Origin: Cytophagaceae bacterium
GTDB taxonomy: Bacteria > Bacteroidota > Bacteroidia > Cytophagales > UBA9547
DNA length: 64,000 bases
Direction of reading: 5' to 3'
Assembly (NCBI GenBank): GCA_027488865.1
Contig: JAIYAU010000024.1
Coordinates: 1 to 64,000, forward strand
A program made the translations under genes and the position numbers. How positions within the stretch are numbered: the first letter of the stretch is position 1; the number at the start of each line of letters is the position of its first letter. This document shows, piece after piece, positions 1-64,000 of the stretch. The notes under the pieces were generated by a model that saw only the letters and a program-made list of their open reading frames with translations, was not told the DNA's origin and searched no databases.

Positions 1-274
1 CCGACGTCCGTCGGTGCCTCAATTTCTTACCGATCAAAATGTATGTCTAGAACCGAAGGCAAGTTAGCATAATTTCTTGCTCTGCTGCATAACCAATCCT
101 CTGGTTTTGATACAAAACCCGAAACCACGGGGTTCATATGTATGTACTCTAGTTTTTCATAAAACACTTTATCGCTCCAAATACAAAATATTGGTTTTAC
201 CTCTTGATTCAAACAGCAGGCGGACGCCCTTTTATATAAATAAAGTAGCACCGACGGACGTCGGCGCTAGCAGG
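1..274 (-). mobile_element. RAYT-derived relic element, copy 1 (5'-truncated transposase ORF between inverted REP palindromes; left edge cut by window)
   Basis: Minus ORF ends ...FYEKLEYIHMNPVVSGFVSKPEDWLCSRARNYANLPSVLDIHFDR, the typical C-terminus of REP-associated/IS200-like transposases; ccgacgtccgtcggtgc at left and gcaccgacggacgtcggcgctagcagg at right are inverted; near-identical to two other copies. Confidence 0.8.
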
Positions 275-329
275 GGGGCTTGATGTCGTGTTACGAGGAC
301 TGTTCAATAAATTGTGCAAACTGGTTGTT

Positions 330-351
330 GGGTACGGAAGTAAACTTCCGC
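330..351. repeat. Short hairpin repeat (ggaag..cttcc), partial copy
   Basis: gggtacggaagtaaacttccgc also occurs at 2414-2436; related sequence at 2621-2638. Confidence 0.6.
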
Positions 352-476
352 TTTTTGTTGGTAGTCTTCAGCGCTGTTAACAAAGTGGCGGTTGTCTACA
401 CGCGCCACAATAGGGCTTTTGATCCAATCCTTCATCTGCTCAATTATGTCGTATTGTTGGTAATTCATAATTCGAA

Positions 477-1121
477 TTATAACTTTTCAACAATATTATA
501 ATTAAGCTTTTCGAACCGAAAACCTGAAAAATCTTTGACCATTTCATAAAACTTACAATTTACACAAAGACCTATTTCCTTGTAAAAGCTTATTGATCCT
601 GTAACAATTTTAGATATGCAATCACTAGGTAATGTTCTAAACGCTATCTCGTTGCATTCAAGGTAGTCAAACATTTCATTTTGAGATTCGTCATTAAATA
701 AACCATTACTAGTTAATTGGCATTTATTAACAAAATCCAAATAATCAACAACTTCTATTTTTTTTGAGCTGCCCAAATAACCACGTAAAAAGTAAGTACT
801 ATTCTCAAAATCTATAATATCATCAAGCCCATCTATAAATTTGACTGAATAATAAGGTTCTTTACTTTGCTTCCCCCTAAAAACTACATTTCTTATTTTA
901 ACATTGGAAGGGAATAATAAATTTATTGTCTTAAATACTCTTTGGCTAATAACTAACTCTTTTTCTTGATATATATTATCTATGTTCAACAAATCGGTAA
1001 ACCTACCCTTTGAAAACATTTCCACATGTATATTATCCTCTTCCTCGTCTTCGAAACAAAATCCCTGTGGATATTCACCAATTTCGTTTCCTAATGAACC
1101 CATTAATACAAAAAATTCCAT
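477..1121 (-). CDS. Hypothetical protein, possible orphan immunity protein
   Basis: 214-aa ORF between repeat copies 1 and 2; no recognised family. Confidence 0.6.
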   Translation of the reverse strand: MEFFVLMGSLGNEIGEYPQGFCFEDEEEDNIHVEMFSKGRFTDLLNIDNIYQEKELVISQRVFKTINLLFPSNVKIRNVVFRGKQSKEPYYSVKFIDGLDDIIDFENSTYFLRGYLGSSKKIEVVDYLDFVNKCQLTSNGLFNDESQNEMFDYLECNEIAFRTLPSDCISKIVTGSISFYKEIGLCVNCKFYEMVKDFSGFRFEKLNYNIVEKL

Positions 1122-1216
1122 TTTATCAACATTAATTATATTTATAGACTATCATGGCACAACCTCATCCAATGTTTTCGCTCCCCCCTATCATAGCAAT
1201 GACTGTAGAGTCTACT

Positions 1217-1496
1217 TCTGGCGCCGACGTCCGTCGGTGCCTCAATTTCTTACCGATCAAAATGTATGTCTAGAACCGAAGGCAAGTTGGCATAATTCCT
1301 TACACTACTATATAACCAATCCTCTGGTTTTGATACAAAACCCGAAACCACGGGGTTCATATGTATGTACTCTAGTTTTTCATAAAACACTTTATCGCTC
1401 CAAATACAAAATATTGGTTTTACATCTTAAATCAAACAGCAGGCGGACGCCCTTTTATATAATAAAGTAGCACCGACGGACGTCGGCGATAGCAGG
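1217..1496 (-). mobile_element. RAYT-derived relic element, copy 2
   Basis: Same sequence as copy 1 with scattered substitutions; reverse strand encodes SKPEDWLYSSVRNYANLPSVLDIHFDR*; same inverted REP ends. Confidence 0.8.
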
Positions 1497-1520
1497 GGGG
1501 AAGGGGTAAAACCCCAAATA

Positions 1521-2039
1521 TTATTTACTATACGGTTTTTGTTCCAACAATTGAAACATTTTTTTGTATTCAAAAACAAATTCATCCAATCTATACTCTT
1601 TATACTCGTTGCTTTCTGATACATTGTTAATTAAGGGTTCAATGATTTCTAATAATACATGATTGATGACCCTTAAAGATATATTTCGATTGATAACTTT
1701 CAATTCACAGTATAACAAGTTCCTTATTCTAAATAAATACAAGTGAACACCTCCAATTTCTTTTAGATCTTTATATCTACTTTCAGTTTCATTATAAAAA
1801 AACAAAATCAGTTCAGCTATCTTTATAACTGTTTCCTCATACTCTATTACTTTATTTGATTTTAAAGAATGTACTTTATAAGATTCAAGTCTTGATCTAC
1901 TTTTACTAACTTTTTCATTGTCACTTAATTTATCCCATATTTCCCTTGAATATAATGCCTCCAATACTCCCCTTTCGGGGAACAAATCAAGATCATAAGA
2001 GTAAAAATTGTCGAGGATGTTTTTTATATCAATGTTCAT
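1521..2039 (-). CDS. Hypothetical protein
   Basis: 172-aa ORF between repeats; no recognised family. Confidence 0.6.
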   Translation of the reverse strand: MNIDIKNILDNFYSYDLDLFPERGVLEALYSREIWDKLSDNEKVSKSRSRLESYKVHSLKSNKVIEYEETVIKIAELILFFYNETESRYKDLKEIGGVHLYLFRIRNLLYCELKVINRNISLRVINHVLLEIIEPLINNVSESNEYKEYRLDEFVFEYKKMFQLLEQKPYSK

Positions 2040-2102
2040 AGTTCTTTTATTCTAAATATTCATAAATAGGAGGTGTGTAATCTACTTGGGAAACTTCAGC
2101 AA

Positions 2103-2162
2103 CCCCCCTATCCGTAGACTTCCGAAGGGTGTCTACGGATTATAGCAATGACTGTAGAGTCT
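2103..2162. repeat. Hairpin repeat (ATCCGTAGAC / GTCTACGGAT) plus flank atagcaatgactgtagagtct
   Basis: 10-bp inverted arms; flank without hairpin also at 1183-1213. Confidence 0.65.
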
Positions 2163-2322
2163 CCGACTCGGATTCCTGCCTTTACGCGTGCATTAGCTTC
2201 AGTAGCCCCTTGCCATCGCAAAAGTAATCAATGGCACTGGAATAAACATACTCACGTGGCACACAGAACACTTTCAGCCAAATCTCTCGCCAATATGGGT
2301 CAAAAAGCCAAATGCGTCAACA

Positions 2323-2363
2323 CCCCTATCCGTAGACTTCCGAAGGGTGTCTACGGATAGGGG
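2323..2363. repeat. Perfect 15-bp-stem hairpin CCCCTATCCGTAGAC / GTCTACGGATAGGGG
   Basis: Seen directly; same hairpin core as 2105-2140. Confidence 0.75.
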
Positions 2364-2371
2364 GGGAAACG

Positions 2372-2436
2372 GTATTGGACTGCAACTTTCGGAACTAAGT
2401 TCCTATTACGTTTTGGGTACGGAAGTAAACTTCCGC
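2372..2436. repeat. Double-hairpin repeat, copy 1
   Basis: gtattggactgcaactttcGGAACtaaGTTCCtatta...aCGGAAGtaaaCTTCCGc. Confidence 0.7.
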
Positions 2437-2571
2437 ACCAGAGGTGTAATTATTCGAAATATAATAGATAAACAAAACTGTTCAAAAACAAAATGCCACT
2501 GCGCGTGTGTTCCTTGAGCCAAGGAGGCCCACTTAATGTGGCATATTTAAAAAAATTATACCAGTGGATAC

Positions 2572-2638
2572 GGTATTGGACTGCAACTTTCGGAACAAAG
2601 TTCCTAATACATTTTATGACACGGAAGTATACTTCCGC
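2572..2638. repeat. Double-hairpin repeat, copy 2
   Basis: ggtattggactgcaactttcGGAACaaaGTTCCtaatac...CGGAAGtatACTTCCG; clear match to 2372-2436. Confidence 0.7.
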
Positions 2639-2670
2639 GCTATCAGGCAGCGGTCAAAGATACCATGGGG

Positions 2671-3045
2671 TCACAAACCAACTGGAATAGATAGTACACC
2701 TTTATCAAAATCTAGAACAAATCCTTCCAAATTGTATTTAATTGCTTTACACAAAGCTGAAAGCATAACATATAGTGCAATAACATTTCTAGTATCGACA
2801 TCAAATGCTCCAAACCTATGTATAACAATTTTAGCACCACAACGAGGATATTTTTTATTCAAAATAGGCACAAAACAATCAAGAGAAAACTTAATAACAT
2901 TCAAATAATCGTTAATAATATCATCCTTACTCTCAAACTGAATACTAGTATCATCCATTAAAATATCGACTTGCAATGCCACCCTACAATACAATGTAGT
3001 ATTTAGTACAATTCCTTTATATTGAAATTCAACTATTTCATTCAT
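2671..3045 (-). CDS. Hypothetical protein, possible orphan immunity protein
   Basis: 124-aa ORF, no recognised family. Confidence 0.55.
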   Translation of the reverse strand: MNEIVEFQYKGIVLNTTLYCRVALQVDILMDDTSIQFESKDDIINDYLNVIKFSLDCFVPILNKKYPRCGAKIVIHRFGAFDVDTRNVIALYVMLSALCKAIKYNLEGFVLDFDKGVLSIPVGL

Positions 3046-3091
3046 AATTTATCTTTTAATTTTTCTAAAACTTCTTTTGTGATGTCTTTAT

Positions 3092-3377
3092 CCTGCTGCT
3101 GGCGCCGACGTCCGTCGGTGCCTCAATTTCTTACCGATCAAAATGTATGTCTAGAACCGAAGGCAAGTTAGCATAATTTCTTGCACTGTTGCATAACCAA
3201 TCCTCTGGTTTTGATACAAAACCCGAAACCACGGGGTTCATATGTGTGTACTCTAGTTTTTCATAAAACACTTTATCGCTCCAAATACAAAATATTGGTT
3301 TTATATCTTAATTCAAACAGCAGGCGGACGCCCTTTGATATAATAAAGTAGCACCGACGGACGTCGGCGCTAGCAGG
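3092..3377 (-). mobile_element. RAYT-derived relic element, copy 3
   Basis: Same sequence; ends cctgctgctggcgccgacgtccgtcggtgc and gcaccgacggacgtcggcgctagcagg are near-perfect inverted repeats. Confidence 0.8.
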
Positions 3378-3512
3378 GCCTTAATACATTTGGAATATTT
3401 GCTCATTATGCGGATTTTTGTTAAGGAAAGGGGAAGTTGCTGGTGACGCCCCGCTAAAAGCAATAAGACTTCAGAATAACTTGTGGGGCTAAACACCAGC
3501 AACGGCTGAAAA
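3378..3512. repeat. 136-bp hairpin repeat, copy A
   Basis: ~85% identical by eye to 4325-4460; outer arms gttgctggtg / caccagcaac, inner gcccc / ggggc. Confidence 0.8.
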
Positions 3513-3542
3513 GTAGCACCGACGGACGTCGGCGCTAGCAGG
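3513..3542. repeat. Solo REP palindrome
   Basis: gtagcaccgacggacgtcggcgctagcagg, identical to the 30 bp at 3348-3377. Confidence 0.8.
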
Positions 3543-3596
3543 TTGATTTTTTTTACCAAGATAAAATTTAATAAAAGGCTGATTCAAACAATAAAT

Positions 3597-4304
3597 ATGA
3601 GCTACGGAATAACTGTTCACCTTACATCAATTGATGATATTAAATCTATTTGGGGATCTAAGATTACTCTTTCAAAACGAGATTCGGGCATCCAAATGAA
3701 AATAAAGTTAGGTTTTAGTTTCTTAGCACGACAAAGTGCTACCGACTGTTTGAAGAGATTTAATAAAGAGATGAAAAAGGAGCATGGATATCTTGATTTT
3801 AGATCCCATGTTGCAATGCAAGATTTATTTAATGGAGATATATCTTATTCTAAAACACCTTGGATTTACTCTTATCTTTTAGAAGCTATTGCTATTGAAC
3901 TATCAATAAATTATAATGGAATAGTTAAGAACGATTTTAAACAGAAATTTCGAGAAAAGTATTCTTCAGAGCATAGATTGTTGGAAAAATATTATGAAGA
4001 ACATATTGAGTATGTATATTCAAGAACATTTATAAAGAACACTTATCAATATAAGACGTTACCTAATTCGGAATGGTACCCTTGTTCTTTATCAATAATC
4101 AACTATTTACCGTATTTGTTACCTATGCCAATTCCTGAAGCTGATGATTTTCCTTATGTATCCTCCATTTATAATAAAGATTTGGATGAAGTTTTTAATA
4201 AAATTGATTTCACAGGATTCTCTATTGAGGCAAAAGCTCAAATGGAAACATGGTTTAATCTAGCTAAAAAGGAGGTCCGAGATTTAATATTGTTTATTTA
4301 CTAA
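3597..4304 (+). CDS. Hypothetical protein flanked by two direct copies of the 136-bp repeat (ORF track start 3543; MSYGI start at 3597 more likely)
   Basis: MSYGITVHLTSIDDIKSIWG... ORF; loosely resembles DUF7691-type proteins (weak). Confidence 0.65.
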   Translation: MSYGITVHLTSIDDIKSIWGSKITLSKRDSGIQMKIKLGFSFLARQSATDCLKRFNKEMKKEHGYLDFRSHVAMQDLFNGDISYSKTPWIYSYLLEAIAIELSINYNGIVKNDFKQKFREKYSSEHRLLEKYYEEHIEYVYSRTFIKNTYQYKTLPNSEWYPCSLSIINYLPYLLPMPIPEADDFPYVSSIYNKDLDEVFNKIDFTGFSIEAKAQMETWFNLAKKEVRDLILFIY

Positions 4305-4324
4305 AATTCACACCGTTTGTAACA

Positions 4325-4460
4325 GGCCTTGATACATTTGTAATGTCGGGTCATTTTGCAGATTTTTGTTGAAGAAAGGGGAAGTTGCTGGTGACGCCCT
4401 GCTAAAAGCAATAATACTTCAGAATAACCTGTGGGGCTAAACACTAGCAACGGCAGAAAA
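4325..4460. repeat. 136-bp hairpin repeat, copy B
   Basis: Same order of blocks as copy A: ggccttgatacatttg ... gttgctggtg ... cactagcaacggc. Confidence 0.8.
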
Positions 4461-4575
4461 AACCAATACGCACTCTCTGCCGGAAGGCGGTCTATGCCGT
4501 CTTTCGCTTTGAGATGATTAGTTTTAATTCTTGGTTTTGTTATACAATGCTAAAGGCCAAAGTGAGGCATAAAAG

Positions 4576-4908
4576 CTATTGTGGGGGATTACTCACTTCC
4601 AATCTTTTTTCCACTATCAAGTTTAGTAAATCTGCAATTTTTAAGTCTAAGTATTTTACTTTTGTCTCTTTCCCAAAAATTATTTTCAAAAGTTCCATCA
4701 AATTGGGAGACTCAGGTTTAAAGTAGTCATTAGGATTGTCTAGTTTAAAATCTACATTAAATTTTTTTTTGATAAATAAAACAATTTCTGTGTATTCCGA
4801 AATTGCCAAACCAATATCTTTATTGACCCTAGTTTCTAACGTTATTGACTTATTCGAATACTGGTTAAAATATTCAATTAAACCTTTTTCAATATCCTGC
4901 TTATTCAT
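4576..4908 (-). CDS. DUF1493-like (acyl-carrier-like) small protein
   Basis: SITLETRVNKDIGL..EIVLFIKKKFNVDFK....DYF pattern. Confidence 0.5.
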   Translation of the reverse strand: MNKQDIEKGLIEYFNQYSNKSITLETRVNKDIGLAISEYTEIVLFIKKKFNVDFKLDNPNDYFKPESPNLMELLKIIFGKETKVKYLDLKIADLLNLIVEKRLEVSNPPQ

Positions 4909-4917
4909 AAATATTAA

Positions 4918-5010
4918 TTATTTACTAAATGAATCATATACTCCCCAACCTCCAAGAATCATTCCACCAAACGCAGTGTTAGACTTATTATTAGTATCAG
5001 TGCTGCCATT
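4918..5010 (-). pseudogene. 30-aa C-terminal tail remnant of an unidentified protein
   Basis: Open frame NGSTDTNNKSNTAFGGMILGGWGVYDSFSK* bounded upstream by a stop; no start codon, directly 5' of the DUF1493-like gene. Confidence 0.3.
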
Positions 5011-5029
5011 CTAACAAACCATTTACCCA

Positions 5030-7744
5030 TTATTTGCCAATAAAAACAAATGGTGCCCAATAATATGGTGCGGCGTATTTGGAATTTGAAATGGTCTTTA
5101 AACGAGCCTTTTTTAATGCTTCTTCAGGATTAAGTCCTTTTAATATTTCTTGATAAAAACTTACCATTAGTAATTTTGTACTAAGGTCGTCTACGCTCCA
5201 ATAGGAAACCACAATATTTTCTGCTCCCGCAAAACGCAAAGCACGGCTCAGTCCAATTACTCCTTCTCCTTTGCTTACTTTACCAAGTCCTGTTTGGCAT
5301 GCCGAAAGCACAATAAGTTTTGCCCCTAAGCTTAAGCCATAAATTTCAGAGGCATATAAAACTTGTTGTTCTGGGTCGGTATTTGGATATAAATAAATTC
5401 GAGAAAGTTCAGGTTGCTCCATATCTACAATACCATGAGTGGCCAAGTGAATAATAGAATACATTCCTAATTGATTGGACCGCATCACCAATTCATTTGC
5501 CTCTTTCTCTTTTAGTAATAAATGCTGTATTCCCGCATTAGCAAAAAGTGAATCGATTTCTTGTACTTCTTTGCGACTACCTTCCAGCACGCTCATGTCT
5601 TTAAAATTAATAGGAGCAAGAAGTGCAATACCCTTGTTAAAAGCAAAGGATCTATTATCAGCAGCCCACAAGGTGGCAGAAAACGCATAACTTGTACTTA
5701 CCATCTTACATAAGTAAGGAAGACTCTGCCATGTTGGTTCTGCACCTTTTTTAGGAGCATTTGTAAATAATGCCTCAAATGGTGTAAGGCTTAATTTTCC
5801 ATCAGGGATTAGTATTATCCTTTTTGATGTTAAAGCCATATTCGGTATTAGTATTTTACTTAAGATTCCTGCATATTTTACATAAGTTTTGATAACCTGA
5901 AAGGAAATTGAGTTATGAAAACCAGCCAATTGTTTATTTAATGCAATTATATCAATGTCATGCGTATAAACTTTATATTTATTTTTACTTATTGCAAAGA
6001 CGTATAGGCGTTGATTCGTTTCTGAAATAAAATAAGACAATAGCACTTCTTCATTTGTCATGGATGATTGTAATTCCTTAACAGTTATGACAGCCATTTG
6101 GTATTTAAGTCGATAATATTCTGGGTATTTTTTTTCAAATGCTTGTATTAGCTGATTGTATTCTTGTTGTTTATGTAGTAGATCAATCCTTACGTTACCT
6201 TCTTTTTTATTACCACTAAGTTGAGCCAACTTTTGTTCCAAAAATCCAATTTCACTTTTCAGATTCAATTCTTTTTGAATTAAACTATCTGGAATTCCTG
6301 CAAAACTTTTTGCTTTTGTATCAGAAATTGCTTCTAATAAAACGGCACCTTTGGTTTTTTCAGCAAAAATAAATGCCTTTTCTGCATAAAAATTCGGTTT
6401 GGTACTTACTTCACTGATGCTCATACAAAGGTGTATGCCAATTTCATAAACTTCAGCAGTTTGCTGTCCTAAGCGAAGTTTGTCTTTTTTCGTAGTTTTG
6501 ATTTTACGTAACTCCGATATTAATGTATCAATCCCTTCACACAAGGCAAGGGCACTTTTAAGATCATTCAATTTCAAAGTTTTTTGAAAATGTTTGTTCT
6601 GTAGTAGTCTACAGTGAACCAGCATGATCTCTAGCTGTCTATCTTTGCTAATCGCCGTTCGAAAGTTTGGATAGAGTATTTCTTGATCGGTCGTGTAGGA
6701 ATCATGATTTGAGGCATACGCTTTTTTAACTTGAACTATGGCCTCTTTAAAATTTGTTTGTTTTAGTGCTAGATTTGCCAGCGCTGAACATACACCAGAT
6801 ACTTCGGGATGCTTTGATCCGTAGGTACTTGTATAAATGGTTAGTGCGGCAAGGTATTGTGCTTTCGCACCCTCTAAATCAAGTTTGTTTTCAAGCACAC
6901 TGGCCATACTTAATAATGCAAAACCAACATTAGGATGATTTGCGCCTAGGCCTTCTTCCCATATTTGTTTTGATTTTTGCATTTTTATCATTGCAGTATC
7001 GTATTTCCCTTGGCTTTTGTAAGCTAATCCTAAATTCATATAAGCAGCGGCCAGTGAAGGATGCTGAGAAGGATATACTTTTTCTAAAATATTTAATCCT
7101 AGATTATAATATTCAAGGGACTTTTTTAGGTCACTTTCTTGCCAAGCCAGGCCTAGATTGGTATAACTACCAGCTACGGAAGCGTGATTTTTGCCATAAA
7201 GGGTCATTCGTTCACTTAAGGCTTTATTCAAATAGCCTAAGGCTACCTCGGTATTTCCATTTAACAAATAACATAGACCTAAGTTGTTCTGGATATCAGC
7301 TGAGAGGGTTAATAATGGTTTTTTAGATTGTTGGTAAACAGTTAAAGCATTTTCTAAAACTTGTTCTGCTATGTCAATCCTGCCTTCTTGTAGGCGAATC
7401 AAACCATCACCATTGAGTACAGCAGCTTTTTGCAAAGGCTTTTTTTCTTCACAAATGGAATAATTCTCTTTGTTTAGTAATAAAGCTCCTTTTAAATCTC
7501 CTTGCCTCGCTAGGCATTCTGCACCACGAATGCGACAATCTAAAAAGCGTTGTGAATCTATTCCCTTAAAATAAGAAGCTGCTTTACTAAAACAATCATA
7601 ACTTTTTGAGTAGTTGCCGGCATCATAAGTAGAGTCACCCACAGAATACAAACGCAATCCCAAGTTTGATTGGGCGCTTACCAAGCTACACCAAAGGAAT
7701 AAGCTAAAATATAAAACTGAATAAAACTTAGAATCGGAATTCAT
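5030..7744 (-). CDS. Secreted TPR-CHAT domain protein (caspase-like)
   Basis: Signal peptide, multiple TPRs, C-terminal CHAT with IIHLATHG (His) and LSACQTGLG (Cys) motifs, ending YYWAPFVFIG. Confidence 0.92.
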   Translation of the reverse strand: MNSDSKFYSVLYFSLFLWCSLVSAQSNLGLRLYSVGDSTYDAGNYSKSYDCFSKAASYFKGIDSQRFLDCRIRGAECLARQGDLKGALLLNKENYSICEEKKPLQKAAVLNGDGLIRLQEGRIDIAEQVLENALTVYQQSKKPLLTLSADIQNNLGLCYLLNGNTEVALGYLNKALSERMTLYGKNHASVAGSYTNLGLAWQESDLKKSLEYYNLGLNILEKVYPSQHPSLAAAYMNLGLAYKSQGKYDTAMIKMQKSKQIWEEGLGANHPNVGFALLSMASVLENKLDLEGAKAQYLAALTIYTSTYGSKHPEVSGVCSALANLALKQTNFKEAIVQVKKAYASNHDSYTTDQEILYPNFRTAISKDRQLEIMLVHCRLLQNKHFQKTLKLNDLKSALALCEGIDTLISELRKIKTTKKDKLRLGQQTAEVYEIGIHLCMSISEVSTKPNFYAEKAFIFAEKTKGAVLLEAISDTKAKSFAGIPDSLIQKELNLKSEIGFLEQKLAQLSGNKKEGNVRIDLLHKQQEYNQLIQAFEKKYPEYYRLKYQMAVITVKELQSSMTNEEVLLSYFISETNQRLYVFAISKNKYKVYTHDIDIIALNKQLAGFHNSISFQVIKTYVKYAGILSKILIPNMALTSKRIILIPDGKLSLTPFEALFTNAPKKGAEPTWQSLPYLCKMVSTSYAFSATLWAADNRSFAFNKGIALLAPINFKDMSVLEGSRKEVQEIDSLFANAGIQHLLLKEKEANELVMRSNQLGMYSIIHLATHGIVDMEQPELSRIYLYPNTDPEQQVLYASEIYGLSLGAKLIVLSACQTGLGKVSKGEGVIGLSRALRFAGAENIVVSYWSVDDLSTKLLMVSFYQEILKGLNPEEALKKARLKTISNSKYAAPYYWAPFVFIGK

Positions 7745-8672
7745 AACTTAAAGTATTAACGAATTCTCTTGAAAGGCCATCTGGATTTTTTTCTCTCTGG
7801 ATAATTCTTGCACCAAAAAGAAGTTTAAGATTACTTCGTGTATTTAAATGATAGCCAGCACCTACTAATGCAGAAAGCGCCAAACCTGTACTGGTTGGTA
7901 AACTTTCTACCTTTCTACTGAGTGGATCTATGCGTTGGTCTTCCGTTAGCCGCCAAATTGGCAATAAGCCCACGTGTATATTGAATTTAGAAGCTCTAAA
8001 ATTGCGCTCCACACGAAGCATAACATCCATGCCTCGTTTCAGATCTTTTGAGGTGGGATACTCCTTTGCAGTTGAGAATAAGTCAGTGCCACTCCAAGGA
8101 CCCCAAAAGAAATCATTATCTACTTTATTAAATGGCAATTGATAGCCAGCTGCGAATAGCCAATTACGATTAATACACGAAACACCAGCTATAAAATCGA
8201 AAGTGCCTAAAGTGGATTGATAATACATGGGTAATATTCGCCCTTCGGCATCTTTCTTTTGTGGCGATCCTGTGGGGACTTTACCTCCTAGCGTACCACT
8301 AAATTGCCATTTTCCCCACTGTTTTATTATACGAGTAGCACTCAAAGAAACATCTCCAAGACCAAATGTATTTCCTAAAGGGCCCATAGTTCCTTGAACT
8401 GGTAATTTTATTTGTGCCGACATTTTTTTACCAATACTAAAATTTGCATCTACCCAATAGGCAAAAATATAGTCATGAAACTTGGTATAACCAATATATT
8501 GGCCTACTTCTAAGGTACGTAGTTTAAGTTCGACTTTTTTGGTATAATGTTGATTGGGACGCATGGCACCCATGGTGCAAAAGCCAGCATCTGAACAACC
8601 TTGGCTGTTGGCTTGTAAAATAGAGATAAAAAAAGATAAACATAAAAACCAAAATCTGCTCATAGGTATCAT
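7728..8672 (-). CDS. Outer-membrane beta-barrel protein
   Basis: Signal peptide, alternating amphipathic strands, C-terminal ...LSYEFRF; overlaps the CHAT gene by 17 bp. Confidence 0.75.
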   Translation of the reverse strand: MIPMSRFWFLCLSFFISILQANSQGCSDAGFCTMGAMRPNQHYTKKVELKLRTLEVGQYIGYTKFHDYIFAYWVDANFSIGKKMSAQIKLPVQGTMGPLGNTFGLGDVSLSATRIIKQWGKWQFSGTLGGKVPTGSPQKKDAEGRILPMYYQSTLGTFDFIAGVSCINRNWLFAAGYQLPFNKVDNDFFWGPWSGTDLFSTAKEYPTSKDLKRGMDVMLRVERNFRASKFNIHVGLLPIWRLTEDQRIDPLSRKVESLPTSTGLALSALVGAGYHLNTRSNLKLLFGARIIQREKNPDGLSREFVNTLSYEFRF

Positions 8673-8858
8673 AAGACATTGGCAATTTAATTATTCTTTA
8701 CGATTTTTAGAAAAATAATGTGGGTTGTAGATTCTGTTTATAACTTTGATTGGTGCGGTAGTTTACTTCAGTATAATAAAACCATGGAGGAAATTAAGTA
8801 CTAGAAGTTGACATGGTGTTGATTGTAAAGAAGTCGCAGATCGTAAAAAAATAACCTT

Positions 8859-9314
8859 ATGGAATTTACAATTAAAGCGTTTGAAGGCATAACCAAAGAT
8901 CTTGTCTTTGGTATTAATAGAAATGAGGTATTAAAAAAATTCATTTCCTTGGGTATCGAGCCATATGAAAAGGGTGAAGATCGAGAATGGGTTGAAGATC
9001 TAGATTTGGTAATACATTACTCCGAGGATGGTTTAGTAGATGGTTTTGAGTTCTTTATGGATCAAAGCTTTGACATGGTTCTAATGTATGAAGGGGAGGA
9101 TTTGTTAAAAAAAAATTACGAAGAACTTTATTCGTTTTTAGTTGAGCACGATTTCTTTGTAATCAGATTTAATGACAGTTTTATTTCGTTTGGATGCGGC
9201 ATTGTGGTTGGATTTAATACTGAAAAGAAGAGAAACATAGAATCCATTTATATTATGTCAAACAAGGTAAGTTACAAAAAGACAATAATTAGCCAAATTG
9301 AGGAATTTTATTAA
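8859..9314 (+). CDS. Hypothetical, probable immunity-like protein
   Basis: 151-aa acidic ORF, first of a + strand array. Confidence 0.6.
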   Translation: MEFTIKAFEGITKDLVFGINRNEVLKKFISLGIEPYEKGEDREWVEDLDLVIHYSEDGLVDGFEFFMDQSFDMVLMYEGEDLLKKNYEELYSFLVEHDFFVIRFNDSFISFGCGIVVGFNTEKKRNIESIYIMSNKVSYKKTIISQIEEFY

Positions 9315-9320
9315 TACAAA

Positions 9321-9818
9321 ATGGAATTAAAAAATTTAATAGAACTGATTCAACAAGAACCCAACTGTATTGTTAAACCAGTAAATAAGAAATTCGGACG
9401 GGAAGATAGTAGTTTGATTCCAAATGATCTTCTTGAATTCTATAATTTAAGCAACGGGCTTGTATTATTTAAAAATGAGACTTACGAGTTTGAAATTGTT
9501 GGGAAAGACGAATTAGAACGAGCAAATCCGATCATTGTTGGCGAACCGTGTGAATATGATATTAGCCATAATTGGTACATTATAGCCAAAGGTCATAATG
9601 AGCAATTTATTTCGATTGATTTACACAAAGACCGATTAGGAAAGTGTTATGATAGCTTCTGGGAAACGCATGGTTTAAGAGGAGAGACACCTGTAATAGC
9701 AAATTCCTTTTTGGATTTATTGAATAATTTGTATTTGTCAAAAGGACAATCTTTATATTGGTTAGATGATAGTTTTAAGGCCTTGGGCGACGCTTATGAC
9801 GATATTCCGGAAGATTAA
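9321..9818 (+). CDS. SMI1/KNR4 (SUKH) family protein
   Basis: LIPNDLLEFYNLSNGLVLF... and NWYIIAKGHNEQFISIDL.. SUKH pattern. Confidence 0.85.
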   Translation: MELKNLIELIQQEPNCIVKPVNKKFGREDSSLIPNDLLEFYNLSNGLVLFKNETYEFEIVGKDELERANPIIVGEPCEYDISHNWYIIAKGHNEQFISIDLHKDRLGKCYDSFWETHGLRGETPVIANSFLDLLNNLYLSKGQSLYWLDDSFKALGDAYDDIPED

Positions 9819-9859
9819 AAGTTAAATCGGTATAAATCAGTCCTTTTTGTTAATCTAAT

Positions 9860-10525
9860 ATGAACAAGCTAATAAAGAAATTATACAACGAAAATGCTGA
9901 AATAAATGTTGAAGATCTTTTGGTATTATTAAAAATTGAGGATTCAATAGTTGTATCTCATTTGAGATTTTTAGCGGAAAAGTATGATTGGAAGAAGGTT
10001 GATGAGACTGACAATGAAGTTCCTTTTGGAAGTTGGGTTGATGTGATATGTCTATTTTTTGAATGTGGATATGAATCACTTTATGACTTAGCAACGAGTA
10101 ATTCCAGAATGGTTGGAATTGTTCTCGGTGTTTTAGAGGAGCTTAAAAATCAAGAAGCATTAAATATTGTAAACTCTATAGTTAGATTTTACCTTACAAC
10201 GGATAAAAACTTGGATGTTATTAAGCGGGGAGTTAGTTCAATAAATTTGATGCTATCTTTTGATGATAAAATTGTAATTACTCCTAAAACTAATATAGAG
10301 GTAAAAGAAATAATATATAACTTCATTGAAATAATAGATCAAAACGTCAAAGAAACAGAAAGTCAAGAGAATTATATATCTATCGCCTACTGTGCCTTAA
10401 GACGTGTTGGTGATCAAGAGACAATAGAAATAATTAAAAAAAGACCAAAATTAGAAGCTAGTTACTACAAAGGTCTTGAATCAATTGTAATTAAAGCTAT
10501 TAAGAAACAGATGGGTAGTTCTTAA
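9860..10525 (+). CDS. Hypothetical alpha-helical (HEAT-like) protein
   Basis: Helical repeats, 221 aa, in immunity array. Confidence 0.55.
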   Translation: MNKLIKKLYNENAEINVEDLLVLLKIEDSIVVSHLRFLAEKYDWKKVDETDNEVPFGSWVDVICLFFECGYESLYDLATSNSRMVGIVLGVLEELKNQEALNIVNSIVRFYLTTDKNLDVIKRGVSSINLMLSFDDKIVITPKTNIEVKEIIYNFIEIIDQNVKETESQENYISIAYCALRRVGDQETIEIIKKRPKLEASYYKGLESIVIKAIKKQMGSS

Positions 10526-10536
10526 TTTTGTACAAA

Positions 10537-10644
10537 ATGAATAAAAGTTTGGAAACAACAATTAATTCATTTACACAATTGAATCTGCGGTTTGATATAC
10601 TTCAACATAAAGGAGAAGATTTATGGAAGTCAGTTAAACATTGA
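10537..10644 (+). pseudogene. Truncated ORF remnant (MNKSLETTINSFTQLNLRFDILQHKGEDLWKSVKH*)
   Basis: Short in-frame coding-like stretch that stops abruptly inside the array. Confidence 0.3.
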
Positions 10645-10682
10645 ATTGGGCGAAGGGAAATTAATTCAGAAAATAAACTAAC

Positions 10683-11186
10683 ATGGATTACACGAAATTT
10701 ATTGATAATAGAACCATGGATAGAATTAAAACTATTCATTGGTTTAAAAATTGTGGGAATGAAAACAATGATTTATTTAAATCGTTATCAGTTCCAACTC
10801 TATTTGTCAGATCCTGGGATGAGGCTTTGGTAAATATTGAAAGCATTGAATGGGAAAATTTTACTTTGGAAGAAAAAAACAGATTAACCGAATTTTTGAG
10901 TTCAAAATTTCAAAGGGAATATGGCTTTTGGAATAAATTAACTGACCATTATAAGATTTTTCTTTCAGAAGAAGTAGAACCAATAATACAGAACTCAAAA
11001 TATTGCAATGATGAGTTAATGAAGAATGTAAGATGGGATCTTTTGGGCGCTCTAATGCAAGGGTCTTATAAAGGTCTTTACAAAAAAACTCGATTATACA
11101 TGGAATTGCTTCAGATTTATGAATTTGGACACATTCCTTGTGGCGTTCAAGGGGAATTACCTAATGAGAAACTATTGATATTTTGA
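10683..11186 (+). CDS. Hypothetical, probable immunity-like protein
   Basis: 167-aa ORF in array. Confidence 0.55.
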   Translation: MDYTKFIDNRTMDRIKTIHWFKNCGNENNDLFKSLSVPTLFVRSWDEALVNIESIEWENFTLEEKNRLTEFLSSKFQREYGFWNKLTDHYKIFLSEEVEPIIQNSKYCNDELMKNVRWDLLGALMQGSYKGLYKKTRLYMELLQIYEFGHIPCGVQGELPNEKLLIF

Positions 11187-11207
11187 CAAATCAGCAGCTT
11201 AGGACGG

Positions 11208-11819
11208 ATGATTAAGAAGAATATTATTGAACAATACGAGAAAGTGCTAGGTAAAAATTACCGAATTTTTAATGATCTTAATAGCAGTTTTGATATCGAT
11301 ATTATTTATTTCTATCCCCATAAACTAAATCCTTTTCACATTTTTGTAACAGTTGGAAGAACCGTCCAAAACAAATTGAAATTCCCAAATGAAAGTAATT
11401 TATGTGGAGAATTAGGAATAGTATTACCAGGTAGCTGGCCTATAAATATGACCTATATTATGTTTTTGGAAGATATTTATGATGATGTAAATGTATCTTG
11501 GCCTATAGCATGGCTCAAATACATTTCAACTTATTCGTACGAATCCTGCAACCCCATATTTATTGGAGATACTTTAACTAATGGATACCCAATGGTTGAG
11601 TTTGCCAGTAATACAACGTTTTCAGCTTTTTTTGTTTATTATCCTTCGAACTTGGGTCCATTGGGAAAAATAGAAATTCGCGATTTTAGTTGTCTTTGGC
11701 CAATTCATAGTGGTGAATATGAGTTAGTCCAAGAAAGTGGTTTTAACACCTTACGAAAACTATTTGTCGATAACGGTTCAAATGAAATTATGGATCTTAA
11801 TAGACATAATTTAAGTTAA
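11208..11819 (+). CDS. Suppressor-of-fused (SUFU)-like domain protein
   Basis: CGELGIVLPGSWPIN...WPIAWLKYISTYSYE...IGDTLTNGYPMVEFASNTTFSAFFVYYP matches SUFU layout. Confidence 0.7.
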   Translation: MIKKNIIEQYEKVLGKNYRIFNDLNSSFDIDIIYFYPHKLNPFHIFVTVGRTVQNKLKFPNESNLCGELGIVLPGSWPINMTYIMFLEDIYDDVNVSWPIAWLKYISTYSYESCNPIFIGDTLTNGYPMVEFASNTTFSAFFVYYPSNLGPLGKIEIRDFSCLWPIHSGEYELVQESGFNTLRKLFVDNGSNEIMDLNRHNLS

Positions 11820-11851
11820 TGTAACCGTACTTTTAAGATTAGTCTGACAAG

Positions 11852-12346
11852 ATGGAAATAGTATCAATTGGTGAAATTATAACAATTTTGGAATGGTTTT
11901 TAGTATTCCCTAAAGACATTAAGGAGCAATTTGCTCGTCAGCTAAAGAACAACAGAGTCATTTTGATTCCGCCAATTCAAATTATTGCACATTATAATGA
12001 TATATCTTTCGAATTGCGATATGATAACGAGATTGAGGAAATTGGGGATAACGAACAAGCATTAGAAAGAATGTGGGATTTTGTCTTTTTGGAAAGTATA
12101 CTGCCCGAAGGAAGAGTTTTGTTTTATCCTTCATTATTTGATTTACAAGAAAAAGCGGGTATAATCTGTAATACAAAAGAGCTAAAAGATTTTTTGTTTT
12201 CAAGGTATTTTAGTGTTTTTGGAAATATGCCTAATGTGAGCATGGGTGATTTTTATTTTATTTTTATCGATTCTTTGGTTTTTTTTGTGTTTGAACATCC
12301 TGGGATTTGCTATTCTTTTGGTTTGAAAAATATAAAGCCAAATTAA
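11852..12346 (+). CDS. Hypothetical protein
   Basis: 164-aa ORF, last in array. Confidence 0.55.
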   Translation: MEIVSIGEIITILEWFLVFPKDIKEQFARQLKNNRVILIPPIQIIAHYNDISFELRYDNEIEEIGDNEQALERMWDFVFLESILPEGRVLFYPSLFDLQEKAGIICNTKELKDFLFSRYFSVFGNMPNVSMGDFYFIFIDSLVFFVFEHPGICYSFGLKNIKPN

Positions 12347-12591
12347 GGAATTTATGTTTTGCTATCAAAGTGAATAGTTCGGCATAACTTATAAAAAAGA
12401 TCCAAAAAATAGAAAAGGAGTTAATTGTTTTAAACTGACCATAGATACGAGGGGAGAATTGAATAGATAATCATTCATGGAATGTAAGATACCACCACCT
12501 TATTCAATAAAGCTAATTTGCCCTTGGTCGCTTAGTTCGTTTTATAAAAGATTCGAATTTAGTTAATTGGTAATCCAACCATTAAATTGTG

Positions 12592-12599
12592 TATTTTTG
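12592..12599 (+). promoter_or_regulatory. Putative Bacteroidota -7 element TATTTTTG upstream of uvrA
   Basis: Matches TAnnTTTG about 20 bp before the uvrA ATG. Confidence 0.35.
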
Positions 12600-12619
12600 C
12601 TCATTAATTTTTCAAAAAT

Positions 12620-15466
12620 ATGCCTGTAAATTCGATTATTGCCTATCCTGATGTAGATAGTCTTGATCCCAAGGACTTTATAATTATTAAAAAGGCGAGG
12701 GTTAATAACCTGAAGGAATTGAGTGTAGCTATTCCACGTAATAAATTTGTTGTAATTACGGGCTTGTCTGGTAGTGGTAAATCGTCTTTAGCTTTTGATA
12801 CATTGTACGCAGAAGGGCAACGTGTTTACGTTGAAAGTCTTAATTCGTATGCAAGGCAATTTTTGGCTAGAATGGAAAAACCTGAAGTGGAATACATAAA
12901 AGGTATTTCGCCAGCTATAGCTATTGAACAAAGGGTTTCTACTAAAAACCCAAGAAGTACTGTTGGAACGACCACTGAAATTTATGATTATTTTAAGCTA
13001 TTATTTGCAAGAATTGGAAAAACCATCTCTCCTATTTCTGGCCAAATTGTGCGTAAAGACAGTGTTACTGATGTAGTAAATTATTTACTAGCCCAAGAAA
13101 ACGGCTCGAAGGTAATAATTTCTGCCCCTCTCCAAATTAAAGAAAACAGAACCTTAATTCAAGAACTATCCATTTTACTTCAAAAGGGATTTACTCGGGT
13201 ACTAGAACAAGGTGAACTAAAATACATTGAAGACTTATTAGCATCAAGTACTGAAGTATCAAACACCTCCAGTTTTGAAATTTTAATTGATAGAGTTACG
13301 GTTCAAGTAGAGGACGAACAATTTGCCTTTAGAATGGGTGACTCAGTGCAAACAGCATTTTTTGAAGGGGAAGGCACTTGTTTTATAGAAATTTTAGATC
13401 TAGAAAAAAGGACCTTTTCTGATAAATTTGAGCTGGATGGTATCGTATTTGAAGAGCCTAATGCCAACTTTTTTACCTTTAACAATCCGTACGGTGCCTG
13501 CAAAACCTGTGAAGGATTTGGAAGTGTGCTAGGCATTGATATTGATTTAGTAATTCCTAATAAAAATCAATCCATTTACGAAGGTGCTATTGCCCCATGG
13601 AAGGGTGATAAAATGGGCGAATGGCTTACTCCCCTAGTAAAAAATGGTATTTTATTTGATTTTCCTATTCATCGATCTTATTATGATTTAAGTGCTGAAG
13701 AAAAAGAGTTATTATGGACAGGCAATAGCTATTTTGAAGGTTTAACTGCTTTTTTTAATTATTTAGAATCTCAGACACATAAAATTCAATATAGGGTTAT
13801 GTTGTCACGCTATCGTGGAAGAACTACCTGTCCCGATTGTAGAGGCTCACGATTGAGAAAAGATGCTGGTTATGTAAAAATTGCGAATAAATCTATCCAA
13901 GATTTGGTGCTAATGCCTGTAACAGAATGCCTTGAATTTTTTAAAACTGTCCAACTCGACACGCATGAAGAAAAAGTTGGTAAAAGAATTTTTGTTGAAA
14001 TAAATAATAGGCTTAATTATCTTGACCAAGTTGGTTTAGGATACCTCACTCTCAATAGATTAACTTCAACCCTATCAGGTGGAGAGTTTCAGCGAATTAA
14101 GTTAGCCACTGCTTTAGGGAGCGCACTTGTGGGATCAATGTATGTATTAGACGAACCGAGTATTGGGTTGCACCCTCGTGATACACAAAGGCTCATTGGT
14201 GTTTTAAAACAACTACGTGATTTAGGAAATACGGTGATCGTGGTAGAACATGAAGAAGAGGTGATGTTGGCTGCGGATGAAATTATAGACATTGGACCTG
14301 ATGCTGGGTCGCAAGGTGGTGAGCTCGTTTTTCAACTTCGTAGAGATCAAATACAAAAAAACGGAAGCTTAAAAGACCTGTTAAGCAAGTCCCACACTTT
14401 TAACTATCTTACTGGGGTAGAAGGTGCTTACGAACCTAGAACGCCAAGGCCATGGACAAAATTTATAGAAATTAAAGGCGCTAGCGAAAATAATTTGAGA
14501 AATGTTTCAGTTAAGTTTCCTTTAAATATTTTTACCGTGATTACTGGAGTGAGTGGTTCTGGTAAATCTACATTGGTTAAAAAAGTTCTGATGCCTGCAT
14601 TACTAAAAACTACAGGAGGATTTACTGAGGAAATGAATGGGAAATACGATCGCATTGAAGGAGATTTACAAGTAGTAAAGAAGGTAGAGTTTATTGATCA
14701 AAACCCTATTGGTAAATCGTCAAGATCCAATCCTGTTACCTACGTGAAAGCGTATGACTACATCCGAAACTTATTTGCAGATCAGCCCTTGTCTCAGGCA
14801 CGAGGATATAAACCTGCTTTCTTTTCATTCAACATCGACGGAGGAAGATGTGATATGTGCCAAGGAGAAGGGCAAATCAAAGTTGAAATGCAATTTATGG
14901 CCGATATCTACCTTAAATGTGAAAGTTGTCATGGCAAAAGATTTAAACAAGAAATATTAGAAATTAAATATCAAGACAAAGACATCGCAGATGTTCTAGA
15001 AATGACCATAGATGATGCCATACCATACTTTGCAAAAAATGGTAAAGTTTTAGAAAAACTTAAAGTGCTAAAAGAAGTTGGGCTTGGCTATGTTCGTTTG
15101 GGTCAATCGAGCAATACTTTAAGTGGTGGCGAAGCACAAAGAGTTAAATTGGCCTCTTACCTAGGGAAAGGTGCGGTGGAATATGCCGAAAATATGTTGT
15201 TTGTATTTGATGAGCCTACTACTGGATTACATTTTCATGATATTGCCAAACTTCTTAAGGCACTAAATGCTTTGGTAGAACAAGGCAACACGGTTATTGT
15301 AATTGAACACAACATGGAGGTTATAAGAACGGCAGATTGGGTAATAGACATGGGTCCAGATGGTGGCAAAAATGGTGGATTAGTTTGTTTTGAAGGTACA
15401 CCATTACAAATGGTAGAAATTACAAACAATCACACAGCCCATTTCTTAAAAGAAAAAATGAAGTAA
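12620..15466 (+). CDS. uvrA: Excinuclease ABC subunit UvrA
   Basis: GLSGSGKSSLAFDTLYAEGQRVYVESLNSYARQFL, two ABC signatures, CxxC zinc motifs. Confidence 0.98.
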   Translation: MPVNSIIAYPDVDSLDPKDFIIIKKARVNNLKELSVAIPRNKFVVITGLSGSGKSSLAFDTLYAEGQRVYVESLNSYARQFLARMEKPEVEYIKGISPAIAIEQRVSTKNPRSTVGTTTEIYDYFKLLFARIGKTISPISGQIVRKDSVTDVVNYLLAQENGSKVIISAPLQIKENRTLIQELSILLQKGFTRVLEQGELKYIEDLLASSTEVSNTSSFEILIDRVTVQVEDEQFAFRMGDSVQTAFFEGEGTCFIEILDLEKRTFSDKFELDGIVFEEPNANFFTFNNPYGACKTCEGFGSVLGIDIDLVIPNKNQSIYEGAIAPWKGDKMGEWLTPLVKNGILFDFPIHRSYYDLSAEEKELLWTGNSYFEGLTAFFNYLESQTHKIQYRVMLSRYRGRTTCPDCRGSRLRKDAGYVKIANKSIQDLVLMPVTECLEFFKTVQLDTHEEKVGKRIFVEINNRLNYLDQVGLGYLTLNRLTSTLSGGEFQRIKLATALGSALVGSMYVLDEPSIGLHPRDTQRLIGVLKQLRDLGNTVIVVEHEEEVMLAADEIIDIGPDAGSQGGELVFQLRRDQIQKNGSLKDLLSKSHTFNYLTGVEGAYEPRTPRPWTKFIEIKGASENNLRNVSVKFPLNIFTVITGVSGSGKSTLVKKVLMPALLKTTGGFTEEMNGKYDRIEGDLQVVKKVEFIDQNPIGKSSRSNPVTYVKAYDYIRNLFADQPLSQARGYKPAFFSFNIDGGRCDMCQGEGQIKVEMQFMADIYLKCESCHGKRFKQEILEIKYQDKDIADVLEMTIDDAIPYFAKNGKVLEKLKVLKEVGLGYVRLGQSSNTLSGGEAQRVKLASYLGKGAVEYAENMLFVFDEPTTGLHFHDIAKLLKALNALVEQGNTVIVIEHNMEVIRTADWVIDMGPDGGKNGGLVCFEGTPLQMVEITNNHTAHFLKEKMK

Positions 15467-15511
15467 AATTCTAAATAGTCGAATTAGTATTGATAGAGAA
15501 CCAAGTTGTTC

Positions 15512-16921
15512 CTAATCTACTTTGTATCTTTTAAACCAACGGTCGTTTACAGTAACACCAAAGTTGATTCTGATATATTGTTCCCTCAATAGTTCTAGCT
15601 TGCCACGTTGGCCAACCACCACACTTAGGTTGATAAACTTAGGATTAAGCTCCACTTCTTCTTTGCTTTTGGGCAACAAAAATGATATTCCTGTAGAAAA
15701 AGAAATGTCTTCAACTTGTTGTCCATTAAAGAAGTATGGCGTTTGTTGATAATTAAATCCACCTCTCCATATTATTAATTTTTCTGATTTAAAAAGTTTT
15801 AATTTTACAAATCGTTCGCCTCCTATTCCCAAAGAATAACTATTAGCCAAAGGTGCACTGTTGGCAGAATTTTTATATTGTGACCAATTTTTATAAGCAA
15901 AATCGGAAGTGATGGCCCAAGAATAGGTTCTTTCTAAATTAAAACCTACTTTAAATCCAAACGGTAGTGAATATTCGATTGGCAAATTATTTTTTAAGGT
16001 GTCTTCTGAGATAAGTCCGTCATTGTTATTTCTTCTTTGTACTGTTTTGAACTCTGTAGAGTTTCCAGTATGTGAAAAATCTGCCACGGCTCCAAAAGAA
16101 TAAATCAAACCAGAACCTTTTACGTTGGAAGTGTCTTTGCCACTAAAAGTATATTTAGAATGAGTTATTATTGAGTCCTTGTTTATCCATCTTATGGTAT
16201 TAGTTGTATCTAAAACAGATTTTGTAACTTTAATTATCTCTTTTGTTATTCTTCGCTTCAACTCATTACGATAAAAAATACCTGGTTTAAAATTAAACTC
16301 GCCATGATTGGTACGGTTATAATACACAGATTTATAATTATCACCTACTATTTGAGTACTATAATCTTCTTTAATAGAGCCAAAATAGTAAGAAGTAGTA
16401 AAACCAGTATAAATTTTATTAGTTAGTCTAAATCCATTTGCTACAAAAACTTCATTCGTACCTCCGTTCCCTTTAAAAGTATAGTTGTAATTAACAACAT
16501 CGTTAATTACCGGTTGTGTGCCATTTATTAAATAATTGACATTACTAAACCTTTTTAATCCAATAGCCGCTGACCATCTGTTTTTTGCAATAGGTACTGA
16601 AAGTAATAAATGATTAAAATTTCCTCCAGAGGAATTGTCGCTAGCAGTGGAAGTACGTAATGATTTTAATTGACCAATTACGCCAAAATCCATGGCGGTA
16701 AACTTATTAACAGGCAGAAGGGCCGGATTAGCAATATTAACAAAATAACTTGAAGGCGAAGCAACGCCAGTTTGCCCCATTTCTATATTTCTGCTAAGAC
16801 CATCTTGAGACAAATCTCCAATTCCGTTTTGTGAATAAGGTGAATTACCTATATTTTGAGCTAACATAATTTGCCCAAAACCAATCATAACAACTATTCT
16901 ACTTATTAATCTGCAATTCAT
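15512..16921 (-). CDS. Outer-membrane protein (beta-barrel, hypothetical)
   Basis: Signal peptide; NSPYSQNGIGDLSQDGLSRN... Bacteroidota OMP pattern. Confidence 0.65.
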   Translation of the reverse strand: MNCRLISRIVVMIGFGQIMLAQNIGNSPYSQNGIGDLSQDGLSRNIEMGQTGVASPSSYFVNIANPALLPVNKFTAMDFGVIGQLKSLRTSTASDNSSGGNFNHLLLSVPIAKNRWSAAIGLKRFSNVNYLINGTQPVINDVVNYNYTFKGNGGTNEVFVANGFRLTNKIYTGFTTSYYFGSIKEDYSTQIVGDNYKSVYYNRTNHGEFNFKPGIFYRNELKRRITKEIIKVTKSVLDTTNTIRWINKDSIITHSKYTFSGKDTSNVKGSGLIYSFGAVADFSHTGNSTEFKTVQRRNNNDGLISEDTLKNNLPIEYSLPFGFKVGFNLERTYSWAITSDFAYKNWSQYKNSANSAPLANSYSLGIGGERFVKLKLFKSEKLIIWRGGFNYQQTPYFFNGQQVEDISFSTGISFLLPKSKEEVELNPKFINLSVVVGQRGKLELLREQYIRINFGVTVNDRWFKRYKVD

Positions 16922-17636
16922 TATATAACAATATGCTGTACAAACCAGTCAAAACCAAATCTGGGCTTGCAAAGATGGGATGTTTTATGCTAGTTTCAAA
17001 GAATTTAGCATCACCACCACAAATAATGACTTTCAGATCTTTATGCATATCTAAATAACGATCTATGATACCATTAATTTCTGCAGAGATACCATTTATT
17101 ACTCCACTTTGAATGCACGAGGGGGTATCATCACCCACCAAACTTGGAATACCAGATTTGGTTAATAACGGTAATCTACTCGTAAAATTGTGAAGTGCCT
17201 TAAATCTTATATCGATTCCTGGAGAGATAGAGCCTCCAATATATTGATTTTTAATATCTATAAAGTCATAAGTGATACAAGTACCCATGTCTATAACTAA
17301 ACAAGGTAATGCGGGAAAAAGGCGTTTTGCTCCAATGCAACCCGCCAGCCGGTCTGTACCCAAGGTATTTGGGCTTTTGTACGCGTTAAAGATTGGGATT
17401 GGCGTATTTTGGTCCAATACCAACACTCGACGTTTATTCGTGATGAGATTTAACACATGATGTAGGTCTTGCCCTACAGAAGATACAATTATTGGGCTAG
17501 CTGGTAGGTTGTTACAAAGTTTTACCACCTCCGACTCTTTCATTACCTGAACACTTTCAGGGACTTCGTGCAGAAATAGTCCAACCTTAATAGTTGTATT
17601 TCCTGCATCTATCACAACGTAAGGAATAGAATCCAT
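16899..17636 (-). CDS. coaX: Type III pantothenate kinase
   Basis: VIDAGNTTIKVGLF, GTDRLAGCIGA, VIDMGTCITYDFID, GGSISPGIDIRFKALH. Confidence 0.95.
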   Translation of the reverse strand: MDSIPYVVIDAGNTTIKVGLFLHEVPESVQVMKESEVVKLCNNLPASPIIVSSVGQDLHHVLNLITNKRRVLVLDQNTPIPIFNAYKSPNTLGTDRLAGCIGAKRLFPALPCLVIDMGTCITYDFIDIKNQYIGGSISPGIDIRFKALHNFTSRLPLLTKSGIPSLVGDDTPSCIQSGVINGISAEINGIIDRYLDMHKDLKVIICGGDAKFFETSIKHPIFASPDLVLTGLYSILLYNELQINK

Positions 17637-17638
17637 GA

Positions 17639-18304
17639 CTATTTCAAACTGGCTATTGCATTAACTAATTCTTTAGCTTTGGCCACATCTTTTAAGCCAG
17701 GCGCAAGCTCTATTCTACTATTTACATCAATTACTTTAATATTCAAGCTTTTATAATCTAGCTTCTGCAACTGTGGAATCTCTTCTAGACCAATTCCACC
17801 ACTCAAAAATAAGGGGATTTCGCCATCATACTGCTCTAGCAATGACCAGTCAAATGTTAGCCCATTTCCACCATATTCTTTTCCCTTGGTATCGAAAAGA
17901 AAATACGATATAAATGGTTTGTAAACGTTTAGAATTGAAAAGTCAAAATAATTATCTATGGCAAAAGCCTTAATAAGCTTTTTTCCTTGTTGAAATAGCT
18001 GTTCACAATAATTAGCTGATTCCTCGCCATGAAGCTGTAAAAAATTTAGGTCAAATTTATCAGAAATGGCAAGAACATAATCGATAGGGGAGTTTACAAA
18101 CACCCCAACTTTATTTATATGTTTTGGAAGTTCCTCTAGTAAAGTTGGAGAAAAATCGTCTCCTACAAATCGTTTTGATTTATCGTAGAAAATAAACCCT
18201 AAATAGTCAGGATTTAGTTGTGCTATTTTTTGGATGTTGTTGGCATCCTTCATACCACATATCTTTAGCTCCACGATAGTAACCAATTTTGAAGTTAAGC
18301 CCAC
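17639..18304 (-). CDS. trpF: Phosphoribosylanthranilate isomerase (true start probably slightly internal)
   Basis: LKICGMKDANNI...YLGFIFYDKSKRF...LSGGIG. Confidence 0.92.
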   Translation of the reverse strand: MGLTSKLVTIVELKICGMKDANNIQKIAQLNPDYLGFIFYDKSKRFVGDDFSPTLLEELPKHINKVGVFVNSPIDYVLAISDKFDLNFLQLHGEESANYCEQLFQQGKKLIKAFAIDNYFDFSILNVYKPFISYFLFDTKGKEYGGNGLTFDWSLLEQYDGEIPLFLSGGIGLEEIPQLQKLDYKSLNIKVIDVNSRIELAPGLKDVAKAKELVNAIASLK

Positions 18305-18329
18305 AGAACTTATCCGTGGGCCAATAATT

Positions 18330-19088
18330 TTATTTCATTGCTTTTATCACATCTACAAACTTGCGAGCTTCTAAAGATGCGCCACCGATTAGTCCACCAT
18401 CTATATCCGCACATGCAAATAGTTCAGGTGCATTTGAAGCATTACAGCTTCCACCATATTGTATTGTAATCTCATTCGCTAAAGATGCTCCATATTTAGA
18501 GGCAATATGGTTTCTTATTTTTTCATGCATTTCTTGTGCTTGTGCTGTAGATGCAGTAACACCTGTGCCAATGGCCCAAATAGGTTCATAGGCTATAACC
18601 ACTTTAGTAAATTGCTCTGGACTAAGATGAAATAAGCTGTCTGTTAGTTGGCTATTTACAAAATCAATGTGAATTCCTTCTTCACGTTGTTTTAATGTTT
18701 CACCACAACAAAAAATTGGTGTGAGCCCATTTTCAAGAATAATATTCACTTTTTCAGCCAAAAACTGATTGGTTTCATTAAAATATTCGCGACGTTCACT
18801 GTGTCCAATAATAACATAGCTTACACCAACCGATTTTAACATTTCCACAGAAACCTCACCTGTGTAAGCCCCAGATTTTTTTGTGTAGCAATTTTGAGCA
18901 CCTAAAGCCACTTTACCTGAAAGTAATTTTCCCACACTGGCTAAATGAATATATGGAGCGCATATTACTACTTGTACATCTGCATTTATTTCATCTTTAA
19001 CCATGTTATTTACCTCCGAAGCAAGCTTAAGCCCTTGTTCAAAGTCGTTGTTCATTTTCCAGTTTCCTGCAATTATCTTTTTTCTCAT
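18330..19088 (-). CDS. tpiA: Triosephosphate isomerase
   Basis: MRKKIIAGNWKMN; YVIIGHSERREYF; VIAYEPIWAIGTG. Confidence 0.98.
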   Translation of the reverse strand: MRKKIIAGNWKMNNDFEQGLKLASEVNNMVKDEINADVQVVICAPYIHLASVGKLLSGKVALGAQNCYTKKSGAYTGEVSVEMLKSVGVSYVIIGHSERREYFNETNQFLAEKVNIILENGLTPIFCCGETLKQREEGIHIDFVNSQLTDSLFHLSPEQFTKVVIAYEPIWAIGTGVTASTAQAQEMHEKIRNHIASKYGASLANEITIQYGGSCNASNAPELFACADIDGGLIGGASLEARKFVDVIKAMK

Positions 19089-19363
19089 TTACGTTCGAGT
19101 TAATGTACTTTTGTTGTGGGTAAAAATATTGATTAATTTGTTTAAAAACAAAATGATGATTGAACAGATCCATTTAAACCCATCAAAGTGGCACAAACAA
19201 AATTTTATTATTAGACAATTTTATCTTTAAAATTATGTCCAACCTGTTATTGAGTAAATCTTGCTTAACAAAACACACCAAAAGCAAGGTTTTTATAAAA
19301 TTATCCCATATGATGAGAGAAAACTCTATTAAATTGTAGCTTTTTATCACAATTTTTTGAATT

Positions 19364-21121
19364 TTGCATAATTACATACCGTACAAAATGCTTTACCACT
19401 TTAACAAAAATCTTATATTCTATTTGATAGCCATTGCTTTGGTACTTTATTTGCCATTGTTAGGTGCTGTCCATCTATTTGATTGGGACGAAATCAATTT
19501 TGGCGAATCTGCTCGTGAAATGTTGATTACCCGAGACTTTTTTAGGGTACAAATCAATTATGACCTATTTTGGGAAAAACCTCCGCTATTTTTTTGGCTA
19601 CAAAGTTTAATGATGGCTATTTTTGGGGTAAGTGATTACGCCTCCAGACTTCCTAATGCTTTTGTTGGTGTGGCCACTTTTATTGCTTTTTATTTGATTG
19701 GTAAAAAACACTATGATAAAAACTTCGCTGCCATTTGGTGTTTGGTATATGCTGGTTCATTCTTACCACACTTATATTTCAAATCTGGAATAATAGACCC
19801 AATATTTAACTTGTTCATTTTCTTGGGTTTATACCACATTGCAATGTTTTCAAAAAACAAAAACGAAGGTGATACCAAGCTAAGAATAAAACATACTTGC
19901 TTTGCTGGACTGTTTATTGGCCTAGCAATACTTACTAAAGGCCCTGTTGCACTATTGATTGCAATTCTATGCACCGCGGTTTATGTAATTAAAGAAAAAT
20001 CTATCAAACCATTTTCAATACGCACAATTGGAGCTTTTGGAGCAGTTTGTGGTGCTGTTTGTTTCTTATGGTTTGGTTTACAGATACTTAAAGACGGACC
20101 TTGGTTTTTAATAACCTTTATTCAATACCAAATTCGCTTGTTTTCAACGCAAGATGCTGGACATGGTGGCCCATTTATTTACCATTGGTTGGTGCTTTTA
20201 CTAGGATGTTTTCCTGGTTCAATATTTATCTTTAAATCATTAAGAAAAAATTATGACGACAATCCAGCACAAAAAACATTAAAATTTTGGATGATTATTT
20301 CTTTTTTTGTGGTTTTGATTTTGTTTTCAATTGTAAAAACAAAAATCATTCATTATTCTTCATTCTGTTATTTGCCGCTAAGTTTTCTGGCTACAGATTA
20401 TTTGTATAGGTTATTACACAACAAAAAAACCTTTCCTCTATTTCAAAAAGTTTTAATTGGTGTTATTGGTGGGGCAATTGGGCTTGCTATTGCGCTGGTG
20501 CCGTTTGTGGGCAAAAACCTTAGTAAAATTCCAAATTATATTAAAATAGAAGACAATTTTGCTATTGAAAATATGAAAGCCGAGGTCTATTGGTCAGGTT
20601 GGGAATCTCTTATAGGAATAGGCTATTTAATCACCATTGTGTATATATTAATTCAAAATAGGGAAAATGCCTTCAAAAATATGATTCTCCTATTTGTTAG
20701 TTCGCTCATTGTCATACAGTTAACTCTCTATATTATAATTCCTAAGATAGAAAGATATTCTCAAGGTGCGGCTATTGATTTCTTTATCAGTAAAAAAGGA
20801 GAAGATTGTTATGTAAATACAATTGATTACAAAAGTTATGCGCATTTGTTTTATGCGCAGATTAAACCTGATCAAAACCCAATTTATGGAAAAGCTTCAT
20901 TAAATGCATCTGATACCTTATTGTGTAGGTGTAAAAGCATTGAAAACGTGGAACAGCGAAACAACTGTGTTCGAGAATGGATGGAAAAAGGCCCAATAGA
21001 CAAAACAACGTATCTTGTTACCAAAATTGACCGTGGAGGTTGGCTGAAGGAGAACAATACTCTACAGAAAATTGGCGAAAAAAATGGGTTTGTCTTTTAT
21101 AAAAGAGAAAAAGTGCGATAA
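19364..21121 (+). CDS. ArnT-like/PMT-family (GT39-type) glycosyltransferase, integral membrane
   Basis: LFDWDEINFGESAREML...FWEKPPLFFWLQ; many TM segments (start may be at 19388). Confidence 0.85.
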   Translation: MHNYIPYKMLYHFNKNLIFYLIAIALVLYLPLLGAVHLFDWDEINFGESAREMLITRDFFRVQINYDLFWEKPPLFFWLQSLMMAIFGVSDYASRLPNAFVGVATFIAFYLIGKKHYDKNFAAIWCLVYAGSFLPHLYFKSGIIDPIFNLFIFLGLYHIAMFSKNKNEGDTKLRIKHTCFAGLFIGLAILTKGPVALLIAILCTAVYVIKEKSIKPFSIRTIGAFGAVCGAVCFLWFGLQILKDGPWFLITFIQYQIRLFSTQDAGHGGPFIYHWLVLLLGCFPGSIFIFKSLRKNYDDNPAQKTLKFWMIISFFVVLILFSIVKTKIIHYSSFCYLPLSFLATDYLYRLLHNKKTFPLFQKVLIGVIGGAIGLAIALVPFVGKNLSKIPNYIKIEDNFAIENMKAEVYWSGWESLIGIGYLITIVYILIQNRENAFKNMILLFVSSLIVIQLTLYIIIPKIERYSQGAAIDFFISKKGEDCYVNTIDYKSYAHLFYAQIKPDQNPIYGKASLNASDTLLCRCKSIENVEQRNNCVREWMEKGPIDKTTYLVTKIDRGGWLKENNTLQKIGEKNGFVFYKREKVR

Positions 21122-21187
21122 AAAGAATTTAGGTTACCTTAACCTGTCGCACTAATTTTATTGCTTAATTGTTAAAAGAAAAAGTTT

Positions 21188-24100
21188 ATGCTCAACCAAA
21201 AAGAACATATTTTAGAAAATCTAAAAGCCTATAAGAAAAAACTGTTCCTCAAAAATCTAATTAGAGGGTTGTTGTTTTTTGCGCTCATTGTATTATGCTC
21301 TTTTCTAATTTTTACCACGCTTGAATATTTCGGAAGGTTTAATAGTCTGGTGAGAACGGTTTTCTTTTTTTCCTTTTTATCCCTTGCCATTTACAGCCTG
21401 TTAAAACATATTGCTGTGCCAATTTATCAACTGGCTTCCATTGATAAACAGGTAAGTGATGAAGCAGCAGCAGTTGAAATAGGAAAATACTTTCCAGAAA
21501 TTAAGGACAAACTACTCAATCTGTTACAACTTAGTAAGAACAAAGAAGATGTGGTATTGATATCAGCAGCTATAGCACAGAAATCCAATGAGTTACGTAT
21601 AATTCCATTTGTTAACGCTGTGGATATGAGCGAAAATAACAAATACGTAAAATATGTAACCATCCCTGTTTGTATTTCCGTAGCTATAATACTATTCTCT
21701 CCGCAGCTATTCTCGGAAAGTTCAGCCAGAATTGTACAATTCAATAAAAAGTTTGTACATCAAGCTCCTTTTAAATTCATTATTACCAATCAAGAATTAA
21801 CAAGTTTTTACAATGAAGATTATGAGGTAAAACTAAAACTTGAAGGCAAAGCATTTCCAGAACAGGTATACATTGTGTCAAACGATCGTAAAATCAAGAT
21901 GACCAAAATCAAGGATGATGAGTACCATTATACTTTCAAAAAAATACAGAAAAACACCCCTTTCCAATTGGAGGGTGCCAGTTATTTTTCTGACCAATAT
22001 GAAATATCTGTTGAACGTAAGCCAACATTAGAAACGTTTAAGGTTAAATTAAATTATCCAAATTACCTTAATAAACAAACAGAAACCTTAGAAAACAACG
22101 GTAATTTAATTGTCCCTGAAGGCACGAAGGCTACATGGACACTCAACCCTGTTGCAACGAATCAAGTAATGGCACAATTTGATGGGGAAAAACAGTTCCA
22201 CGTGGAACAAAATCTTTTAGGAAACTATAGTTTTGGTAAAACACTCACTAAAAATACGTTTTTGTTTCTACTCCTCAACGGCCAAAATAAAAACATTACT
22301 GAAAAAACTCAGTATTCAATAGAAGTTATTCCCGACCAGTATCCGAAAATTAATGCAGAGCATTATTATGATTCCACATTATTCAACTTTATCACCATTG
22401 CAGGTGCCATATCCGACGATTATGGTCTAACTAAGCTGGTATTTAACTATAAAGTAGGCGCCGCTGATGGGGTTCAAACTCCCTTCAAATCAGTTATAGT
22501 AAAAAATAACAGCTTAGCTTTATCGGAAAACTTTTACTTCAATTTTAATACTGACACCCTTTTATTAAACCCAGGACAATCGTTACAATATTTCATGACT
22601 GTTTGGGACAATGATGGTCATAATGGCCATAAATCAGCAAATTCAAAAGTTTTCGAAATGAAACTACCCACCAAAAATGAGCTGGAAAATGATATAAAAT
22701 CGAGTGTGGCTAAAACAGAATCACAACTGGATGAAACTATTAAAAAAACTACTCAAATGCAAAATGAGCTAGAAAAGTTACAAAACAGGTTAAAAGGAAA
22801 AAAGAACTTTGACTGGCAAGACAAAAAAGCTATTGAAGACATTATCAAAAAACACGAACAGCTAGAAAAAGAGGTGGAAGACTTTCAACAACTGCAAAAA
22901 GAACTAAAACAAAAACAAGACAAATTTACAGAGGAGGATTTAAGGATTGCGGAAAAAGCAGAACAACTTCAAAAACTTGTAGATGACCTCATGGACGAAG
23001 AAACTAAAAAACTTTATGATGAACTTCAAAAACTACTTAATGAGAAAAATAAAGAAGGAGAACTTCAAAACACTTTAGACAAGCTAGAACAAAAAGAAGA
23101 AAATCTTGAAAAAGAATTGGAGCGGGCAATGGAATTTTTCAAGCAACTCCAATTTGAAAAACAGCTTGAAGAATCTATTAAAAAACTGGACGACTTGTCA
23201 CAGAAGGAAGAGAAGCTCAGTAATTTATCTAAAGAAGAAAAAACCAATAATGAGGAGCTTAAAAACGAACAAGATAAACTTAATAAAGAGTTTAATGATT
23301 TAAAGAAGGATCTAAAGGAGTTAGACAAACTTAATGAAGAACTAGAAAACAAAAATGACCTAAAACAAAACGAACAAGAACAACAGTCGATAAAAGAGGA
23401 GATGGACAAGGCAAAGAATCAACTTGAACAGAACCAAAAACAAAAAGCCAGCAAAAGCCAAAAGGAAGCTGCGGACAAAATGAAACAAATGTCACAAAAG
23501 CTTAGCCAAATGAAGCAAGATATGCAAATGAAGCAAAACTCTGAGAACATGGAAGACCTAAGACAAATATTAGAAAACCTACTTAGTCTTTCATTTGATC
23601 AGGAAGAGGTAATGAAGGAATTCAAAAAGGTTAATCAAAGTGATCCCAAATATTTAAAATTATCTCAAAACCAACTAAAGCTTAAAGATGACGCCAAGAT
23701 TATAGAAGACAGCTTAAATACACTTGCTAAACGAGTACATCAAATAGAATCATTTATAACACGAGAACTTGGTGACATGAAAATGTACATGAATGAAAGC
23801 TTAAAAGCAATAAAACAAAGAAGAAGTGATTTGGCAGCAGGAAAACAACAATTAGCCATGACCTCCATTAACAATCTTGCATTGTTGCTTAACGATGTGT
23901 TAAAACAAATGCAAGATCAACAGCAAAACATGATGCAAGGTGCCGGATCATGTAACAAACCTAGTCCCGGTAAAGGCAAAAAACCAAACATGAGCCCTAG
24001 CCAAATGCAGCAAAAACTTAATGAACAAATGCAAGGACTTATGAAAAGCGGAAAATCAGGCAAACAAATGTCTGAAGAATTGGCTAAAATGGCTGCTCAA

Positions 24101-24523
24101 CAGGCTCGTATTAGAAAGGCTATGCAAGAGCTAGAAAAGATGAGAGGTAAAAACGGAAAAAGCGGTAAGGAGGGTAAAGAGGGCAAGGAAGCAGGGCAAG
24201 GAAATGGAAATCTTTTGAAAGAGATGGAAAAAATTGAAGAAGAGCTGGTGAATAAAAGGATAAACCCTGAATTACTCAAACGCCAAAAAGAAATACTCAC
24301 AAGGCTTTTAGAAGCAGAAAACTCACAGCGAGAAAGAGATACTGACAATAAACGAGAATCAAATAGTGGCAAGGAACTGCCACGTTCTATTCCACCTTCA
24401 TTAGAAAAGTACTACCAAGAAAAAGCCAAACAAACAGAACTTCTTAAAACATTACCTCCATCTTTTAATCCTTATTACAAAAAAGAGGTGATACAATATT
24501 TTGAAAAACTTAATAACCAATAA
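21188..24523 (+). CDS. DUF4175-family large coiled-coil protein
   Basis: N-terminal TM helices, long coiled coil, low-complexity K/Q/E C-terminal region. Confidence 0.75.
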   Translation: MLNQKEHILENLKAYKKKLFLKNLIRGLLFFALIVLCSFLIFTTLEYFGRFNSLVRTVFFFSFLSLAIYSLLKHIAVPIYQLASIDKQVSDEAAAVEIGKYFPEIKDKLLNLLQLSKNKEDVVLISAAIAQKSNELRIIPFVNAVDMSENNKYVKYVTIPVCISVAIILFSPQLFSESSARIVQFNKKFVHQAPFKFIITNQELTSFYNEDYEVKLKLEGKAFPEQVYIVSNDRKIKMTKIKDDEYHYTFKKIQKNTPFQLEGASYFSDQYEISVERKPTLETFKVKLNYPNYLNKQTETLENNGNLIVPEGTKATWTLNPVATNQVMAQFDGEKQFHVEQNLLGNYSFGKTLTKNTFLFLLLNGQNKNITEKTQYSIEVIPDQYPKINAEHYYDSTLFNFITIAGAISDDYGLTKLVFNYKVGAADGVQTPFKSVIVKNNSLALSENFYFNFNTDTLLLNPGQSLQYFMTVWDNDGHNGHKSANSKVFEMKLPTKNELENDIKSSVAKTESQLDETIKKTTQMQNELEKLQNRLKGKKNFDWQDKKAIEDIIKKHEQLEKEVEDFQQLQKELKQKQDKFTEEDLRIAEKAEQLQKLVDDLMDEETKKLYDELQKLLNEKNKEGELQNTLDKLEQKEENLEKELERAMEFFKQLQFEKQLEESIKKLDDLSQKEEKLSNLSKEEKTNNEELKNEQDKLNKEFNDLKKDLKELDKLNEELENKNDLKQNEQEQQSIKEEMDKAKNQLEQNQKQKASKSQKEAADKMKQMSQKLSQMKQDMQMKQNSENMEDLRQILENLLSLSFDQEEVMKEFKKVNQSDPKYLKLSQNQLKLKDDAKIIEDSLNTLAKRVHQIESFITRELGDMKMYMNESLKAIKQRRSDLAAGKQQLAMTSINNLALLLNDVLKQMQDQQQNMMQGAGSCNKPSPGKGKKPNMSPSQMQQKLNEQMQGLMKSGKSGKQMSEELAKMAAQQARIRKAMQELEKMRGKNGKSGKEGKEGKEAGQGNGNLLKEMEKIEEELVNKRINPELLKRQKEILTRLLEAENSQRERDTDNKRESNSGKELPRSIPPSLEKYYQEKAKQTELLKTLPPSFNPYYKKEVIQYFEKLNNQ
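22195..22208. promoter_or_regulatory. parS-like palindrome GTTCCACGTGGAAC (inside CDS)
   Basis: Perfect 14-bp palindrome identical to the core of the two sites at 25.55-25.62 kb. Confidence 0.6.
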
Positions 24524-24593
24524 TTAAAACAATAAAATCGTGGTAAAAAAACAACATTTACAAAAAGAGATATACGTAATCGTGTCTTAGTAG

Positions 24594-24601
24594 TATATTT
24601 G
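24594..24601 (+). promoter_or_regulatory. Putative Bacteroidota -7 element TATATTTG
   Basis: Matches TAnnTTTG 36 bp upstream of the 24637 ORF. Confidence 0.35.
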
Positions 24602-24636
24602 TAGCAGTGTAAAATTTTAGCCTTGAATAGCGTATA

Positions 24637-25038
24637 ATGGAGTTGATAAAAATACTAATACCGTCTTTACCTCAAAACATCCGAATCGTTGAAAGTTTTA
24701 TTGATAACGCGAAGGATAAATATTATCTAAATGATGATATATATGGCAACATTATGATTGCTGTAACGGAGTCGGTTAATAATGCAATTATACATGGCAA
24801 CAAACTTGATATCACAAAAAATGTTCATTTGTCTCTAGAGTTGCTAGAAAATGAAGTAAAGTTCACCGTGCAAGACGAAGGAGAGGGCTTTGATGTAAAC
24901 AACCTCCCCGATCCCACAGCACCTGAAAATATAAGTAAACCAGGTGGAAGAGGAATATTTTTAATGCAGAACCTTTGCGATAAAGTGAATTTTGAAGACA
25001 ATGGAAGGAGGGTGGAGTTGTCCTTCGTATTGAATTAG
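24637..25038 (+). CDS. ATP-binding protein, anti-sigma/serine kinase (HATPase_c_2, RsbW-like)
   Basis: VTESVNNAIIHGN; VQDEGEGFDV; GGRGIFLMQ. Confidence 0.92.
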   Translation: MELIKILIPSLPQNIRIVESFIDNAKDKYYLNDDIYGNIMIAVTESVNNAIIHGNKLDITKNVHLSLELLENEVKFTVQDEGEGFDVNNLPDPTAPENISKPGGRGIFLMQNLCDKVNFEDNGRRVELSFVLN

Positions 25039-25057
25039 ATACAAACTTAAAATCAAC

Positions 25058-25085
25058 GCCTGACGCACACCGTCAGGCTTTTTTG
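25058..25085 (+). terminator. Rho-independent terminator
   Basis: GCCTGACgcacaccGTCAGGCttttttg. Confidence 0.85.
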
Positions 25086-25104
25086 TTTAATGGGTTAGGT
25101 AAAC

Positions 25105-25551
25105 ATGAACAGTAAAATTGTAAATATATTTTGCACTGAAGAAATTAAGAATCCTTTGCCAAGGCAAAAGGCGTTAGTTTCATCATGGATAAAAAAACGA
25201 ATTACAGAGGCTGATTACACCTTTACAAGTCTAAGTATAATCTTTTGTTCCGATGAATACTTGTTGCAAATGAACATCCAACACCTAGAACATGATTACT
25301 ATACCGATGTTATCACCTTTGATAACAGCGAGCCTAATAGTAAAACAATTGACGGGGAAATATATATAAGCCTAGACCGTGTTAAAGAAAACGCCACCCA
25401 ATTCACAGAACCATTTAAAAAAGAAGTTCTGAGAATAATTGCTCATGGTGTTTTACACTTACTTGGCTTTGGTGATAAAACACCCACAGAGAAAAGCGAG
25501 ATGACAAAAGCAGAAAACGACTTTCTTCTTTCAGCAGAGCATCTTTACTAA
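25105..25551 (+). CDS. ybeY: Endoribonuclease YbeY (rRNA maturation)
   Basis: HGVLHLLGFGDKT; YYTDVITFD. Confidence 0.95.
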   Translation: MNSKIVNIFCTEEIKNPLPRQKALVSSWIKKRITEADYTFTSLSIIFCSDEYLLQMNIQHLEHDYYTDVITFDNSEPNSKTIDGEIYISLDRVKENATQFTEPFKKEVLRIIAHGVLHLLGFGDKTPTEKSEMTKAENDFLLSAEHLY

Positions 25552-25571
25552 ATGTTCCACGTGGAACATTT
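25550..25571. promoter_or_regulatory. parS-like palindrome (22 bp, aaaTGTTCCACGTGGAACAttt type)
   Basis: Perfect palindrome AAATGTTCCACGTGGAACATTT; one base pair per arm from the TGTTTCACGTGAAACA parS consensus. Confidence 0.8.
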
Positions 25572-25604
25572 GCATTTTAGAGTTGAAACCATTTACCAAA
25601 ATAT

Positions 25605-25622
25605 ATGTTCCACGTGGAACAT
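25605..25622. promoter_or_regulatory. parS-like palindrome (18 bp)
   Basis: ATGTTCCACGTGGAACAT, 11 bp before mnmG ATG. Confidence 0.8.
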
Positions 25623-25632
25623 TTGATTAAGT

Positions 25633-27498
25633 ATGTTTAAAGAATATGATGTAATTGTGGTGGGTGCTGGGCATGCTGGATGTGAGGCCGCGGCCGCAGC
25701 TGCTAACATGGGATGTAGTACGCTACTTATTACTATGGACATGACCAAAATGGGCCAAATGTCATGTAACCCTGCTATGGGGGGAGTAGCCAAAGGTCAA
25801 ATAGTTCGTGAAATCGATGCCTTGGGTGGGTTATCTGGGATTATAACAGATAAAACCTCCTTGCAGTTTAGGATGTTGAATAGCTCCAAAGGGCCGGCTA
25901 TGTGGAGTCCAAGAGCCCAATGTGACCGTTGGAAATTTACTGAGGAATGGCGAATTGCCCTAGAAAACATACCTAAGCTTGATTTTTGGCAAGAAATGGT
26001 GACAGGTATATTGGTAAAAGACCAAAAGGTGAACGGAATTCGAACAGCCATGGGGCTTGAAATACAAAGTAAATCCGTAGTCCTAACAAATGGTACATTT
26101 CTAAATGGAATAATACATATAGGCGAAAAAAACTTTTCGGGTGGACGTACAGGAGAAAAAGCAGCTAAAGGTATAACTGAACAACTTGTAAGTTTAGGTT
26201 TTGAGTCGGGTAGAATGAAAACGGGTACACCTGCACGACTTGATGGTCGGAGTATTAACTACAACATCGTTGAGGAGCAACAAGGAGATCAGTTTCCACA
26301 AAAATTCTCCTATAGCAACGAAACTTTTCCTATCCAAAAGCAACTAAGCTGCCACATAACATATACCAACACCGAGGTTCATGAGATTTTGAAAACTGGT
26401 TTTGAAAAATCCCCAATGTTCCAAGGACGTATAAAAGGTCTTGGGCCGCGATACTGTCCCTCCATTGAAGACAAAATAAATAGATTTGCTGAACGAGAAC
26501 GTCATCAGCTATTTATAGAACCAGAAGGCTGGAACACCTGCGAAGTTTATCTCAATGGGTTTTCTTCATCTTTACCAGAAGAAATTCAGCTTAAAGCATT
26601 GCAGAAAATCCAAGGGCTTGAAAACGTTAAAATGTTTAGACCTGGTTATGCCATTGAATATGATTATTTTCCTCCCACACAACTTAGTCTAACACTTGAG
26701 ACAAAACTTGTATCTGGTCTCTTTTTTGCAGGCCAAATTAATGGTACCACAGGATATGAAGAAGCAGCAGGCCAAGGCCTAATGGCTGGAATAAATGCAG
26801 CTAGAAAAGCACAGGAGAAAGATGCTTTGATATTGCAAAGAGATGAAGCATATATTGGTGTGCTAATTGATGATCTCATAAACAAAGGCACCGAAGAACC
26901 CTATCGTATGTTTACTTCCCGTGCTGAATATAGAATTCTCTTACGCCAAGATAACGCAGACATTAGGCTTACACAAAAAGGCTATGACATAGGTCTTGCT
27001 TCTGAGGAAAGGTTTTTAAACATGAAACTAAAGGAGAAAGAATCACAGGAAATTTACAAATGGCTTGCTACTACCAAAACGGAATCATTTGAGGTCAATG
27101 AGATGTTATCGCAACTAGGTTCAGCAGAGATTAAGGAAAAAACAACTTTAATTCAGCTATTAAGAAGACCCGATATTGGCATTAACAATTTCAGAGGTAT
27201 CAACTCCGATATTGATAATTATATCAATTCCAAAGACGCCTTACATTTGGAACAAGCTGAAATCCTTATTAAATATGAAAGCTATATTGATAAAGAACGA
27301 TCAATGGCTGAAAAAATTAAGTCATTAGAAAATGTTAAAATTCCAATTACAATTAACTATGATGAGATCTCTGCTCTGTCAAATGAAGCAAAAGATAAAT
27401 TCAAAAAAATAAAACCACTTAGTCTAGGCCAAGCATCCAGAATAAGTGGAATTTCTCCATCAGACGTATCAATATTAATGATTCAACTTAACAAATAA
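25633..27498 (+). CDS. mnmG: tRNA uridine-5-carboxymethylaminomethyl(34) synthesis enzyme MnmG (GidA)
   Basis: [69 protein letters not shown]. Confidence 0.98.
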
Positions 27499-28374
27499 AT
27501 GTTTGAAAAAATAGACATCTGCCCCGTTTGCGGCAACAATGAGTTTACAAACTCTCTTATTTGTAACGACCACACCGTAACAAATGAGAAGTTTGCCCTA
27601 ATTAAGTGCAAATCATGTGGTTTTTTGCTCACTTCACCGAGACCAACGAAGGAGAACATTGGCAAATACTATAAGTCTGATACCTATATTTCACATTCTG
27701 ATACAAACAAGGGAATAATAAACCAGATTTATCACGTAGTACGGAAAATATCACTTCGCAATAAGTTTAAGCTAATTAAGCAAAAGGAGAATAAAAGTAC
27801 CATTCTCGACTTCGGTACAGGTACTGGTTACTTTGTTAACTACTGTAACGAACGTGGTCAATTAGCTGAAGGACTAGAAATTGATGACGCGGCAAGAGCT
27901 ATAGCTTCTAAAAATGGCGCTAAAATCTATTCTTCTTTAAATGAAATAAAAGATAAAAAATACCGTGTAATCACCGCGTGGCACGTACTAGAGCATATTC
28001 ATGATCTTGACCAAACAATATCTTCAATGAAAAAACTTTTGGAAAAAAAAGGAAGATTAGTTTTTGCAGTTCCTAATTGTAACTCGTATGATGCACAACA
28101 CTACAAGGAATTCTGGGCTGGTTATGATGTGCCAAGACACCTTTACCACTTTACACCACAAACCATGAAAATCTTATGTAAAAAACATAACCTCAAAATT
28201 AAGGATATTCTGCCTATGAAGTTTGATGCATTTTATGTGTCAATGTTAAGTGAGAAATACAAGAATGGTAAGACTAACTTTTTAAGGGCACTTCTTCTTG
28301 GGCTCAAATCGAATAGACAAGCAGCTTTAAATAATGAGTACTCAAGTCTAATTTATGTTATCAAAGTAAAATAG
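27499..28374 (+). CDS. Class I SAM-dependent methyltransferase with N-terminal zinc ribbon
   Basis: CPVCGN..CKSCGFLLTSPRP; ILDFGTGTGYFV; ITAWHVLEHIHD. Confidence 0.88.
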   Translation: MFEKIDICPVCGNNEFTNSLICNDHTVTNEKFALIKCKSCGFLLTSPRPTKENIGKYYKSDTYISHSDTNKGIINQIYHVVRKISLRNKFKLIKQKENKSTILDFGTGTGYFVNYCNERGQLAEGLEIDDAARAIASKNGAKIYSSLNEIKDKKYRVITAWHVLEHIHDLDQTISSMKKLLEKKGRLVFAVPNCNSYDAQHYKEFWAGYDVPRHLYHFTPQTMKILCKKHNLKIKDILPMKFDAFYVSMLSEKYKNGKTNFLRALLLGLKSNRQAALNNEYSSLIYVIKVK

Positions 28375-28379
28375 TAAGC

Positions 28380-29951
28380 ATGTTAATCAAGTGGTTATCC
28401 GGTTTTTCAATAATTTTTTCAATACTAGTTTTTAGTCGATGTGCCAATATCAGTGCTCCTGGTGGAGGCCCATTAGATACACTTAAACCTACATTAGTAA
28501 GGTCAATTCCTAAGAATAATGAAACCAATTTTAATAGTTCTGTCTTAATATTTGAAGTGTCCGAACCTATCGATGCCGGACAACTCGCTAAAGAAATACA
28601 AATTCAACCGCCACTAGAAGAAGAGCCAACAATTGAAGCGGATCGAAAAAAAATAGTTGTTAAACTTAAAAAGCAGCTTAGATCAAACACCACCTATAAT
28701 CTATACTTTAGAAATGGTATAAAAGACAAAACCGAAGGAAATATACTTAAAAGTAATAGAATTAGATTTTCAACAGGAGCAAACCTAGACTCAATACGAG
28801 TAGAAGGACGCATAATTAATCCCTTAGACAATAAACCCTCTACAAACATACTAGTTGGAATATTTTTAATCAATGATACTATTACTCCGTATAATACTAA
28901 ACCTGAGTATTATAATTATACCAACAAGGAAGGGGTCTACACCATTAATGATATAAAGGCAGGCACTTATAAACTATTGGCTTTTAATGACTTAAATAAA
29001 AATCTTCTTTTAAACTTAAACGAGCCGTTGGGTTTTATTGATACAACGTTATCCATTAGTTCTAATTTAAGTCTAAAAAACCTAAGTTTAACATTTGCCA
29101 AAACTGATTCTCTTAAAATATCGAGTACCAAATCTAAGAACGGTATTTTCGAGATACGTCTTAACAAATCACCAAGAACCGCAGTATTAGAAAGCAAACC
29201 TCAGTTGAAATATTTAGTAAGCGCAAACGTTATAAGAGTATTTCCTAATACTCGTATCGACAGTTTACAAGTTGAATTAACAGTGGAAGATTCGTTAGGA
29301 ACAAAGTTAAAAAAATCAATTACCGCAAATTTTGATAAAGAAAGATTTAAAAATAAAAATTTCATATCTAATAAAAACCCTTACCGTAAATTAACTTCCA
29401 AAGGAGGGAATGTAGTTATAACAACAGAGACACCAATTGAAACTATATTAAAAGATACAATTCTATTAAAGCCCGATAACAATAAATGGGTGAATTCTAA
29501 ATTTACTCTCTCCAAAAACGGAGACTCGCTTTACATAAAATACCCTCAATTTCAAGATTCACTGTTTATCAAAATTCCAGCAGGCTTTTGTGTATCAGCT
29601 TTAGGAGATACCTCAAGTCAATTTAAAGATAAATTTGAAATATTTAAAGAAGAAGACGTAAGTCTCATAGCTGGAAGTATTAATACGAAGTATAAAAATT
29701 ATATTTTTGAATTACTAACGAAGGACAATAATGTAGTAATAAGATTAATAAATCCGAAAAGTTACGAAATTCCAAATCTATCTCCCGGTGAATATAGAAT
29801 AAGAATTATTGAAGATTTAAATAATAACGGTTTTTGGGATGTAGGTAATTATCGAACAAATATACCTGCTGAAAAAATATACCATCATCCCGCACCAATT
29901 ATTATTAAAGCCAATTGGGAACTACGAGATGTAAATATTACCACAGAATAA
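28380..29951 (+). CDS. Ig-like (SbsA-type/Big_5) domain lipoprotein
   Basis: Lipobox-like SRC; ANISAPGGGPLDTLKPTLVRSIPKNNETNFNSSVLIFEVSEPI. Confidence 0.75.
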   Translation: MLIKWLSGFSIIFSILVFSRCANISAPGGGPLDTLKPTLVRSIPKNNETNFNSSVLIFEVSEPIDAGQLAKEIQIQPPLEEEPTIEADRKKIVVKLKKQLRSNTTYNLYFRNGIKDKTEGNILKSNRIRFSTGANLDSIRVEGRIINPLDNKPSTNILVGIFLINDTITPYNTKPEYYNYTNKEGVYTINDIKAGTYKLLAFNDLNKNLLLNLNEPLGFIDTTLSISSNLSLKNLSLTFAKTDSLKISSTKSKNGIFEIRLNKSPRTAVLESKPQLKYLVSANVIRVFPNTRIDSLQVELTVEDSLGTKLKKSITANFDKERFKNKNFISNKNPYRKLTSKGGNVVITTETPIETILKDTILLKPDNNKWVNSKFTLSKNGDSLYIKYPQFQDSLFIKIPAGFCVSALGDTSSQFKDKFEIFKEEDVSLIAGSINTKYKNYIFELLTKDNNVVIRLINPKSYEIPNLSPGEYRIRIIEDLNNNGFWDVGNYRTNIPAEKIYHHPAPIIIKANWELRDVNITTE

Positions 29952-30334
29952 ACTCATGCTGTTTAATAACTCGTGTATAACTCTGTGAGAAAGTGTTAGC
30001 ATAACTATATTAAAATTTCAGGAGTAATCTATATGTGGATAACAATAGAAAAACCGAGATTTATTCTTAATTTACCCACAAAAAGTTATTAATAACACTA
30101 GGTATGAAAAGTGTTTAAAACTTTGGCTATTTTAATAAATACTTATAAATAAACATGTTATAAGTTGATAAACTGTTAATATCTTAAAAAAAATTAGTAT
30201 TTATTAACAAATAAAAAATCCAAATGTGAATTATAATAGTTTTCAACTTATCCACAGACCTAATAATAATGATAATAATTTGAATTACATTTTATATTAA
30301 TATTATAAACTGTGGATAACCTCAAGCATACGTC
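29952..30334. other. Candidate chromosomal replication origin (oriC)
   Basis: AT-rich intergenic region with DnaA boxes TTATCCACA (perfect) at 30034-30042 (-), 30248-30256 (+), 30311-30319 (-); near-matches 29972-29980 (-) and 30072-30080 (+). Confidence 0.65.
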
Positions 30335-32137
30335 ATGAAGTATATAATTGTATTTTTAATCATTTTATTTCAAAAAATTTCTTTTGCGCAGCCCGGAATG
30401 CTCCAGCTCGCTAATGAATATTATTCATCTGGCGAATATAAAAAGGCTAAAGTTGTTTATGAAGATTTGTTAAAAGACGAATCTAAAATGGATTTCATTT
30501 ATAACAATTATTTGCAAACACTATATAACCTAAAAGAACTTGAACTTGCTCAAAAATTTTTAAAGAAGACAGTTAAGAAATATCCCAATTATGTTATTTA
30601 TAAACTTGACTTGATCGATTGTATAGAAAAAGGAGCTCACCCTGAAGATGCCGAAAAGGTAAAAAATAAATATGCAATTGAAATTAGTAGAGATAAGAAT
30701 TCTTTGTTATTGGCTTATGAATATTTAATGGGTCAGCGTAAATATGCTTATGCAGAAACCTTGTTGTTAAAAGCTCGGGACTATGAAAGAGATCAAGTAG
30801 CATATAGTACACAACTTGCAGAAATTTATCAAAATTTAGCCCAAAAGGATAAGATGTTTGATGAAATGCTCAATCAGCTCTTTGCTGAACCTAACGTGGA
30901 GCGGATAAAGTCAAGTTTTCAAAATTTAATTCAAACCGAAGAAGATTTTAACACTTTTGAAGGTCTCTTACTTGCCAAGGTAGAACAGAATCCAGAAAAT
31001 GACAATTTGAATGAGGTATTAATATGGGCTTATGTTCAACAGAAAGATTTTAATAGTGCGTTTATTTATGCAAAAGCAATAGATAATAGAAATAAATTGC
31101 AAGGATTTCAATTACTAGATCTAGCTAAAATAGCTATGGAAAACAAGGCTTATGATGCAGTAATAAAAATGAGTGATTACGTAAAATCTAAGTATAAAGG
31201 TATAGGTACCTATTTTCAGTTTAAAATGATGGGAACTAAGGCAAAAGAGGAATTAATAAAAAACACCTACCCGATTCCATCATCAAAAATTTGGGAGTTA
31301 ATTAATGAATATAAATCACTTTGTGTTGAGCAACCCAATTCCGCTCAATGTGCTGAGGCTATTAGGAGTCAAGCTTTGTTGTATGCTTTTCAACTAGGAA
31401 AAATTGATACAGCAATAATACAATTACAAGAATTAACAAAATATCCTTATTTTGATCAGGCTTTTAAAGATAAATGCAAGCTTGATTTGGGTGATTTTTA
31501 TATTCTAAAAGAAGAATATTGGGAGGCGTCACTTATTTATTCTCAAGTAGAAAAAAGCCAAAAGGATTCACCGCTCGCTTATGAAGCGAAATTAAGAAAT
31601 GGTAAATTGTTTTATTATAAAGGAGAGTTTGAATTAGCCAAGGAGCAACTGGATGTTTTAAAATTAGCTACTTCAAGAGAAATAGCCAATGATGCTATGG
31701 ATAAAAGTATATTTATACAAGATAATTTAGGAGAAGATACCTTGGGAACAGAGTTAAGTAAAATCACCTCAATTGAACTTTTCATTTTTCAGCAAAAATA
31801 TCAAGAGGCGATTGATGCTTATATATCATTTTTGACCACCTATGCCTTAAGCACTTTAAGAGACGACGCTTTTTATGGTCTAGCTAAATTATATATAAAA
31901 ATGGGTAAATATAACGAAGCGGTTGATCAGCTCATCAAAATTTTGACTTTGCATAAAAATGAAATATTAGCTGATGATGCCCAGTTTTTGCTTGCTACCT
32001 TATACGAGGAAAAGTTACGTAACAACGAAAAAGCTATGAATGAATATAATGTAATCTTGCTTGAGTATACAGGTAGTATCTACCAAGCAGAGGCAAGAAA
32101 AAGATATAGATTTTTGAGAGGGGATAAACTTAACTAA
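30335..32137 (+). CDS. Tetratricopeptide repeat protein, secreted
   Basis: Signal peptide, multiple TPRs. Confidence 0.85.
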   Translation: MKYIIVFLIILFQKISFAQPGMLQLANEYYSSGEYKKAKVVYEDLLKDESKMDFIYNNYLQTLYNLKELELAQKFLKKTVKKYPNYVIYKLDLIDCIEKGAHPEDAEKVKNKYAIEISRDKNSLLLAYEYLMGQRKYAYAETLLLKARDYERDQVAYSTQLAEIYQNLAQKDKMFDEMLNQLFAEPNVERIKSSFQNLIQTEEDFNTFEGLLLAKVEQNPENDNLNEVLIWAYVQQKDFNSAFIYAKAIDNRNKLQGFQLLDLAKIAMENKAYDAVIKMSDYVKSKYKGIGTYFQFKMMGTKAKEELIKNTYPIPSSKIWELINEYKSLCVEQPNSAQCAEAIRSQALLYAFQLGKIDTAIIQLQELTKYPYFDQAFKDKCKLDLGDFYILKEEYWEASLIYSQVEKSQKDSPLAYEAKLRNGKLFYYKGEFELAKEQLDVLKLATSREIANDAMDKSIFIQDNLGEDTLGTELSKITSIELFIFQQKYQEAIDAYISFLTTYALSTLRDDAFYGLAKLYIKMGKYNEAVDQLIKILTLHKNEILADDAQFLLATLYEEKLRNNEKAMNEYNVILLEYTGSIYQAEARKRYRFLRGDKLN

Positions 32138-32139
32138 TA

Positions 32140-32634
32140 ATGGACACAAATTTTAACACTTCGGCGAAGATTCATCAAAATGTAGAAACACTTTTACCGA
32201 TGGTTGAGCAATGGAAAAATGAAGGGAATGAAGTAGTTTTTACAAACGGATGTTTTGATATAGTACACTTGGGTCATATAGATTACTTAGAAAAATCAAG
32301 AAATTTGGGGGATAAGCTCATAGTGGCCATCAATACTGATGCATCTGTCCAAAGAAATAAGGGCCTGTCAAGACCAATTATTGATCAAATGTCTAGGTCT
32401 CATTTGATGGCAGCCTTAGCCTTTGTAGATGCCGTGGTTATGTTCGATGAAGAAACACCATTGAACTTAATATCGAAACTAATTCCAGATATTTTGGTAA
32501 AAGGCAAAGACTACACTATTGATAAGATTGTTGGTGCCGAGATAGTGATAGATAATGGAGGTAAAGTAGAAACAATTGAACTAGTGCAGGGATATTCTAC
32601 AAGTAACTTTGTCAATAAAATTAAAAATGAATAA
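32140..32634 (+). CDS. rfaE2: D-glycero-beta-D-manno-heptose 1-phosphate adenylyltransferase-like (RfaE domain II)
   Basis: VFTNGCFDIVHLGHIDYLEKSR; NTDASVQRNKG.RPI. Confidence 0.88.
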   Translation: MDTNFNTSAKIHQNVETLLPMVEQWKNEGNEVVFTNGCFDIVHLGHIDYLEKSRNLGDKLIVAINTDASVQRNKGLSRPIIDQMSRSHLMAALAFVDAVVMFDEETPLNLISKLIPDILVKGKDYTIDKIVGAEIVIDNGGKVETIELVQGYSTSNFVNKIKNE

Positions 32635-32672
32635 ACGTTCTTTTGAAAAATTTATTTTAAATAAACATATCT

Positions 32673-34343
32673 ATGCAAGTAGAAGAACAAGAGCATAATG
32701 AACAAATAGAACCAGAAAATCTGAAGCAGTTTGTTTATGTGCATATAACTGGAAAAGACGGTCACAAAAAATTTTCTCGTCAGTTTGATGTATTTATTGA
32801 AATTATTGTTTTGATAAATGTAGTTGCGGTAGTCCTTGAGTCCTTTGAAAATATTGAGCGAGAACTGGTTGTTGTTTTTGATTTAATAGAATCTATAACT
32901 ATAGTAATTTTTTTATTAGAGTTTTTTACAAGAATTTGGATTTCTGATCTTACCCATCCTGCCCCTACCCGATGGAAGAGCTTTACGAAGTATTTATTCT
33001 CGTTTGGCACATTTATAGATATTATTTCAATTATACCATCCATTATACCATTTGTAATACCAATAGACCTAAGGCATTTAAGGATGTTAAGGTTGGTAAG
33101 GCTTTTTAGAATTTTTAAAATAGAAAAATATCTTGAGTCCATGAGGATGATAGGTAATATTCTCAAAGAAAAACGAAAGGAATTACTTGCTACACTTTTA
33201 TTGTCTTTTTCAACATTAGTAATTTCAAGTTGTTTTGTATACTACTTAGAAAAAGATGCTCAACCAGATAAGTTTTCTAATATTTTACAGGCGTTTTGGT
33301 GGGGTGTAGCCACTTTAACTACCATTGGGTATGGAGATATTTATCCAATTACACCTTTCGGTAAACTAGTTGGAGCTTTTGTGGCAATAATGGGTATTTT
33401 GATCATCGCCATTCCTACAGGTATTGTTTCTTCTTCTTTTGTACAAAAAATGGAAGAGGTAAACGTTAAAAAAAGGCTGATGCAAATAAAAAAGATGATA
33501 AAGGAGGCTTTTCACCCAAGATACGTACCAACTTTAGGTTGTGAGGTGCTACGTAGTCAGCTAAGTATAGATGCTATTAAACTCGAGCTTGAATTAGCTG
33601 AAGAGGAGATTTACAAAATAGCAGAAGGAAAAAACGAATTCAGATTTAGAAATAAACGAGTATTGGAAGATGGTCATTTATTTGACAAAACTTTTTTAGA
33701 ATATAGATTTATAAATACGGCTTATGGCACTTTTACATCAAGACCCAATAAAATCGCCCTTATATCTATAGAAAGTTTACACAAACCGAGCATTGGCTAT
33801 TTTACTTATTGTTTGGCAGAAAGCCTAAAGGCTTCTTACATGTCGAATGAGTTTTATGAGCCTGCAAACGAAGCAATTGATGAAAGCTTTGGCAATACAG
33901 GCTTAGATAAAAGTGCGGTGTTTGACTTTGGCCAACATAGTGCCTATTACGATACAGCTATTATGATGCCTAAGGGGTTCGTAGAATGGAAGCAACATTT
34001 GAAAAAATTAAAAGATAAAGGCACTAACACTTTTATTCTAATGGATACACAATCCTTGATAGAGTATAATTTTGAATTAAGCTTTTTTACCAATTCTTCT
34101 GAAGCCTTTTCCCTTGGTTTTGAGCCAAGTATAGAAGAACTAAAACGGTTTGGTGGCGTTAACCAGTTATTAGAGAAACATTATGATCCAAACAGTATCA
34201 TCCAATTCATTATTGAAACAATAGGGGCTGATGTGGTATCTTTACAAATCAAAGAGGAATTATTACTTAACGAAAAACTCTTTAAAACTGCTTCGGTTTT
34301 AGCGAATGCTTTAAAACCAGTTTTACATGTAAAAGAAGAATAG
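32673..34343 (+). CDS. Voltage-gated K+-channel-like ion transporter with long C-terminal cytosolic domain
   Basis: S4-like LRHLRMLRLVRLFRIFK; selectivity filter TLTTIGYGD. Confidence 0.9.
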   Translation: MQVEEQEHNEQIEPENLKQFVYVHITGKDGHKKFSRQFDVFIEIIVLINVVAVVLESFENIERELVVVFDLIESITIVIFLLEFFTRIWISDLTHPAPTRWKSFTKYLFSFGTFIDIISIIPSIIPFVIPIDLRHLRMLRLVRLFRIFKIEKYLESMRMIGNILKEKRKELLATLLLSFSTLVISSCFVYYLEKDAQPDKFSNILQAFWWGVATLTTIGYGDIYPITPFGKLVGAFVAIMGILIIAIPTGIVSSSFVQKMEEVNVKKRLMQIKKMIKEAFHPRYVPTLGCEVLRSQLSIDAIKLELELAEEEIYKIAEGKNEFRFRNKRVLEDGHLFDKTFLEYRFINTAYGTFTSRPNKIALISIESLHKPSIGYFTYCLAESLKASYMSNEFYEPANEAIDESFGNTGLDKSAVFDFGQHSAYYDTAIMMPKGFVEWKQHLKKLKDKGTNTFILMDTQSLIEYNFELSFFTNSSEAFSLGFEPSIEELKRFGGVNQLLEKHYDPNSIIQFIIETIGADVVSLQIKEELLLNEKLFKTASVLANALKPVLHVKEE

Positions 34344-34773
34344 TGTTTATATCAAGCTTGGTAAATTAAAAGTCCAAATTATACAGTTTTTGTAGAGTTT
34401 AAACATTAAATCCACTATATGATTCTATTGAACATAACGGGCTACCATTAAAGTCAATTTAAGATAAAATAAGATTTCCCTTATTATGGACATTTTTGAA
34501 TTGGTAAGTCCTAGCTTCGGATTAAAGGTTGCAGCTATAATATAATAGGAGAATAAGGATAATTAAAACTAGTTCGCTAGTAATTTCTTTAAGCCATAAC
34601 AACTAATCTAAAGTCCATGATTCCTTTTAATCCAAACAAAAAAGACCAATGTAAATAGCTATAAATCATATTTTTAGTAACAATTACTTTCATTAACACA
34701 CAAAACGGGTTGAAATTCGGGCAACATTACAACCTTTTACATCCAATTCGTATATTTAGAAAAAATTAGTTCT

Positions 34774-36336
34774 ATGGAATTCTTAAACACAATTTTAGAT
34801 AATATTACTTGGTGGCATATTTGTATTTTATTTTTAGTAGCCGTAGCAATTAAAGATATTTTTTTTAATAAAAAACACACGATCAAGCATAATTTTCCTG
34901 TAGTTGGAAATCTTAGGTACTTACTAGAGAAGATAGGCCCGGAGCTACGTCAATATATTGTAGCCAACAATCGTGAGGAACTTCCATTTAATAGAAGCGA
35001 CCGCTCATGGATTTATGCATCTTCCAAAAAGGAAAATAACTACCAAGGTTTTGGTACAGATCAAGATTTGTATGCGCCAGGGCACGTTTTTATTAATCCG
35101 AGCATGTTTCCGTTTTCTTTGCCTAAAAACCATCCCAACAAAAAGGACATGACCTTTGTGCCTTGTGCTAAAGTAATGGGAGAATTTAACAAGCGGAGGA
35201 GACCCTACCGTCCTTATTCTATAGTAAATATATCAGGAATGAGTTTTGGATCACTTTCTGCAAAGGCTGTTGAGTCACTTAATAAAGGTGCTTTAAAATC
35301 AGGCGCATATCAAAATACTGGAGAAGGGGCATTGTCACCATATCATCAATATGGAGCAGATATAATGTTTCATTTTGGAACTGGCTATTTTGGAGTGCGT
35401 GATGCCGACGGAAATTTTTCAATTGATAAACTCGTAGAATTGGTTGAAAAAAATCCCTTTATTCGAGCTATTGATGTGAAACTTTCTCAAGGAGCTAAGC
35501 CTGGCAAAGGAGGGGTATTGCCAGCTGCTAAAATCACGAAAGAAATAGCCGATATCAGAGGGATTCCTATGGGTAAAGATGCTTTGTCACCTGCCACCCA
35601 CAGCGAGTTTAAAAATGTACCAGAATTATTAGAATTTATTGAGAAAATAGCAGACAAAACTGGTTTGCCAGTAGGTTTTAAGTCAGCAGTTGGTAAACTT
35701 GAAATGTGGGAAGAACTTGCAGACCTTATGGTTGCAACAGGCAAAGGCCCTGATTTTATCACCATAGACGGGGGAGAAGGTGGTACAGGTGCGGCACCTC
35801 CAGCGTTTTCAGAAAGTGTATCTTTGCCATTTGTATATGCCTTTTCTAATGTTTATAAGGTATTTAAAGAAAGAGGCATTACAGATAGAATTGTTTTTTG
35901 TGTTTCTGGCAAACTTGGTTTTCCTGCCAAAGCTATGATGGCTTTTGCAATGGGTGCGGATGTTATTCATGTGGCCAGAGAGGCTATGATGTCAATAGGA
36001 TGCATTCAAGCGCAAGTTTGTCATACAAATAGATGCCCAGCTGGTGTTGCCACACAAAGTAAATGGCTACAAGGTGGAATAGACCCTGCCAATAAAGCAG
36101 AGAGGGCAAGCAATTACATTAAAAATTTAAGAAAAGAGATCTTAGAAATAACACATGCTTGTGGCTACGAACACCCTTGCCAAATGACCATGACTGACGT
36201 AGAGCTAAGTATGGGTGATAATAATCTAACAATGCCTTTACAAGCAAACCATGGCTACATAAAAGAAGTGGTAAAATTTAAGGATATGGATTCCTTACTT
36301 AACTGCGAATATTTAGGTGGGCTTGGCAAAAAATGA
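34774..36336 (+). CDS. FMN-binding glutamate synthase family protein
   Basis: NISGMSFGSLSAKAVESLNKGA; DGGEGGTGAAPP; CHTNRCPAGVATQ. Confidence 0.93.
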   Translation: MEFLNTILDNITWWHICILFLVAVAIKDIFFNKKHTIKHNFPVVGNLRYLLEKIGPELRQYIVANNREELPFNRSDRSWIYASSKKENNYQGFGTDQDLYAPGHVFINPSMFPFSLPKNHPNKKDMTFVPCAKVMGEFNKRRRPYRPYSIVNISGMSFGSLSAKAVESLNKGALKSGAYQNTGEGALSPYHQYGADIMFHFGTGYFGVRDADGNFSIDKLVELVEKNPFIRAIDVKLSQGAKPGKGGVLPAAKITKEIADIRGIPMGKDALSPATHSEFKNVPELLEFIEKIADKTGLPVGFKSAVGKLEMWEELADLMVATGKGPDFITIDGGEGGTGAAPPAFSESVSLPFVYAFSNVYKVFKERGITDRIVFCVSGKLGFPAKAMMAFAMGADVIHVAREAMMSIGCIQAQVCHTNRCPAGVATQSKWLQGGIDPANKAERASNYIKNLRKEILEITHACGYEHPCQMTMTDVELSMGDNNLTMPLQANHGYIKEVVKFKDMDSLLNCEYLGGLGKK

Positions 36337-36407
36337 TAATTCTATTTTTAACACAATTCTTGCATGACTAATGTTAAACGAATGCGTAAAGCTAGATATA
36401 CAAAAGT

Positions 36408-38264
36408 TTGAGATTTTTACGGTTAATAATTCTAAAACTAGCGTTAGTTAGCAATTTTCAAGCCTTTGCTGAAAAAGAGGTAATAATTAACCAGCAAGAA
36501 AGTCAATACATTACAAGTGATGATTTTTCGATTTTAGAAGATTCCAACAACGCCTTCAATGTTCAATACCTCGCGTTACTTCCCAGAAATGCGTTTAATT
36601 TTGAGGTTGCTAACTTTAAAAAAAATCATCACCAACACCTATGGCTAAGGCTTGACATAAATAATAAATTAGCCACCAACGATCGTTGGTTGTTAGAAAT
36701 TTATAACCAAAGAGCCAATGAATTAGAACTTTATGTGTTTAACGACCAAGGTAAATATTACAGCCTAGATACAATTGGTTCGGACATTCCATTTTATAAA
36801 CGTTCTTTAATAAATCGTTTTCCACTATTTGAGATACCTATTCGCCCTGGTACTAATGTGATTTTTATTAAATACTATTCCAAGCACCACTTAGGCCTAA
36901 ATGCCCAAATTTTAACGGCTAAAAGCTACATCAATAGCGCAAACATTTACCACTTTTTAATTGGCGGCTTTTATTTTGTGCTACTTCTCTTGATTTTGTA
37001 TAATTTACTTTTCTTTATCTCTACCAGAGATCAATTGTATTTATATTATTGCTTTTTCGTGTTTTCTGCTGGGTTAGATTGCCTTCGTGTAGATCAAATG
37101 GGGTTTGCGCTGTTGTGGCCAGGTTTTCCACAATTTAATTATTATGTAGACGAATATGCTAGAACATTATTTGTTTTCGCACTCGTTACCTATGCCAGCA
37201 ACTTTTTGCAAATAAGTAAACTAAGTGTGAAACTTTCTTACTGGATTAAATCCGTTCTTGTTGTGTATACTGTCCAGCAAATAGTTTTTAGCGAGGTTTT
37301 TCCAAGTTTTGAGGCTGCCTTACCCATTAGTACTGTGCTACTTTTTATACTTATAGGCAGTATTATGTATGCTGCAATACTTAAAAGAAAGAGCGCGCAA
37401 CAATCTGTTAATTTATTTTTGATTGGCTACTCCTCTATTTCTTTGGGAGTAATTGTAACTTATTTATTTTATAATGGCATTATCCCCGGGCATCAGGTAG
37501 TATATTTTATCTTGTTTTATGGAATTAGCATCGATACTGTAATGTTTTCATTTGCCTTAAGTGCGCGGCTAAAACAAGAACGGATTACAAAAGAATTGGC
37601 ATTAAAGGCAGAAAATATTGCAAATCAAAAGGTGATCATAGAAATGCAAAGAAATGAAACACTTTTGAACAAAGTTAATACTGAACTTGAAGCCAAAGTA
37701 CAAGAGCGAACCGTTGATTTAACCCTTGCCAATGCCAAACTGGCCGAGCAAGCACAAATAATAAATCAGTGGAACGCTCAATTGGATAAAACCAACTGGG
37801 AGTTAAATAAAGAGATCAAAAATTTAAATACAAACAGGGTTTTGTTTAAAAACCCTTCCTATAAAGAAGTTTTGGAGTCATTCCCTAGCAAATTAGAATG
37901 TTTAAAATTTATTGCAAACCTAAAGTGGCCAAACGGATTTGTATGTCGTAAATGTGGCAATGTCAAAGAAATTAAAACCGCGGAATTTTTGACCAAACGT
38001 TGCTCTAAATGTGGCACCATAGAATCTGTGACAGCTAACACCTTATTTCATAAACTAAAGTTTCCTATAGAAAAGGCTTTTTATCTAGTGTACATCGTTT
38101 ATGTGCAAAAAGAGCAATGCAATATAAGCGAAATATCAAGAGAGATAGACCTCAATTACAAAACCTGTCTTCACTTTAGTGAAAAAATAAGTGAGGCAAT
38201 TTTAATCCACCAAAAGGCTGGCAAAAAGCTAAAAAGTTGGGAAGAAATAGTTCTTGATAATTAA
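36408..38264 (+). CDS. 7TMR-DISM sensor fused via coiled coil to an IS1595-type transposase zinc-ribbon/HTH domain
   Basis: N-terminal DISMED2-like domain, seven TM region, coiled coil, then WPNGFVCRKCG...RCSKCGTIESVTANTLFHKLKFPIEKAFYLVYIVYVQKEQCNISEISREIDLNYKTCLHF. Confidence 0.85.
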   Translation: MRFLRLIILKLALVSNFQAFAEKEVIINQQESQYITSDDFSILEDSNNAFNVQYLALLPRNAFNFEVANFKKNHHQHLWLRLDINNKLATNDRWLLEIYNQRANELELYVFNDQGKYYSLDTIGSDIPFYKRSLINRFPLFEIPIRPGTNVIFIKYYSKHHLGLNAQILTAKSYINSANIYHFLIGGFYFVLLLLILYNLLFFISTRDQLYLYYCFFVFSAGLDCLRVDQMGFALLWPGFPQFNYYVDEYARTLFVFALVTYASNFLQISKLSVKLSYWIKSVLVVYTVQQIVFSEVFPSFEAALPISTVLLFILIGSIMYAAILKRKSAQQSVNLFLIGYSSISLGVIVTYLFYNGIIPGHQVVYFILFYGISIDTVMFSFALSARLKQERITKELALKAENIANQKVIIEMQRNETLLNKVNTELEAKVQERTVDLTLANAKLAEQAQIINQWNAQLDKTNWELNKEIKNLNTNRVLFKNPSYKEVLESFPSKLECLKFIANLKWPNGFVCRKCGNVKEIKTAEFLTKRCSKCGTIESVTANTLFHKLKFPIEKAFYLVYIVYVQKEQCNISEISREIDLNYKTCLHFSEKISEAILIHQKAGKKLKSWEEIVLDN

Positions 38265-38446
38265 ATACCTAAATAATTATTTTTATTCATTTTAGAACAA
38301 ATTAGACACTTTTTGCTTGATAACTAGCTACCAAAATATACGGATTATTTACCTTAAAGTCTCTTGAAAAACGTCTATTTATTCTTCTAAAAACCACATA
38401 CCTTTCACGATCTACGTAAGTTTGCATCAAGTTATACTTCAAACTC

Positions 38447-40894
38447 ATGAAAAAAATGCAAAGACTTACTTACTTCTTATTGGCCATTTCAATATGGTTT
38501 CAATCTAGTGCTCAAGTGGCCATTGATGCCGACAATTCGAATATATCTTATTGGGGTAGGATCGACTTTACCAATACTAAAGCTCCTGCCTTTGAGTTTT
38601 CGGGTGTAACTATTAGGGCTAAATTTACCGGTACCAGCATTTCAGCCAAATTACATGATTATGCCGTACATGGTGCAACTACTACCAACTATTACTACAA
38701 AATAATAGATGGAGGCGCCCCTCAAAAATTTGAAGCACTTGCTGGAAATAATACCTATACCATAGCAAGTGGTCTTGCTGCTGGAAGCCATACTGTTGAG
38801 CTTATTAAACTTACAGAAGCTAGTGTAGGTAAAACAGCTTTTCTTGGCTTTGTGCTAAATACAGGTGAAAGTTTACAGACACTTACTGCACAGCCAACTT
38901 ATGAAATCGAGTTTATTGGTAATTCAATTACATGTGGCTATGGTAATGAGGTAAGTATTCCAGCCAATCCAAATACTGGTTTTAACTCGGTAAATGAAAA
39001 TAATTACAAAGCATGGGGATACAAAACTGCAAGAAATCTAAATATGAGATATAGGGCAGTATCTTATTCTGGTCGTGGTATGTATAGAAATAATACTGGA
39101 AGTACAACGGGTACTTTGCCTTCAATTTATGATCGGATTTTTCCTGATAATGGTGCCTCTCCTCAATGGAATCACACTGCAAAACATCCAAACATAATTG
39201 TAGTTAGCTTAGGCACAAACGACTTTGCCCAAGATCCAGGTTCTCCATTAGACTCCAACTTGTTCAAATCTACTTACACCTCTTTTGTTCAGCGTTTAAA
39301 AGGTTATCATCCAGACGCGGCCATTATTTGTGCTGTAGGGGTTATGATGAATGACTATTATCCAGTTGGCGCAAATCATTGGACGCGTATACGTAGCTAT
39401 GTGAAAAATGTGGTTAAAACTTCCACAACCACCAACGGTTTAAGTAAAATATACTATCATGAAATGACACCACAAGTTGCTCCTTATGGAGAAGACTGGC
39501 ATCCTACAGACGCTACACATACTACAATGGCCACCTCTATGACCAACTTTATCAATAGTTTAAATCTTGATCTCACTACTGTTACTCCTCCTGCCCCTGC
39601 TAAACCATTTGCCATCGCTGATTGGGATGGAGACAAAAAAGCTGCTGTGGTACTTACCTTTGACGACTGGTCACCAGGTCAATATCCTATAGCCAGAGCT
39701 GAACTAAAAAGCAGAAATATGGTTGGAACTTTTTATGTGGTTACAAGAAATATAGCGGCATGGAACCACAATTGGTCAAGTGCACAAACACTTGTGAATG
39801 AGGGAAGTGAAATTGGAAATCATACTTTCTCACACCCTACCTTAAATGCCCTTAACTCACAGTTTTCGGATAAAACTACCTATCCTGACATAGCAACACA
39901 GCTAAAGGTTGAGATAAAAGACAATAAAAACACGCTTCAACAGAACCTCACTGGCAACAAGGTAGAAACTTTTGCCTATCCACAAGGAGTTTATAACCAA
40001 CAAATATTAGACTCTGTATTGGCAAATAAACATATCTGTGCGCGAGGAGTTTCTTCTACTGGTAACTATTCATACAATTTTGCCAATTCGCAAAGCGATT
40101 ATTATAACCTCTCTACTTTCCCGATGAGTGGTGCCGTAAGCACGGCCACTTTTGTTGATGAATTGAAAAAAGTAACAACAGGTAGAGGCTTATTGACCTA
40201 TCTCTATCACAGTCTTGATAATGGCACTCAATATAATGACAGCTGGTATGCACAAGTGCAACAAAGCGCCTTAAAGGTGCAGTTTGATTCTTTGGCCGTA
40301 AGAAAAAATAAAATATGGATAACAACCTTGGCAAAGGCAATCAAATACCACAAAGAAAGAAAATCCGCTACTTTAGAAGAAGTACAAGCTCCTAATGGCA
40401 CTAGCTGGATATTAAACTTAACAGACACCCTTAAAAACAATTCGGTTTATAATCAACCACTTACTATAAAGGCAAAACGAAATGGTGTGGCATATGATAA
40501 AATTATGCAAAATGGTGTCACTATTAAAATAGATTCATCTTACAACGATACCTTAATGTTTAGGGCGGTGCCAGACCAAGGCCAAATTACACTTTCTGTG
40601 AGTTCGGTACTAAATATAGAGAATGCTATATTTCAGGACAACATTAATCAAACCAACGATTATACCGTGTTTCCAATTCCAACACAAGATTATGTGAACA
40701 TCAATTTCAACCAAGTGGTTGAGTCGAGTAATGCCACCATCTTGGATATCAATGGGAATGAACTTTTTAGCCAAAAGGGAGTGGGTAATCAAATTGCCGG
40801 GATGGACTTATCTAACTTAGCCAATGGAGTGTACTTTTTAAAAGTTGCTTATAACGAGAAAGTTAGATCTACTAAAATAATTATTTTGAAGTAG
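38447..40894 (+). CDS. Bimodular CE2-like SGNH esterase + polysaccharide deacetylase, T9SS sorting tail
   Basis: EFIGNSITCGYG, VVSLGTNDF, WHPTDATH; VVLTFDDW, GNHTFSHPTL; C-terminal VFPIPTQDYVNINF...GVYFLKV. Confidence 0.9.
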   Translation: MKKMQRLTYFLLAISIWFQSSAQVAIDADNSNISYWGRIDFTNTKAPAFEFSGVTIRAKFTGTSISAKLHDYAVHGATTTNYYYKIIDGGAPQKFEALAGNNTYTIASGLAAGSHTVELIKLTEASVGKTAFLGFVLNTGESLQTLTAQPTYEIEFIGNSITCGYGNEVSIPANPNTGFNSVNENNYKAWGYKTARNLNMRYRAVSYSGRGMYRNNTGSTTGTLPSIYDRIFPDNGASPQWNHTAKHPNIIVVSLGTNDFAQDPGSPLDSNLFKSTYTSFVQRLKGYHPDAAIICAVGVMMNDYYPVGANHWTRIRSYVKNVVKTSTTTNGLSKIYYHEMTPQVAPYGEDWHPTDATHTTMATSMTNFINSLNLDLTTVTPPAPAKPFAIADWDGDKKAAVVLTFDDWSPGQYPIARAELKSRNMVGTFYVVTRNIAAWNHNWSSAQTLVNEGSEIGNHTFSHPTLNALNSQFSDKTTYPDIATQLKVEIKDNKNTLQQNLTGNKVETFAYPQGVYNQQILDSVLANKHICARGVSSTGNYSYNFANSQSDYYNLSTFPMSGAVSTATFVDELKKVTTGRGLLTYLYHSLDNGTQYNDSWYAQVQQSALKVQFDSLAVRKNKIWITTLAKAIKYHKERKSATLEEVQAPNGTSWILNLTDTLKNNSVYNQPLTIKAKRNGVAYDKIMQNGVTIKIDSSYNDTLMFRAVPDQGQITLSVSSVLNIENAIFQDNINQTNDYTVFPIPTQDYVNINFNQVVESSNATILDINGNELFSQKGVGNQIAGMDLSNLANGVYFLKVAYNEKVRSTKIIILK

Positions 40895-40943
40895 TAAGTC
40901 GGCAATGTTTCTGAATTGTGGAATTAGTTGCTCTATGTTGATA

Positions 40944-40982
40944 AAAGAGTTGCCCGTTTGGGTAGCTCTTTTTGTTTTTTAA
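40944..40982 (+). terminator. Rho-independent terminator
   Basis: AAAGAGTTGCCCgtttGGGTAGCTCTTTttgtttttt (stem with two G:U pairs). Confidence 0.75.
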
Positions 40983-41213
40983 TTCTTCTTTGTTTGGATA
41001 AGTAGGTAAGGCCTGATTTTCGTTATTTTCAAGGGTGATGGTGGCTTTGAAATCTATCCTAAAAACGGTAAAATCTCTTTTACCTACGGGCAAATTAAGT
41101 TTGGTAGGTTCAAGTTGTAGGCTGTCTATTTCGTTGTCCAAAATATTGGCAACTTCGTTATCCTCTAACAATTATTTAAAAACCGAATCGTAAATAGGAT
41201 TGGCAAGGATCAT
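40975..41213 (-). pseudogene. Degenerate PD-(D/E)XK (Rpn/PDDEXK_2-type) transposase-family nuclease
   Basis: Reverse strand reads MILANPIYDSVFK*LLEDNEVANILDNEIDSLQLEPTKLNLPVGKRDFTVFRIDFKATITLENNENQ with an in-frame TAA and loss of downstream half. Confidence 0.65.
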
Positions 41214-41336
41214 ATTGAATTGATGGCTTTTTCGATATCAAAGATAATTTCATTAATTGAATTTCGGTTTATGGTGTTATTACCAACAAGATCGTTATAA
41301 TATTTTCCTCAACCATTTCCATCGTTAGTCATTTCC

Positions 41337-41360
41337 GCCGTTGCTAGTGTTTGGCCCCCA
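41337..41360 (-). repeat. Partial inverted copy of the 136-bp hairpin repeat
   Basis: gccgttgctagtgtttggccccca is the reverse complement of the right end of copies A/B. Confidence 0.55.
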
Positions 41361-41459
41361 AGTCTCCTTACAGTTTTAAACTTTCCGGGCGGCACAAACA
41401 ACTATTTCATAGCTTTGTTATCTTTTACACATGGTTATCTGCCTGCTATTATGGAACAT

Positions 41460-41593
41460 CCGTTGATACATTTGGAATGTTGGTTCATTATGCAGATTTT
41501 TGTTAAGGGCAGGTAAAGTTGTTGGTAGCACCCGTCAGTGAATAAGACTTCATAATGACTTGTGGGAATAAACGCCAACAATGTAGGACAAAA
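41460..41593. repeat. 136-bp hairpin repeat, diverged copy C
   Basis: Aligns over full length with copies A and B; arms gttgttgg / ccaacaat. Confidence 0.75.
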
Positions 41594-41620
41594 CAGCTAT
41601 AACGGAAAAAGCAGAGTATA

Positions 41621-42025
41621 ATGGTAAAACCCCTTGGTAAATATTTAAATTTTTATGTGATAATAATTCGAGTAGTTGAATTTATTTCAATCATATTATT
41701 TTTTTATACTTTTAGCGAAACCATCTGGGTTACCCCGTATAATCCTTCGGATACAGGATATTTTTATGTATTTGCCCTTTGGGGATTGTTTCCTACTATA
41801 CTGCTATTGAATATCATAAAAATAATTTGGTTTTTAAATGTTTGTAATAAGTTTGTTTGGTTAAACTTATATCCAGTGATATTTTATATTCCAATTTTTG
41901 TAATTAATGATAGTATTTTATTGGACAAGGTATTTTTATTTCTTTTAATTTATTCGCTATCTTTATTAATAACTAGTAGCGTAATGTACTTATTTGGAAA
42001 TAACACCTTAGCTCTAATGGAATAG
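41621..42025 (+). CDS. Small integral membrane protein, hypothetical
   Basis: 134-aa hydrophobic ORF following copy C. Confidence 0.5.
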   Translation: MVKPLGKYLNFYVIIIRVVEFISIILFFYTFSETIWVTPYNPSDTGYFYVFALWGLFPTILLLNIIKIIWFLNVCNKFVWLNLYPVIFYIPIFVINDSILLDKVFLFLLIYSLSLLITSSVMYLFGNNTLALME

Positions 42026-42163
42026 AAGGAATTAAGTTAGGTTGAGATAAATGTCTAATTGGAATTTATGGCTTTTAGACGTAGTATCTTGCAGCCGTTA
42101 TTTACCAGCCGTTGATAAATATCCCAAATTCAAAGAACCCACAACAATTAAGAAAAACTCCAC

Positions 42164-42195
42164 AAAAAAAGGCCATCCTCTCAGACGGCCTTTTT
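42164..42195. terminator. Rho-independent (bidirectional-looking) terminator downstream of ilvC
   Basis: AAAAAAAGGCCatcctctcagacGGCCTTTTT. Confidence 0.75.
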
Positions 42196-42215
42196 CACAA
42201 TAGAACACTTAAAAA

Positions 42216-43700
42216 CTAAGCTCCTGTGCTTATCGCTTTCATGCTTGTCATGGCTTCACGCAATTCAGCACCTACAATCTCGATTGGGTGGAATCGCAGG
42301 ATTTCGTTTACTTGAATGATGGCTTTATTGTCAACACCGTTGTCTTTACCAGCATTGAAGTTTTTACCAATCACGTCTGTGTCGATTTTCTTCATGAAAT
42401 CTGCCAAAAGTGGCTTGCACGCATGGTCAAACAAATAACAACCATACTCAGCAGTATCAGAAATAACACGATTCATTTCAAACAATTTCTTGCGAGCAAT
42501 GGTGTTAGCGATCAATGGGGTTTCGTGCAATGACTCATAATACGCAGATTCTTCTTTGATACCAGCTTCAGTCATGGTTTCAAATGCCAGTTCTACACCT
42601 GCACGTACCATGGCTACCATCAATAGGCCATTGTCATAATATTCTTGTTCTGCAATTTTTACATCAGCAGGGCTTGTTTTTTCAAAGGCAGTCTCGCCAG
42701 TGGCAGCTCTCCAAGAAAGTAAGTTTTTGTCGTCATTAGCCCAGTCTTCCATCATGATGCGAGAGAATTCGCCGCTCATGATATCGTCTTGATGCTTTTG
42801 GAACAATGGACGCATGATTTCTTTTAATTCTTCTGACAAAGCAAAAGCCTTTAATTTAGCAGGGTTTGTCAAGCGGTCCATCATGCCAGAAATACCACCG
42901 TGTTTCAACGATTCGGTGATTACTTCCCAACCATATTGAATCAATTTAGCAGCGTAGCCTTTATCGATGCCTTTTTCCACCATTTTGTCGAAGCAAAGGA
43001 TAGAGCCAGTTTGCAACAAACCACAAAGGATGGTCTGCTCGCCCATTAAGTCAGATTTTACCTCTGCCACAAAAGAAGACTTCAACACACCAGCACGATC
43101 TCCACCCGTACCTACACAATAGGCTTTTACATAATCCCAGCCCTTTCCTTCAGGGTCGTTTTCTGGGTGTACAGCGATCAAGGTAGGTACGCCAAATCCT
43201 CTTTTATATTCTTCACGCACTTCCGAACCTGGTGATTTTGGGGCCACCATGATTACAGTCAGATCCTTACGAATCTGCATGCCTTCTTCCACGATGTTGA
43301 AGCCATGTGAGTAAGAAAGTGTTGCTCCTTTTTTCATCAATGGCATTACCGCAGAAACCACGGAAGTGTGTTGTTTATCTGGCGTCAAATTGATTACCAA
43401 ATCAGCAGAAGGAATCAATTCTTCATAAGTGCCCACTTTGAAGTTATTGTCAGTTGCGTTTTTCCAAGATTGTCGTTTAGCCTCAATTGCTTCTTTGCGA
43501 AGGGTATAAGAAACGTCCAAGCCAGAATCGCGAAGGTTTAATCCTTGGTTTAGCCCTTGTGCACCACAGCCTACAATTACAATTTTTTTGCCTTTAAGTG
43601 CATTTACGCCATCAGCAAATTCGCTGCTGTCCATAAATTCGCAAACACCAAGTTGGTTTAGTTTTTCTCTTAATGGAAGAGTATTAAAGTAATTAGCCAT
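42216..43700 (-). CDS. ilvC: Ketol-acid reductoisomerase
   Basis: [57 protein letters not shown]; 494-aa long form. Confidence 0.98.
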
Positions 43701-43915
43701 TTTTTATTTTTGAAACTAGTTATTGAACATTATTATTAATTGAGGTATTATTATGTAATGACAAAGTTCTATAAATTATATTATTGAGCAAAGGTAATTT
43801 GTTCATTAGTTTAGGTACTTTTGATGGCTAAAATAAATTATGTACAAAACACAGAATATAAATAGCTCAATTAAAATACGTTATAAAACGTTAAATTGGT
43901 ATAAATAGATTTTGC

Positions 43916-44803
43916 ATGCATAAGTCAAGAGAAATTCCCGTTTATAGCATAGATCGGTTCAACAGAGGAACTCAAAAAAACAATCAATATCAAGTAGAGA
44001 TATTTGATAAAAATCGTGACTTTAAGGTCACTTACCCACATCGGCATGATGATTTTTATGAATTGTTATATGTAACTCAAGGAGTTGGTGACTATATCAT
44101 TGATTTTCAACAATATGAAATAAAACCAGAAAGTATTTTTTTTCTTTCTCCTGGCCAAATACATGAGTTGCAGTTGTCTGAGGACGTTCAGGGATTTATC
44201 TTTTTATTTACCTCCGCCTTTTATCATTTTAATAAACTAGATTCTAACAAAATTTTTGAATTTCCTTTTTTTTACACCATTGGCAAAGATACACCACCAT
44301 TATGGCTAGCTGAGGGAAACGATAAGGAGGCTTTAAAAAAACTATTTGAGCAAGCTGTAGCAGAAAACAAGCAAGAATTGCAAGATAAAGACGATGCGGT
44401 AAGGGCGCTATTAGATTTGATTTTAATCGCTTGCAAACGGTTATACCCAGTATTGCTTCAAGAGGAAAACTTTAGCAAAGGCAAAATCCTAGTAAAAAGA
44501 TTTAAAAAATTGATAGAAGAAAAGTGCTATGAAAATTTGTCCGTTAAGGAATGTGCTTTTGAACTATCGGTAACAGCCAATCACCTGAGTGAAACAGTGA
44601 AACGCATTACAGGCAGAACCCCAACCGACTTGATTAATGATCGCCAACTAATGGAAATAAAAAGAATGTTGACCCACACCGAGCTGACCGTGTCAGAAAT
44701 TGCCTTTAAACTCAACTTTTCTGACCAATCATATTTTTCTAAATTTTTTAAGAAATTGAGTGGTATAACTCCAGCTGTTTATAGGAGTAAGTTAAGTGAA
44801 TAA
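43916..44803 (+). CDS. AraC-family transcriptional regulator
   Basis: Cupin N-terminus; C-terminal ECAFELSVTANHLSETVKRITGRTPTDLIND...FSDQSYFSKFFKKLSGITPAVYR. Confidence 0.95.
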   Translation: MHKSREIPVYSIDRFNRGTQKNNQYQVEIFDKNRDFKVTYPHRHDDFYELLYVTQGVGDYIIDFQQYEIKPESIFFLSPGQIHELQLSEDVQGFIFLFTSAFYHFNKLDSNKIFEFPFFYTIGKDTPPLWLAEGNDKEALKKLFEQAVAENKQELQDKDDAVRALLDLILIACKRLYPVLLQEENFSKGKILVKRFKKLIEEKCYENLSVKECAFELSVTANHLSETVKRITGRTPTDLINDRQLMEIKRMLTHTELTVSEIAFKLNFSDQSYFSKFFKKLSGITPAVYRSKLSE

Positions 44804-44906
44804 GTGAATAAATGGGGTTAATTTTTTAACTAAAATTTGTTTGGTATAGAAAGGGATAAACTAATATCACCTACTTACGAGGCACTTATTAGAAAATAAA
44901 TCTCAA

Positions 44907-45359
44907 TTACAATGGATAAGGTAAAAAGGACCTTACATCTCCATCAAACTTATGGATTTCTCTTACAATAGAAGAGCTGATGTAAGCTAAAGCTGGAGTA
45001 GTAATTAGAAAAACTGTTTCAAGGTCATCATTTAAGAAGTTATTGACCTGTGCAATGGTATTTTCGTATTCGTAATCGGTAGTGTTGCGCAAACCTCTTA
45101 AAATGTGGCTGGCACCGATTGACTTAGCATATTGAGACGTAAGCCCTTGAAATATTTCTACTTTAATATTATTTTCGTTAACGAAGGTATCTTGTATTTT
45201 AGATAGCATATAGTCGATTGGGAAATACCTTTGTTTCGAGCTATTATTACCAATACCTATTACCACTTCATCAAAAAGTCTCGCTCCTCTTAGTACAATG
45301 TCTTGATGGCCTTTGGTAAATGGATCAAAAGAACCAGGAAATAGAGCGATTTTTTTCAT
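44907..45359 (-). CDS. coaD: Pantetheine-phosphate adenylyltransferase
   Basis: ALFPGSFDPFTKGHQDIVLRGARLFDEVVIGIG; SSSIVREI. Confidence 0.97.
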   Translation of the reverse strand: MKKIALFPGSFDPFTKGHQDIVLRGARLFDEVVIGIGNNSSKQRYFPIDYMLSKIQDTFVNENNIKVEIFQGLTSQYAKSIGASHILRGLRNTTDYEYENTIAQVNNFLNDDLETVFLITTPALAYISSSIVREIHKFDGDVRSFLPYPL

Positions 45360-45366
45360 AGTAAGG

Positions 45367-45765
45367 TTATCTATCTCTTGCCAGCTTGGCTTCTATGGAA
45401 TGTTGGGTATGTGGTACAATTCTTAATCTTTCTTTAGGTATTAACTTTCCTGTGTCAATACAAATGCCATAAGTTCCGTTTTTAATGCGAATCATGGCAT
45501 TTTCAAGTTGAGCAATATATTTTTGCTGACGACCTGCTAGTTGTGAAAAGTTCTCTTTTTCGGCAGTATCTGCCCCGTCTTCAAGCACTTTTACATTACC
45601 AGCTGTGTTATCAGTACCAGTATCATTTTTACGGCTAATTAGTTCTTTTAAGTAAATAAATTCCTTTTTAGCCTTATCTAGTTTTTCTTGAAGTAATATT
45701 TCGAACTCTTTAAGTTCTTCTTCGCTATACTTTACCTTTTCTTCCAGTGCCATGGCGCAATACAA
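45367..45765 (-). CDS. TraR/DksA-family protein
   Basis: RIKNGTYGICIDTGKLIPKERLRIVPHTQHSIEAKLAR. Confidence 0.88.
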   Translation of the reverse strand: MYCAMALEEKVKYSEEELKEFEILLQEKLDKAKKEFIYLKELISRKNDTGTDNTAGNVKVLEDGADTAEKENFSQLAGRQQKYIAQLENAMIRIKNGTYGICIDTGKLIPKERLRIVPHTQHSIEAKLARDR

Positions 45766-45885
45766 TTAAACACTACCAACCAATTTAGCTGCAAAAATAA
45801 TACAATTTATTTATGATTTATAAAATCACGTTTAACAAATAAATGATTGAACATTTATTTGCTGCTTAAAATAGATTTGACAAAA

Positions 45886-46338
45886 TTAAAGACTATTTGC
45901 CCATCGCACAATTTGTGTAATTTGCTGCTCACTCAATTGCGCCTCTCGGTGCAACAAAGTATATATAGAGAGAGGCATTTCGTGCTTTTCAACTTCCTCT
46001 ATAAGTTCTTCAATTTTATGGGAGCGCTTTTCAGGAGAATAGGTATTTAAAGAATCGAAGTTAAAGTGCTTTTTGCCATCTTCGATATGATGGTTAATAA
46101 GCCAACCAACTGGCATAATATTTGCATACCATGGGTAGTAAATATTACTTGAATGGCAATCGTAACAAGAAGTTTTGAGTATTGTGGCTACTTCAGTGCT
46201 GGCTTTTAAATTATAAGTAATTTTACCAATGCTTACATCTGGTGAACTGCTGCTTTTGTTAGGTCTCACAAATTGAATCAACAATAAAATAATGACTAAA
46301 CCAATTAAAATACCCTTTCTTACCGACATTATACACAA
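45886..46338 (-). CDS. Haem-binding domain protein
   Basis: CYDCHSSNIYYPWYANIMPVGWLINHHIEDGKKHFNF. Confidence 0.9.
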   Translation of the reverse strand: MCIMSVRKGILIGLVIILLLIQFVRPNKSSSSPDVSIGKITYNLKASTEVATILKTSCYDCHSSNIYYPWYANIMPVGWLINHHIEDGKKHFNFDSLNTYSPEKRSHKIEELIEEVEKHEMPLSIYTLLHREAQLSEQQITQIVRWANSL

Positions 46339-46476
46339 TTAGTAGACACAAATATCAGAATTAATTTGAAAATTAATAACCAATCTACTAGTTTTGATTC
46401 AGTTTTTACTTAAACCATAGCGTTCCCTATTCACTATCATTAACTTTCTATTAATGTTGTTAGCAATTTAATTTGA

Positions 46477-47442
46477 ATGAAACTACTTATATGGTTTACT
46501 TTATTGGCCTTTTGCATGATTGGTTACAGTGCTCCTTACAAAATTGGGATAAGTTTTGAGGATACTACCGTAGCAAGATGGAAACAAGAAAGAGATGTTT
46601 TAATCAACAAAATAAAAAATGAAGGAGGTCAACCTTACTTTATGTGTGCAGATACTTGGCCTGATATTCAAGTAAAACAAGCCTTAGCACTTGTAGACTC
46701 TATCAAAGTTGATATCCTAATAATAGTGGCTGCTGATGGTCTTAAAATGAGTAAAGTAGCCGACTATGCACATTCTAAAAATGTAAAAATCATAGCTTAT
46801 GACCGGATGTTGGTAAATTGCCACTTGGATGCTTACATTTCTTTTGACAATATAAGAATAGGAGAATTAATAGCTGAAAGTGCTTTGGAAGAGATAAAAC
46901 AGGGCAATATAATTATTTTGCATGGCCCGGTTAAAGACAATAATTCCCTTTTGTTGAAAATGGGTATTTCTCAAGTCTTGTTAAAAATGGGTATAAAAAA
47001 AGAAACCATCTTATTTGAGAAACATTTAAGTGAATGGTCAGAATCCGAAGCATTTTCTACTTTGTTTACATATGCAGTAGATCATCCAAACACCAAAATT
47101 AACGCAATCATCTGTGCTAATGACCAAATGGCCGCGGGTGTAATAAGTGCCTTAGAAATGGATGGGAGAAGTAATGTAACAGTAGTAGGCCAAGACGCTG
47201 AACTAGAAGCTTGTAGAAGAATTAAAAACGGAATTCAAAAAGCTACCATTTATAAACCTGTGAATATTATGGCGAGTTTAGCAGGAACATTGGCCATGGA
47301 TATGGCTGCCTCCAAACTAAATAGTTATAGTAAAACTACCAAGTCTTTAATAGAAAATGGCAAAATGGCAGTACCAGCTTATTTATTATATGAAGCACCA
47401 ATTATTGTAAACAAATCGAACATAGAAACCTATAAAAACTAG
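46477..47442 (+). CDS. Periplasmic sugar-binding (XylF/LacI-type) substrate-binding protein
   Basis: KIGISFEDTTVARWKQERD...VDILIIVAADG...IICANDQMAAGVISALEMDGRSNVTVVGQDAE. Confidence 0.88.
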   Translation: MKLLIWFTLLAFCMIGYSAPYKIGISFEDTTVARWKQERDVLINKIKNEGGQPYFMCADTWPDIQVKQALALVDSIKVDILIIVAADGLKMSKVADYAHSKNVKIIAYDRMLVNCHLDAYISFDNIRIGELIAESALEEIKQGNIIILHGPVKDNNSLLLKMGISQVLLKMGIKKETILFEKHLSEWSESEAFSTLFTYAVDHPNTKINAIICANDQMAAGVISALEMDGRSNVTVVGQDAELEACRRIKNGIQKATIYKPVNIMASLAGTLAMDMAASKLNSYSKTTKSLIENGKMAVPAYLLYEAPIIVNKSNIETYKN

Positions 47443-47499
47443 TAAAGAGGAATTTGCCGATTACAATAAATAATTGTAGTTTTCCACAAATCTTTAACC

Positions 47500-48354
47500 A
47501 TGCGTTATTTTATAATGTTTGTAATAATCGGTTTTCAATGCGCTCCATCACTGGCTCAGCGGAAGGGTTATCAAAAAAATGATCCATATGCTAAAACACA
47601 GTTTTATTTGGGCTTTAGGCTTGGGGCAGGTCTTACAAAGGCCAAAGTTGTTGAAAGGTTTTCTGCTTTTTCTTCTACAACCAATCCAGAGGAAACTTAT
47701 CCTAAATCATACCAAAACTTTAGATATATCAATCCATTGGCTGGCATGGAGTTTCTTTTTACTTATCAAACCCAATTTGGTATAAGTTTTCAACCAAATT
47801 ACCGAAGGCTAAGATTTGGTTATAGCAATGATTATAATTGGCAAGACGACACCGTTGCGACTAATACTGTCTCATTGAAATATACCCAACAAGTTAAGCT
47901 AGACTATTTAGAATTTCCCTTGATATTTAAGTATGACTTCACAAAAACAAGGCTTAGACCTTATGTACAAGTAGGTGGTTTTTATGGGTTATTGGTGAGT
48001 GCTATCAAAACAGTAGAAGTAGACGGCAAAGATCAGGCTGCGGGTGGAAGTAGTGAATATTTACGTGAGAAAATTACGGTAGGAGCCAATGACCTTTTTA
48101 TCACATCAAGTTATGGTTGGTTAGCAGGGGCAGGGTGTAGCTATAAAATGGGGAACATACGAATGACCCTCGATATTAATTATAGAAGTGGCATGAACAA
48201 CATAACTGACGTAAAAAATCGCTATACAAATAATCAACTGTCAGGTGTTGGGGATGTAATGGATGATATAAAAATTAAAAATATTACATTATCAGTGGGA
48301 TGTTTATTTCCCATCAAATATTTAACAGACGCTAGATATGAGGCCGTTGATTGA
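47500..48354 (+). CDS. PorT-like outer-membrane beta-barrel protein
   Basis: Signal peptide, FYLGFRLGAGLTKA..., barrel strands. Confidence 0.75.
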   Translation: MRYFIMFVIIGFQCAPSLAQRKGYQKNDPYAKTQFYLGFRLGAGLTKAKVVERFSAFSSTTNPEETYPKSYQNFRYINPLAGMEFLFTYQTQFGISFQPNYRRLRFGYSNDYNWQDDTVATNTVSLKYTQQVKLDYLEFPLIFKYDFTKTRLRPYVQVGGFYGLLVSAIKTVEVDGKDQAAGGSSEYLREKITVGANDLFITSSYGWLAGAGCSYKMGNIRMTLDINYRSGMNNITDVKNRYTNNQLSGVGDVMDDIKIKNITLSVGCLFPIKYLTDARYEAVD

Positions 48355-49579
48355 TTTCATCTCAAGTAAAACTCAAGGTTGGATAAAAAACATAAGTGCG
48401 ATGTTGCTTATTCTTATCGTTGGTGGATGTGATATAAAAAAGAATAATGACGCTGAATCTAGTACTGTCGTTAAAATTTTTAACAATAGTTCATTCTCTA
48501 AAAACTATCAACCCATTGATATTAAACAAACCAGTGATGGGGGATACTTGATTTTAGGTTCAACAAGAGTAGATGTGTCAAGTTTCTTAGGCGTTTATAT
48601 TATGAAACTGGATAAAAATGGAAATTTCATAAAAGATACCACCTTGGAAGGCACTACACTAAACCCCGTTTATAACTTAATGGGTGTAGGACTATCTTAT
48701 TATTTTTTTGCAATGAATGGACTAACCTTGGCCACCAAGTTAGTCAAAATTGAAGAAAGTGGAAATATATCTGAGGTAGGTCAGTTTGACCAATTAACCT
48801 ATCCACTTTACGTAAATATTGATGGAAGCAACAATTTTATTTTACAATCATATAATAGAGATGATCGAAGCACTGTAGTGTCAAAAATTAACACCAATGG
48901 CGAAGTATTAGCTTCAAAGAGCTTTAGCATTGGATTTGGTGATTATGACGTGGAAGAACCTATAATTGACCACCTAACTCAAACAGGTAAAACATTGCCG
49001 TTTATTGCGGGGAGTTTAAGTAATGGAAGATATTATTTTAACGGATTTTACAATTATACGTTGTCTTTGGTGTTCTTCGATTTTAATAGCAAAGATGATG
49101 TAGAACCTGGTGTGTTACAAGGATACAGAAGTGAGAGAGTTATTAGTTCAGCAACTGAAGTTGCGGGCAGTACCTTGGCCGTGTCAAGATATGCATATGG
49201 CAACCACTATTTAATTCCAAACGCGATTTTAAACACCGCGAATGGTGATATAAGTGCAAGCAGCGATTTAAATGGATATTTTTTGCCCGAAATCGAATCA
49301 GATGCCAAAATAATTAACAAAAAACTGGAATTGAACGGTAAAAGCCTTTTGGTATATGGCACTACCACCAAAGACAAGCAAATTGCTTTGTATTTTTACG
49401 AAAGCACCACCGCTAAATTACTTAAAGCCAAGTACTTGGGATTCTCTAATCCTTTTGAAATTGGAAACTTTGTAACTACCAAGGATGGAGGTTTGGCAAT
49501 TATAGGCACCACCTTTGTAGCGGGTAAGTTTCCTAGAATTTGTTTGTTTAAGTTAAGTAGTTCAGATTTAGGAATTTAA
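48338..49579 (+). CDS. Putative lipoprotein, hypothetical
   Basis: LLILIVGGCDIKKNN lipobox; KQTSDGGYLILG repeats. Confidence 0.7.
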   Translation: MRPLIDFISSKTQGWIKNISAMLLILIVGGCDIKKNNDAESSTVVKIFNNSSFSKNYQPIDIKQTSDGGYLILGSTRVDVSSFLGVYIMKLDKNGNFIKDTTLEGTTLNPVYNLMGVGLSYYFFAMNGLTLATKLVKIEESGNISEVGQFDQLTYPLYVNIDGSNNFILQSYNRDDRSTVVSKINTNGEVLASKSFSIGFGDYDVEEPIIDHLTQTGKTLPFIAGSLSNGRYYFNGFYNYTLSLVFFDFNSKDDVEPGVLQGYRSERVISSATEVAGSTLAVSRYAYGNHYLIPNAILNTANGDISASSDLNGYFLPEIESDAKIINKKLELNGKSLLVYGTTTKDKQIALYFYESTTAKLLKAKYLGFSNPFEIGNFVTTKDGGLAIIGTTFVAGKFPRICLFKLSSSDLGI

Positions 49580-49656
49580 ATTTTTTAATAAAAACACACA
49601 ACCATCCTCGTCCTATTGAGGTATAAACTACAATCCCTAAGGATATACGTTTATTT

Positions 49657-50307
49657 TTGTTTACAATCATGAAAAATATTATCATTTTCTTTACTGCAAG
49701 CCTATGGAATATATTGATGTGCAATGCTCAAGAAACTTGGAAACAAACACGCAATAATGATGGCATAAAAGTATTTATTAAAAAAAGAGAGGGAAGCAAT
49801 ATTAATGAGCTTAAACTTAAGACTGAGTTAAAAACTACATTAAATGCGCTGATGGGTATATTGGCCGATAAAAACAATTATCCAAAATGGGTTTATGGAT
49901 GTTCTGAAGGTAAACTCTTAAAGGCCGTGAGCGATACCGAGGTATACCACTACCAAGTTACAGATAGCCCTTGGCCATTGTGTGACCGAGACATGGTGTG
50001 CCATTCGGTAATAAAACAATGTCCCCTTACCAAAACAATTGAATATTCGATTATTAGTGCTCCAAAATATATTAAAGAATGCCCTGAACGAATAAGGGTG
50101 GTAGACCTTAAGGCTTCATGGAAATTTACACCATTAGAAAATGGTAACATTGCCGCTGAGTATAATCTAAGTGTAGACCCAAAAGGAGGACTGCCCGCGT
50201 GGGTTATCAATTTATTTATTGCCGAAGGACCCCTGCAAACTATAAAAAAGATGAAGCAAAGATTACCTTCCTATCAAGGATATCAAACTGAGTATGTAAC
50301 TAATTAA
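49657..50307 (+). CDS. START-domain protein, secreted
   Basis: WKQTRNNDGIKVFIKKREGS...WVYGCSEGKLLK...YHYQVTDSPWPLCDRDMV. Confidence 0.88.
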   Translation: MFTIMKNIIIFFTASLWNILMCNAQETWKQTRNNDGIKVFIKKREGSNINELKLKTELKTTLNALMGILADKNNYPKWVYGCSEGKLLKAVSDTEVYHYQVTDSPWPLCDRDMVCHSVIKQCPLTKTIEYSIISAPKYIKECPERIRVVDLKASWKFTPLENGNIAAEYNLSVDPKGGLPAWVINLFIAEGPLQTIKKMKQRLPSYQGYQTEYVTN

Positions 50308-50368
50308 ATTTACAAACTCTATACCTCATTTTAACTTACGATTTTTAATTTTGATTAATTTAAATATA

Positions 50369-51676
50369 CTATCTGGCAATATCTATTTTAACATCCTTTT
50401 TTTTTAATTTTTCACTTTTAATTAATTGTACAAGCTTTTTGGCTTTTTCTGCTTTTACTGCCGCAAATGCCGAGTGGTCTAACACTTCAATTAATCCAAG
50501 TTCTTCTTTTAGCAGGCCTCCTTTTTGCAACAGCAGACCAACAATATCAATTTTATTAATTTTATCCTTTTTTCCTCCACCTATATAAATGGTTACCCAT
50601 TGTGTATTTATAGGAGCATCTTCATAAGGTGACACATCTATCGTTGGTATGGACTTTGCAATATAGTCAGGTAGTTGTTCCTCTTCTCCTAATACAAGGT
50701 AAGCTGTACCTTCAGCATGCATACGAGCAGTGCGCCCATTTCTGTGAATATAAGCATCTTGTGTAAGCGGCATTTGGTAATGCACTACACACGCTATTTC
50801 TGGTATATCAAGACCCCTAGCAGCTAAGTCTGTAGCTATTAACATTCGAAAAGTACCATTTCTTAATTTAATTAGAGTTCGTTCCCGATCTTCTTGCTCC
50901 ATACCACCATGAAAGACCCCATGATGAATATCCTGCCTTAGTAAAATTTCACTAATGCGGTCAACTGCATCGCGGTGATTGCAAAAAACCAACGTTGGCT
51001 TTTCCCCTAGATAACATACCAATTTAAACAAGGCCTCCAGTTTGTCGGTTCCTTCAGCTACGACCTTTTTAATTTCTAAATTTTTAGAAGCTTGTTTGCT
51101 TAAAAAATCCAACTCTTTATAGTTCTTTAAACCTGTAAAATCTGGAATATCAATGCTTTTAGTTGCAGAAATTAATATTCTTTGTTTAACGTTATGAAGC
51201 TGGCCCACAATAAATGACATATCCTCTTGAAATCCAAATTCAAGTGATTTATCAAACTCGTCCATCACCAAAAAATGAATATTTCCCGTTTCAAATGAGC
51301 CTTTTTTCAAATGATATTTTATACGTCCAGGTGTACCTATTAATAAAGCGGGTGGCTGTGATAGATTGTTTCGTTCAATTTTTGTTTCATGTCCTCCATA
51401 GCAACAGTTTACCTTAAAACCTGTACTCATTGTTTTAAACACTTTTTCTATTTGAATGGCTAGTTCTCTAGAAGGAGCTATGATTAACGCTTGAACACCC
51501 TCAGCTTTTGGATCTAATTTACTTAAAATCGGCAATAAAAAGGCCAAAGTTTTACCTGAACCTGTGGGTGATAACAGTACCATATCTTTTCCCGTGTTGG
51601 TGAGTTCTATGGCAGCCAATTGCATGGCATTAAGGGCTTCAATTTGAAGATTTTCTAATGATTTGGTAAAATCCAT
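50369..51676 (-). CDS. DEAD-box RNA helicase with DbpA-like RNA-binding C-terminus
   Basis: LSPTGSGKTLAFLLP, VMDEFD, ISATKS, HRNGRTAR; C-terminal TIYIGGGKKDKINKIDIVGLLLQKGGL. Confidence 0.92.
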   Translation of the reverse strand: MDFTKSLENLQIEALNAMQLAAIELTNTGKDMVLLSPTGSGKTLAFLLPILSKLDPKAEGVQALIIAPSRELAIQIEKVFKTMSTGFKVNCCYGGHETKIERNNLSQPPALLIGTPGRIKYHLKKGSFETGNIHFLVMDEFDKSLEFGFQEDMSFIVGQLHNVKQRILISATKSIDIPDFTGLKNYKELDFLSKQASKNLEIKKVVAEGTDKLEALFKLVCYLGEKPTLVFCNHRDAVDRISEILLRQDIHHGVFHGGMEQEDRERTLIKLRNGTFRMLIATDLAARGLDIPEIACVVHYQMPLTQDAYIHRNGRTARMHAEGTAYLVLGEEEQLPDYIAKSIPTIDVSPYEDAPINTQWVTIYIGGGKKDKINKIDIVGLLLQKGGLLKEELGLIEVLDHSAFAAVKAEKAKKLVQLIKSEKLKKKDVKIDIAR

Positions 51677-51688
51677 AACGAGAGTAAT

Positions 51689-52570
51689 TTATATATAGAC
51701 GGTTTCCATATCTACAGAAACCTCCAAACGATGCTGGCCACTACTAAAAATTACTCCTTTAAGTGGTGTTACATCGGCGTAATCACGGCCATAAGCCACT
51801 GTAACATGTTTGTCTTTAGGCATAATATTGTTAGTTGGGTCAAAATCTAACCAGCCCATATCAGGGATGTAAATTGAAAACCAAGCATGAGAAGCGTCTG
51901 AGCCTATTAGTTTTGTTTTGCCAGGAGGGGGCAAAGTTTCAATATAACCACTTACATATCTAGCTGCCAAGCCAATACTTCTAATACAAGCAATGGCAAA
52001 ATGAGAAAAATCTTGACAAACCCCTTTTTTTTCTCTAAAAACCACCTCTATTGGGGTTGAGATTGTTGTAAAACCTGAGACAAAATCAAAATCGTTATAT
52101 ATTCTTGCCGTGAGCTCTTGTGCGGCCTCCAACAAAGGTCTATTTGGTAGAAACGATTTTAGAGCGTAATCTTTAATTTCTTTATTGTACTTGACAAAGT
52201 GTGACTCTAATACAAACTGTTTAATTTCTAATGTTTGTGGGCTAATTTGTGCTAAAAAAGCAATTGCTTGCGCGGTAGTACCACCACTTGCTATCGGCAA
52301 TTGAATAATTTTATCAATCTCTCTCCTTACAATAGACCTAGAGGTTACTACCAATGAATTATGAGGCTGTTGTAAAGAAAAATAAGCCACCTTATTTCCA
52401 AAAAAGTCCTCTCTAATGAGGTAGTCTTGTGGTTTGGGTTCAATTACAATATCATATTTTTCGCAGAATTGATAATTCAAATTAGAAGGAATAAGCCATG
52501 CCAAATTGTGACATACGCTCACCATTTCGTTATACCAATAGGTGGTTTTGTGAATTATCTTATACTTCAT
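51689..52570 (-). CDS. Transglutaminase-like protein with N-terminal bacterial transglutaminase domain
   Basis: KGVCQDFSHFAIACIRSIGLAARYVSGYI; DASHAWFSIYIPDMGWLDFDPTN. Confidence 0.93.
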   Translation of the reverse strand: MKYKIIHKTTYWYNEMVSVCHNLAWLIPSNLNYQFCEKYDIVIEPKPQDYLIREDFFGNKVAYFSLQQPHNSLVVTSRSIVRREIDKIIQLPIASGGTTAQAIAFLAQISPQTLEIKQFVLESHFVKYNKEIKDYALKSFLPNRPLLEAAQELTARIYNDFDFVSGFTTISTPIEVVFREKKGVCQDFSHFAIACIRSIGLAARYVSGYIETLPPPGKTKLIGSDASHAWFSIYIPDMGWLDFDPTNNIMPKDKHVTVAYGRDYADVTPLKGVIFSSGQHRLEVSVDMETVYI

Positions 52571-55124
52571 TTTGGCTTGTATTTATTTCTGTATTAGGAG
52601 TGTTGAGCTGCTGTTGCATGGCAGAATGGCTAAAATACATCGATGTAATGTTAATAGACAAACTCGTGAGAATGTCAGATAAATTGGCCATTAACAAATC
52701 GAAACTTTGTCTGTAACCATTTTCGTCCTCTGCTAAAATAGTTGGGTTGGTGAGTAAAATTTTTGTATAACCTTCTAAAATAAGTAATTCTGCTTTGCTG
52801 GTGCGTGAATTTACGTTTTTTGGTAGTTGTGCAAGATATCCTCTTATCATTTCTACCTGAAACACCAAGGAATGAGGGTTGTTGGCATCATAAATTAATA
52901 TGTCCAATACTGGTTCAATTTGAATGGATGATTTATATAGAGATCTGTAGTTAATTAAATTATGATATGTAATTAACAATGATTCTAATAAATCATTTTC
53001 AACTTGGGTGTCAGATTTAAAACCCAACATGGAGCGCATTGTAGAAATAATCGAATTGGTTCTTTCAATTCTTTTTCCAGTTTCTAATAACAGCCACCCG
53101 TCTGTTCGAGGCATAGTTTCATTAATCAAACCACAAAAAGCGGTGAGTCTATCCGAAAGTTGATCTAATAAATGGAGTACTGATCTGTTGTTTAGATTTT
53201 CAGCATCTAAAATTTTCTTTGACGATTCTTCTATTAAATCTACAATTCTCCAAACTTCCAACGACCAGCGGTCTCTCACATTTTGGATGGCTCTTAACAA
53301 AAATTCTAAGTTGAGAGCAATGGAACCAGCTTTATGCGGATTACTAACTAATTCATATATTTCTTTCTGCGGTTTTTTGAGTAAATTGTTGCTATCGTCA
53401 CCTACAAATCCTGGATAAGAAATAGTTAAATGAGTTAAGCTTCTCAAAAGAATATTCAATTCTCCATTTTTACTTGGCGAATTTTGCTTTTGATTTTCTT
53501 GAATATTTTTTAGTACGATCCCAATCAGCCTAGCCGTATTTAAAATTCGTTCACAATATCTACCAACCCAAAAAAGATTTTCGGCACTTCGACTTGGCAA
53601 GACCCTATCGGAAAAATTAATGTTTTGTGTTTGCGAGGGTTTATGTAAGGCTACCTTGTTAAAAACGGTCGTTTCTCCTATGATCCAAGTGTCTTTTGCA
53701 ATACCGCCATACTGATTTGAAATGGTAAAGACTCCCTTTTCTGGTGAGGTTCGCGTAAGTCCTCCAGGCATTACCTGATAGTCATTCTTATCAGCGTGTA
53801 TGTAATATCGTGTAGCAGCAAAACGTGGTTCAAGTTTGTTATTGATAAGTGCTGGTGTTGTAGAAAAACTCACCTCTTCTTGCCCAACATATAAGTGTGG
53901 TGCTGCTTTGATTTCAGTAATTAATGTTTGGATTTGTGCTGAAGACAATAACCTCCCGTACATGGCTTTAAATCGCGCCTGTCTGTCAATTTTCTTAATT
54001 AATAACCTGTGAATATTGGCTATTACAAAATTTAGTTCTTTTGGTTGGCCACACCACCAAGTGGCCGTAGTGGGTAAAATAAGATCTTCACCTAGAAAGT
54101 ATTTACATACAGCAGGTAAAAAAGCAAAAATTGCACTGTTTTCAAGGATGCTACTTCCTGGCGGATTTACTACTGTCACATTACCTCTTCGCATGGCTTC
54201 CAACAGTCCTGCCACCCCTAGTTGTGAGTCTTCTTTAAGTTCAAGCGGGTCGCAGTATAAATCATCTATTCTTCTAATAATGAGATCAACCTTTTCTAGT
54301 CCGTTAATAGATTTGAGCCACACAAACCCATCCCTGACGATAAGGTCGTCACCTTGTACCAAGGTATAACCAAGGTACGAGGCCAAATATGCATGTTCAA
54401 AATACGTTTCGTTACCAGGGCCAGGTGTTAATAATACAATTCTGGGATTGTCTTTCTGCTTGGGGAGTATATCCACCAAGGCGGATTGCATGGTTTGATA
54501 AAATCCAGATAACTTTCTGATTTCTAGGTTGTTTTGCAACTCAGGGAGCATTCGGTTCATTACGCTGCGATTTTCAACAGCATATCCCGAGCCCGAAGGG
54601 GCTTGTGCTCGGTCATTTAACACCCACATGCGCCCATCAGGACCTCTTGCTATATCTGAAGCATATAATACCAGTTGGTTAGGGCCAGGCAAACGTATGC
54701 GATCACATTGACGCATAAAACCACTGTGATTAAAAATTAACTCCAGAGGTAATATCCCGTTTTTGATGATATTTCTAGGTCCATATATATCTTCCAGCAG
54801 CATATTGAGCACTGTTGCTCTTTGTTTGAGACCTTTTTCTATAATGGCCCAATCACTAGAATCAATAATAAATGGAATTGGGTCGACATGCCACGGGCGG
54901 TTATGTCCATTAGGGTCGCCATATACGTTATAGGTGACACCATTTTCACGTAAAGCTGCTAAAATTTCTGTATGCCGGTTTTTGATTTCTTTAATGCTAA
55001 TGGCATTAATATTACTGAACAGTTGTTTCCAATGTGACCTAATTTCTCCTTTAGAATCAACCATCTCATCGTAGGTGTTTAACTCTCCACGATAATCATT
55101 AACAATGCTTTGCTCAAGTATCAA
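52560..55124 (-). CDS. Circularly permuted ATP-grasp protein fused to alpha-E domain
   Basis: NGVTYNVYGDPNGHNRPWHVDPIPFII; MWVLNDRAQAPSGSGYAVENR; C-terminal SRSAENLFWVGRYCERILNTARL. Confidence 0.93.
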   Translation of the reverse strand: MILEQSIVNDYRGELNTYDEMVDSKGEIRSHWKQLFSNINAISIKEIKNRHTEILAALRENGVTYNVYGDPNGHNRPWHVDPIPFIIDSSDWAIIEKGLKQRATVLNMLLEDIYGPRNIIKNGILPLELIFNHSGFMRQCDRIRLPGPNQLVLYASDIARGPDGRMWVLNDRAQAPSGSGYAVENRSVMNRMLPELQNNLEIRKLSGFYQTMQSALVDILPKQKDNPRIVLLTPGPGNETYFEHAYLASYLGYTLVQGDDLIVRDGFVWLKSINGLEKVDLIIRRIDDLYCDPLELKEDSQLGVAGLLEAMRRGNVTVVNPPGSSILENSAIFAFLPAVCKYFLGEDLILPTTATWWCGQPKELNFVIANIHRLLIKKIDRQARFKAMYGRLLSSAQIQTLITEIKAAPHLYVGQEEVSFSTTPALINNKLEPRFAATRYYIHADKNDYQVMPGGLTRTSPEKGVFTISNQYGGIAKDTWIIGETTVFNKVALHKPSQTQNINFSDRVLPSRSAENLFWVGRYCERILNTARLIGIVLKNIQENQKQNSPSKNGELNILLRSLTHLTISYPGFVGDDSNNLLKKPQKEIYELVSNPHKAGSIALNLEFLLRAIQNVRDRWSLEVWRIVDLIEESSKKILDAENLNNRSVLHLLDQLSDRLTAFCGLINETMPRTDGWLLLETGKRIERTNSIISTMRSMLGFKSDTQVENDLLESLLITYHNLINYRSLYKSSIQIEPVLDILIYDANNPHSLVFQVEMIRGYLAQLPKNVNSRTSKAELLILEGYTKILLTNPTILAEDENGYRQSFDLLMANLSDILTSLSINITSMYFSHSAMQQQLNTPNTEINTSQNEV

Positions 55125-55282
55125 AACAGCAAACAGTTTTAAAGATAAAAAATAGGCAAAAACCCTTATAGATACATTTGTAGTTAAGATTGCATTGCTT
55201 ACTAATCAAATATACGAAATAAAATCAAAATTGGTGGTATTTAAATAATAGGCAGCCAAAAAAGTTTAAAAAATTAAAATAA

Positions 55283-55458
55283 ATATTTGAATTTAAAGGT
55301 GCTGAAGTTGGTGTTTATATCACAAACCGTTCTGCTCGCTCTTATGAACCAGTCTTTGATACTTTAGGTTGTTGGTTAAAGCTTGCAGCCTTTCAGCGAT
55401 CCTACTTTGGAGCGCAAGCCATACCCTTGAATATAGTAGAAATTGGATTGAATATATG
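55283..55458 (+). pseudogene. Startless coding-like remnant (…FEFKGAEVGVYITNRSARSYEPVFDTLGCWLKLAAFQRSYFGAQAIPLNIVEIGLNI*)
   Basis: Open frame preceded by a stop, no start codon, plausible protein composition. Confidence 0.25.
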
Positions 55459-55570
55459 AGGTGCTTTAAATATCGGCAGGAAGGAAAATTAAGTTTGCAG
55501 GAAGGGCTTTTTCTTCAATTCATCTTATTTCTCCTAATTCCAGTAGGTTTTTGTGTATCAACTTTAGGAG

Positions 55571-57370
55571 ATGCTTGGAAAAATGTACTACCCCAATCGA
55601 GATTTTTGGGTTTACCTCATATTTAATACCTTTGTTATGTATTGCCTAAATTGTTTATTACAAATGCTTAGTACATTATTGATATGGTTGTATATCGCGT
55701 ACGTTTCGGTTTCAATAGGTTTAATCATATTCCGACTGTGTATTTGGTTTTTTAAGATTGAAAAAGAGGTTCTAGCGCTTGAAATAATCAGCTTTATAGG
55801 GCTGGCATTTTTGACCTCTATATTGGGTTATATTTCTTTGGTCTCACCTATTGGACTTTTAATTCATGTAATTATAATCTTGTGTTGTGGGATTTCACTT
55901 TTCATTTGTAGAAAAGATTTTATCTATTCCATCAAGGATTTTGGTCTACTTTTCGCAGGAAAAGCTTTCCTCGCATTTAGTCTTTCTATGTGCGTTTTAG
56001 TGATAATCCAATCGGTAAAACATCCATTTTGGATAGATATAGGTGGCTACCACGCGCAGTCCATACAGTGGATCGAAAAATTTGGTGTTGTAAAAGGACT
56101 TGCCAATTTGCACGATAGATTTGGATTTAATAATGCCTCCCATTTGGCTTCAGCATTCTTCAATGTAAGCTTTGTAGCTTCCCCAATTTATCATGCTGTA
56201 TCTAGTTACATGATCATTGCATTTTTCATATGGTCTTTTAGGATTATTCTTACCTCAGTGCAAACATCGCAAGGTATAAAATTTGGCCTTACTTTATCAG
56301 TGTTGTTGTTGCTCATATACTACAGGGATTGGATTTCTTCACCAACACCAGATATGGTTTGTACCATTTACCTTTTGTTAACTGGTTTCCTTTTTTTATT
56401 GGGAATGGAAAAAAATGAGGATACAAAAACCCTTCGCATAGATTTCTTTGTTGTAACAATTTTAGGTGTATCTGCGGTTGCTGTTAAAGTTTCAGCTATT
56501 CCAATATCGGTTTTAATAGCCGTGTACATCTTCACAAATCGCCAATTATTGAATCTAAGGTCTTTTTTAGGACTAGCCATTATAGCGATTGTATTAGAAC
56601 TGCCGATTTTGGTTCGGAATTACTATCTGTCAGGATATTTGTTATTCCCCTTTCACCAATTGGATATTTTCAACCCAGATTGGAAAATCCCTAAAATTTA
56701 TTCAGAAGAGGTATCAAACCTGATTTTTAACTTTGCAAGAGGTTTGGGTGGGTCCACCTCAAAAATACACAATTTGACCTATAAGGACTGGCTTTTAAAA
56801 TGGTTTATGGGTCTAGAAACTTACAATAAGGCAATATTGGCCACCATAATAACTGCCCCTCTATGGGTTTTCTTGAGTGTATTTAAGGGGAAAACCTATC
56901 CTAATCATGGTTTCAATAAATGGATTTTCCTAACAGGGAGTATGTTCATTTGCCTTATTTTTTGGTTTTTTCAGGCCCCATCCTTTCGTTTTGCCCATGG
57001 ATTCATCATACTATGTTTTGTAGGTATTGTTATGCTTATTTTACAATTGACTTCATTACCCATACATTTAACCAAAAAGTTAACTGCTGGTTCGGGCATT
57101 GTTTTACTGTTATTTACCTTGTATTCAATTGCTAGGGAGACACCAGAATTGGATATTCAAAAGAATTCCTACCTATATTTTATCCCTACACCTTACAGAG
57201 AAGAACACGTAATAATGGTTCCTGTCCCTTACAATCAGGAAATCAAATCACCTGATACATGTAGAGAATGTTGGAACTTACCCCTGCCTTGTTCCCCTAA
57301 TGTTTTGCCTACTGTTGAATTTCGGGGAACCACATTAGAAAATGGCTTTAGGATGAAAAAAAATCCTTAA
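55571..57370 (+). CDS. Polytopic membrane protein, hypothetical (start uncertain, 55571-55640)
   Basis: Long hydrophobic ORF with many TM segments. Confidence 0.75.
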   Translation: MLGKMYYPNRDFWVYLIFNTFVMYCLNCLLQMLSTLLIWLYIAYVSVSIGLIIFRLCIWFFKIEKEVLALEIISFIGLAFLTSILGYISLVSPIGLLIHVIIILCCGISLFICRKDFIYSIKDFGLLFAGKAFLAFSLSMCVLVIIQSVKHPFWIDIGGYHAQSIQWIEKFGVVKGLANLHDRFGFNNASHLASAFFNVSFVASPIYHAVSSYMIIAFFIWSFRIILTSVQTSQGIKFGLTLSVLLLLIYYRDWISSPTPDMVCTIYLLLTGFLFLLGMEKNEDTKTLRIDFFVVTILGVSAVAVKVSAIPISVLIAVYIFTNRQLLNLRSFLGLAIIAIVLELPILVRNYYLSGYLLFPFHQLDIFNPDWKIPKIYSEEVSNLIFNFARGLGGSTSKIHNLTYKDWLLKWFMGLETYNKAILATIITAPLWVFLSVFKGKTYPNHGFNKWIFLTGSMFICLIFWFFQAPSFRFAHGFIILCFVGIVMLILQLTSLPIHLTKKLTAGSGIVLLLFTLYSIARETPELDIQKNSYLYFIPTPYREEHVIMVPVPYNQEIKSPDTCRECWNLPLPCSPNVLPTVEFRGTTLENGFRMKKNP

Positions 57371-57670
57371 ACAACGTTCTTGAGCTCACCTGTCTTACTT
57401 CAAATATCTTTAATTAATAATGCTTGGACGCTCTCATACAGGGAGGTGTAATATATTGTAACAACCTAAAAGGTCTACGGCGCTATTGTAAAAGGACCAG
57501 ATTAACCAAGCCTAATCCCTCTGCCGTACAATTATCGTAGGCAAGCCCGATGAATTTGAAGAAGAGAAAGAAAATTTTAACAACATTATCATTACAATGA
57601 ATAATATAAGTGATAACTAGTACAATCTGTTGAACACAAGCTAACACGACGGATGGAAGGGTCACTCGCC

Positions 57671-58957
57671 TTATTTTGTACCGTCTAATCCTCGTTTCAA
57701 TAATTGACCAAATTGGTAAACCTCATTAAAAGAGTTATATAGAGGCACAGGTGCTATTCTGATTACATTTGGTTCACGCCAATCTAACACTACGCCATTG
57801 TTTTCCAAATAGTTAAATAGCTCCTTATTTCCGCTTTTTACGAACAAAGATAGTTGGCAACCATGCCTAGGAGCTTCTAAGGGGGTAATTATCTCAAGTT
57901 TATCCGTATTTATCCCTTGTATTATAAAAACTAAATAGTTAAACAACAGTCTTGATTTATTAACAAGGTGGTCCAATCCTGCTGCTTCAAATATTTCAAG
58001 AGCCGCTTGATGAATGGCCAACGGCACAACAGGTGCATTGCTAAGTTGCCAACTTTCAGCACCTAGTAAAGGTTTAAAACCCTTTTGCATTTTAAATCTG
58101 CTTTTTTCATCGTGACCCCACCAACCCGCGAATCGCTTTAAAGTAGGGTCATTATGGTGCTTTTGGTGCACAAAGATACCTGCAACTGCACCGGGGCCAG
58201 AATTAAGATATTTATAGGAACACCATACAGCAAAATCTACTTGCCACTGATGTAATTCCATTGGGATATTACCAATAGCATGTGCTAGATCGAAGCCAAT
58301 TTTAATGTCGTGTTGATGTGCAATACTAGTAACAGTATGCATTTCAATTACTTCTCCAGTATAATAATTGACGCCTCCAAGTAACACCAATGCAATTTCT
58401 TCCTTGTTTTCTTCAATGCTTCTTATAATATCTTCCGTTCGCAAACAATATTCTCCCTCTCTTGGCGAAACTTCAATGAGTGCCTCTGTGGGTATTAAGT
58501 TATGAAAAATCAACTGACTTTCTACTACATACATATCTGATGAAAAGGCACCTTTTTCTACTAAAATCTTCACCTTTTTGCCCCTTGGCTGATAAAATGA
58601 GACCATGAGCAAGTGTAGATTATTGGTTAAACTCCCCATAGCCACTACCTCTTCAGGTAGCCCACCGGTGAGCATTGCCAACTGTTTAGTAACATTTTTG
58701 TGGTAAGTCAACCAAGGTTTTGAACCCAAAAAGTGCCCATCTACCCCATTCATCTGCCAATGAAGTAGTTCAGTTTGTACAAATAGAGAAACCGTTTTTG
58801 GTTGTAGTCCTAATGAATTCCCACAAAAATAGATTTTATCCTGCCCATTAAACTGAGGGATAAAAAATTGATTTCTAAATTCCCTCAGAGGATCTTGTTG
58901 ATCTAGGTAAAGCGCAAACTCAATATTGTGTTTAAAATCAATCATTTGTAACAACAC
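57671..58957 (-). CDS. kynU: Kynureninase
   Basis: FCGNSLGLQPKTV; VNYYTGEVIEM; FDLAHAIGNIPMELH; WCSYKYLNSGPGAVAGIFVH. Confidence 0.95.
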   Translation of the reverse strand: MLLQMIDFKHNIEFALYLDQQDPLREFRNQFFIPQFNGQDKIYFCGNSLGLQPKTVSLFVQTELLHWQMNGVDGHFLGSKPWLTYHKNVTKQLAMLTGGLPEEVVAMGSLTNNLHLLMVSFYQPRGKKVKILVEKGAFSSDMYVVESQLIFHNLIPTEALIEVSPREGEYCLRTEDIIRSIEENKEEIALVLLGGVNYYTGEVIEMHTVTSIAHQHDIKIGFDLAHAIGNIPMELHQWQVDFAVWCSYKYLNSGPGAVAGIFVHQKHHNDPTLKRFAGWWGHDEKSRFKMQKGFKPLLGAESWQLSNAPVVPLAIHQAALEIFEAAGLDHLVNKSRLLFNYLVFIIQGINTDKLEIITPLEAPRHGCQLSLFVKSGNKELFNYLENNGVVLDWREPNVIRIAPVPLYNSFNEVYQFGQLLKRGLDGTK

Positions 58958-61942
58958 TTATCTATATGCTGGTCTTTTGGGTGAATTTTCAAATTTAAAA
59001 ATAGCCTCATATATAACATCATGAATTTTAGTTCGAATGTTGTGTGTAATGAGCTTTTTATTTTCAGCATCTGGAAAAGTTCTGTTCGAAAGAAAAATAT
59101 ATATTAAATTATATTTAGGATCTACCCATATACAGTTGCCAGTAAACCCAGTATGACCAAAGGTTTTTTGTGAAGCATGTATTGAAGTTGGGCCACCCCC
59201 GTTCCATTCGGGTTTATCCCAACCCAGTCCTCTTCGATTATCAACATAGTGTCTCATTTTAAAATAAGGCACAGTTCCCTCTTTTAGAAACACTTTGCCC
59301 CCATATTCACCATCTTGTAAATTCATTTGCATGAGTATGGCCAAATCGTTGGCGTTACTAAACAGTCCTGCATGTCCACCCACTCCATTGTACATGGCCG
59401 CACCTTGATCGTGTACCGTTCCTCGCACTTCTGATTGCCTAAAGAGTTTATCTATTTCAGTAGGAGCAATATTTGATTTTGAGTGTTTGTTAAGCGGATT
59501 AAAGCCACTATGATACATCCCCAATGCCCGATACATCTCATCGGTAAATTGGTCAAGGCTTTGATTTAAAATGCGTTCAACTATTTTTTGCATGAGATAA
59601 AATCCAACATCGCTGTACTTATAATGGTAACAAGAATCTTTGCGGTGTAATAAATGAGACTGCACAGTCCATCTCCACACTGAATCAGGAAGGTTTTTAT
59701 GACCAAAAAGACTATCCCCTACTTGAAAGGTAAATGGTCCTTCTTTAGTTTTACTATAATAAAAATTTTTAATTTCTTGATGGTCAACTGTTTTACGCCA
59801 ATGTTCTAAAAACGCCTGTAAACCTGCTTGATGACTTAAAATTTCTTTTATTATTAAATTGCCTTTGTTTGTGTGTTTTAATTCAGGTAAATAATTGGCC
59901 ACTGTACTATCAAGACATAATAATTGATGGCTATATAAAAACATTACTGCTTGTAAAGTAGCGGCAACTTTAGTTATAGAAGCCACATCATAAAGTGTAG
60001 AATCGTTTACTTCTAAAACACTGTCATAAGCTAAAAAGCCAAATTTTTTGTCATAAATAACCTCAGCATCTTTAATTATTAATATTTCACACCCTGGCAT
60101 AGCATGGTCATGAATAGCTTTAAGAGCAATGCTATCTATTTTAGTGAGAATTTTACCGTCTATCCCGACCAATTCTGGTGCTTGGTTATATTTTAATCGT
60201 TTTAGAGATTCTGTAGTTACACCTTCACCTGTCTTAAAATCTAACGTTGGGCTAGCTGGTAGTTTACCTAAAGCTATTTTAGCACCAAAAATAATTTGTG
60301 CAGTAGTAGATTTAACTATTTCATTGTCCTCATAAGTACATATAATGTTTTTGCTAGATTGAAAATTACGAAGTGCATAACAGTTACCAAAAACTACGGT
60401 TACCACTTTGGTTCTTGCGTTCAATCTATTTAATAGCATTAATGCCTCAACTCCAAGCTTAAAGTTTTTATTAGATTGGTTGCTCATTCCCCCAAAAGAG
60501 AAAATCACAAGGTCCTTTTTAGCTGTTTCTTCATAAATTTGATCGTAGATAGAGGCATTTGTATTATTTTTTGATACAAAATAATGGTCAAACTTTACAT
60601 ACTTGGAAAGCGTATTTGAAAAATTGTTAGCACCGTCTTCGCCAATATGGATAGCGGCGAAGGTGGTTGTATCCAGATGCATTATTGGTAATAATTTTTC
60701 TTGATCTCGAACTATAGTAATGGCGTTTTCATACAGAACTTTTCTAATTTGAAAGGCCTCTGGCGGATGAAGGTCTTCATACAAATGGGTGATTTCAATT
60801 GGTTTGTATTGATTTAAACCAGCCCAATATTTTGCTTTTAAAATTTTTTTTACCCTAATTTCAATTTCCTCAAGGCTAATCCTTTTTTCATTTATGGCTT
60901 GTTTGATAAGTTCTATGGCTTTAGGTACATTTTCTGAGAAAAGCAATATATCATTTCCAGCAAGTAAGGCCAACATATCGGCCTCGCCTGGTTTGTAAAA
61001 ATTTGATACACCTTTCATGTTTAATGCATCGGTAAAAATAAGGCCATTAAATCCTAGTTTATTTTTTAGCAATTTGGTTACTACTTGGTCCGACAAGGTG
61101 GTTGGTTTGTTCTGACTATTATCTAATGCTGGAATGTGCAAATGTGCTACCATTACTGCGGCCACACTATCTTTAATAAGTTCTTTAAACGGATATAGCT
61201 CAACGTCATCTAGCCTTCCTTTTTTATGTTTTATAATTGGTAAAGCAAAATGAGAGTCGGCATCTGTATCACCATGTCCGGGAAAATGTTTAGCACAGGC
61301 AAGAATACTCTTGCTTTGCATTCCTTTCATGTAAGCAGATCCTTTTTCAGCAACCAATCTTTTATTATCACTAAAAGCACGGTAGCCAATTACTGGATTT
61401 GCTGGGTTATTGTTAACATCCACCACTGGGGCAAAATTGATGTGGATACCCATCCGCTTACATTGATTTCCTATTTCCTCTCCCATTATATAGATAAGGG
61501 TATTATCTTGCACTGCCCCAAGGGTCATCTGTTTAGGAAAATTCATGGTACTATCCAGTCGCATGTTAAGACCCCATTCGCCATCAATAGATACAAACAA
61601 TGGTACTTTTGCAAGTGCCTGATAACGGTTGGTTAGTTTTGCCTGTCGTAGAGGCCCTCCTTGCATAAAAATCACACCTCCAATGTAATTTTGGGTTACT
61701 AAACTGTCAATTTTAAGTTGATGAGCTTCGTCTTTATTGGAATATGCCGCCACCATAAAAAATTGACCTAGCTGTTGGTCAAGGTTTAATGTATTAAACA
61801 CACTATCTACCCACTTGTCCTGTAAAGAAATGGAGGGCTCCTTTTTAACATCCTCCTGTTTCCAAGCAACTAAAAGTATCGGCAACAGCAGAAGAATAAA
61901 TATTTTTAAATTAACTTTAAGCATGTAACCTGCAACAACCAA
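58958..61942 (-). CDS. GH3 beta-N-acetylhexosaminidase fused to beta-lactamase-type serine hydrolase
   Basis: AKHFPGHGDTDADSHFALP; LIFTDALNMKG; second half YDVASITKVAATLQA and GHTGFTGNCIWVDP. Confidence 0.95.
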   Translation of the reverse strand: MVVAGYMLKVNLKIFILLLLPILLVAWKQEDVKKEPSISLQDKWVDSVFNTLNLDQQLGQFFMVAAYSNKDEAHQLKIDSLVTQNYIGGVIFMQGGPLRQAKLTNRYQALAKVPLFVSIDGEWGLNMRLDSTMNFPKQMTLGAVQDNTLIYIMGEEIGNQCKRMGIHINFAPVVDVNNNPANPVIGYRAFSDNKRLVAEKGSAYMKGMQSKSILACAKHFPGHGDTDADSHFALPIIKHKKGRLDDVELYPFKELIKDSVAAVMVAHLHIPALDNSQNKPTTLSDQVVTKLLKNKLGFNGLIFTDALNMKGVSNFYKPGEADMLALLAGNDILLFSENVPKAIELIKQAINEKRISLEEIEIRVKKILKAKYWAGLNQYKPIEITHLYEDLHPPEAFQIRKVLYENAITIVRDQEKLLPIMHLDTTTFAAIHIGEDGANNFSNTLSKYVKFDHYFVSKNNTNASIYDQIYEETAKKDLVIFSFGGMSNQSNKNFKLGVEALMLLNRLNARTKVVTVVFGNCYALRNFQSSKNIICTYEDNEIVKSTTAQIIFGAKIALGKLPASPTLDFKTGEGVTTESLKRLKYNQAPELVGIDGKILTKIDSIALKAIHDHAMPGCEILIIKDAEVIYDKKFGFLAYDSVLEVNDSTLYDVASITKVAATLQAVMFLYSHQLLCLDSTVANYLPELKHTNKGNLIIKEILSHQAGLQAFLEHWRKTVDHQEIKNFYYSKTKEGPFTFQVGDSLFGHKNLPDSVWRWTVQSHLLHRKDSCYHYKYSDVGFYLMQKIVERILNQSLDQFTDEMYRALGMYHSGFNPLNKHSKSNIAPTEIDKLFRQSEVRGTVHDQGAAMYNGVGGHAGLFSNANDLAILMQMNLQDGEYGGKVFLKEGTVPYFKMRHYVDNRRGLGWDKPEWNGGGPTSIHASQKTFGHTGFTGNCIWVDPKYNLIYIFLSNRTFPDAENKKLITHNIRTKIHDVIYEAIFKFENSPKRPAYR

Positions 61943-62289
61943 TTAACAAGCCAAATATTGTGATTTTATTTATTAATACGCTAATTTTTGTTAGAAGAGA
62001 TTAATTTATTCCATTTTCAAAATGTGGTTACCGAATTAATAAATGGATTTTCAATACTTATATTATTTCTGCCACTCCATTGATAGTCCAATAAAGAAAT
62101 GTTATTAGAAGATATTTTTGAAAAACTATTTGAGGCAAACTATGAAATTGAATTGTTATTATAACATTGGGATGATTTACTAGGTTGGTTCATTTATCAA
62201 CCCTAGCAATACTAACAATTTTTAGGGTTTTCAGACTATTGGATGTTTATTAAGATTTGCAAACTTGTTATATTTGAAAAAAAATAATT

Positions 62290-62586
62290 ATGGCAGATAT
62301 TACAGCGGCTGAATTAAAAAGCAGAATTGAATCAGGAGAGCAACTAAATCTAATAGACGTTAGAGAACCTAATGAATATGAAGCAAGTAACATTAATGCA
62401 AAACTAATACCATTAGCTACATTACCTAACCGACTAGAAGAACTTGAAGGTCTTAAAAATGAGGAGGTTATTATACATTGTAAGTCTGGCAGAAGAAGCG
62501 CCAACGCACAACAATTTTTGCAGGCACAAGGATTTACTAATGTAAGAAACGTAATTGGAGGGATTGATGCCTACTTGAGTTTATAA
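62290..62586 (+). CDS. Rhodanese-like domain protein
   Basis: NLIDVREPNEYEASNI; VIIHCKSGRRSANA. Confidence 0.95.
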   Translation: MADITAAELKSRIESGEQLNLIDVREPNEYEASNINAKLIPLATLPNRLEELEGLKNEEVIIHCKSGRRSANAQQFLQAQGFTNVRNVIGGIDAYLSL

Positions 62587-62655
62587 CGTAATTCAACTAG
62601 TTAAGAATTTTTTTTAACTACTTCTTAATTTGTTGGTGGAGAAATTTCAAAAAAC

Positions 62656-62696
62656 AACTAAAAGAGATTGACCCTCAAATCAACCTCTTTTAGTTT
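62656..62696. terminator. Hairpin terminator between rhodanese gene and fabI
   Basis: AACTAAAAGAGATTGAccctcaaaTCAACCTCTTTTAGTT. Confidence 0.75.
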
Positions 62697-62703
62697 ATGA
62701 ATA

Positions 62704-63522
62704 TTAACCTTGTTGTTCAAATAGATGCATTACCTCGGCAGTCATTCCAGTGCTAGAAAAGCCACCATCATGAAGTAGATTTTGCATGGTTACACTTCTT
62801 GTGAGATCTGAAAATAAGGTAACAGTATAATTTGCACAATCTTCAGCGGTCGCGTTGCCAAGAGGAGACATTTTATCGGCAAAATCAAAAAACGCGTTAA
62901 ATCCAGCGATTCCTTTACCAGCAGTCGTCATAGTTGGTGATTGAGAGATGGTATTAACCCTTACTTTTTTACTTTTACCAAGTCTCGCACCATAACCTCT
63001 TGCAATGGATTCAAGAGTTGCTTTAGCATCGGCCATGTCGGTATAATCAGGAAAAATACGTTGAGCAGCTATATAAGACAATGCTACAATGGAGGCATAA
63101 TCGTTAATGGCATCATTTTTCTCCAACACGTGCATTATTTTGTGAAAAGATAGTGCTGAAACATCTAGAGTTTTAATATACCAATCGTAATTTAAGTCTC
63201 CATATTCTTTTCCTTTGCGGATATTTGGACTCATACCTATAGCGTGAAGTACAAAATCGATTTTTCCGCCTAAAACATCAACAGACTCTTTTACCAATTT
63301 GTCCAGTTCCTCTACTGAAGTAGCATCGGCAGGTATGACCTTAGCATTACAGGTTTCAGCTAATTTATTTATTTCGCCCATGCGCATTGCCAAAGGGGCA
63401 TTGGTTAAGGTAAAACTAGCTCCTTCCTCGTGACAACGAAGTGCAATTTTCCATGCAATGGAGTCTTCATTTAGTGCTCCAAAAATGATTCCTCTTTTAC
63501 CTTTTAATAGATTGTAAGCCAT
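62704..63522 (-). CDS. fabI: Enoyl-[acyl-carrier-protein] reductase (NADH)
   Basis: LLKGKRGIIFGALNEDSIAWKIALRCHEEGA; FVLHAIGMSP; RVNTISQSPTMTTAGKGI. Confidence 0.95.
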   Translation of the reverse strand: MAYNLLKGKRGIIFGALNEDSIAWKIALRCHEEGASFTLTNAPLAMRMGEINKLAETCNAKVIPADATSVEELDKLVKESVDVLGGKIDFVLHAIGMSPNIRKGKEYGDLNYDWYIKTLDVSALSFHKIMHVLEKNDAINDYASIVALSYIAAQRIFPDYTDMADAKATLESIARGYGARLGKSKKVRVNTISQSPTMTTAGKGIAGFNAFFDFADKMSPLGNATAEDCANYTVTLFSDLTRSVTMQNLLHDGGFSSTGMTAEVMHLFEQQG

Positions 63523-63797
63523 GATTGTGTGAATTAAATTTCTAATGGATTCCTTTTACAAAGAATAGTGCAATATTAGAAGATTTTATTGCTAAAATCT
63601 AAACGCACATAAAAAAAATGAACTTCACAATTATTTTGATTTGAATAAAAATATTAGTTCTATTCGTTTAATGTATATTTAGGCTGTTTTGTCAGCGGGA
63701 TGACATTCTCACTAGTCGGATTTAGGTACTTTTACAAATAAGTTTTTAGGTTGCAATTTACTTATTTTATATTGTGACCATTACCAACTATTATTCA

Positions 63798-64000
63798 ATG
63801 AACATGAAAGAGTTAGTACTATCCACCACATTTACGTTAAGGCAGTTAACTAATCTATTGTCGGAACTTTCTCAGGAGGAATATAACCAAAAACTAGAAA
63901 TAATTAATGGCAATACAATAGGTAAACATTGTAGGCATATTGTAGAGTTGTTTGGTTGCTTGATAAATGGTATTGAAACCAAAGTGGTAGATTATGATAA
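63798..64000 (+). CDS. DinB-family protein, N-terminal part (runs off window)
   Basis: MNMKELVLSTTFTLRQLTNLLSELSQEEYNQKLEIINGNTIGKHCRHIVELFGCLINGIETKVVDYD. Confidence 0.65.
   Translation, partial: MNMKELVLSTTFTLRQLTNLLSELSQEEYNQKLEIINGNTIGKHCRHIVELFGCLINGIETKVVDYD

Follow-up and report, generated by a model that had tools for sequence, protein, structure and literature searches.

The 383-bp intergenic gap at positions 29952–30334 of the window (the whole stretch of 64,000 nucleotides that was analyzed) very probably serves, judging from its sequence, as the origin of chromosome replication (oriC) in this bacterium of the order Cytophagales. This reading is favored because three perfect DnaA boxes are clustered in the gap far beyond chance, and it is well supported mainly through comparison with relatives. 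An earlier note on this DNA had placed an oriC here, away from dnaA, and its proposal is supported by the conserved box cluster, by a DnaA-trio unwinding module adjoining one of the boxes, and by the position of the GC-skew minimum in a closed relative.

DnaA boxes and gene context of the gap

The gap extends from the stop codon of the ORF at 28380–29951 to the ATG at 30335, and its GC content is 23.0%, compared with about 34% for the window as a whole. On its left lie mnmG (gidA; 25633–27498, + strand), a class I SAM methyltransferase gene (27499–28374, +) and a gene for a 523-aa Ig-like (Big_5) protein (28380–29951, +), whereas its right flank is a gene for a TPR-repeat protein of 600 aa (30335–32137, +). 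The mnmG, Big_5 and TPR genes are conserved neighbors of the site, and the methyltransferase gene is conserved beside it in many relatives. The gene that follows the TPR gene (32140–32634) matched the HldE adenylyltransferase domain (TIGR02199) above the cut-off, rather than pantetheine-phosphate adenylyltransferase.

Three perfect copies of the DnaA box (TTATCCACA) are found at 30034–30042 (−), 30248–30256 (+) and 30311–30319 (−), and these are the only perfect copies in the window. A further box at 30072–30080 (+) has one mismatch (TTACCCACA), and a weak box-like site at 29972–29980 (−) has two mismatches to the consensus (CGTGTATAA; TTATACACG on the − strand). Immediately upstream of the second perfect box, TTTTCAACT (30240–30248, +; three mismatches) is a degenerate box that makes up the first half of a tandem pair, and relatives carry a better box at the matching position. 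The earlier note had described the very AT-rich 383-bp gap, the positions and strands of the three perfect boxes, and near-matches at 29972 and 30072, and each of these descriptions proved accurate; likewise, mnmG ends 2.5 kb from the gap, and dnaA is absent from the window, being located on a different contig (C62:21020). The note had also used the proximity of mnmG as an argument; the distance was given correctly, and such proximity is weak evidence when taken alone.

We compared the number of boxes with that expected by chance. At least one perfect box arose in 0.47% of 20,000 dinucleotide-shuffled versions of the gap, and none of these versions contained two or more. The genome, a draft of 4.33 Mb in 64 contigs, has 90 perfect boxes, and when 90 boxes are placed at random, the probability of a triplet within 286 bp somewhere in the genome is about 0.0015. 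The intergenic cluster thus exceeds chance. When all perfect boxes of the genome were considered, one other comparable triplet was found (441 bp, on contig C5); it lies inside an 815-aa ORF and was rejected as an origin. The oriC reading is weakened by the smaller number of boxes with at most one mismatch in the gap (4), compared with about 8 in the closest relative, G002.

A DnaA-trio module beside the second perfect box

The basal unwinding system (BUS) of bacterial origins has been searched for as a DnaA box followed by at least three (.A.) triplets within 16 bp (PMC8287927). The gap contains such a module at 30248–30280, a core that the earlier note had missed. The perfect box at 30248–30256 is its platform box; it is followed by a 3-bp spacer, GAC (30257–30259, +), and by seven DnaA-trio triplets (30260–30280, −), which are the likely first melted site. 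The + strand after the box reads GAC, then CTA ATA ATA ATG ATA ATA ATT; in other words, the trios read 3′ to 5′ on the − strand are GAT TAT TAT TAC TAT TAT TAA, all with a central A. The A/T-rich stretch between the last two boxes (30257–30310), a putative DNA unwinding region that directly adjoins them, has a GC content of 13%. The earlier note had suggested that A/T runs between the boxes serve as an unwinding element; the region is indeed A/T-rich, but the trio module is the more telling feature.

A perfect box together with seven trios arose in 0.025% of shuffles of the gap (n = 4,000). Within 120 kb of the same contig, the only other combination of at least six triplets with a box (at most one mismatch) is a site near 110 kb, with six triplets. 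A coding site on contig C11 also has seven triplets, with a spacer of 12 bp. A group of two boxes on C11 was rejected as an origin for its coding position. The module resembles the described BUS in its perfect platform box, its 3-bp spacer (limit, 16 bp), its first trio (3′-GAT-5′), its seven central-A triplets, the nearby A/T-rich DNA and the further boxes in both orientations. It differs in that the later trios are TAT or TAC rather than GAT, and in that its upstream tandem box is degenerate, that of relatives being good.

The DnaA protein encoded by this genome is canonical: it is full-length (TIGR00362, 499 bits), and its domain IV, aligned to solved DnaA, carries the box-reading motif DHTTV. 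From the boxes, the module, the conserved position and this canonical DnaA, all of which can be read in the sequences, we infer how binding, melting and firing would proceed. The perfect boxes at 30034, 30248 and 30311, together with the weaker sites, would serve as binding sites for DnaA, and a DnaA-ATP filament could then extend from the box at 30248 onto the trios at 30260–30280. The A/T-rich stretch would melt from 30260 up to 30310, and the helicase would be loaded at the opened region 30260–30310.

Conservation of the site among relatives

We located the densest 500-bp group of boxes with at most one mismatch around mnmG in 80 loci from named genomes, scoring two points for each perfect box and one for each 1-mismatch box, and regarded a score of 5 or more as strong. 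Strong clusters were found in 17 of the 80 loci, and all 17 were located 1.58–3.84 kb after the mnmG stop codon and contained 3–13 boxes. For example, there were 13 boxes in Runella, 11–12 in Dyadobacter, 9 in Aquirufa, 8 in the nearest relative, 7 in Chryseobacterium, 6–7 in Algoriphagus and Roseivirga, 5 in Fulvivirga, and 3–4 in one Pedobacter and one Mucilaginibacter, with others besides. With two scrambled control patterns, no score exceeded 4 except for one 7 at one locus. Most flavobacterial mnmG loci among the 80 had no box cluster after mnmG.

The conserved gene order is ybeY-mnmG-MTase-Big_5-[cluster]-TPR, with the methyltransferase absent in some genomes; in Cytophagales the cluster usually stands right in front of this TPR gene. 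Regions preceding the TPR gene were also taken from relatives and contain the same clusters, with as many as 17 boxes (at most one mismatch; L142), and several relatives have few or no boxes there; among these box-poor relatives, the TPR gene is no longer beside mnmG in G053, G038, G007, G009 and G004. Beside the start of the TPR gene, a core is seen again in different families (ATCCACAGcCtTAATAATA): a tandem box, then a short G/C tract and repeats resembling TAATAATA. The core reads ATCCACAGCCTTAATAATAATAG in G002, and variants are present in Roseivirga, Fulvivirga, G013, G054 and others. Among 148 genomes from the order, a strict form of the core pattern matched six, five of them at the mnmG–TPR site, and its reversed control had no matches; the strict pattern is specific and far from sensitive. 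A relaxed form (up to two mismatches) had a single match in the whole genome studied here, at 30251. Both the position and the boxes are thus conserved in relatives, with exceptions in some families and an apparent relocation in G044.

Because the cluster immediately precedes the start of the TPR gene, and DnaA regulates promoters, we considered that the boxes could instead form a DnaA-responsive promoter or a titration site (datA/DARS-like) for the TPR gene. However, seven boxes follow the mnmG genes in Algoriphagus (L042), where no TPR gene was found further along, and in G053, whose TPR gene is about 36 kb distant, mnmG is still followed by two perfect boxes. This persistence of boxes without an adjoining TPR gene disfavors a simple promoter role, and neither a trio unwinding module nor a skew switch is expected of a titration site; we regard this alternative as extremely unlikely.

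In G044, about 690 bp at 2.059 Mb (L189:8889-9576; C1:2058889-2059576) hold 12 perfect DnaA boxes. They adjoin a glutamate dehydrogenase gene, whereas mnmG, the TPR gene and dnaA are all located elsewhere, and this genome has no cluster at the mnmG–TPR site. Its origin has probably moved, and the location of the origin is therefore not immutable. For the wider group, the chances seem to us about even that much of the Cytophagales, perhaps with the Sphingobacteriales and some Flavobacteriia, share one ancestral dnaA-unlinked oriC location after the mnmG genes, with a conserved core of tandem box, GCC and TAATAATA, and that relocation as in G044 represents a documented origin move. A separate observation concerns the origin boxes of G046 (L133:1059-1380), nearly all of which are TTATTCACA rather than TTATCCACA, many of them spaced 11 or 21 bp apart. 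This is a lineage-specific shift of the DnaA-box consensus.

Replication polarity, other box groups and known origins

We examined GC skew in closed genomes of relatives; on the contig studied here, which belongs to a 64-contig draft, local skew over 120 kb showed no V at the site. Sampled skew in G037 (7.03 Mb) was positive over the first 2.8 Mb and, apart from one weak exception at 4.9 Mb, negative between 3.15 and 6.6 Mb. Finer sampling, in which one 20-kb sample over the locus includes 5,000 masked bases, placed the sign change between 6.612 and 6.652 Mb and the minimum at 6.638 Mb. In this genome, 10 boxes with no more than one mismatch precede the TPR gene within the mnmG-cluster-TPR locus (6.622–6.627 Mb), and the box cluster is at 6.624 Mb; in other words, the skew minimum lies 14 kb from the cluster. 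A skew minimum at the site was not seen in G013 at coarse sampling: its densest cluster of perfect boxes is at the mnmG–TPR locus (3.670 Mb), but the sign change and minimum are near 2.5 Mb. Rearrangement or sampling may account for this disagreement. G044 and G018 showed no clear skew, being too scrambled.

The G037 result also bears on the possibility of an oriC adjacent to dnaA, an arrangement known from many bacteria, with the gap being only a DnaA-binding regulatory locus. Three tandem boxes, 11–12 bp apart, are indeed present upstream of dnaA in the genome studied here (C62:20507-20538; L038:10507-10538). However, they are accompanied by no trio module and were not found in ten relatives, and dnaA of G037 (0.92 Mb) is 1.3 Mb from the skew minimum. 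We consider this the least probable of the alternatives weighed here, and the boxes, which are lineage-specific, probably reflect autoregulation of dnaA.

A third alternative is that this lineage initiates replication at a smaller group of boxes located 80 kb further to the right (C21:109895-110001; L036:5895-6001), the mnmG site being a relic or an auxiliary origin. Two perfect boxes and one near box are clustered there in 107 bp, in a 700-bp A/T-rich intergenic gap between a gene for a PKD/CHU_C surface protein and lptC/era; its run of six trio-like triplets, noted above, is weaker than that of the mnmG site. The apparently relocated origin of G044 is, moreover, about 13 kb from the era gene of that genome. 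On the other hand, the equivalent era-flanking position had no box pair in 27 relatives, the closest (G002) included, and the 110-kb site has fewer boxes than the mnmG site and lacks the conserved core. Such an origin is very unlikely, if the least improbable of the three alternatives, and the site is possibly one of DnaA titration or regulation.

The gap as the probable oriC can be compared with known origins. The oriC of E. coli and Yersinia is placed between gidA (mnmG) and mioC (PMC10225481). Like the gap, it is close to mnmG and away from dnaA; it differs in that mioC is absent here and the site comes after the 3′ end of mnmG-MTase-Big_5 and before the TPR gene. oriC-based replicating plasmids exist for Cytophaga hutchinsonii (PMC5288383, PMC5891637), which by its name belongs to the same order. 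Among the papers covered by a literature search, none was found that locates the Cytophagales oriC at this position. The element itself is of a well-known, ordinary oriC type, and the informative part is its conserved, dnaA-unlinked location, for which we claim no priority.

These results fix a probable replication start for an uncharacterized draft genome and suggest a rule for finding oriC in this group, namely after mnmG and before the TPR gene, with ATCCACAGcCtTAATAATA as the core; dnaA is here a misleading landmark. The rule could aid the building of replicating plasmids, the orientation of assemblies and the estimation of growth rates from coverage, and the group offers a natural case for the study of origin movement in bacteria.

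A search for RNA families gave no matches in the 64-kb window. Elsewhere in the window, the gene at 5030–7744 (−) encodes a TPR-CHAT protease-like protein, and that at 36408–38264 combines a 7TM diverse-intracellular-signalling protein with a match to an IS1595-type zinc ribbon, an unusual pairing.
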